Assembly: GCA_902779185.1 (NCBI GenBank)
Contig: CACZAM010000015.1
Coordinates: 1 to 39,876, forward strand
Source: an uncultured Eubacteriales bacterium
GTDB lineage: Bacteria > Bacillota > Clostridia > Peptostreptococcales > Anaerovoracaceae
Direction: 5' to 3'
Length of the DNA: 39,876 bases
Shown one piece after another: positions 1-39,876 of the stretch. The position numbers were made by a program, and so were the translations under genes. Every line of letters begins with the position of its first letter. Positions within the stretch are counted from its first letter, which is position 1. The notes below the pieces were generated by a model that worked only from the letters and a program-made list of their open reading frames with translations, was not told the origin of the DNA and did not search any database.

Positions 1-66
1 CCAAGTATTTGCAAGGCTTTCAAGTCGATTGCACCAAAGCAGCCCGCCGTTAGACGGGCAAGTTAA
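1..66 (+). CDS. Possible 3' end of an upstream protein-coding gene (partial)
   Basis: A frame open from the first base reaches a TAA at 64-66, and a plus-strand terminator hairpin begins three bases later. That layout fits the last 21 codons of a gene whose body lies outside the window. Another frame is also open here, so the assignment rests mainly on the terminator's orientation. No family can be recognised from such a short basic tail. Confidence 0.25.
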   Translation, partial: PSICKAFKSIAPKQPAVRRAS

Positions 67-68
67 GA

Positions 69-109
69 GGCTGCCACACTATTTTAGTGCGACAGCCCCA
101 TTTTTATTG
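69..109 (+). terminator. Rho-independent terminator for the unit entering from the left
   Basis: An imperfect hairpin (GGCTG at 69-73 with CAGCC at 93-97, CACT at 77-80 with AGTG at 86-89) is followed by a T-rich run on the plus strand at 101-109. The T-run overlaps the last codons of the convergent yerC gene. The minus-strand side lacks a T-run, so the signal mainly serves plus-strand transcription. A hairpin of very similar sequence lies at 35721-35766. Confidence 0.6.
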
Positions 110-394
110 TTCCTTAATGCGGTCAATGACGGTCTTGTAGCCTCCTTCGCCGTAAGTAAGGCACTTGTTGACACGGCTTATAGTAGCTGAACTCGCTCCG
201 GTCTCTCTGCTGATCTCACTGAAAACCGCCCCGCTGTCAAGCATGCGGGCAACCTCAAGTCTCGCGGAAAGGTCGATCACTTCTTTTATTGTTGCTACGT
301 CATCAAAAAACTTGCGGCATTCCTCCTCATTCTCAAGTGCAAGAACCGCCTTGTAGAACTGCTGCATGTTTTTCTGCTCTTTATCCGTGATCAT
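104..394 (-). CDS. yerC: YerC/YecD-family TrpR-like DNA-binding protein
   Basis: This 96-residue protein has the length and layout of the YerC/YecD branch of the Trp-repressor superfamily. It is all helical, with a TrpR-like helix-turn-helix at about residues 55-80 containing the stretch SEISRETGASSATISRVNKC. Family members are small cytoplasmic DNA-binding proteins; unlike TrpR, a tryptophan co-repressor role is not established for YerC. The start at 394 is preceded by a purine-rich stretch that can serve as an SD. The gene is alone on its strand and is transcribed away from the TIGR01906 gene, and a perfect inverted repeat at 476-499 in the shared upstream region is a possible regulatory target. 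Family confidence is high; target genes are unknown. Confidence 0.88.
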   Translation of the reverse strand: MITDKEQKNMQQFYKAVLALENEEECRKFFDDVATIKEVIDLSARLEVARMLDSGAVFSEISRETGASSATISRVNKCLTYGEGGYKTVIDRIKEQ

Positions 395-475
395 GATTTA
401 CCCGCCTTCCCTCTTCAGTAATCTGGACACAATGACCGTTTACGCGTTTTTCTGTTGCATGTAGTATACACCTTT

Positions 476-499
476 CGCGCTTTAAAGTGTTAAAGCGCG
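476..499. promoter_or_regulatory. Perfect 10-bp inverted repeat between divergent genes
   Basis: CGCGCTTTAA at 476-485 and TTAAAGCGCG at 490-499 are exact inverted copies separated by four bases. The repeat lies in the roughly 150-bp region between yerC and the divergent membrane-protein gene, just upstream of a minus-strand TATACT that may be the yerC -10 element. It could be an operator, possibly for YerC autoregulation, or an mRNA hairpin. There is no T-run on either side. Confidence 0.45.
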
Positions 500-531
500 C
501 TGTATTAATTTGTACTTTTTGAGCAACAGCG

Positions 532-547
532 TGGTAGAATGTATGAC
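532..547 (+). promoter_or_regulatory. Extended -10 promoter placing the mRNA start at the ATG
   Basis: TGGTAGAAT (532-540) is an extended -10 element (TG-n-TAGAAT). The ATG at 548 begins seven bases after it, so transcription is expected to start at or within a base or two of this ATG. No SD is visible before either the ATG at 539 or the one at 548. A weak -35 candidate (TTGTAC) lies 19 bases upstream. The same arrangement is seen before the YgjP-like gene (25150). Confidence 0.45.
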
Positions 548-1285
548 ATGAAGAACGTATACGAATCAAGTACCACACATAATATTGCTGCTTTTATCTG
601 CGGGATCTGCCTGCTGCTTATACTGCTGATAACCTCTTTACAGGCTGTATGCTACTGGATTCCTGACTGGTGGCGCAATGAGTATGCCAAATATGACACC
701 CCATCGAATGTCAGGGGCGAAATGTCTCTTGATGATGCGGTTCATATCACAGAGGACATGCTCGAATACTGTATCGGCAGGCTCGATACACTGGACGACA
801 CTGAAGCGACTATAGACGGAGTGACTGCTCCTTTCTTTACCGATCGTGAAAAAGCTCATCTTGCTGACTGCAGGGAACTTTTCCTCAAGGGAATAAAGGT
901 GCGTGTCATCGCCTGTCTTCTGCTGGCTGCTTTTGTAATATTTATTTACGTACATAACGGAAAGCAAAAGACCTCAGTCCTTCTTGCAAAGGGTTATCTG
1001 AGGTCTCTGGGTTTTATTGTTGTACTGGCCGCGATAATTGCCGTACTATGCGTCATTGACTTCACGCATGTCTTCACCGTGTTTCATCACATATTCTTTG
1101 ATAACGATCTCTGGATCCTGAATCCGAATGAGGACAACCTTATAAACATCATGCAGGAAGATGTCTTCTCTGACGCTGCCATGTGGATCGCAGGGATCTG
1201 GCTGATCGCCGATGCGCTTATCGCCGCTGCCTGCGTGACAATTCTCAGGCGTGACCGCTACTCAGTAAAGAGCGCTGTCGAATAG
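548..1285 (+). CDS. TIGR01906 / DUF1461 family integral membrane protein
   Basis: This 245-residue membrane protein has four predicted membrane segments at about residues 12-35, 117-136, 151-171 and 208-231. Between segments 3 and 4 it carries the family hallmark, an H[13 protein letters not shown] stretch (residues 181-193) followed by a Leu-Ile-rich run. The acidic loop between segments 1 and 2 includes [12 protein letters not shown], also typical. The biochemical role of the family is unknown. The open frame extends to an ATG at 539, but that codon overlaps the likely -10 element, so I prefer 548, giving a leaderless message. The 3' end overlaps the convergent cysK by 28 bp. Confidence 0.8.
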
Positions 1286-2190
1286 TATCTGTCTCCGCTG
1301 TCAGGCAGCAGAGCTACTATGGTCTTGCCTTTGTTTTCAGGCTTCTTCGCATATTCGATTGCTGCGTAGAGAGCAGCTCCGGAAGAGATACCTACCGAGA
1401 TGCCTTCTTTTTTTGCAAGCAGCTTGGCCGCGTCAAATGCTTTCTGTCCATCTGCCTTATAGACTTCATCGTATACAGCTGTATTGAGGACATCAGGCAC
1501 AAAGCCCGCTCCGATTCCCTGGATCTTATGGGCTCCCGCTTTGCCTTCTGAGAGCACCGGAGAGTCAGCCGGCTCGAGCGCAACTATCTTCACTTCAGGC
1601 TTCTGCTCTTTTAAGTATTCCGCTACGCCGGTAAGCGTGCCGCCCGTACCTACTCCTGCGATAAAGATATCTACGGCGCCATCCGTGTCTTTCCAGATCT
1701 CCGGGCCTGTCGTAGCTTTGTGTACCGCCGGATTTGCAGGATTTACAAACTGTCCAGGAATGAAGCCGCCGTCTATCTCCTTTGCGAGTTCCTCAGCCTT
1801 TTCTATCGCTCCTTTCATACCCTTCGCGCCTTCAGTCAGAACGATCTCAGCGCCATATGCCTTGAGTATGTTTCTCCTTTCAACGCTCATGGTCTCAGGC
1901 ATTGTAAGGATCGCTCTGTATCCCTTTGCAGCTGCTATCGAAGCAAGTCCGATACCGGTGTTTCCTGATGTAGGCTCAATGATTACCGAACCTTCTTTGA
2001 GGAGGCCCTTCTCTTCCGCATCCTCGATCATTGCCTTTGCGATCCTGTCCTTAACGCTTCCGGCAGGGTTGAAGTACTCCAGTTTAACAAGCACTGTAGC
2101 CTCAAGTCCGAGTTCCTTTTCTATGTTGATCACTTCTACGAGCGGTGTATTTCCGATAAGTCCAAGTGTTCCCTTATAAATATTAGCCAT
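1258..2190 (-). CDS. cysK: Cysteine synthase A (O-acetylserine sulfhydrylase)
   Basis: CysK makes L-cysteine and acetate from O-acetyl-L-serine and sulfide, using pyridoxal phosphate in the cytoplasm. The 310-residue length is standard. The PLP lysine is K47 in [11 protein letters not shown], the phosphate/substrate loop TSGNTG is at 74-79, and the glycine-rich [10 protein letters not shown] loop is present in the C-terminal half. A GAGG SD precedes the ATG. The gene has its own sigma-A-type promoter (2524-2552) and a roughly 330-base leader with a Cys-rich leader peptide and terminator. I infer that expression responds to cysteine supply through attenuation. It is monocistronic, and its 3' end overlaps the convergent membrane-protein gene. 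No serine acetyltransferase gene lies in the window. Confidence 0.96.
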
Positions 2191-2278
2191 TTTTATTTCC
2201 TCACTTTCTTCTGTGTTATTTCTCTTAAGGTTTTACATTTTTAAATAAATGGTGCTGCTATTAAGCGCCCTGTTCTTT

Positions 2279-2350
2279 GATCCCTGACGGGCAAAGAAAA
2301 CGCCCGGGGCCTTTATATGCTCCCGGGCGGCTGCTCGATTTCAGGGATCA
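2279..2350 (-). terminator. Attenuator terminator in the cysK leader, bracketed by a second stem
   Basis: On the minus strand CGCCCGGG (2329-2322) pairs with CCCGGGCG (2308-2301) and is followed by TTTTCTTT, a clear intrinsic terminator about 110 bases before the cysK ATG. The 5' arm and its flank (2339-2319) are instead complementary to the leader-peptide coding segment 2419-2405: GCTCCCGGG pairs with CCCGGGAGC, plus CTCGAT with ATCGAG. This provides a competing antiterminator. A 10-bp inverted repeat (2279-2288 with 2341-2350) encloses the terminator. Confidence 0.8.
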
Positions 2351-2381
2351 GAGTCTGATGTCTTACGGGGTGCGTGCCATC

Positions 2382-2483
2382 CTAAGACAAGACCCCGGTT
2401 ATACATCGAGCCCGGGAGCTTTGCATCAGACAACAACACATCCAGTTGTTTTTATTCAATTGAGAGAGAGCCATTGATCTCAT
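2382..2483 (-). CDS. Cys-rich leader peptide of the cysK attenuator (33 residues)
   Basis: A short ORF with ATG at 2483 and TAG ending at 2382 lies in the cysK leader. A good SD (AGAGGA, 2496-2491) sits seven bases upstream, and the promoter at 2524-2552 is just before it. It encodes 33 residues with three consecutive Cys codons (TGT-TGT-TGT, 2438-2430; residues 16-18) and a fourth Cys at 27. The codons after the Cys run (2419-2405) form one arm of the antiterminator. This is the layout of amino-acid attenuators such as trp and his leaders: a ribosome delayed at Cys codons should bias folding toward antitermination. An alternative pairing (GTCTGATG 2431-2424 with CATCAGAC 2360-2353) overlaps the third Cys codon. 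The ORF and complementarity are seen directly; cysteine control is inferred. Confidence 0.78.
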   Translation of the reverse strand: MRSMALSQLNKNNWMCCCLMQSSRARCITGVLS

Positions 2484-2523
2484 CGTCCAATCCTCTTTTT
2501 CAAAAGTCTTTTTGATTGACGCT

Positions 2524-2552
2524 ATTGTAGCTCTAAATACCTACCAAGTCAA
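2524..2552 (-). promoter_or_regulatory. Sigma-A-type promoter of cysK
   Basis: On the minus strand TTGACT (2552-2547) and TACAAT (2529-2524) are separated by exactly 17 bases. The promoter lies between the hydE stop at 2579 and the leader-peptide ORF. No terminator separates hydE from it, so read-through from hydE is possible. Confidence 0.8.
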
Positions 2553-2578
2553 TAGGTTTTTAATTTTGTCTTTGTATC

Positions 2579-3655
2579 TTATTCCGTACTAAAGGAAACG
2601 TGATCTCCGCGGGCAACTACAGTCTCATAGCCAACCGAGGAAATGCGCATCGCCATGCAGCGAATGCACTCAGCCGCTTCATCTCCTGTGCATATCTTAT
2701 TGTCGTAAAGCAGGTATTTGCCCCTTACATCAGAAGGTGAAAGATTCGGCATTACTACGTTAGCACCGGCAAGTATGCCTTTCTCACGTCCGCGCGGATC
2801 AATTGTGCCGAGAGCGGTCGTCGCCGGAAGCAGCACATCAGGAAGAAGCAGCCGTATTATGGACAGCAATCTGATTGTCATATCTACTGTCCCGGCTTCG
2901 TGTTCAGCAAACTGCGTATCATGATGAGGTATGAACGGCCCTATTCCAACCATCTCCGGTCTGAATTCTTTCAAAAACCTGAGATCCTTCACCAGATGCT
3001 CAGTCGTCTGATACGGCGAGCCCACCATCATTCCACAGCCTACCTGATATCCGATGTCCTTTAGATCTTTCAGGCACTGCATCCTGTGATTGAAAGACAT
3101 CTCTGCCGGATGCAGCATCTCATAGTGATCCTTATCTGCAGTTTCATGCCTCAGAAGATAACGGTCCGCTCCTGCATCAAAGAACTTCTTATAACTCTCC
3201 TTCTCGAATTCCCCCAGAGACAGCGTAACTGCGCAGTCAGGATGTCTGTTCTTTATAGATTTTACGATCGAAACTATCAGCTCATCCGTATAATACGGGT
3301 CCTCTCCTCCCTGCAGCACAAAAGTGCGGAATCCAAGCTCATAGCCCGTATCGCAGCACGAGAGGATCTGCTCCTCATTGAGGCGGTAGCGTTCCGCATT
3401 GGCATTGCCTCTGCGTATGCCGCAATAATAGCAATTGTTTCTGCATATATTGGAAATCTCAACAAGTCCGCGCAAATAAACGTCTTTGCCGTAATACTTT
3501 TCGCGTACCGCCCTGGCTTTTCCGGCCAGATATTCGTCAAAGCCGGGGGAATCGCAAAGCAGTATAGCAGCGAACTCCTCATCTGTCAGATTATTTTCAG
3601 CCTCAAGCTTGTCTGCAAGCTCAAAACAGCGTGATCTTGTTTCCGTTTCTCCCAT
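2579..3655 (-). CDS. hydE: [FeFe]-hydrogenase H-cluster maturase HydE (radical SAM)
   Basis: HydE is a radical-SAM enzyme that acts with HydG and HydF to build the diiron subcluster of [FeFe]-hydrogenase. The [4Fe-4S] binding motif is CRNNCYYC (C71, C75, C78 from the chosen start). The QGGED and TTALGTIDPRGREKG segments and the 358-residue length match the family. The frame extends upstream to an ATG at 3718, but the ATG at 3655 has a strong GGGGAGA SD and starts where known HydE proteins begin, so I chose it. Neither hydF, hydG nor a hydrogenase gene is in the window. Upstream lies a separate promoter-terminator unit (3768-3907). The neighbouring cysK makes cysteine; this may be coincidence, although cysteine-derived ligands are part of H-cluster assembly. 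Confidence 0.93.
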   Translation of the reverse strand: MGETETRSRCFELADKLEAENNLTDEEFAAILLCDSPGFDEYLAGKARAVREKYYGKDVYLRGLVEISNICRNNCYYCGIRRGNANAERYRLNEEQILSCCDTGYELGFRTFVLQGGEDPYYTDELIVSIVKSIKNRHPDCAVTLSLGEFEKESYKKFFDAGADRYLLRHETADKDHYEMLHPAEMSFNHRMQCLKDLKDIGYQVGCGMMVGSPYQTTEHLVKDLRFLKEFRPEMVGIGPFIPHHDTQFAEHEAGTVDMTIRLLSIIRLLLPDVLLPATTALGTIDPRGREKGILAGANVVMPNLSPSDVRGKYLLYDNKICTGDEAAECIRCMAMRISSVGYETVVARGDHVSFSTE

Positions 3656-3767
3656 TTTCTGATATCTCCCCTTTTTAATTTCAGATAAACTCATATCCCA
3701 ATGAACCCCTTGCAGCAAAGCATATCACAAACACAGTCTTTATTCTATGAATCTTGCCAGGGGACAT

Positions 3768-3803
3768 AAACAAAAATGCTGCCTCCGGGCAGCACTTTTG
3801 TTT
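3768..3803 (-). terminator. Strong intrinsic terminator upstream of hydE
   Basis: TGCTGCC (3777-3783) and GGCAGCA (3788-3794) form a perfect stem with a four-base loop. A/T tracts on both sides mean it can work on either strand; on the minus strand the run is TTTTTGTTT. It sits between a strong minus-strand promoter (3879-3907) and hydE, so it ends a short transcript or conditionally blocks entry into hydE. Confidence 0.75.
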
Positions 3804-3872
3804 GTAGATATAGATATTGTAAGAGGGATGAAAGTATTATGGTGAAGTTAGTTTTATTTAACTCTTCCTTTC
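3768..3872 (-). ncRNA. Putative small RNA or attenuated leader before hydE (~105 nt)
   Basis: A near-consensus promoter at 3879-3907 predicts an RNA starting at about 3872 and running only to the terminator at 3768-3803. Near its 5' end it can fold GGTGAA with TTCACC around an inner AGTTA/TAACT pairing. An alternative pairing uses TGAAAG with the downstream CTTTCA. No ORF or known riboswitch consensus was recognised. It could be a free small RNA or the leader of hydE with terminator control. Confidence 0.4.
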
Positions 3873-3878
3873 ACCCAC

Positions 3879-3907
3879 ATAATAGCACCCGCATTTCCTA
3901 TTGTCAA
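3879..3907 (-). promoter_or_regulatory. Near-consensus sigma-A promoter facing hydE
   Basis: On the minus strand TTGACA (3907-3902) and TATTAT (3884-3879) are separated by exactly 17 bases. It lies downstream of the dehydratase operon and its hairpin and upstream of the 3768-3803 terminator. Confidence 0.78.
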
Positions 3908-3961
3908 GGTAGGAATTAAAAAAATATTAAAAAATTTTCCATATGTTTGAGCCTATAGTAA

Positions 3962-3987
3962 AGCTCCGGCGATTTTCCGCCGGAGCT
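3962..3987 (-). terminator. Hairpin at the end of the dehydratase operon
   Basis: AGCTCCGGCG and CGCCGGAGCT form a perfect 10-bp stem about 57 bases after the stop of the small membrane-protein gene. Only a short run (TTTACTAT) follows on the minus strand, so it is a weak intrinsic terminator or a 3'-end stabilising hairpin. Confidence 0.5.
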
Positions 3988-4043
3988 AAAGCAATCAGAA
4001 ACATCTTCTGCATATACCGGTTTCTTAACGGGCGCCGGTTTCT

Positions 4044-4214
4044 CTACAGATGCTGGTTCCTTGGGATCCTGTCATACCACTTGAGCAGGAACGGCTCGAT
4101 CATCGAGGTCAGCTTCATGTCAAGGTTGAAGAAATAGACTGTGAATGTCACAACGAAGAATGCAAGGCCTCCGGTCATGACATAAAGTAATGCTTTTGCG
4201 AGTTTCTTTTTCAT
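4044..4214 (-). CDS. 56-residue single-span membrane protein, dehydratase operon
   Basis: The frame is open from 4277, but an ATG at 4214 preceded by GGGAGG (eight bases upstream) gives a cleaner 56-residue product. It has a basic N-terminus (MKKK), one hydrophobic segment at about residues 8-28, and a soluble tail ending in WYDRIPRNQHL. It begins 19 bases after the large dehydratase gene's stop and shares its operon, so a linked role such as membrane tethering or transport accessory is possible. I recognise no family. Confidence 0.6.
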   Translation of the reverse strand: MKKKLAKALLYVMTGGLAFFVVTFTVYFFNLDMKLTSMIEPFLLKWYDRIPRNQHL

Positions 4215-4233
4215 TAGATGTGCCTCCCTGTTT

Positions 4234-5832
4234 TTACCATGCATTCTCATCGTCGAGAATCTCGAGTGTAGGATCAAGCGGTTCTTCCTGCATGACCGTT
4301 CTCATGTACTGGTTGACCTGGTCCCTTACGCCCTGTCTCGAAATGACACGAGGATCGAAGAGCTGGTGATCTACCCAAATCAGCGGAATGCCGCGCTCTC
4401 TTGCCTTATCTTCAAAGAGTCCGTGCATGCCGTCCAGAGCCTTGCATGTGATATGCTCCCAGAGGATGATCATATCAGCATTGAACTCTTCAACAAATTC
4501 GAAGAGGTCATCGAGCAGTACTTTGTAGCCGCCGTGTGTGCGGTTACGCATGATCATCTCCTCAGTCAGCATGGCCATGTCGTAGTATGCCTGTTCTCTG
4601 TTCTCAGGAGTATCTGTCTCTGCGATCATCTCCGTGTTGATGCACGAGAGCATGTCTGTCAGAGGTACGATGCCCCAGCAGTTGAGCAGCCATACGAGGA
4701 AATCCATGTAGTAGTGCGACTGTACGCCCCATACTATCGCCCTGTGGCGGTACTCAGGAGCAGCCATTTTTCTCTTCTTGTAAGCCTTCTCGGCAAGTTT
4801 CATGAGACGCCTGTCAGCGACTTCGAATTCAGGTACCTTGCCGCAGATAGCCATGTATGTTGTCTCTGTGTAAAGAGCAAGGTTTCCGCCGAAGATCTGC
4901 GGATAATCCGTCTTGTTCATGTCGAGCCACTCGTTGCGGCACTTCGTAGCAAAGTTGACTCTCTTTGCGCATTCGAAGTAGTAATCCCAGTCCCACTTGT
5001 GACCTGTGTGCTCTTCGATGAACTTGATCGCTCTTCTTACTTCTTCAGCAGCGTATTCCTGTACGTCTTCTTCCTTGTGGCGGAGCGGAGCCGGCAACTG
5101 GAACACAGGGATGCCGTCTTCCTTCTCGAGTCTCTCGGAGATAACTCCATTGCCGAGCAGGGATCCGTCGCATGTGGTGTTGCACTGCACCGCGCAGGCG
5201 CCGAGTATAGGAGCGTCGTCATCGATGGAAACGCCGGCCTCAGCCTCAGGCATCGGGCAGACATCGCCGGGGAGTCCGTACTCCTGAGCTACATCAATGT
5301 AATGCTCCATCGCGTGCTGGTTGAGCAGAACTGATACATATGTTGAAGGGGTCTCGCGGGATGTGCACTTCAGATTCGGGAAGCCCATCATTACTGCGGT
5401 CATCTCGTTCTCATCAACGAGCACGTTCCTCTTTGAGAACTCTACATCATTGCCGGTCCTGCGGTCACCGCGAGCCAGTGTGTTAAGGAGCTTCGCCACA
5501 TCGATGATGATCAGATCCTGCTCTTCGTGAGCCATTCTGAGGTATTCGCCTCTGAGTCCCTGTGTGAATCTGTCAACCATCATCGGAACTGCCAGATAGT
5601 TGGCCATCCAGCGGTATCTGAAGAAAAATTTTATATTGCGAGGTACTGCTACAAACTTTCCGAGAGTGAACATGATACCGAGCCATCTCGAATAATCATA
5701 GAGAGTATCTCCGAGCCCGCGCCATTCACGGCGTTTTCTGACCTTGCCGTGCGGTATGTAAAGGTCACCGTATTTTGTATCGCCCTTTATCTTTTCAGGG
5801 TTGACCATAGTCTTGAATTTTCTGACTGCCAT
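4234..5832 (-). CDS. 2-hydroxyacyl-CoA dehydratase family protein, large subunit
   Basis: This 532-residue protein belongs to the HgdA/HgdB-BcrB/BcrC superfamily, whose members hold a [4Fe-4S] cluster and use single-electron chemistry to dehydrate (R)-2-hydroxyacyl-CoAs or reduce aromatic CoA esters. The central part is rich in family-like Cys and Trp positions (GACAVQCNTTCDGS, HITCKALDGMHG, IPLIWVDHQLFDPR). It is longer than a typical HgdA, with extra basic sequence at the N-terminus. The ATG at 5832 has AGGAGG seven bases upstream; a GTG at 5835 is possible but too close to the SD. The upstream partner gene's TAG overlaps that GTG, so the two are tightly coupled. No ATP-dependent activator (HgdC/FldI-like) is nearby. 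The substrate is unknown. Confidence 0.82.
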   Translation of the reverse strand: MAVRKFKTMVNPEKIKGDTKYGDLYIPHGKVRKRREWRGLGDTLYDYSRWLGIMFTLGKFVAVPRNIKFFFRYRWMANYLAVPMMVDRFTQGLRGEYLRMAHEEQDLIIIDVAKLLNTLARGDRRTGNDVEFSKRNVLVDENEMTAVMMGFPNLKCTSRETPSTYVSVLLNQHAMEHYIDVAQEYGLPGDVCPMPEAEAGVSIDDDAPILGACAVQCNTTCDGSLLGNGVISERLEKEDGIPVFQLPAPLRHKEEDVQEYAAEEVRRAIKFIEEHTGHKWDWDYYFECAKRVNFATKCRNEWLDMNKTDYPQIFGGNLALYTETTYMAICGKVPEFEVADRRLMKLAEKAYKKRKMAAPEYRHRAIVWGVQSHYYMDFLVWLLNCWGIVPLTDMLSCINTEMIAETDTPENREQAYYDMAMLTEEMIMRNRTHGGYKVLLDDLFEFVEEFNADMIILWEHITCKALDGMHGLFEDKARERGIPLIWVDHQLFDPRVISRQGVRDQVNQYMRTVMQEEPLDPTLEILDDENAW

Positions 5833-5834
5833 CA

Positions 5835-7028
5835 CTACCCCTCCTTCTGTATCTTCTTGATATCGATGCTCTCAAGGAAAGCCTGCACACGTGTGCGCAT
5901 CTGTCCGGACGAACCGATAGTATACGGTCTGTCTACTGCGAGCACCGGCCAGTCATACCTGTTTCTGAGGATGTGTGATCCCATCATTCTCTCATAAGCC
6001 CAAGGATCGCAGAATTTCATCTGCTGATAGATGATTCCGTCTGCCTTATACTCTTTTGCCAGTTCATCGACATATGAGCGGCGTCCGTCCATCGTCACGG
6101 TATCCATGAAGCGCGGGCATTCGCCCCTGTACATGTAAGCACTGCAGAGCTGTGTAAGAGCATCCTCCTCATCATTGAGGTAGATAGGATCCCTTCCAGG
6201 AAGTGAGCCATAGCAATATCTGTCGCAGCATACAAAAGCACCGCTCTCCTCAACCAGTTTAATGAAGTCGGTATCATCGACCTCGGAGCCTACGACTTCG
6301 ACTCTGGCCTTGAACCAAGGTTTAGGGTCAGGCTCTCTCGTCTTAAGCTCCTCGAGTGTCTCCTCGAGTTTGTCAATGATAAGATGCTTTGGAGCTACAT
6401 AGGAAGCCAGGCAGAATACGTTGAATTCGTAGCCCGTGATGGTAGGATTGTCGAGCTTGCGGAAGTCTCCGATGGCTCTGATGAGCTCGCAGACCTTGTT
6501 ATGCTCGGCAACAGCCTTACGGATGGCAGCATCGGAAATGTCGATGCCGTAATTCTCAGCCAGTGGCTTGAGGATGTGGTTTTTGCACTGTAACACATAG
6601 AGGTTGAGGCCGTTATAATCGGCCTTCATAGGGATCTCCATGTAGTCGATGAAGAAGCCTTCCTTGTCCTTGCCCAATGCCTGCAGTACATCCATGTTCT
6701 CTACGCAGCGGTTGAGCATCGTGCAACCGTCAGGTGTGACAACTGCGTCAAGGAAGTTGTAGCCTCCCTCAAGAGCTCTCTCGAGGATCGCTCTCGAATA
6801 TTCGCAAAGGAAGCTGGTCAGATAATAAGTACCTACGTCAATCGAACCCGTACGCGGAGCACGGAGCCTCGCCGAGAAGCAGCCAGGCAGATTGAGCAGA
6901 GGTTCAGGCACGTTCTCGCACATATAGCCTATGCACTTCATGCCATCTTTCTGGGCCTGCGCAACTAGCTCGTTATTTGCCTCCTGCAGCAGGTCCTCGA
7001 AATAAATCAGATGCTTTAGATCTTTCAC
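5835..7028 (-). CDS. 2-hydroxyacyl-CoA dehydratase family protein, small subunit
   Basis: This is the first gene of the dehydratase operon and encodes about 397 residues, close to HgdB/FldC-type subunits. Cys-containing segments typical of the family include CTMLNRCVENMD and AFVCCDRYCYGSLPGRDP; QQMKFCDPWAYERMMGSHIL carries the C-terminal family signature. The ATG frame starts at 7100, but a GTG at 7028 preceded by a GAGAGGGA SD begins at the expected family start, so I prefer it. With the 532-residue protein it probably forms a heterodimeric Fe-S enzyme in amino-acid or 2-hydroxyacid fermentation. The substrate cannot be told from sequence. A weak promoter candidate lies around 7110-7145 on the minus strand. 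Confidence 0.82.
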   Translation of the reverse strand: MKDLKHLIYFEDLLQEANNELVAQAQKDGMKCIGYMCENVPEPLLNLPGCFSARLRAPRTGSIDVGTYYLTSFLCEYSRAILERALEGGYNFLDAVVTPDGCTMLNRCVENMDVLQALGKDKEGFFIDYMEIPMKADYNGLNLYVLQCKNHILKPLAENYGIDISDAAIRKAVAEHNKVCELIRAIGDFRKLDNPTITGYEFNVFCLASYVAPKHLIIDKLEETLEELKTREPDPKPWFKARVEVVGSEVDDTDFIKLVEESGAFVCCDRYCYGSLPGRDPIYLNDEEDALTQLCSAYMYRGECPRFMDTVTMDGRRSYVDELAKEYKADGIIYQQMKFCDPWAYERMMGSHILRNRYDWPVLAVDRPYTIGSSGQMRTRVQAFLESIDIKKIQKEG

Positions 7029-7232
7029 TTTTCTCCCTCTCTCTTTTTCTCTCTTAAACGGCTTATCAGCCGCCGGGCACCGGAGAACACAGATGCCCAT
7101 ATTATTGAAGACATTTTATCACGCAGAAGTAACGGCATACAATATCTAACGAAACGATACACAAAAAAACAGTTTCCGGCAGGCAGTCAATAATATGGCT
7201 GCACTGTTTGGAAGAAAAACATCAACAGGCAC

Positions 7233-7261
7233 TTGACGCATACCCCCGCAGGGTATATATT
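7233..7261 (+). promoter_or_regulatory. csoR-copA promoter
   Basis: TTGACG (7233-7238) and TATATT (7256-7261) are spaced by exactly 17 bases. The spacer is almost wholly occupied by the first CsoR-type operator, so repressor binding would directly block RNA polymerase. Confidence 0.8.
7240..7256 (+). promoter_or_regulatory. CsoR-type operator 1
   Basis: The dyad ATACCC-ccgca-GGGTAT matches the known pattern of CsoR operators, with outer TACCC/GGGTA half-sites around a GC-rich centre. It lies between the -35 and -10 elements of the copper operon. Confidence 0.75.
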
Positions 7262-7272
7262 ACACTCAAAAG

Positions 7273-7289
7273 ATACCCCTACCGGGTAT
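7273..7289 (+). promoter_or_regulatory. CsoR-type operator 2
   Basis: A second dyad, ATACCC-ctacc-GGGTAT, lies 33 bp centre-to-centre downstream of the first, about three helical turns, so two tetramers could bind the same DNA face. It lies just after the expected transcription start and before the csoR ATG. Confidence 0.75.
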
Positions 7290-7320
7290 GATTGTTCTTT
7301 ATATTATTAAGGGGTCAAAC

Positions 7321-7659
7321 ATGGAAGATATAAAAAAGGAAAACAAAGCCCGAGCAGAAAAAGACTGCTGTGCGTGCAGTGAAAAGCACAAGGAACGCAG
7401 TCCCGAAGAGTACAAAGATCTCATTAACAGGCTCAGCCGCATCGAGGGACAGGTGCGCGGCATCAAGGCAATGGTAGAACGCGGAGCATACTGCCCGGAT
7501 ATCCTGATCCAGACATCAGCCGTAAATTCAGCGCTGAACAGTTTCAGCAAGGTTCTCCTGTCAAATCACATACGTACATGTGTCAGGAATGACATAAGAG
7601 AAGGAAACGACGAGGTTGTAGAAGAGCTGGTCGCTACCCTTCAGAAAATGATGAGATAA
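7321..7659 (+). CDS. csoR: Copper-sensing repressor CsoR
   Basis: This 112-residue all-helical repressor binds Cu(I) through a Cys-His-Cys triad and then releases its operator. The triad is visible as C58, H83 and C87 (YCPDIL and NHIRTC), after the family's RLSRIEGQVRGI segment. The N-terminal tail has an extra Cys-rich patch (CCAC, 16-19) not needed for the canonical site. The frame opens at 7288, but ATG 7321 has an AGGGG SD and avoids operator 2, so I chose it. It is 21 bases before copA, and twin operators precede it, which supports autoregulated copper detoxification. Confidence 0.93.
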   Translation: MEDIKKENKARAEKDCCACSEKHKERSPEEYKDLINRLSRIEGQVRGIKAMVERGAYCPDILIQTSAVNSALNSFSKVLLSNHIRTCVRNDIREGNDEVVEELVATLQKMMR

Positions 7660-7680
7660 CGGAAGGTTTTCATAAGCGAA

Positions 7681-10260
7681 ATGGAACAGTATATAGTTAC
7701 GGGAATGAGCTGCGCCGCATGCCAGGCGCGGGTCGAGAAGGCTGTATCAAAGGTCGACGGTGTCGACTCCTGTTCGGTCAGCCTTCTTACAAATTCAATG
7801 GGAGTGGAAGGAAGCGCTTCTCCTGAAGACATCATCCGCGCCGTGACCGATGCGGGTTACGGGGCCAGACTTAAGGCGGCTGATGCTTCGCAGAGCATAG
7901 AGAGGAGCAGCTTTGCCGCGGATGAAGCCGCTCTCGAGGACAGGGAAACCCCGGTCCTTAAGAAACGTCTTATAACATCTATAGGATTTCTGCTGGTCCT
8001 CATGTACTTTTCTATGGGACACATGATGTGGGGCTGGCCTCTCCCTGCTTTCTTTGAAGGCAATCATGTCGCGATGGGTCTGGTGCAGATGATCCTTGCA
8101 GCGATCGTGATGGTCATAAATCAGAAATTTTTTATAAACGGATTTAAAGGGCTTATTCATGGCGCCCCTAACATGGACACACTGGTGGCAATGGGAAGCG
8201 CAGCCTCCTTCTGCTGGAGCACATATGTGCTTTTCGCCATGACAGGCGCCCAGCTTTCGGGTGACAGCGAAGCAGTCATGGCATACATGCACGGCTTCTA
8301 TTTTGAGTCCGCGGCCATGATACTTACACTTATCACCGTAGGCAAAATGCTTGAAGCGAGGTCAAAGGGAAAAACGACAGACGCTCTCAAAAGCCTTATG
8401 AAACTTGCTCCGCAGACGGCAATCGTTGAAAGAGGCGGGATCGAGGCAGAGATACCGGTATCGCAGGTGCATGTCGGCGATGTGTTTCTGTTGCATCCGG
8501 GTGAGAATATCCCGGTGGATGGTGTAATACTGGAAGGCAATTCGGCGGTCAACGAAGCCGCCCTTACCGGTGAATCCATACCGGTAGATAAAAAGCCGGG
8601 TGACAGCGTATCCGCGGCAACGACTAACCAGTCGGGCTTCATCCGCTGCAAGGCGACCCGGGTCGGAGAAGATACGACTCTGGCACAGATCATACGTATG
8701 GTAAGCGATGCCGCGGCGACAAAGGCTCCTATCGCCAAGATCGCCGACCGCGTATCGGGAGTATTCGTCCCTGTTGTTATAGGGATCGCGCTTGTGACTC
8801 TTATCATCTGGCTGGCAGTCGGAAAGGATACCGGATTTGCGCTTGCCAGAGCAATATCGGTACTTGTCATAAGCTGTCCGTGCGCGCTGGGTCTTGCAAC
8901 CCCTGTTGCCATAATGGTCGGCAGCGGCGTTGGCGCAAGGAACGGCATTCTCTTCAAGACTGCAGCAGCGCTTGAGGAGACCGGCCGTATTGAGATCGTA
9001 GCGCTCGATAAAACAGGCACTATCACAGGCGGAGACCCTAAAGTAACAGATGTTTTTACATGCCGCGGAGTGTCGAAGGATGAGCTGCTCACTGTAGCTG
9101 CTGCCGTTGAATCGAGGTCCACCCACCCTCTCGCAAAGGCGGTTTCTGAATATATAGGAGGCACTACACTAAGGATCAGTGACTATACCGAAGTTCCCGG
9201 TGGCGGAGTCAAAGCTTTCACTTGGGATGGCTCGAAGGCTGTGAGCATAGCCGGAGGCAATGCGGGATTCATGACCGCAAACGGTGTCGCTCCGGAAGAT
9301 GTTGAGCGTCTTTTGAAGGAAACTGCTGAGTTTTCCAATGCCGGAAAAACATCCGTGCTCTTCGAAAAGGGCGGCAGGCTTCTCGGCCTTCTGGCCCTTG
9401 CGGATTCGGTAAGAGAAGACAGCGTTGATGCAATAAGGCAGTTCAAAGAAATGGGTATAAGGACCGTCATGCTGACCGGTGACAGAAGGAAGACCGCGGA
9501 AGCCATCGCGTCTGAGGTCGGTGTTGATGAAGTCATAGCTGAGGTGCTGCCTGACGGCAAGGAAGAAGTTGTACGCGGTCTTATGGATCAGGGCCGCACG
9601 GCAATGATAGGAGATGGCATAAATGACGCGCCGGCTCTTACAAGGGCCAATGTGGGCATAGCTATAGGCGCCGGTACAGATGTAGCTCTCGATGCCGCAG
9701 ATGTAGTGCTGGTCAACAGCAGCCTTTCCGACGCGGTCAAGGCGGTAAAACTCGGGCGCAAGACTTTGAAAAACATCCACGAGAATCTGTTCTGGGCATT
9801 CTTCTATAATGCAATATGCATACCTGTAGCGGCAGGAGCTTTCATTAAGCTGTTCGGCTGGGCACTTAATCCTATGCTCGGCGCGGCAGCAATGAGTCTT
9901 TCAAGCTTCTGCGTAGTTACAAACGCTCTGAGGCTCAATCTGTTCGATGCCGGAGACAGGAACAATAATATTTTAAGTTCATTACAGGCCGGTGCATCTT
10001 CGGATGCTGCGCCTGATAACAATACGATCAATGAAAGTGAGGAAAAACTGATGAAGAAGACAATGACGATTGAGGGAATGATGTGCCCGCATTGTGAGGC
10101 AGCTGTAAAAAAGGCTCTTGAGGCTCTCGAAGGAGTAGAAGCAGCAGACGTGAGCCACGAGGCAGGCACTGCAATAGTATCGATGTCGGCAGAGGTAGCT
10201 GACGCTGCGCTTAAGGAGGCAGTTGAAGCAAAGGATTATAAAGTTACCGGCATAGAGTAA
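7681..10260 (+). CDS. copA: Cu(I)-translocating P1B-type ATPase CopA fused to a C-terminal CopZ-like domain
   Basis: CopA exports Cu(I) across the cytoplasmic membrane using ATP. In order, the 859-residue protein has an N-terminal HMA domain (GMSCAAC, 8-14), membrane helices, the actuator TGES (296-299), the metal-channel CPC (399-401), the phosphorylated D443 in DKTGT, the GDGINDAP hinge (644-651), and final helices with FFYN and MSLSS, the Cu(I)-type signatures. A linker of about 30 residues then leads to a second HMA domain (GMMCPHC, 799-805). Most CopA proteins carry HMA domains only at the N-terminus. An internal in-frame ATG with its own SD (10051) could also release this last domain as a free chaperone. 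The gene is the second of the csoR operon and is followed by a terminator. Confidence 0.95.
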   Translation: MEQYIVTGMSCAACQARVEKAVSKVDGVDSCSVSLLTNSMGVEGSASPEDIIRAVTDAGYGARLKAADASQSIERSSFAADEAALEDRETPVLKKRLITSIGFLLVLMYFSMGHMMWGWPLPAFFEGNHVAMGLVQMILAAIVMVINQKFFINGFKGLIHGAPNMDTLVAMGSAASFCWSTYVLFAMTGAQLSGDSEAVMAYMHGFYFESAAMILTLITVGKMLEARSKGKTTDALKSLMKLAPQTAIVERGGIEAEIPVSQVHVGDVFLLHPGENIPVDGVILEGNSAVNEAALTGESIPVDKKPGDSVSAATTNQSGFIRCKATRVGEDTTLAQIIRMVSDAAATKAPIAKIADRVSGVFVPVVIGIALVTLIIWLAVGKDTGFALARAISVLVISCPCALGLATPVAIMVGSGVGARNGILFKTAAALEETGRIEIVALDKTGTITGGDPKVTDVFTCRGVSKDELLTVAAAVESRSTHPLAKAVSEYIGGTTLRISDYTEVPGGGVKAFTWDGSKAVSIAGGNAGFMTANGVAPEDVERLLKETAEFSNAGKTSVLFEKGGRLLGLLALADSVREDSVDAIRQFKEMGIRTVMLTGDRRKTAEAIASEVGVDEVIAEVLPDGKEEVVRGLMDQGRTAMIGDGINDAPALTRANVGIAIGAGTDVALDAADVVLVNSSLSDAVKAVKLGRKTLKNIHENLFWAFFYNAICIPVAAGAFIKLFGWALNPMLGAAAMSLSSFCVVTNALRLNLFDAGDRNNNILSSLQAGASSDAAPDNNTINESEEKLMKKTMTIEGMMCPHCEAAVKKALEALEGVEAADVSHEAGTAIVSMSAEVADAALKEAVEAKDYKVTGIE
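10051..10260 (+). CDS. Possible independently translated CopZ-like copper chaperone
   Basis: Within the copA frame, the ATG at codon 791 is preceded by AGTGAGGA (10036-10043), an SD about seven bases away. Translation from here gives a 69-residue HMA protein with GMMCPHC and the size of a standalone CopZ. The purine-rich SD falls in the interdomain linker. Either it is a relic of a copA-copZ fusion by loss of a stop codon, or the cell makes both fusion and free chaperone. The internal start is inferred. Confidence 0.45.
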   Translation: MKKTMTIEGMMCPHCEAAVKKALEALEGVEAADVSHEAGTAIVSMSAEVADAALKEAVEAKDYKVTGIE

Positions 10261-10280
10261 TTCCACTGTAAAGAGCACTA

Positions 10281-10312
10281 AAAATGGCGCATCATTGCGC
10301 CATTTTCTTTTT
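10281..10312 (+). terminator. Terminator after copA
   Basis: AAAATGGCGCA and TGCGCCATTTT form an 11-bp perfect stem with a TCAT loop, followed by CTTTTT. The A-tract on the left makes it usable for the convergent minus-strand operon as well. Confidence 0.85.
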
Positions 10313-10352
10313 GTCTGTCTATACCTGACATCTGCTTGATTTGCCGAAAGGA

Positions 10353-11375
10353 TCAGGCACCGGCAAGCACCGCTATATCCTCATCAGTCGTTGACCAGCT
10401 GGTCGCCAGTCTCACTATAGTGTGCTCTTCGTCGTAGATCCCCCACCTATCGAAAACTACAGTCTTTCCGAGTTCAGACATTTCCTCATCTGTCATAAGA
10501 ATGAGCTGCTGATTGGTCGGTGAGTCCATGTAGACCTTCCAGCCTTTTTCCCTGATGATCTCCTTAACGCGCTCAGCCATATCGATAGCGTGGCGGCTGA
10601 TCTTAAAATACAGATCGTCTGTAAAGAGCGTGTCAAACTGTATCCCAAGCAGTCTTCCCTTTGCGAGGAGCGCTCCCCTTTTCTTGACCGATGTCATGAA
10701 GTGTGCAGGCCTGTTGTTTTTTGTGAAGACAACCGCCTCTCCGCACAGGGCGCCCACCTTTGTGCCTCCTATATAGAACACATCGACGAGCCTTGCTATA
10801 TCTTCGAGCGTGAGATCCGACGCGTTGCTCATGAGTCCGTATCCAAGCCTCGCCCCGTCAAGATACAGGGGTATCCCGTATTCATGGCAAAGATCCGATA
10901 ATTCCTCCAGCTCCGCCTTGCTGTACAGCGTGCCCGGCTCCGTCGGATGCGAAATGTACACCATCCCCGGAAAAACCATATGATCGTGTGTCACATCGTT
11001 GTTAAAAGTATCCAGTAAGCGTCTCACTGCAGCAGCCTCAAGCTTGCCGTTTTTCGCAGGTATCTGAAGGACCTTGTGGCCCGTATATTCGACGGCTCCT
11101 GACTCGTGCACACTCACATGTCCGCTGTCTGCGGCGATGACGCCTTCCCAGTCTCTGAGCATGGTGGATATGACCACTGCGTTAGTCTGTGTGCCTCCTA
11201 CCAGGAATTCGACTTCCGCTTCAGGGCATCCGCATGCCGCCTTTATTTTCTCCTTCGCGGACTCAGAATAATGATCCATACCGTATCCCGGAAGAGATTC
11301 CATATTGGTCTCCGCCAGTCTCTTCAGGATCTCCGGATGCGCTCCGGCTATGTAATCACATTCAAATGATACCAT
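10353..11375 (-). CDS. Low-specificity threonine aldolase / beta-eliminating lyase
   Basis: This PLP enzyme of 340 residues cleaves L-threonine or allo-threonine to glycine and acetaldehyde. The Schiff-base lysine is in the DVFYIGGTKVGALCGEAVVF segment, and HPTEPGTLYS and LDGARLGYG are typical of the threonine-aldolase fold-type I family. The AGGAGG SD lies five bases before the ATG. It is the last gene of a three-gene minus-strand cluster after a PTS IIC-like protein and an HI0933-type flavoprotein. The name ltaE would be reasonable, but substrate stereospecificity cannot be judged. Confidence 0.9.
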   Translation of the reverse strand: MVSFECDYIAGAHPEILKRLAETNMESLPGYGMDHYSESAKEKIKAACGCPEAEVEFLVGGTQTNAVVISTMLRDWEGVIAADSGHVSVHESGAVEYTGHKVLQIPAKNGKLEAAAVRRLLDTFNNDVTHDHMVFPGMVYISHPTEPGTLYSKAELEELSDLCHEYGIPLYLDGARLGYGLMSNASDLTLEDIARLVDVFYIGGTKVGALCGEAVVFTKNNRPAHFMTSVKKRGALLAKGRLLGIQFDTLFTDDLYFKISRHAIDMAERVKEIIREKGWKVYMDSPTNQQLILMTDEEMSELGKTVVFDRWGIYDEEHTIVRLATSWSTTDEDIAVLAGA

Positions 11376-11395
11376 TTTATCCTCCTGTCCGGTCC

Positions 11396-12583
11396 CTATT
11401 CGGCCCCTCTCAGATCGTCCGCTGCCGCTGCGGCTGTCGACCAGCAGAGCTGCAGATTGTAACCTCCTGTTATGCCGTCAGCGTCAAGGGCTTCCCCTAT
11501 AACATAAAGCCCATCGAAACGCTTCACTCTCATTGTACGCATGTCGATCTCTTCAAGTGAAACCCCGCCTGCAGTGACCATGCCGTGCTCATCCACGCCT
11601 CTGACTATGAAGTCGTCATGATCCAGAAATGACGCGAGAACATTGGTCCTCACATCACCGAGCATACCCCTTGAACGTGTACGCAATACCCCCTGCATGC
11701 GCCTTGGCAGCTCGTACAGTTCCTTATTATAGCAAAGCCTGATCAGTTCTCCCGGCTCAACATATTTTGAAATATTCAGTATTACCGGGCCGGACAGGCC
11801 CTCATGCGTGAACAGCAGATCACCCTTCATCTTTGCCGCCTTGCCCTTGCATGTGCACGCAGCATCGCTGCTGAACGCGATCACTGTGACATCCGGTATC
11901 GAGATGCCCGAAAGTTCAGAATAAGGATAATTCTCAACATATACAGGCGCCAGAGCAGGCCTCGGTTCATTGATGTCTATGCCAAGGTCTTCCATTATAT
12001 CAAGCATCGATCCGTCAGAACCTGTCTCAGGATAAGTTATTCCTCCGGAAGCTATCACTACGTTTTTCGCCCGGATCTCTTGTCCGCTGACAAGTGTGAT
12101 CTCCCATAAGCCGTCTTTCCTGAGACCGCTCACCTTTGCATCCGCTTCTAACTGCCAGCAATTCAGGGAAGCTTCTTCGCGTAATATGTCCAGTACATCC
12201 CTGGATCTCATCGAGGCCGGAAAGATGCGCCCGGCATTGTCCATGCCTCCGGATCCGTAAGAAGGATCTACGGGATCTCCGTTTTCATCAGCAAGCGCTA
12301 TGCCATGCCCGGTAAGCCACCTTGCAAGTTCAAGATTGTTGTGCCTGTAAAGACAGCGTCTGAGCGCCTGCCCTTCACTGCCATACGCATAAATAAATTC
12401 TTTTATGGGACCGCCATGAGTAATGTTGCAGTGTCCGCCTCCGCTCATCAGAAGCTTGCTCCCGATTGAAGACGAGCCCTCGAGAACGATGCCCCGAGAG
12501 CTCTCCATGTCCAGATTAGCGGCCAGCATAAGGCCCGACGCGCCTGCTCCGATTATTGCTATATCGTAAATATTATCGTTCAT
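11396..12583 (-). CDS. HI0933-family (BaiN-like) FAD/NAD(P)-dependent oxidoreductase
   Basis: The 395-residue flavoprotein starts with a Rossmann FAD-binding motif (IIGAGASGLMLAANL, residues 10-24), followed by a GGGHCNITHGG segment that is characteristic of the HI0933 family, and ends in the conserved GEALDADGITGGYNLQLCWSTA block. Family members are soluble flavoenzymes; some, such as BaiN, have been linked to bile-acid intermediate reduction, but most are uncharacterised. It begins three bases after the PTS-like gene's stop and has no obvious SD, so translation is probably coupled. The substrate is unknown. Confidence 0.88.
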   Translation of the reverse strand: MNDNIYDIAIIGAGASGLMLAANLDMESSRGIVLEGSSSIGSKLLMSGGGHCNITHGGPIKEFIYAYGSEGQALRRCLYRHNNLELARWLTGHGIALADENGDPVDPSYGSGGMDNAGRIFPASMRSRDVLDILREEASLNCWQLEADAKVSGLRKDGLWEITLVSGQEIRAKNVVIASGGITYPETGSDGSMLDIMEDLGIDINEPRPALAPVYVENYPYSELSGISIPDVTVIAFSSDAACTCKGKAAKMKGDLLFTHEGLSGPVILNISKYVEPGELIRLCYNKELYELPRRMQGVLRTRSRGMLGDVRTNVLASFLDHDDFIVRGVDEHGMVTAGGVSLEEIDMRTMRVKRFDGLYVIGEALDADGITGGYNLQLCWSTAAAAADDLRGAE

Positions 12584-12586
12584 TTT

Positions 12587-13681
12587 CTAAATTGTGAGAT
12601 CGCCGTCTTTTACCCATCCGAGCTTGCGGCAGCCCATGTTGATCAGAGGCGCCAGCACAGCCGGAAGCACAAAGCATATGAGGATCAGCCCTAGCCAGTC
12701 CATGCCTGTGATGGCAGCCTTTGCGCCTGATGCCACGTCATTTACCCAGCCGGAGTAAACTCCGATCTGTCCTACGAGTCCGCATGTTCCCATGCCGCTC
12801 GATACAGGCGCTCCGTTCATCTGGAGCTTGAAAACGCATGTTGCGATAGGCCCGGTGATCGCCGCTGTGAGCGTAGGAGCTATCCATATCCTAGGGTTCT
12901 TTACGATGTTTCCCATCTGCAGCATTGACGTGCCGATGCCCTGACTTATGAGGCCTCCCCACTTGTTCTCAGGGAATGACATCACCGCGAAACCGATCAT
13001 CTGCGCGCAGCAGCCTGCTACAGCAGCACCGCCGGCAAGACCTACCAGCCCGAAAGCCGCGCAGATCGCCGCCGATGATATCGGCAGAGTCAGCGCCATT
13101 CCTACTATCACTGATACGAGTATTCCCATCATGAAAGGCCTGAGTTCAGTCGCCCACATTATAAGGTTTCCTATCTTCATTGCAGCAGCTCCGAGGCCCG
13201 GTGCCCACCACGCTGCAAGCGCAACTCCGACGCCTATCGTGACCAGAGGCACTATGAGGATATCTACTCTCGTTTCACCCGCAACAGCCTTGCCGAATTC
13301 AGCAGCGATGATAGCTACTATGAGAACAGCGAGCGGGCCGCCCGCGCCGCCAAGTCCGTTGGCCGCGAAACCGACTGTCGCCAGTGAGAACAGTACCAGA
13401 TTCGGACTCTTCAATGCGTATCCGATGGCGATAGCCATTGCCGGACCCGTCATTGCGACCGCAAGTCCTCCAACTGTATAATCAGCCCCTCCTATGGTAC
13501 ATACCGGATTTGTAAGAAATCCGATATGGAACTGAGTACCTATAGTATTGATGATAGTACCGATGAGCAGCGAGCAGAACAGACCCTGTGCCATCGCGGA
13601 AAGAGCGTCTATACCATAACGCCTGGCGCTTATTTCAATATTCTTGCGCTCAAGGAATGCTTTAACGGAATCCTTTGTCAT
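12587..13681 (-). CDS. PTS_EIIC_2-type membrane protein (orphan PTS IIC-like transporter)
   Basis: About 364 residues, largely hydrophobic with roughly 9-10 membrane spans and many Gly/Ala-rich helices. GIDALSAMAQGLFCSLLIGTIINTIG near the N-terminus and NMGCRKLGWVKDGDLTI at the C-terminus match the PF13303-type IIC proteins. No IIA, IIB, EI or HPr gene is adjacent, so it may work with remote PTS parts or outside sugar transport. ATG at 13681 is preceded by GGGAGA; an upstream ATG at 13711 lies inside a large hairpin and is less likely. It is the first gene of the cluster. The leader (13702-13749) is strongly structured. Confidence 0.8.
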   Translation of the reverse strand: MTKDSVKAFLERKNIEISARRYGIDALSAMAQGLFCSLLIGTIINTIGTQFHIGFLTNPVCTIGGADYTVGGLAVAMTGPAMAIAIGYALKSPNLVLFSLATVGFAANGLGGAGGPLAVLIVAIIAAEFGKAVAGETRVDILIVPLVTIGVGVALAAWWAPGLGAAAMKIGNLIMWATELRPFMMGILVSVIVGMALTLPISSAAICAAFGLVGLAGGAAVAGCCAQMIGFAVMSFPENKWGGLISQGIGTSMLQMGNIVKNPRIWIAPTLTAAITGPIATCVFKLQMNGAPVSSGMGTCGLVGQIGVYSGWVNDVASGAKAAITGMDWLGLILICFVLPAVLAPLINMGCRKLGWVKDGDLTI

Positions 13682-13701
13682 TTTTTCTCCCATCTTATAT
13701 A

Positions 13702-13749
13702 ATGGTTTCATAGATTATATATCGGCTTTGCCGTAGAGATGAAACCATT
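13702..13749 (-). promoter_or_regulatory. Nested hairpin in the leader of the PTS IIC-like gene
   Basis: AATGGTTTCAT (13702-13712) and ATGAAACCATT (13739-13749) are exact 11-base inverted copies, with a smaller CGGC-AAA-GCCG stem inside. The structure begins about 20 bases upstream of the chosen ATG. There is no T-run, so it looks like a translational or protein-binding element rather than a terminator. A diverged direct copy of one side lies at 13783-13810. Confidence 0.5.
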
Positions 13750-13833
13750 GATCTCCGTCGGCAAGCTCCTCCGATAAAATAATTTCATAGATTGTATCGG
13801 CGTTGCTGTACCGGCTTGCCGCATACTTAGTAT

Positions 13834-13842
13834 ATTATAACA
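13834..13842 (-). promoter_or_regulatory. Extended -10 promoter of the PTS IIC-like operon
   Basis: On the minus strand TGTTATAAT is an extended -10 element with a weak TTTATT at the -35 position (17-base spacing). The region is shared with mltG, which reads the other way from 13879. Confidence 0.55.
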
Positions 13843-13878
13843 CATCAGAAAAGATTAATAAACGAAAGGGGTTGGCTA

Positions 13879-15042
13879 ATGAGTCGTGTAGAACGGGCAG
13901 AAGCCAGAGAAGAAAGGATCGCGAAACAGGCTGAAACAGACATGCAGCAGGCACAGGCAGTAAAGGTAAAAAAGAAAAAAAAGAATAAAGGCTGCGGTTG
14001 CCTTGCACTGCTGATTCTTGTACTGGCAGTGCTCGTCGGAGCCGGTGGTTATTACACACTTGGTCTTAGACCTGTAGACCCGGGCAGTGAGGAAAAAGTT
14101 ATTGTAGAGATCCCTAACGGCAGCGGAGCATCGGCGATCGTTGATATACTTGACGATGCCGGGCTTGTAAAGAACAGATTCTGCGCCAAGGTCAACAGCC
14201 GGATCGGCGGATATGACAGCCTCATGGCAAACACATATATCTTCAGCCCGTCCATGTCCTTCAAGGAGATCATGACCGTTATAAACGAAGGTACCTTTGA
14301 GTATATCTCGAAGGAATCGGTAGAGGTCAAGGACGGAGCGAGACTGCAGCAAGTCGCGGAAGCGATCTCCGAACAGCTGCCGTACACCGCTGATGAGATC
14401 CTCGAAAAGTGGTCCGACAGGGAGTATCTGAACCAGCTGATCGACAAGTACTGGTTCCTGACAGACGAGATCCTGGATGAAGACATCATGTATCCGCTTG
14501 AAGGTTATCTCTACGCAGATACATATTTCGTGACCGCTGACAGCTCCGACATCGAGGGCTTCACAGAGATGTGCCTCGACAGAATGGATGAGGTGCTGAC
14601 CGAGCGCAAGGACGCTATCAAGGCTTCGGGCTTCTCCGTACACGAGCTCCTGACTCTGACTTCCATAGTCACAAAGGAAGCGACAGCAGAGGATCAGGCC
14701 GGTGTGGCAGGCGTATTCATGAACAGGCTCGATCAGGGAATGTCTCTTGGATCGGATGTAACAGTCTGCTACATCTTCCAGGAAGACCGGGTCGACCTCA
14801 AGGTCAGCCAGCTCGAGAGCACCAACCCATACAACACGCGTAAATTTGCGGGACTTCCTCCTGGGCCTATCTGCCAGGTTGTGGAAGATGCGATCGATGC
14901 CACTCTGAATTATGAGAAACACGACTACCTGTTCTTCATTGCCGATGAAAACGGCATCGTCCGCTACAGTACAGATCAGGCCGGTCATGAAAGCAATATA
15001 GACGAGCATGGTCTTGTAAAGGACGAAGACGAGGAAGGCTAA
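13879..15042 (+). CDS. mltG: Endolytic murein transglycosylase MltG
   Basis: MltG cleaves nascent glycan strands at the outer face of the membrane and helps set their length. The 387-residue protein has a basic cytoplasmic N-terminus (to about 38), one membrane span (41-61), a LysM-like region, and the YceG domain with YPLEGYLYADTYF (205-217), TSIVTKEA (261-268), VFMNRL and the TNPYNTRKFAGLPPGPICQ block. The likely catalytic Glu is E267; the Glu usually two residues before it is Thr here. AAAGGGG precedes the ATG. The gene stands alone and ends at a bidirectional terminator. Confidence 0.93.
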   Translation: MSRVERAEAREERIAKQAETDMQQAQAVKVKKKKKNKGCGCLALLILVLAVLVGAGGYYTLGLRPVDPGSEEKVIVEIPNGSGASAIVDILDDAGLVKNRFCAKVNSRIGGYDSLMANTYIFSPSMSFKEIMTVINEGTFEYISKESVEVKDGARLQQVAEAISEQLPYTADEILEKWSDREYLNQLIDKYWFLTDEILDEDIMYPLEGYLYADTYFVTADSSDIEGFTEMCLDRMDEVLTERKDAIKASGFSVHELLTLTSIVTKEATAEDQAGVAGVFMNRLDQGMSLGSDVTVCYIFQEDRVDLKVSQLESTNPYNTRKFAGLPPGPICQVVEDAIDATLNYEKHDYLFFIADENGIVRYSTDQAGHESNIDEHGLVKDEDEEG

Positions 15043-15062
15043 TTTACCTCATTATCAAAGCA

Positions 15063-15091
15063 AAAACCTCCGCGGCTGCCGTGGAGGTTTT
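15063..15091 (+). terminator. Bidirectional terminator between mltG and the Nudix gene
   Basis: AAAACCTCCGCGG and CCGTGGAGGTTTT pair with a three-base loop (one G-U pair). T-runs follow on both strands, so it serves mltG and the convergent Nudix operon. Confidence 0.85.
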
Positions 15092-15095
15092 CATT

Positions 15096-15587
15096 TTACT
15101 TTATTACAGTGCAGCTGTCCCCTTCATACTGAAGCCGCATATTGATCTCTTTTGCTCCTCTGAGCAGTTCCGTCAGGAAAGCTCTGTCACCCTCCCATGT
15201 CGGAAGATCCAGCATCCTTTCGTGAGGTACCCAGACAAGCTCTCCCTCGCTGCAGTCAGGCGGCTCATACTTACCCGTTTCGGAAAAAATGCGGGCTGCC
15301 TCTTCATCTGCAGGAATGAAATCAGAAGATGAGTACAGATACATGTCTTCGTCTTCGTATTCATCCGACCTGAACTCTATCACTCCGTGGAACACCCACG
15401 ACAGCAGCCTCAGTCCTGTTTCTTCGAGTACTTCACGCACTACGCATTCATCCGGCGTCTCACCCTTCTCAACCTTACCGCCGGGGCTGATCCACTTACC
15501 TTCATTCATGTCTCCGGGCTTGCGGTCCCGGTAAAGCATAAGCCAGCTTCCGTTATTCTTTATATAACAAATAGTAGTTTTCTTCAT
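15096..15587 (-). CDS. Nudix (MutT-like) hydrolase
   Basis: A 163-residue nucleotide pyrophosphohydrolase with a complete Nudix box (GGKVEKGETPDECVVREVLEETGL, i.e. G-x5-E-x7-RE-x2-EE-x-G) near residues 36-59. The substrate could be 8-oxo-dGTP or another nucleoside diphosphate derivative; family members of this size are often called MutT/8-oxo-dGTP diphosphatases. A TTG at 15596 is also in frame, but ATG 15587 gives the usual start. It lies 23 bases after the potassium-channel stop, beyond a small hairpin, and has no clear SD. Confidence 0.88.
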   Translation of the reverse strand: MKKTTICYIKNNGSWLMLYRDRKPGDMNEGKWISPGGKVEKGETPDECVVREVLEETGLRLLSWVFHGVIEFRSDEYEDEDMYLYSSSDFIPADEEAARIFSETGKYEPPDCSEGELVWVPHERMLDLPTWEGDRAFLTELLRGAKEINMRLQYEGDSCTVIK

Positions 15588-15603
15588 TGGCACCAAATAA
15601 CGC

Positions 15604-15625
15604 GAGCCGCTTAGAACAGCGGCTC
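15604..15625 (-). repeat. Hairpin across the K-channel stop codon
   Basis: GAGCCGCT (15604-15611) and AGCGGCTC (15618-15625) form a perfect 8-bp stem covering the end of the channel gene. There is no T-run on the minus strand. It may reduce read-through into, or translation of, the Nudix gene. Confidence 0.4.
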
Positions 15626-16822
15626 CTGCATGTATTTTCTCAGGTTTTCTTTTGTGTATATCAGCACCTTGTCGCCTTCCATCAAAACAAGGTCGCCATC
15701 CGGTTTTATCGTTTTGCCGTCTCTTTCAACCAGCACGATGAATGTCTGGCGCGATATATCAAGATCTCTGATCTTCTGGTTGTTCCACGGGTGGTTTCTT
15801 CCGAGAACGACTTCCTTTACATCCTCAAGCATGCCCTCCGTAGCAGATTCCGCGCAGATTATAAGCTTGTCACCCAGCAATATCTCTATATCACCCCTTG
15901 GCACCAGCGTTTCGCCGTCTCTGATGACCAGAGCTATTATCGAGCCGCTCGGCATGGCTACTTCACTTATGGTCTTACCTATCCACGCATCTCCCGGATC
16001 AATGGATGCCTTAATGAAACGGACGTCTTTCTCCTGCTCTATATCCGCAAGCCGTGTTGCCAGCTGATACTCTTCAACGAATCCTGCGGAAATGATACCC
16101 GTAGGAATGGCAACAAGACCTACTCCGAGGAATGATATTATTATTCCGAGGAACTGCCCTACAGGCGTGATCGGATATATATCGCCATAGCCGACAGTGA
16201 GCAGGGTCGATGTCGCCCACCATATACCTGAAAACGCGTTTCTGAACACGTCAGGCTGCGCTTCGTGTTCGACGCTGTACATGCAAAGGCTTGAAGCCAT
16301 TATGAGCAGCACTACGACAAATACCGATGCCAGAAGCTGAGTCTTCTTTTTTTTCAGTACATTCCCGATAAGAGAAAGAGAGTCTGAATACGCGTTGATC
16401 CTGAACAGTCTGAATATCCTGACCACTCTGAGCATGCGGAACACAGCGGCTCCCGCAGGGAAGAAAGTCGGCAGATAATGCGGTAAAAACGACAGCAGAT
16501 CGATGATGCCGTATCCCGAAGTGACATACTTTGCGATGGCCCTTCCTGTTGAATAGCCTTTGTACTGCTGCTCAGCAGTTATGATCCTCAGCGCATAGTC
16601 TATCACAAAGAAGAAAACCGTGATCTCATCGACATAGTCAAAGAGAAGTCCGTACTTCGCATCGAGATTGTCAAAGGTCGAAGCAAAGGCGCAGGCAATG
16701 TTTGCTATCAGCGCAAGCGTGCTGACTATGTCGTAGCACTGGTTCAGCCTGCTGTCGGTCACTCCGGTCGAGACCATCGCGAACAATTTCTTTTGTGTAT
16801 TTTCCCAGCTGCTGTCTTTCAT
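15611..16822 (-). CDS. Voltage-gated-type potassium channel with tandem RCK_C (TrkA-C) domains
   Basis: This 403-residue channel has six membrane segments. An S4-like helix has arginines every third position (R129, R132, R135, R138, R141), and the selectivity filter TVGYGD is at 209-214. The cytoplasmic tail carries two consecutive TrkA-C/RCK_C-like domains (about 265-320 and 335-400) without an obvious RCK_N Rossmann domain. Such domains bind small ligands, cyclic di-AMP in some Firmicute K transporters. The ATG directly follows the cyclophilin stop with AAGGA as the SD, so the two are cotranscribed. A cation channel for K is the likely role; gating ligand unknown. Confidence 0.88.
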   Translation of the reverse strand: MKDSSWENTQKKLFAMVSTGVTDSRLNQCYDIVSTLALIANIACAFASTFDNLDAKYGLLFDYVDEITVFFFVIDYALRIITAEQQYKGYSTGRAIAKYVTSGYGIIDLLSFLPHYLPTFFPAGAAVFRMLRVVRIFRLFRINAYSDSLSLIGNVLKKKKTQLLASVFVVVLLIMASSLCMYSVEHEAQPDVFRNAFSGIWWATSTLLTVGYGDIYPITPVGQFLGIIISFLGVGLVAIPTGIISAGFVEEYQLATRLADIEQEKDVRFIKASIDPGDAWIGKTISEVAMPSGSIIALVIRDGETLVPRGDIEILLGDKLIICAESATEGMLEDVKEVVLGRNHPWNNQKIRDLDISRQTFIVLVERDGKTIKPDGDLVLMEGDKVLIYTKENLRKYMQEPLF

Positions 16823-17302
16823 TTATCCTTCCACACGGATGCTTTTGATCTTCTGCGGGAGAAGCGGCTTATCTCTGAAGTCACGTCTAGCGTTCACTAT
16901 CTTGTCTGCAACCTCCATACCCTCGGTCACTTTGCCGAAAGATGCATACTGTCCGTCGAGATGAGGAGAAGTGCTTGTCATGATGAAGAACTGTGAGCCT
17001 GCAGAGTTCGGATCCATCGCTCTTGCCATCGAGAGAACACCTCTCTCATGCTTGAGATCATTTCTGAATCCGTTTGCCGTGAACTCGCCCTTTATGGTAT
17101 AGCCCGGACCACCCATGCCGTTTCCGTTAGGGCATCCGCCCTGGATCATGAAGCCCGGAATGACTCTGTGGAAAATGAGACCGTCATAGAATTCCTCATT
17201 TGCAAGCTTCTCGAAGTTGGCTACGGTTTCAGGGGCGATATCTTCGTAGAGTTCGCCTTTTATCACTCCGCCGTCTTCCATCTCTATAGTAAATTTTTTC
17301 AT
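16823..17302 (-). CDS. Cyclophilin-type peptidyl-prolyl isomerase
   Basis: A 159-residue cyclophilin that speeds cis-trans isomerisation of X-Pro bonds. Active-site segments are [44 protein letters not shown] and [12 protein letters not shown]. There is no signal peptide, so it is cytoplasmic. GGAGG lies ten bases before the ATG. It is first in a cyclophilin, K channel, Nudix unit; the pairing appears to be positional rather than functional. Confidence 0.94.
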
Positions 17303-17431
17303 AATTTGGCTACCTCCGTTTTATTCTCGTATGATTATACATTTTTACAGGTTTACAGTCTATCTTGTTATTTGCAGAAGCCGCACCCGGAGATTATTCC
17401 GGAGAGGAAAATCTCAGGAAAGATGCGGTTT

Positions 17432-20400
17432 CTATTCTACAGATTTAAGGGACTCTGTCATCGATACATCGCGAAGCCTCTTCTGCATCGCTATATTCAC
17501 CAGGAACGCGAACACGAATGTCAGCGCCACAGATATAGGTATGTCATACGGACCATGGCGCGGCTCAAAGTAGATCATACTCAGAACGATATTGTCGATC
17601 ACGAATTTGAGAAGCCAGTCTCCCATCGGGATACCCACAATGGCCGCGACAGCCGTCAGGAAGAGGTTCTCTCGGAACACGTACTGTGACACCTCCAGCT
17701 GATAGAAGCCCAGCACCTTTATGGTGGCTATCTCGCGCAGACGTTCCGTTATGTTTATGTTAGTCAGGTTGTAAAGCACGATAAACGCGAGCAGGGCTGC
17801 CGACAGAATGACTACGTAAACGATGGCATTAAGGCTCTTCATCATCCTGCCCACATTTTCTCTGACGTCAATGTTGGTCTGAACAGCCGCGGTATACTCA
17901 TATCCGGCAGCATCGGCTGAAACCTTTCTTATTGTCTCTTCTTCAGCTCCTTCTCCAAGATCGATGTACGCCGCTTTTATATCCGGATCCTTGCCGAAGC
18001 CTTCCCTGTAGGTCTCAGGCGTCATATAAAGGCTGTCATAGACGTAGTTATCTGCAACACCGACAATCTTCACCTGCATTTCGCGGTAGTCATCGCGAAG
18101 AGTGACTTCGTCCCCCACATCGAGTCCGTAATCATGATTAGTTTTCCTGACTATCACTATCTCTCCCGGTCCCGGATAATCTATGTGCTGATCGCCCGCA
18201 TGCAGGTTTACGAAATCATCGAATCCTTCAGCATCAGTGGCAACACAGGTTATATCTGTAGTTTTATCACCCATCACCACAGTCACCTCTCCGCGATGCA
18301 GGAATCTGACATTCTCACCGGAGATCTCCGTATCGGAACTGATCTCATTCACAAAATCCTTCTGTCTGTTCGCTGTCATGTTTTTACTGAACATAACAGT
18401 TATGTCATATAAAGAAATCTCATCAAACTGGTAATCCGCGACTTTGGATATGGTAGCCCTTATGCCTATGCCCGCAATCAGAAGCGCCGTGCATCCGCTC
18501 ACTCCAATGACCATCATCAGGAATCTCTTCTTGTCCCTGAATATGTTCCGGATGGAAACTTTATACAGGAAGCTTATGCGGTTCCAGAGAGGCCTGATCC
18601 TCTCCAGCAGAATGCGTCTTCCTGCAGGCGGAGTCTTCGGTCTGATAAGCTCTGCCGGAGGCACCTTGAAATCAGCTGCGATCGATACCCATGTTGCTCC
18701 CATGGAGCAGAGAAGCGCTACAGCAAGCACCATAAGCCCAAGCTTATAGTTGATTATATAATCGACAGTATCACTGAAATCATACATCATCGTGTAAGCA
18801 TGCCAGATTACGGTCGGGAACACCTTGCATCCGACAAAGAACCCGAGGATCGCCCCCAGGAACGCCGCGCTGCCCGAATAGAACATATACTTTCCCACTA
18901 TCTGGCTGTTGCTGTATCCCAGCGCTTTAAGTATTCCTATTTGCGTACGCTGTTCGTCCACCATTCTGGTCATGGTGGTCATGCATACGAGAGCCGCGAT
19001 CAGGAAGAAGAACAGCGGGAATATCTTGGAAATATTGCTGACTATGCTGGAGTTGCTGTCGAATGAGGCATAGCCCATGTTCTCTTTGCGCGAAAGCGCG
19101 TAGGCGTTACCGATGTCCATGGTATCGATCTTTTCCTGTGCCTCGTCGAGCTTGTCCTTTGCATCGTCAAGCTCCCTCTTTGCCTTTTCGAATTCGCTGT
19201 CTGCCTTCTCCTCCTCGCGCCTGAGTTTCTTTTTATTTGCCTTAAGTTCTTTCTCCTTTTTATTGAGCTCGGCCAGTCCGGAGTCAGCTTGTTCTATTCC
19301 TTTTTCAGCTTTAGCTATGCCTTCCTCAAGCTGTGCTTTTCCCTCTTTAACTTCCTTAGTCTTCGCGTCAATGTCTGCTACTTGTGCATTTACCTCGTCG
19401 ATTTGGGCATCTATCCCGGCAATCTGCTGATTTACTTCTTCCAGCTGCCCGTTAAGTTCAGAGATCTGCGCATTATACTGATCTGCATTATCCGGATCAG
19501 CCTGAGCAGCCTGCTCAAGCTTACTTATATTTGCCTCGAGATCGGCCTTTCCCTGCTCAGCCTGTGCCTTTCCGCTGCTTAACTGGGCAAGTCCTTCTTC
19601 AGCCTGCTTTCGGCCGCTGTTCAGCGCTTCTAATGCGCCGTCTGCCTCTTTGAGCTTTGCCTTAAGATCATCGACAGCGGTTTCTGCTTCATTTTTTCCC
19701 TTCTTTGCTTTTTTGCGGTTTGAGCTGATCAGTCTCTCACCTTTTTTTATCTGATCCTCCGCTTTGTCCAGTTTCCTTTCGGCATCAGCCTTTTCTTTTT
19801 CGTATTTTGCGAGGTTGTCTTCATATTCCTGCTTCTTTTCGTCAAGCTTCTCCTGAGCTTCCTTCCTTTCGCTCTCGCGGCGTCCGTCTCTTACCGCCTC
19901 TGCCAAAGATTTCATGTTGTCTTCCTGCGCCTTGAGCTTGTCCTCATGTTCATCGGTCAGAGAGAACTCATCACCGGTAAGCGTCACATAAAGGTTGGTG
20001 TAATAATCTACATCAAAAGCATCCTTTTCTATGAAAAAGAAGGTATCGAGACTGCCATTGCCTATGTCCGTTGATCCACGCTGATAATCAAGATATATCG
20101 GCGTATTGACAAGACCGACTATCTCGAAGTCCTTTTCATTGAACTCCTTGAGTTTATCTTTGTCATTCTCATCTGTTATCTCAATGTGGTCGCCTACATG
20201 AAAACCTTCATCAGTTATGCTGTAGGCATCGAGCACACACTCATTCACATTCTGCGGCAGCCTTCCCTCAGTGACATTCAGTGTATTTATGTTTTCAGGT
20301 AATGAAATAGCCTTGAGAGCGCTTGAGTCTCCGCTTCCTGAGCGTGCAATCACATCGATCTGTATTGATCCTTCAGCTGATTTCACACCATTCCACGACT

Positions 20401-20620
20401 CCGCTAAAGCAACGCTGTCATCATCAGCGCCATATGAAGAAAGGATCTGATAATCATAGAAATTCGTTCTCTCAAGGTAACGGCTGGCGGTGCTCACCAT
20501 TGATTCCTTGCAGTCCCTCAACCCACTGAAAAAACCCACTCCAAGAGCCACGATCGCAAAGATCGCAAGATATCTTGCAAGTGAGGTTTTTATCTCTCTG
20601 AAGGTTGACTTTTTAAGCAT
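17432..20620 (-). CDS. Large FtsX-type ABC permease with long extracytoplasmic coiled coil
   Basis: The 1062-residue permease has an N-terminal membrane span (about 12-32), an MacB-like periplasmic-type region (to about 220), then a very long Glu/Lys/Ala-rich coiled coil (about 225-495) with repeated EEGL/QAEQGKADLE-type heptads. Two FtsX domains follow, at about 530-660 and 960-1060, separated by a second extracytoplasmic domain. It pairs with the ATPase upstream (one base gap). MacB/YknZ-like systems couple ATP hydrolysis to mechanical work on lipoproteins, peptides or antibiotics; related Firmicute proteins with coiled-coil arms are mostly uncharacterised. The SD before the ATG is weak, so translation is probably coupled to the ATPase. 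Confidence 0.85.
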   Translation of the reverse strand: MLKKSTFREIKTSLARYLAIFAIVALGVGFFSGLRDCKESMVSTASRYLERTNFYDYQILSSYGADDDSVALAESWNGVKSAEGSIQIDVIARSGSGDSSALKAISLPENINTLNVTEGRLPQNVNECVLDAYSITDEGFHVGDHIEITDENDKDKLKEFNEKDFEIVGLVNTPIYLDYQRGSTDIGNGSLDTFFFIEKDAFDVDYYTNLYVTLTGDEFSLTDEHEDKLKAQEDNMKSLAEAVRDGRRESERKEAQEKLDEKKQEYEDNLAKYEKEKADAERKLDKAEDQIKKGERLISSNRKKAKKGKNEAETAVDDLKAKLKEADGALEALNSGRKQAEEGLAQLSSGKAQAEQGKADLEANISKLEQAAQADPDNADQYNAQISELNGQLEEVNQQIAGIDAQIDEVNAQVADIDAKTKEVKEGKAQLEEGIAKAEKGIEQADSGLAELNKKEKELKANKKKLRREEEKADSEFEKAKRELDDAKDKLDEAQEKIDTMDIGNAYALSRKENMGYASFDSNSSIVSNISKIFPLFFFLIAALVCMTTMTRMVDEQRTQIGILKALGYSNSQIVGKYMFYSGSAAFLGAILGFFVGCKVFPTVIWHAYTMMYDFSDTVDYIINYKLGLMVLAVALLCSMGATWVSIAADFKVPPAELIRPKTPPAGRRILLERIRPLWNRISFLYKVSIRNIFRDKKRFLMMVIGVSGCTALLIAGIGIRATISKVADYQFDEISLYDITVMFSKNMTANRQKDFVNEISSDTEISGENVRFLHRGEVTVVMGDKTTDITCVATDAEGFDDFVNLHAGDQHIDYPGPGEIVIVRKTNHDYGLDVGDEVTLRDDYREMQVKIVGVADNYVYDSLYMTPETYREGFGKDPDIKAAYIDLGEGAEEETIRKVSADAAGYEYTAAVQTNIDVRENVGRMMKSLNAIVYVVILSAALLAFIVLYNLTNINITERLREIATIKVLGFYQLEVSQYVFRENLFLTAVAAIVGIPMGDWLLKFVIDNIVLSMIYFEPRHGPYDIPISVALTFVFAFLVNIAMQKRLRDVSMTESLKSVE

Positions 20621-20621
20621 G

Positions 20622-21335
20622 CTACCACTCTATTTCGGACACAGGTACAGGGTTCTCGTTGATTTTCACGTCCTGCACCCTTCCGCTCCTGACACTTATG
20701 ACACGGTCACCCATAGGAGTGATCGCCTTATTGTGTGTGATGATGATGACTGTGGCGCCTGAATTATGAGCCTGATCCTGCAGCAGCTGCAGTATCTGTT
20801 TGCCTGTGTTGTAGTCAAGAGCGCCGGTAGGCTCATCGCAGAGAAGAAGCTTTGGGTTCTTGGCCAGAGCTCTGGCTATAGCCACCCTCTGCTGCTCTCC
20901 TCCTGAAAGCTGTCCGGGGAAGTTATACATTCTCTCACCAAGTCCTACCGCCTTAAGCGTTTCAGCAGGATCGAGGGGATCCTTGCATATCTGTGTGGCC
21001 AGAGACACGTTTTCGAGCGCAGTAAGGTTCTGCACCAGGTTGTAAAACTGGAACACGAATCCAATGTCATATCTGCGGTATCTGGTCAGCTCCCTCATGC
21101 TGAGGCTGCTGATCTCCCTGCCATCAAGAAGCACCTTGCCGCTCGTAAGGGTATCCATTCCGCCGAGTATGTTCAGCAGTGTAGTCTTGCCGGCTCCGGA
21201 TTCCCCTACCACGATGGCAAGCTCGCCCTTCGCCACGCTGAAAGTGGCATCCGCCAGGGCCTCTATATCTACCTCGCCCACGTGGTATACCTTGCGGACG
21301 TGATCGAACACAACATAATCGTTCTTCTCGTTCAT
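20622..21335 (-). CDS. MacB/LolD-type ABC transporter ATP-binding protein
   Basis: This ATPase of 237 residues has Walker [10 protein letters not shown], the signature LSGGEQQR, Walker [13 protein letters not shown] and the H-loop H of [24 protein letters not shown] is typical of MacB/LolD/SalX-type ATPases. The frame also has an ATG at 21347 that overlaps the DUF445 stop, but ATG 21335 has a GGAG SD and is preferred. It energises the adjacent FtsX permease. Confidence 0.92.
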
Positions 21336-21346
21336 TTTAATCTCCA

Positions 21347-22243
21347 TTAGATGAAAATATTGATGCTGCCTATCACCAGTCCGATGAGAGCGCCCAGATT
21401 TACTATCATCCTGAGCTCGGTCTTCATCACTGTCAGCACGCCTTTTTCAAGCTCTTCCACCGACATGGCATTGATCTTGTCCTCAACGACTTTAGCGACA
21501 TCTATCCTGCGCAGTGCGGAGTTTACCGCGTTCACCACGGATTCCCTGTATGCTTCGGTTATTTTTCTTCTTACGAATTCAGGATCATAACCCGCCAGTT
21601 CAAGCACATACAGAGGGGTCCTGTCACCGAGGTCGTGTATCCTCGATGTGGTGATCTCGCTGACCATCTCCGGTCCTCTCGCATCGATGAACTCCTCCAT
21701 CTTATCGCTGACCGCTTTCATCACCCTGTCAATCGTGTTGTCGGACACCACGAATGTGAGAAGTCTTGAATTCAGAACATGATCAAGAAGCATCGCCTTG
21801 CCTTCACGGTGTATGGTTCCCGGAATGTCCATCTTCTTGATGGCATCGGTTATCTTGATCGCCAGAAGTTCCGTAAAGCTTTCTTCAAGCCTGTCATACT
21901 TCTCTGCGCTGCCTGCCATGACAGCTCCCGTCTCCCTTATATTGGTATCGAGTATGCTCATCACTTTGTCGATCAGCGGCTTCTCAACTTCTTCTGTCAG
22001 CAGCCTGCCTGAAATATCCTCACGCGTGAAAAGTTCATCCTGAACGATCTTGCCTGCGGACTTCGCCAGCCTTGCCTTTCCCTTAGGTATCGCGCCCGGA
22101 GTAAGCGGAAGCTGATGGCCGAACAGAAAGACCGGCTTATGCGGGTAAAACAGCATCTTTACCGCTATGAGATTTGTAAAGTATCCTATCACTGCTCCTA
22201 CAAGCGGAGGGAGCAGATATGTCACGACTGTGTCCCAGTTCAT
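21347..22243 (-). CDS. DUF445 family membrane protein
   Basis: This 298-residue protein matches DUF445: an N-terminal membrane segment followed by [18 protein letters not shown] (about 20-37) and [18 protein letters not shown], and a C-terminal span (about 275-296). The long middle is a helical soluble domain. The function of the family is not established. It overlaps the upstream antiporter gene by ATGA and the downstream ATPase ORF by one base, so it is translationally coupled to both. Confidence 0.85.
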
Positions 22244-24567
22244 TTGTTTTCACCTTTCTCAGGGAATTCATCACCGGCCGCGGAACCTGAGTGCGTACCG
22301 GTATCTCCAATCGAGTGCGCAGCTATGCTGCTCAGGTTCGTTCCCGTACCAATGATCCAAAGTATGTCTCCCTTTTCTATCAGCATGTTTGAATCCGGCA
22401 TCGCCGTAGCGTATCCGTCGCGTTCAAGGCCGAGTATCATGCAGTGATTGCGCGTAGTTATGCGGCTCCTTTTGATCGGTCTGCCCACATAAGGTTCCGT
22501 TCCTCTCACCTGTATGGCCGCACATGACAGCGCATTTCCGCCGGTATAGTCCTCATCGAGAAAATCCTTGAGCGTTCGCATATGGATATCCTGATCTATC
22601 CCTAGTGTCTTGTAAAATGTCTCAAGCGACATTCTGTCTCCGATGACGTGAACGTGATCACCTGCATGCAGAACTGTCCTTGCCGGAGGCATAGGCATTT
22701 TTTTGTCACCATGCCTTACCTTGACCACATAGACTGCGTCTTTTCTGCCCCAGTCGAGCTCCTGTATCGTCTTTCCCTCATAGGTAGCACCGGCAGGCAC
22801 ATCCCAGCTGAAAATGCTGTAGTCTTCATTGAGCCAGTGCTGCCTTTGTCTTGATCCTCCGCGCTCCTCCATCGTCTTCTGATTCAGGTTCGCAAAGAAT
22901 CTCGTCTCGAGCTGCAGGTAATAAGTTGCTATGAAATCCGATCGCGCTATCAGGAAAACGCTTAGCGGAATGAGCAGCACAATAAGTAAATTATTTATGT
23001 TGAAAAGCGTCTCAACAGGTATGAGCGCTATGAGCTCCAGAATTACTATCTTTATGAGTATCATCATGAGGAGCGGCGGTCTGTTTGCCAGCCTGTCCAT
23101 CCACAGCTGTGTGAATGCTACACTGCGGTTGCCCATGAAAGGGACGGCAAATAATGCCAGCACCAGATAGTTCACGATGATGACTACGATCTTGGCAACC
23201 CTGTCCCCTGTGACAGATGCAATCGCAGGATAAACCGCCTGACAGCACACAAGGGTCAGCACCAGCATGATGCTTCCGTAGATTGCGACCTTCATCAGGT
23301 AATCCTTAAGTACGACCTTCCACTCGGAAACATGTTCCTCATCGCTCCGCGCGTCAGAGGTATAATTTCGGATCAGCCTCTTGACCTTCGCCGGTATAGG
23401 CTTTGAAATAACCTTAATTATCTTATCCTGGTTCCTTATCAGGACCGGAGTGATGATGATAGTCAGTATAGATGCGGCAACTATGACCGGATACAGATAG
23501 CTGTCCATGACCCCCAGAGATATGCCCAGGCTCGCTATGATGAACGAGAATTCACCGATTGGCGCGAGTGAGATTCCTCCCCTAAGAGCTGTTCCAGGTT
23601 CCTGTCCGGAGAGGATCATTCCAATCGTTGCAAATATGAGTTTAGCAACCACGGCAAGTATCGCTATCGGAACTATGGAAGTCCAGCGCTCGGCAATTAT
23701 GCCGGGATCTACCATCATTCCTACGGAAAGGAAGAATATGGCTCCGAACATGTCCTTGATTCCGGCAGTCACTCTTTCAACTTTGTGAACGTGCCGGGTC
23801 CCCGCGAAAAGAGATCCCGCAATGAAGGCGCCGAGCTCCATCGAGAAGCCAAGCCAGTGTGCGAGCATTCCCATGAGGAAGCAGAACCCGAGACTGAGGA
23901 GTGTAAGTGTCTCATCACTCATAAGCCCCATCGTTCTGTCAAGGATCGTCGGAAGAAAGAATATTCCGAGGACAAGCCAGAGCACAAGATAGGTGATCAT
24001 CAGGAACATGCGGAGAGCCATGCTGCTTCCGTCTGAAGTCTGGCTCGCGGATATCGTAGTGAGAACCACCATCATGAAAACTGCGATCACATCTTCCATA
24101 ACGAGCGAGCCCATTACAAGGCCGGTATACTTTTCGCCTTCGAGGCCCATCTCGCTGAAACATTTCTGGATCACAACCGTCGAGCTGATCGAGAGCATGG
24201 CTCCGAGGAACACGGCGTTCATGTTGCTCATTCCCGCAAGTATGCCGAATCCATAGCCGACAAGCATTACACCGCCCATTTTGACCGCGGCAGACACTAT
24301 TGCCGTGCTTCCTATCTCGGACAGCTTATGAAAGTCGAACTCAAGCCCTATATGGAACAGTATGATGACTACTCCGATCTCACTCCATGTTTCGACAGAT
24401 GCTGCGCTCTCTATATTCATGAACATCGGAAAGTGCGGACCTATAAGGAATCCCGCGACAATATAACCCAGTATCGTAGGGATCCTGAGTTTTTTGAAAA
24501 CTATCGTGACCACCGCGGCGGTAGTCAACATTATTGCAAGGTCTATTATTAGCTGAGGTACTTCCAC
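22240..24567 (-). CDS. KefB-type cation:proton antiporter with two TrkA-C domains
   Basis: A 775-residue monovalent cation/proton antiporter of the CPA2 (KefB/Na_H_Exchanger) family. The first ~385 residues form the 11-12 helix transporter ([33 protein letters not shown]). A second block of about four helices lies at 420-560. Two TrkA-C/RCK_C domains follow (about 590-665 and 685-755). It starts with GTG preceded by AGGA and is the second gene after the YgjP-like peptidase. K or Na efflux is the likely role; the ligand of the TrkA-C domains is unknown. Confidence 0.88.
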
Positions 24568-24598
24568 CTGTTTTTTCCTGTAACCGGGTTATTCCTTT

Positions 24599-25150
24599 TT
24601 ATCCGTAATTGAGTGCTTTGCGTATCTTCTTCCAGCCGGGCATGAATCTGTCCATCAGCGCGTAAAAAGCAGGGCCGTGATTCGGTACCACTGTATGCAC
24701 CAGCTCGTGAAGTATCACGTAGTCAAGTTCCGTATCGCTTCTGTCTGCAAGCATGAGGCTGAGATTGATGTGATGGGTATTGGTGTTGCAGCTTCCCCAG
24801 CGGGTATGCATATCGCGTACCGTCCATCCGCTGCAGCGCAGACCTGTCACTTCTTCGATCACCGGGAGTCTGGCTTCAATGCGTCTTTTCAGGTAAGCTC
24901 TTCTGGCTTCCTTCTCCGCCTTATCCACCGGCGCCGGATGCGCAAACGACCTTGCGCGTACACGGTCAACATTCTTTTCGATCCAGTCCCGGCGGCTCCT
25001 TACGAATCTGATCACTTCACCTTCAGGCACCAGATACGGAGCACTGATGACTATCCTTCCGTCAGGCTCCTTTATCCTCATGTTCATTCTTTTAATGCGC
25101 TTTCTGGTCAGTTCGACCTCAAGCCCGTCTATGTAAATAATTCTGGCCAT
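24599..25150 (-). CDS. YgjP/WrpP-like (DUF45) metallopeptidase
   Basis: A 183-residue putative zinc peptidase of the M48/SprT-like DUF45 group. The motif HELVH (148-152) and a downstream H158 (NHGPAFY) supply ligands, preceded by the family's RWGSCNTN block (118-125). Members are cytosolic and poorly characterised. No SD is seen. An extended -10 (TGATAGAAT, 25167-25159) ends eight bases before the ATG, so the message is probably leaderless. It heads the long minus-strand cluster of antiporter, DUF445 and ABC genes. Confidence 0.86.
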   Translation of the reverse strand: MARIIYIDGLEVELTRKRIKRMNMRIKEPDGRIVISAPYLVPEGEVIRFVRSRRDWIEKNVDRVRARSFAHPAPVDKAEKEARRAYLKRRIEARLPVIEEVTGLRCSGWTVRDMHTRWGSCNTNTHHINLSLMLADRSDTELDYVILHELVHTVVPNHGPAFYALMDRFMPGWKKIRKALNYG

Positions 25151-25158
25151 ACATAGTT

Positions 25159-25167
25159 ATTCTATCA
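25159..25167 (-). promoter_or_regulatory. Extended -10 promoter adjacent to the ATG (leaderless gene)
   Basis: On the minus strand TGATAGAAT (TG-A-TAGAAT) is followed by eight bases and then the ATG at 25150. The expected transcription start falls within a base or so of the start codon. No -35 consensus is obvious. Confidence 0.45.
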
Positions 25168-25242
25168 TAAAACTGCATCAAAGATATCAGTTCCCCATAT
25201 AATGCTATGACTGCCATCAGCGAGCTTTAACAGCCGGCGGAT

Positions 25243-25272
25243 TTGAGATATTATTAGAGCAGGATCGATAAT
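25243..25272 (+). promoter_or_regulatory. Promoter of the ArsC-like gene
   Basis: TTGAGA (25243-25248) and GATAAT (25267-25272) are spaced by 18 bases. A strong SD, AAAAGGAGG, precedes the ATG about 25 bases downstream. Confidence 0.55.
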
Positions 25273-25305
25273 GATCAGCCGGTACAGATCAAAAGGAGGA
25301 TTATG

Positions 25306-25659
25306 ATGCTTGCGGTATGCTATCCGAGGTGCGGCACCTGTAAAAAGGCCGTTAAGTGGCTCGAAGACAACAATATAGAATATACATACAGAGATATTAA
25401 ACTTGATAATCCCAGTGAGGAGGAGCTCAGAAAGTGGCATGCGATGAGCGGGCTTCCTCTGAAAAAGTTCTTCAATACGAGCGGGCTGCTCTATAAGGAA
25501 ATGAAACTTAAGGACAAACTTCCTGAAATGAGTGAGGATGAAATGTTCAGGCTTCTCGCAGGTGACGGACTGCTGGTTAAGCGGCCGATCGCTGTCGCGG
25601 ATGATAAAGTTCTCGTCGGTTTCAGAGAAGCGGAATGGGAAGCCTTTTTCAAACAATAA
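25306..25659 (+). CDS. ArsC/Spx-family thioredoxin-fold protein
   Basis: A 117-residue protein of the ArsC/Spx/YffB family. The thioredoxin-like motif CGTCKKA (about 9-15), KKFFNTSGLLYKEMKL, and a C-terminal DGLLVKRPI segment are typical. Members include glutaredoxin-type arsenate reductases and the transcription regulator Spx. The C-x-x-C pair and small size suggest a reductase rather than Spx, but no arsenic genes are nearby. Two adjacent ATGs occur at 25303 and 25306; the second has better spacing from GGAGG. Confidence 0.86.
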   Translation: MLAVCYPRCGTCKKAVKWLEDNNIEYTYRDIKLDNPSEEELRKWHAMSGLPLKKFFNTSGLLYKEMKLKDKLPEMSEDEMFRLLAGDGLLVKRPIAVADDKVLVGFREAEWEAFFKQ

Positions 25660-25688
25660 GCCCGTACTTCCCTATACAGAAATAAGAA

Positions 25689-25718
25689 AAGACCGCCCTG
25701 CCGGGCGGTCTTCCTGTT
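25689..25718 (+). terminator. Bidirectional terminator
   Basis: AAGACCGCCC (25689-25698) and GGGCGGTCTT (25703-25712) form a 10-bp stem with loop TGCC. T-rich runs follow on both sides, serving the ArsC-like gene and the convergent symporter. Confidence 0.85.
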
Positions 25719-25739
25719 TTAATAATTCTGTCTGAATGA

Positions 25740-27167
25740 TTACTTCCAGCAGTCGACCTTGTCATCCGAGAGGCCGATATCAGCAGCCTTGAAATGAGGC
25801 GCCTTGCCTTCCTTCTTCTGCTTTGTGTAATCGTCGAGAGCCTTTACAGCAACTCCGCCGAGGATAGCGATGGTAGGAATGTTGCATACTACCATGAGTC
25901 CCTGGAACATGTCAGCTGTATCCCATACGAGGCCTGCGCTCGAGATAGCTCCGAGGAATACGAGAACGATCGCGATAGCTCTGAAAATAGTAACCTCTGT
26001 CTTGGACATGTCTCTCTTGAGGATGAATGCGAAGCATCCCTCGCAGTATGAGTAGTTACCGATCAGAGTAGTAAATGCGAACAGTGTCATCGAAACAGCA
26101 ATGAAGATAGGTCCGAAGCCGCCAAGTGATGTGTGGAGGCATGTCTGTACGTAACCTGCAGCATTGGCTCCGCCGTCCTCGAGTACAAAGTCAGCAGGAT
26201 TTACCGACATTGTGGACAGGCACATGAATGCTGTTGCGGAACAGATCAGCAGTGTGTCGATGAATACGGACAGTGTCTGTACGAGACCCTGCTTGACCGG
26301 GTGAACTACGTCAGCCTTGGCAGCAGCGTTCGGAGCAGAACCCATACCAGCCTCGTTGGAGTAGAGACCTCTCTTGAGTCCCCACATGATCACGGAACCG
26401 GTGAATCCTCCGAATATTGCCTGGAAGTCAAACGCGGTGCTGAAGATCAGTCCGAACATAGCTCCGAAGTTCTTTGCGTTGAGAACGAGAACTACGAGGG
26501 AGATGGCAACGTAGAGGACGCCCATTACAGGTACGAGGAATCCGGTTACGTCTGTCAGTTTCTTAGCTCCTCCGAGGATCGTAGCGGCAAAGAATACAGC
26601 GAGGATGACTCCGATAACCATTGGAGTCGACTTTTCATTATAGAAGCTGAATGTCGCGAATGTCGACTGCAGGTTGTATGCAGCAAGCATATTGTATCCT
26701 ACAGCGTATGTGAAGATGATCAGTACCGAGAACACTACGCCGAGCCATCTCTGACCGAGAGCGTTCTGCATATAGTACGAAGGTCCTCCGTAATATGTGC
26801 CGTCATCAGCTTTCTTCTTATAGATCTGTGCCAGTGTTGACTCGATGAACGCGTTGGCTCCGCCGAAAATAGCGGTGATCCACATCCAGAAGATGGCTCC
26901 AGGGCCGCCGAGGATGATAGCAGTACATACACCGATGATGTTTCCTGTACCTACACGGGAAGCTGTCGAAACCATCAGGGCTCCGAACGATGAGATGCCC
27001 TTTTCATCAGCAGGCTTCTCGCTTACTACTTTGAACATCTCCTTGAACATGCGGATCTGTACGCCTTTGGTTCTGATCGTGAAGTAGATACCTACTGCGA
27101 TCAGGAAAAGAGGAACGATGTAAGGCTTGTACAGAATGTTGTTCATGAAACCTACAAAACCACTCAT
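25740..27167 (-). CDS. Sodium:alanine/glycine symporter (AGCS family)
   Basis: This 475-residue transporter has about 11 membrane helices and imports alanine or glycine with Na+. GTGNIIGVCTAIILGGPGAIFWMW near residues 73-97, GGPSYYMQNALG and KRGLYSNEAGMGSAPNAAA are hallmarks of the alanine or glycine:cation symporter family (DagA/AlsT). A GGAG SD precedes the ATG. It is monocistronic, with a roughly 160-base leader carrying hairpins. Which amino acid is preferred cannot be told from sequence. Confidence 0.94.
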   Translation of the reverse strand: MSGFVGFMNNILYKPYIVPLFLIAVGIYFTIRTKGVQIRMFKEMFKVVSEKPADEKGISSFGALMVSTASRVGTGNIIGVCTAIILGGPGAIFWMWITAIFGGANAFIESTLAQIYKKKADDGTYYGGPSYYMQNALGQRWLGVVFSVLIIFTYAVGYNMLAAYNLQSTFATFSFYNEKSTPMVIGVILAVFFAATILGGAKKLTDVTGFLVPVMGVLYVAISLVVLVLNAKNFGAMFGLIFSTAFDFQAIFGGFTGSVIMWGLKRGLYSNEAGMGSAPNAAAKADVVHPVKQGLVQTLSVFIDTLLICSATAFMCLSTMSVNPADFVLEDGGANAAGYVQTCLHTSLGGFGPIFIAVSMTLFAFTTLIGNYSYCEGCFAFILKRDMSKTEVTIFRAIAIVLVFLGAISSAGLVWDTADMFQGLMVVCNIPTIAILGGVAVKALDDYTKQKKEGKAPHFKAADIGLSDDKVDCWK

Positions 27168-27329
27168 ATAATTCTCCTTTTGTTAATATAGTTTTATGAT
27201 AACAATTGATAAAAACATTCAGCCGGTAAAATGGGATTCCGGCTCTTATCTGCTATATTTTATCAAAATAAGCAGAGCCTTGTCTATAATGTGAACAAAT
27301 TGTGATGAAAAATGTATAATTGTATACAA
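27168..27329 (-). promoter_or_regulatory. Leader region of the symporter with palindromes and hairpin
   Basis: The 162-base gap holds a 12-base palindrome (ATTGTATACAAT, 27316-27327), an AGCCGG/CCGGCT hairpin (27221-27244) followed on the minus strand by a short T-run, and a near-palindrome TGATAACAATTGATAA close to the ATG. A possible promoter is TTTATC-17-TATATT just before the SD. No glycine-riboswitch core was recognised. The hairpin may be the terminator of the upstream HesB-like operon. Confidence 0.35.
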
Positions 27330-27656
27330 TCAAACCGGCGGTTGCCATATGCAGCAGACCGCGGCTGGTTTTATGCCGTCAAGCTCGAACTTCTCGATCC
27401 ACGGATACTTCTCATATCTGATCGCTGCATTTTCTTCGAGCAGCACACCGTGAACAGGTATATATACTGATCCTATCTGCGATTCTTCGCGCAGATATCC
27501 TTCTGCGAACTCCGAACCGTCCCCGTCGGTAAAACTTACCGACACCTCCGCCCTGGAGGGATCGCATCAGGTGCGGGCGTCATCAGCCAGAAGCACGATG
27601 TCGTTGTACCCAAGCATCTTCATATATTCTATAGCGTTGTCGTTCAGTCGGATCAT
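27330..27656 (-). CDS. HesB-like selenoprotein with in-frame TGA (Sec30)
   Basis: Reading from the ATG at 27656, the frame is open for 108 residues except for one TGA at 27569-27567 (codon 30), followed directly by a Cys codon, so the motif is Sec-Cys. Protein-like sequence continues unbroken on both sides: before it MIRLNDNAIEYMKMLGYNDI, after it a segment ending in KYPWIEKFELDGI and AVCC. This fits small HesB/IscA-related selenoproteins (family TIGR01911 from memory), thought to act in iron-sulfur chemistry. An 8-bp hairpin with a G-U-U loop lies 31 bases after the TGA, where a bacterial SECIS is expected. A conventional ORF call would give only the C-terminal 71 residues from a GTG at 27545. 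The SD is weak. It follows the ProX-like gene by 24 bases in the same operon. A pseudogene remains possible. Confidence 0.72.
27525..27543 (-). promoter_or_regulatory. Candidate bacterial SECIS element
   Basis: On the minus strand GTCGGTAA-GTT-TTACCGAC is a perfect 8-bp stem with loop GUU, whose first base is G. The loop begins 31 bases after the TGA, within the 16-37-base range reported for bacterial SECIS elements, and the hairpin is wholly inside the coding frame. A second, closer hairpin (CCTCC-AGGGC-GGAGG, 27545-27559) overlaps the spacing and could compete; its loop is only 12 bases from the TGA. Confidence 0.6.
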
Positions 27657-27680
27657 TTTTGCGTTTCTGTTCTTTCTGAA

Positions 27681-28169
27681 CTAAAGCTTAACGAAGTGGA
27701 GCTCATTACCGTGTTTTTTGATAAGCTTTACCACGTCTCGTGTATTGATAAATACAGTCGCCGTGTTGTCACAAGGGTGGATCCCCATCAGTTTATTCTC
27801 GAAGTCCTTATCCATGTAAACGACGACATCCTTATCATCATTGGCCAGAACGCCGAAAGGAGTGACGGCACCGCGAATGAGCCCCATCTTTTCCATCAGA
27901 TCATCTTCTGAGGCAAATGTAAGTGGCCGTGTATCCTGTGCCTTGCGGAACTCTTTGAGGTTCACCTTTTTGTCCTCCAGACAGGTTATGAGATAGTACT
28001 TGCGCTTTTTGTCGTCGCGGACAAAGAGATTCTTAGCGATCTGCTCAGGATGAGGAAGATTGCATTCAAGCATCTCGTCTATTGTATAGACAGGTTTGTG
28101 TTCGACTATCTCATATTTGATTTTGCTGTCATCAAGAATTTTTACTATATCTTCCTTTGTAAGTGCCAT
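27681..28169 (-). CDS. ProX/YbaK-type prolyl-tRNA editing (aminoacyl-tRNA deacylase) protein
   Basis: This 162-residue YbaK/EbsC-domain protein resembles the free-standing editing proteins (ProX, PrdX, ProXp-ala) that hydrolyse mischarged Ala- or Cys-tRNA(Pro). Family features include KNLFVRDDKKRKYYL, the lysine-rich core KVNLKEFRKAQDTRPLTFASEDDLMEKMGL and GAVTPFGVLAND. The SD GGGACTGAAAG precedes the ATG. It lies 17 bases after the HerA-like gene and 24 bases before the HesB-like gene. The target tRNA cannot be decided. Confidence 0.87.
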   Translation of the reverse strand: MALTKEDIVKILDDSKIKYEIVEHKPVYTIDEMLECNLPHPEQIAKNLFVRDDKKRKYYLITCLEDKKVNLKEFRKAQDTRPLTFASEDDLMEKMGLIRGAVTPFGVLANDDKDVVVYMDKDFENKLMGIHPCDNTATVFINTRDVVKLIKKHGNELHFVKL

Positions 28170-28186
28170 CTTTCAGTCCCTTTTTC

Positions 28187-29896
28187 TTATTTTTTGCCCG
28201 TAAGTGTTCCGAGGAGGTTGCGGCCAATCGCAGAGCCGATGTTGCCGCCGATAGTACGTCCTTTTTTACCGAGAACTGCTTCACCTATAGTTTTGCCGAT
28301 CTCTCTGCCAATGGTGCTTCCAGTGGATCTTATTACCTGACGCGTTCCGGACTTGCCCAGATAGCTGTCTGCGAGCTCGCCTATTCTTGAACCGCTTTCC
28401 TCTTCAGCCTTCGCGGCCGGTTTTACCTTTGGCTGCTGCACCGGCTGCTGAGCAGGCTCATCATAGTTTATGACGATGCCTTCATCGGCCGCTGGCTGCG
28501 CCTCCGGCGCAGCGGCAGGTATACCCGATGTGTTGCCGTATACCTGCCCGTCAGGCGCGGTAACGGTCCCGGCGCCTGACGCCGCGGCCGCACCCGGTAC
28601 ACGTCCTGTGATCACCTCGTATGCCGTTACATTATCGACCATAATGAGATATTTATTGTTGAGCGGCGAATAATCTACCGCATTTCTTCTCTCCTCATCC
28701 GTAAGAGCTCCCATTCGGCTTTCAGGAGGCAGCACGAATGCGTATTCCGCCATAGAAGGCGCGCCATTTTCGTCGAGCATCGAGACTACCGCCTCGCCTG
28801 TTCCGAGATTCTGCATGAGCTCCTTTGTATCAAACGCCGGATTCTCCCTGAAAGCATCAGCAGCGGCGTTCAGAGCCTTCTGCTCGGCCGGTGTATAGGC
28901 ATGCAGGCCATGTTCTATCTTGTTTCCAAGCTGCGACATCACTGATCCCGGAATGTCCCCCGGGCTTTGCGTTACGAAGAATATCGATACGCCCTTTGAT
29001 CTGATAAGCTTCACCACCTGCTCTATCTTCTCAAGCAGGCTCTTCGACGCGTTCTTGAACAGCAGATGTGCTTCATCAAAGAAGAACACCATCTTCGGTT
29101 TCTCAGGATCTCCCACTTCAGGCAGCACCTCGAACAGTTCTGACAGCAGATAGAGCATGAATGCCGAATACAATCTAGGCTTGTTGATCAGAGTCTCAGC
29201 ATCAAGGATGTTTATAATACCCCTCCCGTCAGGAGCTGTCAGGAAGAGATCCCTGATATCTATAGCAGGTTCTCCGAAGAAAGTGTCCGCTCCCTCTGAT
29301 TCAAGAGCTACTATCGCCCTTATGATCGCGGAAGCTGACTGCTGAGGTATCAGGCCGTAATCCATCTTGAACTCGCTGGAATGGTCGGCGCAGTACTGCA
29401 GTGTTGCTTTCATGTCCTTTGTATCCGTGAGTATCAGGCCAAGGTCGTCAGCTATCTTGAATATGACCTGCATCAGCTCTGTCTGCGTATCGTTGAGATC
29501 GAGCACCTGGCTGAAGAGCAGAGGCCCCATCTCCGATACAGTAGTACGGAGCGGTGTTCCTTTATCTGAATAAATATCGAATATCGAGACCGGGAATCCG
29601 CGGTAGATGAAATCATTCCTTATTTCAAAGCGGTCCAGCCTCTTCTGCATACCCTCGCTGTCGGTGCCGGGTACAGCTATACCGGCCATGTCCCCTTTTA
29701 CGTCGGACATAAATACCGGCACTCCTATCTGAGAAAAACTCTCAGCAAGGACCTTGAGAGTGACGGATTTTCCCGTGCCCGTAGCACCGCAGATGAATCC
29801 GTGCCTGTTGGCTTTATCAGGTCTCATACAGATCTTGTCACTGAGTGTTTCTCCATCGCCCTTCCTGGCGAAGTAAATCAATCCGTTATCTACCAT
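28187..29896 (-). CDS. HerA-like DNA-translocating ATPase (DUF853)
   Basis: A 569-residue ATPase of the HerA/FtsK-like DUF853 family. Walker A is GATGTGKS (about residues 37-44), Walker B is MVFFFDEAHLLF, and FVTQSPGDIPGSVMSQLGNKIEHG follows. The C-terminal ~100 residues are Ala/Pro/Gln-rich and end with a glycine-rich GRTIGGNIGSAIGRNLLGTLTGKK tail. The frame starts at 29941, but ATG 29896 has AGGAGG five bases upstream and is preferred. It may act on DNA in repair or as a standalone translocase. It heads an operon with the ProX-like and HesB-like genes, and an extended -10 (TGCTATAAT) is upstream. Confidence 0.88.
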   Translation of the reverse strand: MVDNGLIYFARKGDGETLSDKICMRPDKANRHGFICGATGTGKSVTLKVLAESFSQIGVPVFMSDVKGDMAGIAVPGTDSEGMQKRLDRFEIRNDFIYRGFPVSIFDIYSDKGTPLRTTVSEMGPLLFSQVLDLNDTQTELMQVIFKIADDLGLILTDTKDMKATLQYCADHSSEFKMDYGLIPQQSASAIIRAIVALESEGADTFFGEPAIDIRDLFLTAPDGRGIINILDAETLINKPRLYSAFMLYLLSELFEVLPEVGDPEKPKMVFFFDEAHLLFKNASKSLLEKIEQVVKLIRSKGVSIFFVTQSPGDIPGSVMSQLGNKIEHGLHAYTPAEQKALNAAADAFRENPAFDTKELMQNLGTGEAVVSMLDENGAPSMAEYAFVLPPESRMGALTDEERRNAVDYSPLNNKYLIMVDNVTAYEVITGRVPGAAAASGAGTVTAPDGQVYGNTSGIPAAAPEAQPAADEGIVINYDEPAQQPVQQPKVKPAAKAEEESGSRIGELADSYLGKSGTRQVIRSTGSTIGREIGKTIGEAVLGKKGRTIGGNIGSAIGRNLLGTLTGKK

Positions 29897-29939
29897 ATCT
29901 GCCTCCTTTGAACGAGGATCTTTGCCAATTATTGAGAAC

Positions 29940-29948
29940 ATTATAGCA
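29940..29948 (-). promoter_or_regulatory. Extended -10 promoter of the HerA-like operon
   Basis: On the minus strand TGCTATAAT is an extended -10 with no clear -35. The message would start at about 29933 and run 37 bases to the ATG at 29896. Confidence 0.5.
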
Positions 29949-30003
29949 TGGCATGCACTTTAATTGCTCCTGATATTGTTATATCATTATGGCGTATTTC
30001 GAA

Positions 30004-30019
30004 CCGGGCAAAAGCCCGG
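30004..30019 (+). repeat. 5'-UTR hairpin of the M16C peptidase gene
   Basis: CCGGGC-AAAA-GCCCGG is a perfect 6-bp hairpin 36 bases before the peptidase ATG. It has no T-run and may act as an mRNA stability or translation element. Confidence 0.4.
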
Positions 30020-30054
30020 ACATTAAAGCAAAATGTATTACCGGAGCATGACAA

Positions 30055-32955
30055 ATGACAGTAAATGACAAAATGCACGGTTTCACCGTGAAAAACATTC
30101 GTGAAATAAAAGAAATCGGCGGAAGACTCGTAGAGATGGAGCATGACGCGACAGGCGCAAGACTCGTCTGGGCTGATAACGGCGATGAGAACAAGCTCTT
30201 CTCCGTCGGATTCAGAACACTCCCGGAAAACAGCACCGGAGTGTTCCACATACTTGAGCACTCAGTGCTCTGCGGATCGGAAAAATATCCTGTCAAGGAG
30301 CCGTTCGTTGAGCTTCTGAAGACTTCGATGAACACCTTCCTCAATGCAATGACATTCCCGGACAAAACGGTTTATCCGGTCTCGAGCCGAATAGAACAGG
30401 ACTACCTGAATCTGATGGGGGTTTATCTTGACTGTGTCTTCAGACCTAACGTCCTTAAGGATCCTAATATTTTCTATCAGGAAGGATGGCATATTGATAC
30501 GACAGGCGATGAACCCGCCTACAAAGGTGTTGTGTTCAACGAAATGAAGGGAGCAATGTCCGAAGTCGATTCTGTCGCGGACGAGGCCATGACGGCTCTT
30601 CTCTTCCCTGACAGCTGCTATGGCTTCATTTCGGGCGGAGACCCGAAGCATATTCCGGATCTTACATATGACTCCTTTGTAGAGCAGTATAAGAGGTATT
30701 ACCATCCTTCGAATTCATACTTCTATCTCGATGGTGATGTTCCTCTTGACGCGACTCTGACAAAAATTGATGAATACATTTCCGGGTTCGACAGGCTTGA
30801 TGATGTGCCTGAGCTTGCTGTCCAGAAACCGGTAAAATCCGGGAAAATAATCAGCTATGCCGCAAGCGGCGAAGATGACAAGCCTCTCATATGTCTCGGA
30901 AAGATCATCAGCAGCTGGGAAGACAGAGATAAAATGCTCGCGCTCAGCGTCATTCTTGAGCAGATATCTGATTCCAATGAGTCTCCTCTAAAGCGGGCTG
31001 TTCTTTCTTCAGGACTCGCCGAGGACATGGAGATCTATATTTCAGACGGAATAGCTCAGCCATACCTCATGATGCTGTTCCGCGGAATAAGCGATGAAAA
31101 GAGCGAAAAACCTGACGCAGACTCACTCAGGGATATTGCAGAACGTCTCGTCACCATCGTTGAAGAAACAGTAAACAAGATAACGGAGGACGGATTCTCA
31201 AGGAGAGATCTCGAGGCATCCGTGAATCAGACAGACTTCAGATTCAGACAGTATCCTGAGCCGCAGGCGCTGTACAGAATGATCTCTGCATACTCCTCGT
31301 GGCTTTATGGCGGAGACCCTGCACTGTATCTCGCCACGGACTCATCGATCGCAAAGGTTCGTTCAATGATCGACAAAGGAGAAATGGAAGGCATTGCCAG
31401 AGAGATACTGGCGGATACATCCATGCTTTCAACCATCATTCTCATGCCTGACAGCAGTTATGCCGCAAAGGAAGCCGCTGTAGAAGCTGCCCGTGTAAAG
31501 GCTGAGATCGAAGCTCTTGACGGTCCGGGCAGAGAACAGCTTGAGGAGCTCAACAGAAAGCTGCTCGAATGGCAGCAGACCGATGACAGCGAAGAGGCTC
31601 TTGCGACCATACCTCAGCTCGACATCGCGGATATAGATCCTATGCCTCAGCTGATCCCTACAGAAGAGAAAGACGTATGCGGAGCAAAGATCCTGTTCCA
31701 TCAGCTTCCGTCAAACGGGATCGTTCATATCAACGCTTACTTCCCTGTCACACAGCTGGCATTATCCGAGCTGCCTGCAGCAGCGCTCATCACGGAATTC
31801 TTCAGGGATCTTCCGACAGAAAAATATGATGTTCTCACACTGCAGAACGAGATCCGTATGTATATCGGCGGCATCTCATTCGGACTTGACATTCTCGCGA
31901 AAGACATCGATTACATGGAATGCACGCCTTGCATCAGAGTAAGGGCGTCAGTACTCGAAGATAAAATGCCGGAAGCCGAAGAACTTATAGCCGGGATCCT
32001 GACAGGCACAAAGTTTGGTGACAAAGCCATGATGCGCGAACTGACCACTCAGATCGACGAGGATTCCAAGCGGGCAGCTATGGCTAACGGACACCGTCTC
32101 GGACTCTATGAAGCCAGATCCCACTGGTCGGCCAGAGACGCCGCGGCAGAAGCTGTCAATGGCTACAGCTTTATGCAGTACATGCATGGCATGAGTTCTG
32201 CTTCCAATGATGCGCTCGACGCATTCACCGCCTTTGCGGAGGAAGTGATCGGAAAAAGCATATGCAGAAAGAACGCCATCATAGGCGTGACAGCGGACAG
32301 CCGCCCTGACCTTTCAGGTTTTTTGGAGATGCTTCCTGAAGGAGAAGCAATGCCTGAAAAAAGCCATTATGAATCGGCACTTCCGCACAGGATGGGTATC
32401 GAAATACCAGCTGCGGTCTCTTTCGCCGTCACTGCATATGATCTGAAGCGTGACGGACACAGAATGAGCGGAAGCTATCAGGTAGCCTCCAACATCATCT
32501 CGCTCTCCCACCTGTGGAACAGCATCAGAGTGCAGGGCGGAGCCTACGGAGCTTCAATGTCAGCAGGCAGAACGGGCAGTGTTTTCTGCCACACATACAG
32601 GGATCCGAGCCCGGGGCGCTCTCTCGATATTTTCAGGACTATATCTGACTATTTGACCGGCTTCGCTTCAGATGCAGATCAGGATATAGACGGTTTCATA
32701 ATATCCACTATCGCCTCGACAGAACCACTTCTCTCACCTGCAGCCAGGGGCAGATCGGCAGACGACTTCTATCTGTCCGGTTTTACCGATGAGGACAGAA
32801 TCAGGATACGCCGGGAGATCCTGAATACAAAATCCGGCGATCTGGCCGGCTTAAGTGCAGTTCTTAAGGACATGGCAGAGAAAGGCACAGTATGTGTCGT
32901 AGGCCCGAAGTCTGCACTTGAGACCTGCGATGATCTCGAAATATTTGCTCTTTAA
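30055..32955 (+). CDS. M16C (PreP/insulysin-like) zinc metallopeptidase
   Basis: A 966-residue peptidase of the presequence-protease type, which encloses short peptides in a clamshell made of two halves. The inverted zinc motif is HILEH (H65, E68, H69), and E163 in NEMKG is the third ligand. The linked LDCVFRPN segment and C-terminal QGGAYGASM region (about residue 831) support this. GGAG precedes the ATG. No signal peptide is seen, so it acts in the cytoplasm, degrading peptides of roughly 10-70 residues. The gene is alone on its strand. Confidence 0.92.
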   Translation: MTVNDKMHGFTVKNIREIKEIGGRLVEMEHDATGARLVWADNGDENKLFSVGFRTLPENSTGVFHILEHSVLCGSEKYPVKEPFVELLKTSMNTFLNAMTFPDKTVYPVSSRIEQDYLNLMGVYLDCVFRPNVLKDPNIFYQEGWHIDTTGDEPAYKGVVFNEMKGAMSEVDSVADEAMTALLFPDSCYGFISGGDPKHIPDLTYDSFVEQYKRYYHPSNSYFYLDGDVPLDATLTKIDEYISGFDRLDDVPELAVQKPVKSGKIISYAASGEDDKPLICLGKIISSWEDRDKMLALSVILEQISDSNESPLKRAVLSSGLAEDMEIYISDGIAQPYLMMLFRGISDEKSEKPDADSLRDIAERLVTIVEETVNKITEDGFSRRDLEASVNQTDFRFRQYPEPQALYRMISAYSSWLYGGDPALYLATDSSIAKVRSMIDKGEMEGIAREILADTSMLSTIILMPDSSYAAKEAAVEAARVKAEIEALDGPGREQLEELNRKLLEWQQTDDSEEALATIPQLDIADIDPMPQLIPTEEKDVCGAKILFHQLPSNGIVHINAYFPVTQLALSELPAAALITEFFRDLPTEKYDVLTLQNEIRMYIGGISFGLDILAKDIDYMECTPCIRVRASVLEDKMPEAEELIAGILTGTKFGDKAMMRELTTQIDEDSKRAAMANGHRLGLYEARSHWSARDAAAEAVNGYSFMQYMHGMSSASNDALDAFTAFAEEVIGKSICRKNAIIGVTADSRPDLSGFLEMLPEGEAMPEKSHYESALPHRMGIEIPAAVSFAVTAYDLKRDGHRMSGSYQVASNIISLSHLWNSIRVQGGAYGASMSAGRTGSVFCHTYRDPSPGRSLDIFRTISDYLTGFASDADQDIDGFIISTIASTEPLLSPAARGRSADDFYLSGFTDEDRIRIRREILNTKSGDLAGLSAVLKDMAEKGTVCVVGPKSALETCDDLEIFAL

Positions 32956-32975
32956 TACTAGTATTGTAACCACGC

Positions 32976-33016
32976 ATATGAGCTGCCGCGCTTCATCAAA
33001 ACGCGGCAGCTCATAT
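32976..33016. terminator. Long hairpin between convergent genes
   Basis: A perfect 15-bp stem (ATATGAGCTGCCGCG, 32976-32990, with its inverse at 33002-33016) with an 11-base loop separates the peptidase from the convergent transglutaminase-like gene. The T-runs are weak, so it is a probable bidirectional terminator or mRNA-end stabiliser. Confidence 0.6.
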
Positions 33017-33055
33017 TAATTATCTGGTATTTATTTTTATCCGTGTTCGGCTTAA

Positions 33056-34705
33056 CTAACAACCGCAGTCATCCATATCACCCTCGAATGTATATTTGTA
33101 TTTGAATTCAGACGGATAATCGCCCCAGCCCGGAATAAACTGCCCGTCATATTCTCCAAACGGGAACATAAAATGATTAAGAGAGCCATCGGGATTTACC
33201 ATATATCCTGGAGCTGCATTCATCCCTGCCGGGCTCTCGAACGTCAGGTCTCTACCGTGGTTCTGACATATCCACTCAGGGCTTCCGGAAACCCAGTACT
33301 TTTCTTTCTCGTTCTCCCAGTCAACAGTACCTTTTTCTACCTGACCTCTCATGACCAGCCCAAGAGGCATGGCTGGATCGACTTCTACCCATCCATATCC
33401 CGGCAGATAAAACTCAGCCCGGCAGTTCTGACCTAGTTGAGTGTTTTCATCAGATGAGCCTTCGAATATCTTATATCCAAACGATTCTCTCGCAGGGATT
33501 CCTTCCGCATTGCAAAGGGCTACGAAAATGGAATTAATGTCGATGCATGATCCAGCTTTCTTTTCAGTTGAAGAAAGAATGGTTACGACATCCCCAAGTT
33601 CTCTGTTAGGCATTTTCTTATCACGGTTGATGTTATCACATACCCATAAGTAGATCGCATGCGCCCTGTCGTACACACTTCCAGACTCGGCTTTTTCTAT
33701 CGCTTTGTCTGCGGTCTTTTTTACTATTCCGTTCGTCAGTGAGCCGCTGTATTGGGTCTCTCTGAGCCACATCCTAATGTCTTCATCTCCGGCATCTACA
33801 TCGCCTTTTTCCATTGATCTGAGGTCCTCACTATGCAGTACAGCCCTTCTATATACATGAAATGACAGCGTCGCCACACGGTCTTCAGGTGCGACTTCCG
33901 GTCCCCATTCTACGAAATAAGCCTGTGCACCGGAAGAATCTGTAACAATTTCATCACAAGCCGCTTTATCGTCCTTAGTTGTATGGTCAACATTCGTGAT
34001 CCTTTGGTTCTCATCCGAGACAGGTACCTGGAACCAAGCTTTGACAGCTTTTCCCGGAGGATACTTCTCAGAATCAGTCATGTCTATTAATACAGACAGG
34101 ACACCTGATCTGGCATCTACGACATTGATTGCAATGCGGCCTTTTATCTTTTTGCTTTTCTTTGACGTTGCTGTAATAGTAACTGTACCCTGTTTGAGTC
34201 CGGTTACAAACCCTACGCTGTTTACTGTTGCCTTCGATGCATCGCTCGATGAAAACTCTACATCGGTACTTGCATATGATGGTGTGACTGATTCAACTGA
34301 AACCGTGCAGGATTCGCCTATTCCCACAACCTCCCTGGTCGTTGCCAGCTTTATACTTTTGGGAACACGAGATCTGACAGTTAACTTAATTTTCTTTGTC
34401 TGCTTGCCAGCTTTTGCAGTAACATAAACCGTACCGGCTTTTATACCCTTAACAGAAACACTCTTCTTTTTTACGGAAATGAGTTTCGCGCATTTCTTAC
34501 CTTTAGTGATAGTCCACTTCACATTTTTGTTAGACTTCAGTTTTACAGACTTCCCGATATAAACATACTTCTTTGCTGATGATATCTTAAACTTCGGTGC
34601 TGCCGCATAAGAGCCTTCTGTACAGGAAAGAATGGTAACAATCAAAAGCACAAGAACAGATATGATTGACACGATGCTTTTAAAACTGAATCTGGTTTGC
34701 TGCAT
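33056..34705 (-). CDS. Secreted bacterial-Ig / transglutaminase-like domain protein
   Basis: From the ATG at 34705 (preceded by GGGAGGGGG) the protein has 549 residues. A basic N-terminus and hydrophobic segment (about 10-28) form a signal peptide. Two Lys-rich bacterial Ig-like (Big_2-type) domains follow (about 38-110 and 112-198), then a linker domain, then a transglutaminase-like fold with Cys387 (GSCIDIN), the NCRAEFYLPGYGWVEVDPA block and Asp443. Where the family usually has the catalytic His, Asn427 is found, so the activity may be lost or altered. The C-terminus ends DDCGC. Likely a cell-surface protein. It is divergent from the secreted rhodanese gene. Confidence 0.82.
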   Translation of the reverse strand: MQQTRFSFKSIVSIISVLVLLIVTILSCTEGSYAAAPKFKISSAKKYVYIGKSVKLKSNKNVKWTITKGKKCAKLISVKKKSVSVKGIKAGTVYVTAKAGKQTKKIKLTVRSRVPKSIKLATTREVVGIGESCTVSVESVTPSYASTDVEFSSSDASKATVNSVGFVTGLKQGTVTITATSKKSKKIKGRIAINVVDARSGVLSVLIDMTDSEKYPPGKAVKAWFQVPVSDENQRITNVDHTTKDDKAACDEIVTDSSGAQAYFVEWGPEVAPEDRVATLSFHVYRRAVLHSEDLRSMEKGDVDAGDEDIRMWLRETQYSGSLTNGIVKKTADKAIEKAESGSVYDRAHAIYLWVCDNINRDKKMPNRELGDVVTILSSTEKKAGSCIDINSIFVALCNAEGIPARESFGYKIFEGSSDENTQLGQNCRAEFYLPGYGWVEVDPAMPLGLVMRGQVEKGTVDWENEKEKYWVSGSPEWICQNHGRDLTFESPAGMNAAPGYMVNPDGSLNHFMFPFGEYDGQFIPGWGDYPSEFKYKYTFEGDMDDCGC

Positions 34706-35025
34706 GGTACCCCCTCCCGATTTCAAGCTATAGCAGCCTGTTAATATATTACGCACAAATGATTACACCGGAAATTATAACTTCAGGTTTAAAGGTGTTC
34801 AATAAAATGAAATTTTATAATTGCTTATATAAATTAATGATAAACCGTAAAACTACTGTAATAAAGTGCCTAAGCGATATTTATAAAAATTATGAATCGC
34901 GCAAACAGTTATTATTTAAAGTATTGATAGCGTTAGCAATGCGTATTCTTGAAGGTGATTTTTACAACTGCTAATATGTATTAAAGGGTAATGCTATTTT
35001 CATTATTATAAAAAGGAGAACTACT
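34706..35025. other. AT-rich divergent intergenic region
   Basis: This 320-base spacer between two secreted-protein genes is clearly more AT-rich than the surroundings. A 71-codon frame at 34759-34974 lacks an SD and protein-like features. The rhodanese promoter (34949-34977) lies at the right end. No clear promoter was found for the minus-strand gene, although several TAATAT-like hexamers occur near 34745-34760. Confidence 0.55.
34949..34977 (+). promoter_or_regulatory. Promoter of the secreted rhodanese gene
   Basis: TTGAAG (34949-34954) and TAATAT (34972-34977) are spaced by 17 bases; the ATG follows about 48 bases later behind an AAAAAGGAG SD. Confidence 0.65.
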
Positions 35026-35697
35026 ATGAAAAAAAGAAGTACAATACTATCTCTCGTACTTGCTGCCGCATTAGTATTCTGCATGAGCGTATCTGTATTT
35101 GCTGAAGAAATCGTAGATCCGGCAACAGTGGACACATCAAGCGTACAAAGTTATAAAACACTGAAGAATAACGAAGTAAGCTGCGAGACTTTCGCCATGG
35201 ATCTGTACAGACAGGCAAAAGAAGGCAAATATGACCTCGTTGATACAGCGACTCTTAAGGGTTGGCTCGACAAAAAAGAGAAAATGGTTGTAATCGATAC
35301 TATGCCTGCAGGATGGTATGTTAACCAACACATTCCTACAGCCCTCAATTCAGTTGTAGGCGGCGGTCCTGAAAATGGCCCTAAATTTCTCTTCCAGGGA
35401 GGAGAAAAAGAGGCTTTAGATAAACTAATCAAAGCAAACTGCTCAAAGAAAGTTAAAAAGTATTACAACAAGAAAACCAAGAAATGGCAGACAAAAAAGA
35501 TCAAAGGCGCTAAGACAAAGACTGTAAAAGTGCTCGATAAAAATGCAAAAATCGTAGTTTACTGTGGATTCACAAAGTGCCAGCGTTCACACCAGGGTGC
35601 AATGTATCTTGTAAAGAAGGGCTTCAAGAACGTATATCGTTACCCAGGCGGAATTTCCGGATGGAAAGATGCAGGCTACAGCATTGTAAAAGAATAA
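35026..35697 (+). CDS. Secreted rhodanese-like protein with Lys-rich insertion
   Basis: This 223-residue protein has a classic signal peptide with a cleavage site near SVFA-EE (residue 26-27). The rhodanese fold includes MVVIDTMPAGWYVNQHIPTALN, the catalytic loop YCGFTKCQRS with C180 and C185, and the C-terminal PGGISGWKDAGY. Between strands a ~35-residue insertion (about 140-175) is extremely Lys-rich (KKYYNKKTKKWQTKKIKG). Export of a sulfurtransferase is unusual but known in clostridia. It is divergent from the Big_2/transglutaminase protein and ends at a strong bidirectional terminator. The second Cys in the active loop could change sulfur chemistry. Confidence 0.85.
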   Translation: MKKRSTILSLVLAAALVFCMSVSVFAEEIVDPATVDTSSVQSYKTLKNNEVSCETFAMDLYRQAKEGKYDLVDTATLKGWLDKKEKMVVIDTMPAGWYVNQHIPTALNSVVGGGPENGPKFLFQGGEKEALDKLIKANCSKKVKKYYNKKTKKWQTKKIKGAKTKTVKVLDKNAKIVVYCGFTKCQRSHQGAMYLVKKGFKNVYRYPGGISGWKDAGYSIVKE

Positions 35698-35720
35698 AAA
35701 ATCTTACCCTTGAAACAAAT

Positions 35721-35766
35721 ACAAATAAGGGGCTGCTGCATTTTAATGCGGCAACCCCTTATTTGT
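35721..35766. terminator. Strong bidirectional terminator
   Basis: ACAAATAAGGGG and CCCCTTATTTGT enclose TGC-GCA paired steps around a TTTTAA loop. T-rich flanks occur on both strands. It closes the rhodanese gene and the convergent PAP2 gene. The core resembles the hairpin at 69-97. Confidence 0.8.
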
Positions 35767-35775
35767 ATATAACTA

Positions 35776-36519
35776 TTAGTGTTTTGGTTTATACCCTCTT
35801 GTCGATTCTGAATCAGCATTTTTACGCTTTACTGCCTGTTTATTATCATATGCAAATTCAAGAGCAGGATCTGCCTTCACCCTTCCGCCGCCCGATATAA
35901 CAGCCGAAAACAGGAGAAGCAGTGTTGCGCTGAGCAGTATCCCTCCGATGATATCGGTGAACCAGTGAACTCCGCACCACAGCCTGCCTCCGATAGTGAC
36001 CAGAGTCGTCAGGAAGCACAGTACTCTTATGAAAGCGCCGAACAGGTTCCCGAAATACTTGTCTGAAACTATCATGACAGCAATCATTACCGTCATAATC
36101 AGCATAGTATGTGACGAAGGGAATGACGCTTCAGGCGCTGTCTCACCCGGCATGATTATCGGTCTGTAATTGATGATGAATTTCTCAAAGAATACATAGC
36201 ATCCTATTACAGCTATAAACAGTCCTCCAAGTGCCAGTATCTCTCTGTCTACTTTCAGCAGACTCCTGCGTTTTATCATCTGAACGAATCCCGCAACGGC
36301 AAACATACCGCATACCGCTATGGCTCCATAACCTATGTAATCCGTAATGTCATACCAGAGCATGTTGACACCGGTAAGGTCGTGCACAAACTGATTTAGA
36401 TGCGAAAAACCAACCTCGGTTCCTGCAGGGCCTATAGCCGCTACGTCATACATTCCGAGCAACACTATAAGTCCGGCAAACAAAGCTCCCGTAATTACAG
36501 CACCTATGACTCTCTTCAT
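35776..36519 (-). CDS. PAP2-type membrane phosphatase
   Basis: The 247-residue membrane protein has about six spans and the three phosphatase motifs of the PAP2 superfamily: a K-x6-RP type sequence (KFIINYRP), SFPSSHT, and RLWCGVHWFTD with the catalytic His. Such enzymes hydrolyse phosphatidic acid, undecaprenyl pyrophosphate or similar lipid phosphates at the outer face. Which one applies is unknown. It follows the MscS gene by 26 bases on the same strand. Confidence 0.88.
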   Translation of the reverse strand: MKRVIGAVITGALFAGLIVLLGMYDVAAIGPAGTEVGFSHLNQFVHDLTGVNMLWYDITDYIGYGAIAVCGMFAVAGFVQMIKRRSLLKVDREILALGGLFIAVIGCYVFFEKFIINYRPIIMPGETAPEASFPSSHTMLIMTVMIAVMIVSDKYFGNLFGAFIRVLCFLTTLVTIGGRLWCGVHWFTDIIGGILLSATLLLLFSAVISGGGRVKADPALEFAYDNKQAVKRKNADSESTRGYKPKH

Positions 36520-36545
36520 CTGAACGCCTTATACCTTTCTGTGAA

Positions 36546-37364
36546 TTATTTGCTTACACTGATAGGTGTTGAAGGTCTTGCGATGCCCTTTTCGTTGAGA
36601 GCAGCCGGTATCTCCTTCATCAGTACGCCGAACTCATCCCAGTAGTTGGCAGTCTTCACCCATACTCTTACTGTGTATGTCAGACCGCCAGGTACTCCCG
36701 CTGTGATCAGAACCTGCGGAGCCGGATTTTCAATCACCCATTCTGTACTATCGATTACATCTGACAGGATCTTCAATACCTTATCTGAATCCTCTGAACC
36801 GTCTATATCGAAGTTGAGGTCGACTCTTCTCAGCTCCTCTGCTGTTGCGTTGCAGATGGTCGAGTTCATCAGAGTGCCGTTCGGTACGGAAATCCTGCGG
36901 TTGTCAAGCGTTGTCAGCACTGTGTATACGAGCGAAATATTCTTTACTACGCCCTCTTCTCCGCCGGCAACAATGTAATCACCCACGTTGAACGGACGGA
37001 ATATGAGGAGCATTATGCCTCCTGCGATATTGGCAAGAGCCCCCTGCAGCGCCATGCCGATCGCCACGCCTACAGAAGCGATCGCCGCGATCACGGATGA
37101 CATCGGAACACCCAGAAGAGCAATTATCGATACCACCAGTATCACATAAAGAGCTGCTTTTACAAAGGTCCTGATATATCCCGCAGCTGTCGGGTCTATC
37201 GTCTGCAGGGCTTTCATCCTGCCCATACCGCTGATTATTCTCTTGATAATAAAGCTGCCGATGAGATAAATAACGACAGCTACGACCAGCTTCAGTCCGA
37301 TATCGATCGCGCCGTCAGTGACTTTATCAAGGAGCTTTCCCACATTGTTGATACTTGCTTCCAT
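36546..37364 (-). CDS. MscS-family mechanosensitive channel
   Basis: A 272-residue small-conductance channel with about three N-terminal spans, the pore-lining glycine/alanine-rich helix (VGVAIGMALQGALANIAGGIMLLI, about 97-120), and the conserved beta domain segment FRPFNVGDYIVAGGEEGVVKNI followed by RRISVPNGTLMNSTI. These open under membrane tension to release solutes in hypo-osmotic shock. It is upstream of PAP2 on the same strand. Confidence 0.93.
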   Translation of the reverse strand: MEASINNVGKLLDKVTDGAIDIGLKLVVAVVIYLIGSFIIKRIISGMGRMKALQTIDPTAAGYIRTFVKAALYVILVVSIIALLGVPMSSVIAAIASVGVAIGMALQGALANIAGGIMLLIFRPFNVGDYIVAGGEEGVVKNISLVYTVLTTLDNRRISVPNGTLMNSTICNATAEELRRVDLNFDIDGSEDSDKVLKILSDVIDSTEWVIENPAPQVLITAGVPGGLTYTVRVWVKTANYWDEFGVLMKEIPAALNEKGIARPSTPISVSK

Positions 37365-37549
37365 CTTCCTTTTCCCTTTCTTTAATTTCTATCAATTATT
37401 CCTTAACCATTTAATAATATCACTCCACAGCTGATGTGTCCATCAAGACGGGCAGCTTCCGCCCTGCATACACGCAGGAATTGCCATTTGACTGCAGGCA
37501 ATGATACAATACAGTAACAGAAAAAGATCACAGACGAATGGAGAACGTA

Positions 37550-38002
37550 ATGAAGAGAGTAATCACATACGGCACATATGACCTTCTGCACTATGGTCAC
37601 ATCAATCTGCTCAAAAGAGCCAAGGCTCTCGGCGATTATCTTATAGTCGCAATCTCAACAGACGAATTCAACTGGAATTCCAAACAGAAAAAATGCTATT
37701 TCTCCTATGAGCAGCGCAAGGCCCTCGTTGAATCTGTCAGATATGTTGACCTGGTGATCCCTGAAGAGAGCTGGGAGCAGAAAAAAAGCGACATGCACGA
37801 GTATCATATAGATACATTCGTGATAGGAGACGACTGGAAGGGAAAGTTTGACTTCCTCAGAGATGAAGGCGTTGAAGTCGTTTACCTCCCTCGCACACCT
37901 GAGATCAGCAGCAGCCAGATAAAGAAGGACCTCTACGACGCGAATGCCGTTGATGGTAAATCCAAAACATCTCACGATGAGATAGACACAAACCCAAAAT
38001 AG
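37550..38002 (+). CDS. tagD: Glycerol-3-phosphate cytidylyltransferase-type protein (TagD family)
   Basis: A 150-residue nucleotidyltransferase of the TagD family that would make CDP-glycerol (or a related CDP-alcohol) for surface polymers. The HxGH nucleotide motif is at 14-17 (HYGH), [16 protein letters not shown] and SSSQIKKDL also match. GGAG precedes ATG 37550; the ATG at 37538 would add four residues but lacks an SD. No other tag or lps gene is nearby, so it may serve another activated alcohol. It ends at a clear terminator. Confidence 0.86.
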
Positions 38003-38012
38003 ACATCTTAAA

Positions 38013-38050
38013 ATCCGCCGGCTTTTGAAATATGCCGGCGGATCTTTTTT
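38013..38050 (+). terminator. Terminator after tagD
   Basis: ATCCGCCGGC (38013-38022) and GCCGGCGGAT (38034-38043) form a 10-bp stem, followed by CTTTTTT. Confidence 0.88.
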
Positions 38051-38061
38051 AATGTTTGACT

Positions 38062-38841
38062 TTAAAACGAAATGATTTCCTCGTTCAGGTCATCTACTGT
38101 GATGTTTATATTATGATAGCGCTCTCTCTTCTCCGTTCCCTTTCCGAAATTGATAGCTTCCTGAGGACAGTACTGTACGCATGCGCAGCATGAGATGCAT
38201 TTATCACTGAAAACTACGGCTTTACCGGCGTATCTGATGTTGCCCGTCGGGCAGACCTTCGCGCAGGTTCCGCACATTACGCAATTGTCATTAGCCTTGA
38301 GAGTAAGGCCCTTCTTGCGTGCGATCTGAGGCCAGAGAGCGTGCTCCGCGCTGTTTGCGTATGCCTTAGGAACAGCTTTTTTCGACTTCACACCATTTTT
38401 GATGTCATTCGCAAATTTCTCCGCGAAGTGCTCCGATCTCGCCTGAGCTTCCACCGCGCCCATCTTAGGCAGCATGAGATCGTGCGGGAAGAGCCAGATG
38501 CATGTGCACTGATGTGTGACCGCAGCCCAGTAGTCGAGCGGTATGATCTCGTTCAGTTTTCTTAGTCCTTCCCCCTTATATGATGCGCTCTGATTGATCG
38601 CAAAGGTATATGCGTCAGGGCTCACCTTTATATCATGGAGGTATCTCTCAACGTGTCCAGGAAGTCCGCCGCCATAGCAAGGGAATATGAACCCTACTCT
38701 TTTTGCATCTCTTACATCTGTGACAACAGGGTATTTACGCATCATGATGATGTCTGTATTGCCCAGACTCTTAGCGATGTTCTTTGCCATGTCGAGGCAG
38801 TTACCAGTGCCCGAATAGCAGAAAATGACGTTCTCTTTCAT
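38062..38841 (-). CDS. EFR1-family flavodoxin-ferredoxin fusion
   Basis: A 259-residue electron-transfer protein with an N-terminal flavodoxin-like domain (FCYSGTGNCLDMAK, 8-21) and a C-terminal 2[4Fe-4S] ferredoxin: CVMCGTCAKVCP and CISCCACVQYCP (two complete C-x2-C-x2-C-x3-C sets). EFR1 proteins are common in anaerobic Firmicutes and probably shuttle electrons from ferredoxin pools. A TATAAT at 38910-38905 may be the -10. It is monocistronic. Confidence 0.9.
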   Translation of the reverse strand: MKENVIFCYSGTGNCLDMAKNIAKSLGNTDIIMMRKYPVVTDVRDAKRVGFIFPCYGGGLPGHVERYLHDIKVSPDAYTFAINQSASYKGEGLRKLNEIIPLDYWAAVTHQCTCIWLFPHDLMLPKMGAVEAQARSEHFAEKFANDIKNGVKSKKAVPKAYANSAEHALWPQIARKKGLTLKANDNCVMCGTCAKVCPTGNIRYAGKAVVFSDKCISCCACVQYCPQEAINFGKGTEKRERYHNINITVDDLNEEIISF

Positions 38842-38984
38842 CTGTTTATCTCCTTATCAGAGCGGCTCACAGCCGGCATTTCAATAACTATAATCTACAG
38901 AATGATTATACTACATATAACTTGCGGGAACCAAATACATAAATGCAGTTTTCATTAGCTTTTGAAGCCGCCGATATCACGGAG

Positions 38985-39013
38985 TTTACAAAATACTGCA
39001 GTCAGATTATACT
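38985..39013 (+). promoter_or_regulatory. Promoter of the YcxB-like gene
   Basis: TTTACA (38985-38990) and TATACT (39008-39013) have exact 17-base spacing. The -10 is inside the inverted repeat at 39002-39028. Confidence 0.7.
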
Positions 39014-39028
39014 TTCACTGTAATCTGA
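39002..39028. promoter_or_regulatory. Inverted repeat overlapping the YcxB-like promoter
   Basis: TCAGATTA (39002-39009) and TAATCTGA (39021-39028) are exact inverted copies with an 11-base gap containing most of the -10. This layout would suit a repressor operator. No regulator is adjacent. Confidence 0.45.
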
Positions 39029-39058
39029 ATTAAGCAACAATCAACGGAGATTTGATAA

Positions 39059-39778
39059 ATGGCAAAAAACAAATCGAGAAGCAATAAGAGCAGCGCTGCC
39101 CCGTCAAAGCCGAAGAATACGTCATCAAATGGCGGAACATCGAAACAGGCAGCATCCGGAAGTCCTGATAAGTCTCAGGCGAAGCAGAAAGAGGTCCTAT
39201 ATCAGGTTAAAACAAAAAGAGACAGCGGAGTCCTGAAGGCATATATCACCTTTACATACAGGATGCTCCATCCCGGTGTATCCGCAAGACTCATGCTCTA
39301 TGGATTGATTGTTGCGCTCCCGGGCATATTCTTTTTCAAAGATCTTTACTGGAGGATATTTTTCACGGGTATAGGCGTCCTTATGATACTTCTCGGTCTT
39401 TTCCGCCAGTACATTTCGCTCTGGATGACCAAAAGGAATGACCCTGATTATAAGAACGGCGCGGAATTCACGTATAACTTTACGGTCAATGACGCTGACT
39501 TCCTGAAGGACGGCGTGCGTTTTTCAGGACTCGGAAAGTATAAGGACATTACCGGTTTTTATCACGATGATTCGTATCTGTACATGGGGATGAAAAACAA
39601 GGAAATAATCGTGATCCCAAAGAGCGCATTCACTATAGGAGATTCTGATTCGTTCGAAGAGTTCATTTATAAGAAGAGCAAGAAGACCTGTCACTGGCTT
39701 CCGAACAACTACCGGGACGCAATAAAGCAAAGACGCGCTCAGCGCGCGGTATCATCCGGTAACATGCTCAAAAAATAA
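39059..39778 (+). CDS. YcxB-like domain membrane protein
   Basis: A 239-residue protein with a low-complexity Ser/Lys/Asn-rich N-terminus (1-45), two membrane helices (about 78-93 and 98-116) and a soluble C-terminus resembling YcxB-type domains (DITGFYHDDSYLYMGMKNKEIIVIPKSAF, about 164-192). The function is unknown. The SD GGAG is nine bases upstream. The hydrophilic N-terminus is cytoplasmic and may contact nucleic acid or be disordered. Confidence 0.72.
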   Translation: MAKNKSRSNKSSAAPSKPKNTSSNGGTSKQAASGSPDKSQAKQKEVLYQVKTKRDSGVLKAYITFTYRMLHPGVSARLMLYGLIVALPGIFFFKDLYWRIFFTGIGVLMILLGLFRQYISLWMTKRNDPDYKNGAEFTYNFTVNDADFLKDGVRFSGLGKYKDITGFYHDDSYLYMGMKNKEIIVIPKSAFTIGDSDSFEEFIYKKSKKTCHWLPNNYRDAIKQRRAQRAVSSGNMLKK

Positions 39779-39876
39779 AGGCTCTTTAACAAAGATTGGG
39801 GTCGAGTGTACGCCTATCCAATAAGTGGGGGTCTTCTGGAATAGCGTCAGAAGAGGCTATTCCAGAGATGGGGGTA
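39779..39876. other. Window-edge sequence with perfect 10-bp hairpin
   Basis: After the YcxB-like stop, 98 bases hold G-rich repeats (TGGGGTC, GGGGGTC, TGGGGGTA) and a perfect hairpin CTGGAATAGC (39836-39845) / GCTATTCCAG (39856-39865) not followed by T-run. It does not look like a terminator; it may be the edge of a repeat or insertion element. Nothing is identified with confidence. Confidence 0.25.

Follow-up and report, generated by a model that had tools for sequence, protein, structure and literature searches.

The stretch of DNA analysed here (the window, 39,876 nucleotides) makes up contig C15 in the assembly (2.25 Mb, 79% complete) of an uncultured Eubacteriales bacterium. On its minus strand, from 27656 down to 27330, lies a frame of 108 codons that starts with ATG (27656-27654), ends with a TGA stop (27332-27330) and contains a single internal stop, the TGA of codon 30 (27567-27569), followed by a TGC codon (Cys31). 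When this TGA is read as selenocysteine (Sec, U), the frame runs from M1 to V108 and the 108-residue product reads MIRLNDNAIEYMKMLGYNDIVLLADDART-U-C-DPSRAEVSVSFTDGDG...AAVCCIWQPPV. A preliminary description of this DNA, in which the strand was unstated, had proposed such a clean frame broken by one TGA, with Sec30-Cys31 and no frameshift, and our reading agrees with it; a plus-strand reading of 27330-27656 was rejected because the frame there is unrelated. Under the standard code, the gene is replaced by a 71-residue fragment with a GTG start (27330-27545, minus strand), the C-terminal piece that had been foreseen, and also by a 29-residue N-terminal ORF (27567-27656) that had not. The window protein matched none of the Pfam and NCBIfam models, the latter including TIGR01911 and NF038090, and an Rfam search of 27300-27700 returned two matches, both far under the gathering score, which we took as chance.

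On the same strand, a gene for a YbaK/ProX-like aminoacyl-tRNA editing domain (27681-28169; PF04073, E 3.5e-28; under the TIGR00011 cut-off) and one for a HerA-like ATPase (28187-29941; PF05872, E 1.2e-186) lie upstream, and a gene of the sodium:alanine symporter family (AgcS; 25740-27167; PF01235, E 4e-148; TIGR00835 over its cut-off) lies downstream. Two minus-strand ORFs upstream of herA, at 29941-30261 and 30262-30705, gave no Pfam or NCBIfam match.

Homologues were collected in two ways. A single-sequence search against 60 relatives, among them 36 genus genomes, located the gene in 30, each with the TGA and each belonging to the genus. Profile searches covered the order (393 genomes, 31 with the gene) and the bacterial family (349 genomes, 66 with the gene); of these 66, 38 are among the 47 genus genomes and 28 lie outside the genus. 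Named relatives with the gene include Mogibacterium sp. from sheep and goat gut and uncultured Clostridiales. We read 64 of the 66 family homologues (G353 and G677 were counted but unread). All 64 carry Sec or Cys in the motif, a comparison that the preliminary description had suggested: 60 have the TGA, kept in all 38 genus genomes with the gene (genus n=47), and four have Cys-Cys (L089, L224, L225 and L226). These Cys forms have one open frame and occur in genomes without SelB over the cut-off. The in-frame UGA aligns with Cys in homologues, as is asked of a selenoprotein. Sec-Cys is found in 45 of the 60 TGA forms; in the remaining 15 the arrangement is Cys-Sec or CxxU, or the partner is missing, and their Sec may be shifted by one residue in the alignment.

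The position of the Cys beside Sec shifts in the wider family (L210-L223, L090 and L091), where Cys-Sec, CxxU and no Cys all occur, while the window clade has Sec-Cys; the partner Cys is absent in L213 and L215. A tandem pair of CC/Se-type genes (L213, L214) was observed in G279 and G399, and the L213 pair has Sec without a nearby Cys. In one genome (G031), N and a duplicated stretch interrupt the homologue (L044), which looks like an assembly fault rather than decay; L044 was omitted from alignment A1, and L089, which has no TGA, from A3.

Both halves of the frame appear to be under constraint. Against seven close relatives (7 of the 15 other short-form genes of alignment A1), pN/pS ranged from 0.09 to 0.19 in residues 1-29 and from 0.05 to 0.15 in residues 46-103; selection on the protein is of similar strength on the two sides of the TGA. 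Frame decay in close relatives, which the preliminary description had named as a sign of a pseudogene, was not seen. For residues 31-45, pS was 0.19-0.38 against 0.45-0.81 in the flanks, lower in all seven comparisons.

Within this stretch lies a bSECIS hairpin (27525-27543, minus strand), which reads GTCGGTAA-GTT-TTACCGAC from 27543 to 27525. Its stem counts 8 bp, or 9 if a flanking U-G pair is included, and its loop, GUU, begins 31 nt downstream of the TGA, in agreement with the earlier observation. The limits for bSECIS elements given in PMC13188914 are a loop of 3-9 nt, a stem of 4-16 bp, a G in the first two loop bases and a distance of 16-37 nt from the UGA, and the window hairpin (GUU loop, 8-9 bp, 31 nt) lies within them; the bSECIS prediction that had been proposed as a check gave -9.7 kcal/mol in a constraint scan of this type. 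Among 9035 other codon positions, taken from 19 ORFs of the window, 81 reached an equal or better score by chance, as did 1 of the 124 Cys codons included in them. By itself the hairpin score is about a 1% event; the case for a selenoprotein is carried by conservation, in the kept TGA, the low pN/pS on its two sides and the covariation of the hairpin.

In the alignment of 42 sequences (38 distinct), 98.4% of the stem cells pair, and six of the eight pairs show compensatory change on both sides. None of 500 shuffles reached any of five measures, a test in which kinship among the sequences can beat shuffles without structure, though the synonymous constraint agrees with it. When the partner arm was slid along the alignment, just 14-52% paired, and RNAalifold predicted the same stem. 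The 42 Sec forms scored between -12.0 and -4.2 kcal/mol (median -8.7) versus 0 to -2.6 in the four Cys forms, in which the bSECIS-type scan found no comparable hairpin. Normalised synonymous entropy, calculated on the majority residue of 39 UC-type genes (L044, L089, L090 and L091 are omitted from the table), lay between 0.58 and 0.98 over the 14 codons that precede the TGA, one at 0.26 excepted, fell to 0-0.39 in codons +6 to +12 and was 0.52-0.88 in codons +13 to +19. A small hairpin (CCUCC/GGAGG; 27545-27559, minus strand) lies immediately 3' of the TGA and forms 4-8 pairs in 40 of 40 UC-type genes examined, its 5' arm slipping by one base between the short and the long clade; it possibly belongs to the SECIS element. 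At the level of sequence, these comparisons establish that the frame is conserved through UGA30 and that a bSECIS-type hairpin is maintained downstream.

The preliminary description had also asked for the selenocysteine machinery, and selA, selB, selC and selD, the set expected with a bacterial selenoprotein, were all found in the host genome. On contig C10, the tRNA-Sec gene selC (76498-76591, 68.7 bits), selA (at 76638, 544 bits) and selB (at 78092, 368 bits) are consecutive, and selD lies at 62728-63666 (373 bits) with its own in-frame TGA within a SAGGUGAK motif, by which the host SelD is, as read from its gene, a selenoprotein itself. A second RF01852 match, on C11 (49.6 bits versus a cut-off of 47), stands amid weaker C11 matches and is probably an ordinary tRNA. 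Across the 47 genus genomes, 37 had both our gene and selA (with the partial selA of G019 scored as present), one had the gene only, six had selA with the gene not found and three had neither (Fisher p 0.019). G012 (82% complete) has the gene, yet neither selA nor SelB over the cut-off. Outside the genus, SelB was over the cut-off in 3 of 3 Sec-form genomes and in 0 of 4 Cys-form genomes tested. All these counts are of sequences, not of independent events.

If the TGA were an ordinary stop, or the gene a pseudogene, translation would terminate at codon 30 and the second half would be untranslated or a separate short gene. The two short standard-code ORFs fit this, and the Sec reading itself rests on sequence; against it stand the TGA in every genus genome with the gene, the low pN/pS on either side of it, the single open frame of Cys forms in SelB-lacking genomes and the covarying hairpin, and we regard a simple stop as extremely unlikely. 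The window gene is very probably a real selenoprotein gene.

Which family the protein belongs to was addressed by profile comparison (hhalign). A profile of the window's family matched 30 members of NF041239 (the CC/Se motif family) at 96% in an alignment of 92 columns that places Sec on Sec, and at 94% with Cys masked, versus a maximum of 1.8% in 20 column shuffles; the homology is thus full-length with Sec aligned. The same profile reached 6% against 20 TIGR01911-type loci, none of which is over that model's cut-off. These samples are 30 of 100 NF041239 places and 20 of 64 TIGR01911 places, of which the tree took six and four. At the curated NF041239 cut-off (40 bits) the window protein itself gave no match, and L046 scored 12.4 bits. 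Among ten further relatives run against NCBIfam, seven matched NF041239 (E 7e-10 to 0.12, 12.5-38.9 bits, all below the cut-off), and L217, L216 and L084 gave no NF041239 match. A tree with 76 rows gathered the UC-type rows, 45 in number, into a single clade (support 100/98) separate from the CC/Se and HesB samples; the tree has 104 columns and several long branches, which leave its deeper order unsure, and L226, L230 and L231 were omitted. Judged by these sequence comparisons, the window protein falls into a distinct Sec-Cys (UC) clade whose relatives are the CC/Se-motif selenoproteins (NF041239), and is very probably a new variant of a known selenoprotein family. No model for the UC clade was found in Pfam or NCBIfam, and TIGR01911 was rejected as the direct parent on the 6% profile comparison and the missing model match.

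The preliminary description had called the protein HesB/IscA-related. AlphaFold2, run on a shallow alignment of 14 sequences, gave five models with pLDDT 82.6, 82.1, 76.2, 48.6 and 39.5, lowest at the Sec site and the C-terminus. A Foldseek search of the PDB placed IscA, SufA and Fe-S-biosynthesis-type proteins at ranks 1-8 (probability 0.96-1.00, query TM 0.42-0.60, E 0.005-0.034), with no match at E <= 0.001. A HesB/IscA fold is probable on these models. The relation finds support in the predicted fold, and did not extend to direct family membership, in which the window's profile is close to CC/Se and not to TIGR01911.

The same evidence bears on the possibility that the gene codes for a true Fe-S assembly selenoprotein of the HesB/IscA type (TIGR01911 or NF038090). 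The predicted fold is what this assignment would lead one to expect, the CC/Se family compares with the same TIGR01911-type set at 93% (65% with Cys masked), and a bridging relative, L213, has weak matches to TIGR01911 (E 0.041) and NF038090 (E 0.12) besides NF041239. IscA-type Fe-S carriers have a conserved C-terminal Cys pair. In our family a C-terminal Cys-Cys is present in 15 of the 31 members of alignment A1, all of them among its 16 short forms, but it is missing in 14 long forms, L046 and L029; that the pair is not conserved counts against a standard Fe-S carrier, and the direct comparison with the sub-cut-off TIGR01911-type loci and the absence of any Pfam or NCBIfam match count against the assignment as a whole. 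We consider it improbable. What had been described as Sec in an Fe-S-type protein very probably holds for the Sec, and Fe-S type is an analogy, direct membership of the HesB family being unsupported. We conclude that the window most probably, to a high degree of confidence, carries an intact selenoprotein gene in which Sec would be inserted at UGA30 in a SelB-mediated manner, yielding a 108-residue product with a predicted IscA/HesB fold, of a UC clade related to NF041239.

The neighbours had been taken as a hint at thiol quality control, in which the protein would be a partner of the YbaK-like and HerA-like proteins in thiol or translation quality control. The order herA-ybaK-gene-agcS, that of the window, recurs in 11 of 40 regions, and in 6 of the 40 the ybaK stop overlaps the start codon of the gene by one base. 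Nine long forms (L157-L164 and L169), however, have metN-metI-metQ-type genes downstream (domains checked in L157 only), and in other genera the neighbours are different; YbaK and HerA accompany the gene in the window's short clade and not in the long or winged-helix forms examined. As the neighbours change between clades, the link to thiol quality control is unsupported, and we hold a partnership of this kind for quite unlikely, with a chance just under one in ten. The metNIQ-type genes, as well as the proline racemase, Xaa-Pro aminopeptidase, SDH_alpha and aconitase X found beside single members, hint at amino-acid metabolism and were set aside as too lineage-bound for a claim.

In relatives the selenocysteine domain is also joined to other domains. 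The 31 proteins of alignment A1 comprise 16 short forms (107-119 residues), 14 long forms (211-267 residues, one of which ends at a contig end) and one divergent short form. The extra C-terminal domain of the long forms resembles DUF7674 (PF24722), with 6 of the 31 proteins matching at E <= 1 (best 1.7e-7). In five genomes from two other genera of the family, the reading frame of the Sec domain meets no other stop and continues into a second domain some 60-70 residues long (L083, L085, L087 and L088 from base 1501; L228 at 2734-3258, minus strand). Matches to this domain are weak and fall in the same region, namely HTH_27 (E 0.035, L083), HTH_24 (E 0.04, L087) and, for a profile of the five, a BlaI structure (E 0.32); it is a probable winged helix. 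L172 (G095) was left uncounted as a fusion, since the tblastn match of the winged-helix query passes in-frame stops. L229 (G656, same genus) belongs to the long, DUF7674-like fusions; the tree places its Sec domain among the winged-helix forms, which suggests that its C-terminal part was exchanged.

Following established bacterial Sec biology, SelB bound to the hairpin would bring Sec-tRNA(Sec) to UGA30. The resulting Sec30-Cys31 pair may serve redox chemistry, or bind a soft metal, as a selenol-thiol site on an IscA-like scaffold. The domain may act as a small carrier or sensor that stands alone in the window and that relatives combine with a DUF7674-like or probable winged-helix domain. We put forward this function, a selenol-thiol site in a small carrier or sensor domain, tentatively and at less than even confidence; the neighbours that differ from clade to clade and the absent partner Cys of L213 and L215 count against it. 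A bolder and rather doubtful version is that the UC domain is a Sec-based sensor: the winged-helix form would be a transcription regulator with Sec as its sensing residue, and the stand-alone and DUF7674-like forms would be the same sensor with other outputs. The fusion with a probable DNA-binding domain would make a Sec-based regulator directly testable, and of all the findings it most deserves to be followed up.

A 2026 review lists 119 selenoprotein families or subfamilies; in the part of its text available, the word DNA-binding is absent and one putative regulatory protein, of the FmdB family, is listed (PMC13188914). In the literature searched, with subscription papers mostly outside its reach, we found no description of the UC clade and, by title among the matches listed, no bacterial winged-helix selenoprotein; the matches listed for regulator or sensor selenoproteins likewise held nothing on the UC clade by title. 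The clade is easily missed in these gut bacteria, because the gene splits into 29 and 71 residues and no Pfam or NCBIfam model that was run recovers it. The family also looks more varied than the NF041239 model, the members that were read having the partner Cys after Sec, before it, three residues before it, or missing.

Compared with known systems, the window protein resembles in its predicted fold the IscA/SufA A-type carriers, which hold their cluster by three Cys ligands. The structures 1r94, 1s98, 1x0g and 2d2a occupy Foldseek ranks 1-4, 6 and 8 (TM 0.48-0.60, probability 1.00); the proteins differ in sequence (identity 9-15%), and the three Cys ligands are not all conserved in the window's family. 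With TIGR01911 and NF038090 it shares the predicted IscA/HesB fold, but no direct profile relation or model match; UC members mostly have U-x-[DA]-P (UCDS in L030, UCTG in L234), which resembles the UxGP given for TIGR01911. The C-terminal part of the long relatives is like DUF7674 (PF24722), a domain absent from the window protein. The closest likeness by profile is to NF041239 (Moor_selen_rel), whose members are small Sec proteins of about 90-110 residues for which Cys versions also exist. The window clade differs from this family in its Sec-Cys order as against CxxU, as given in PMC13188914, and in the DUF7674-like and probable winged-helix fusions that the UC clade contains.
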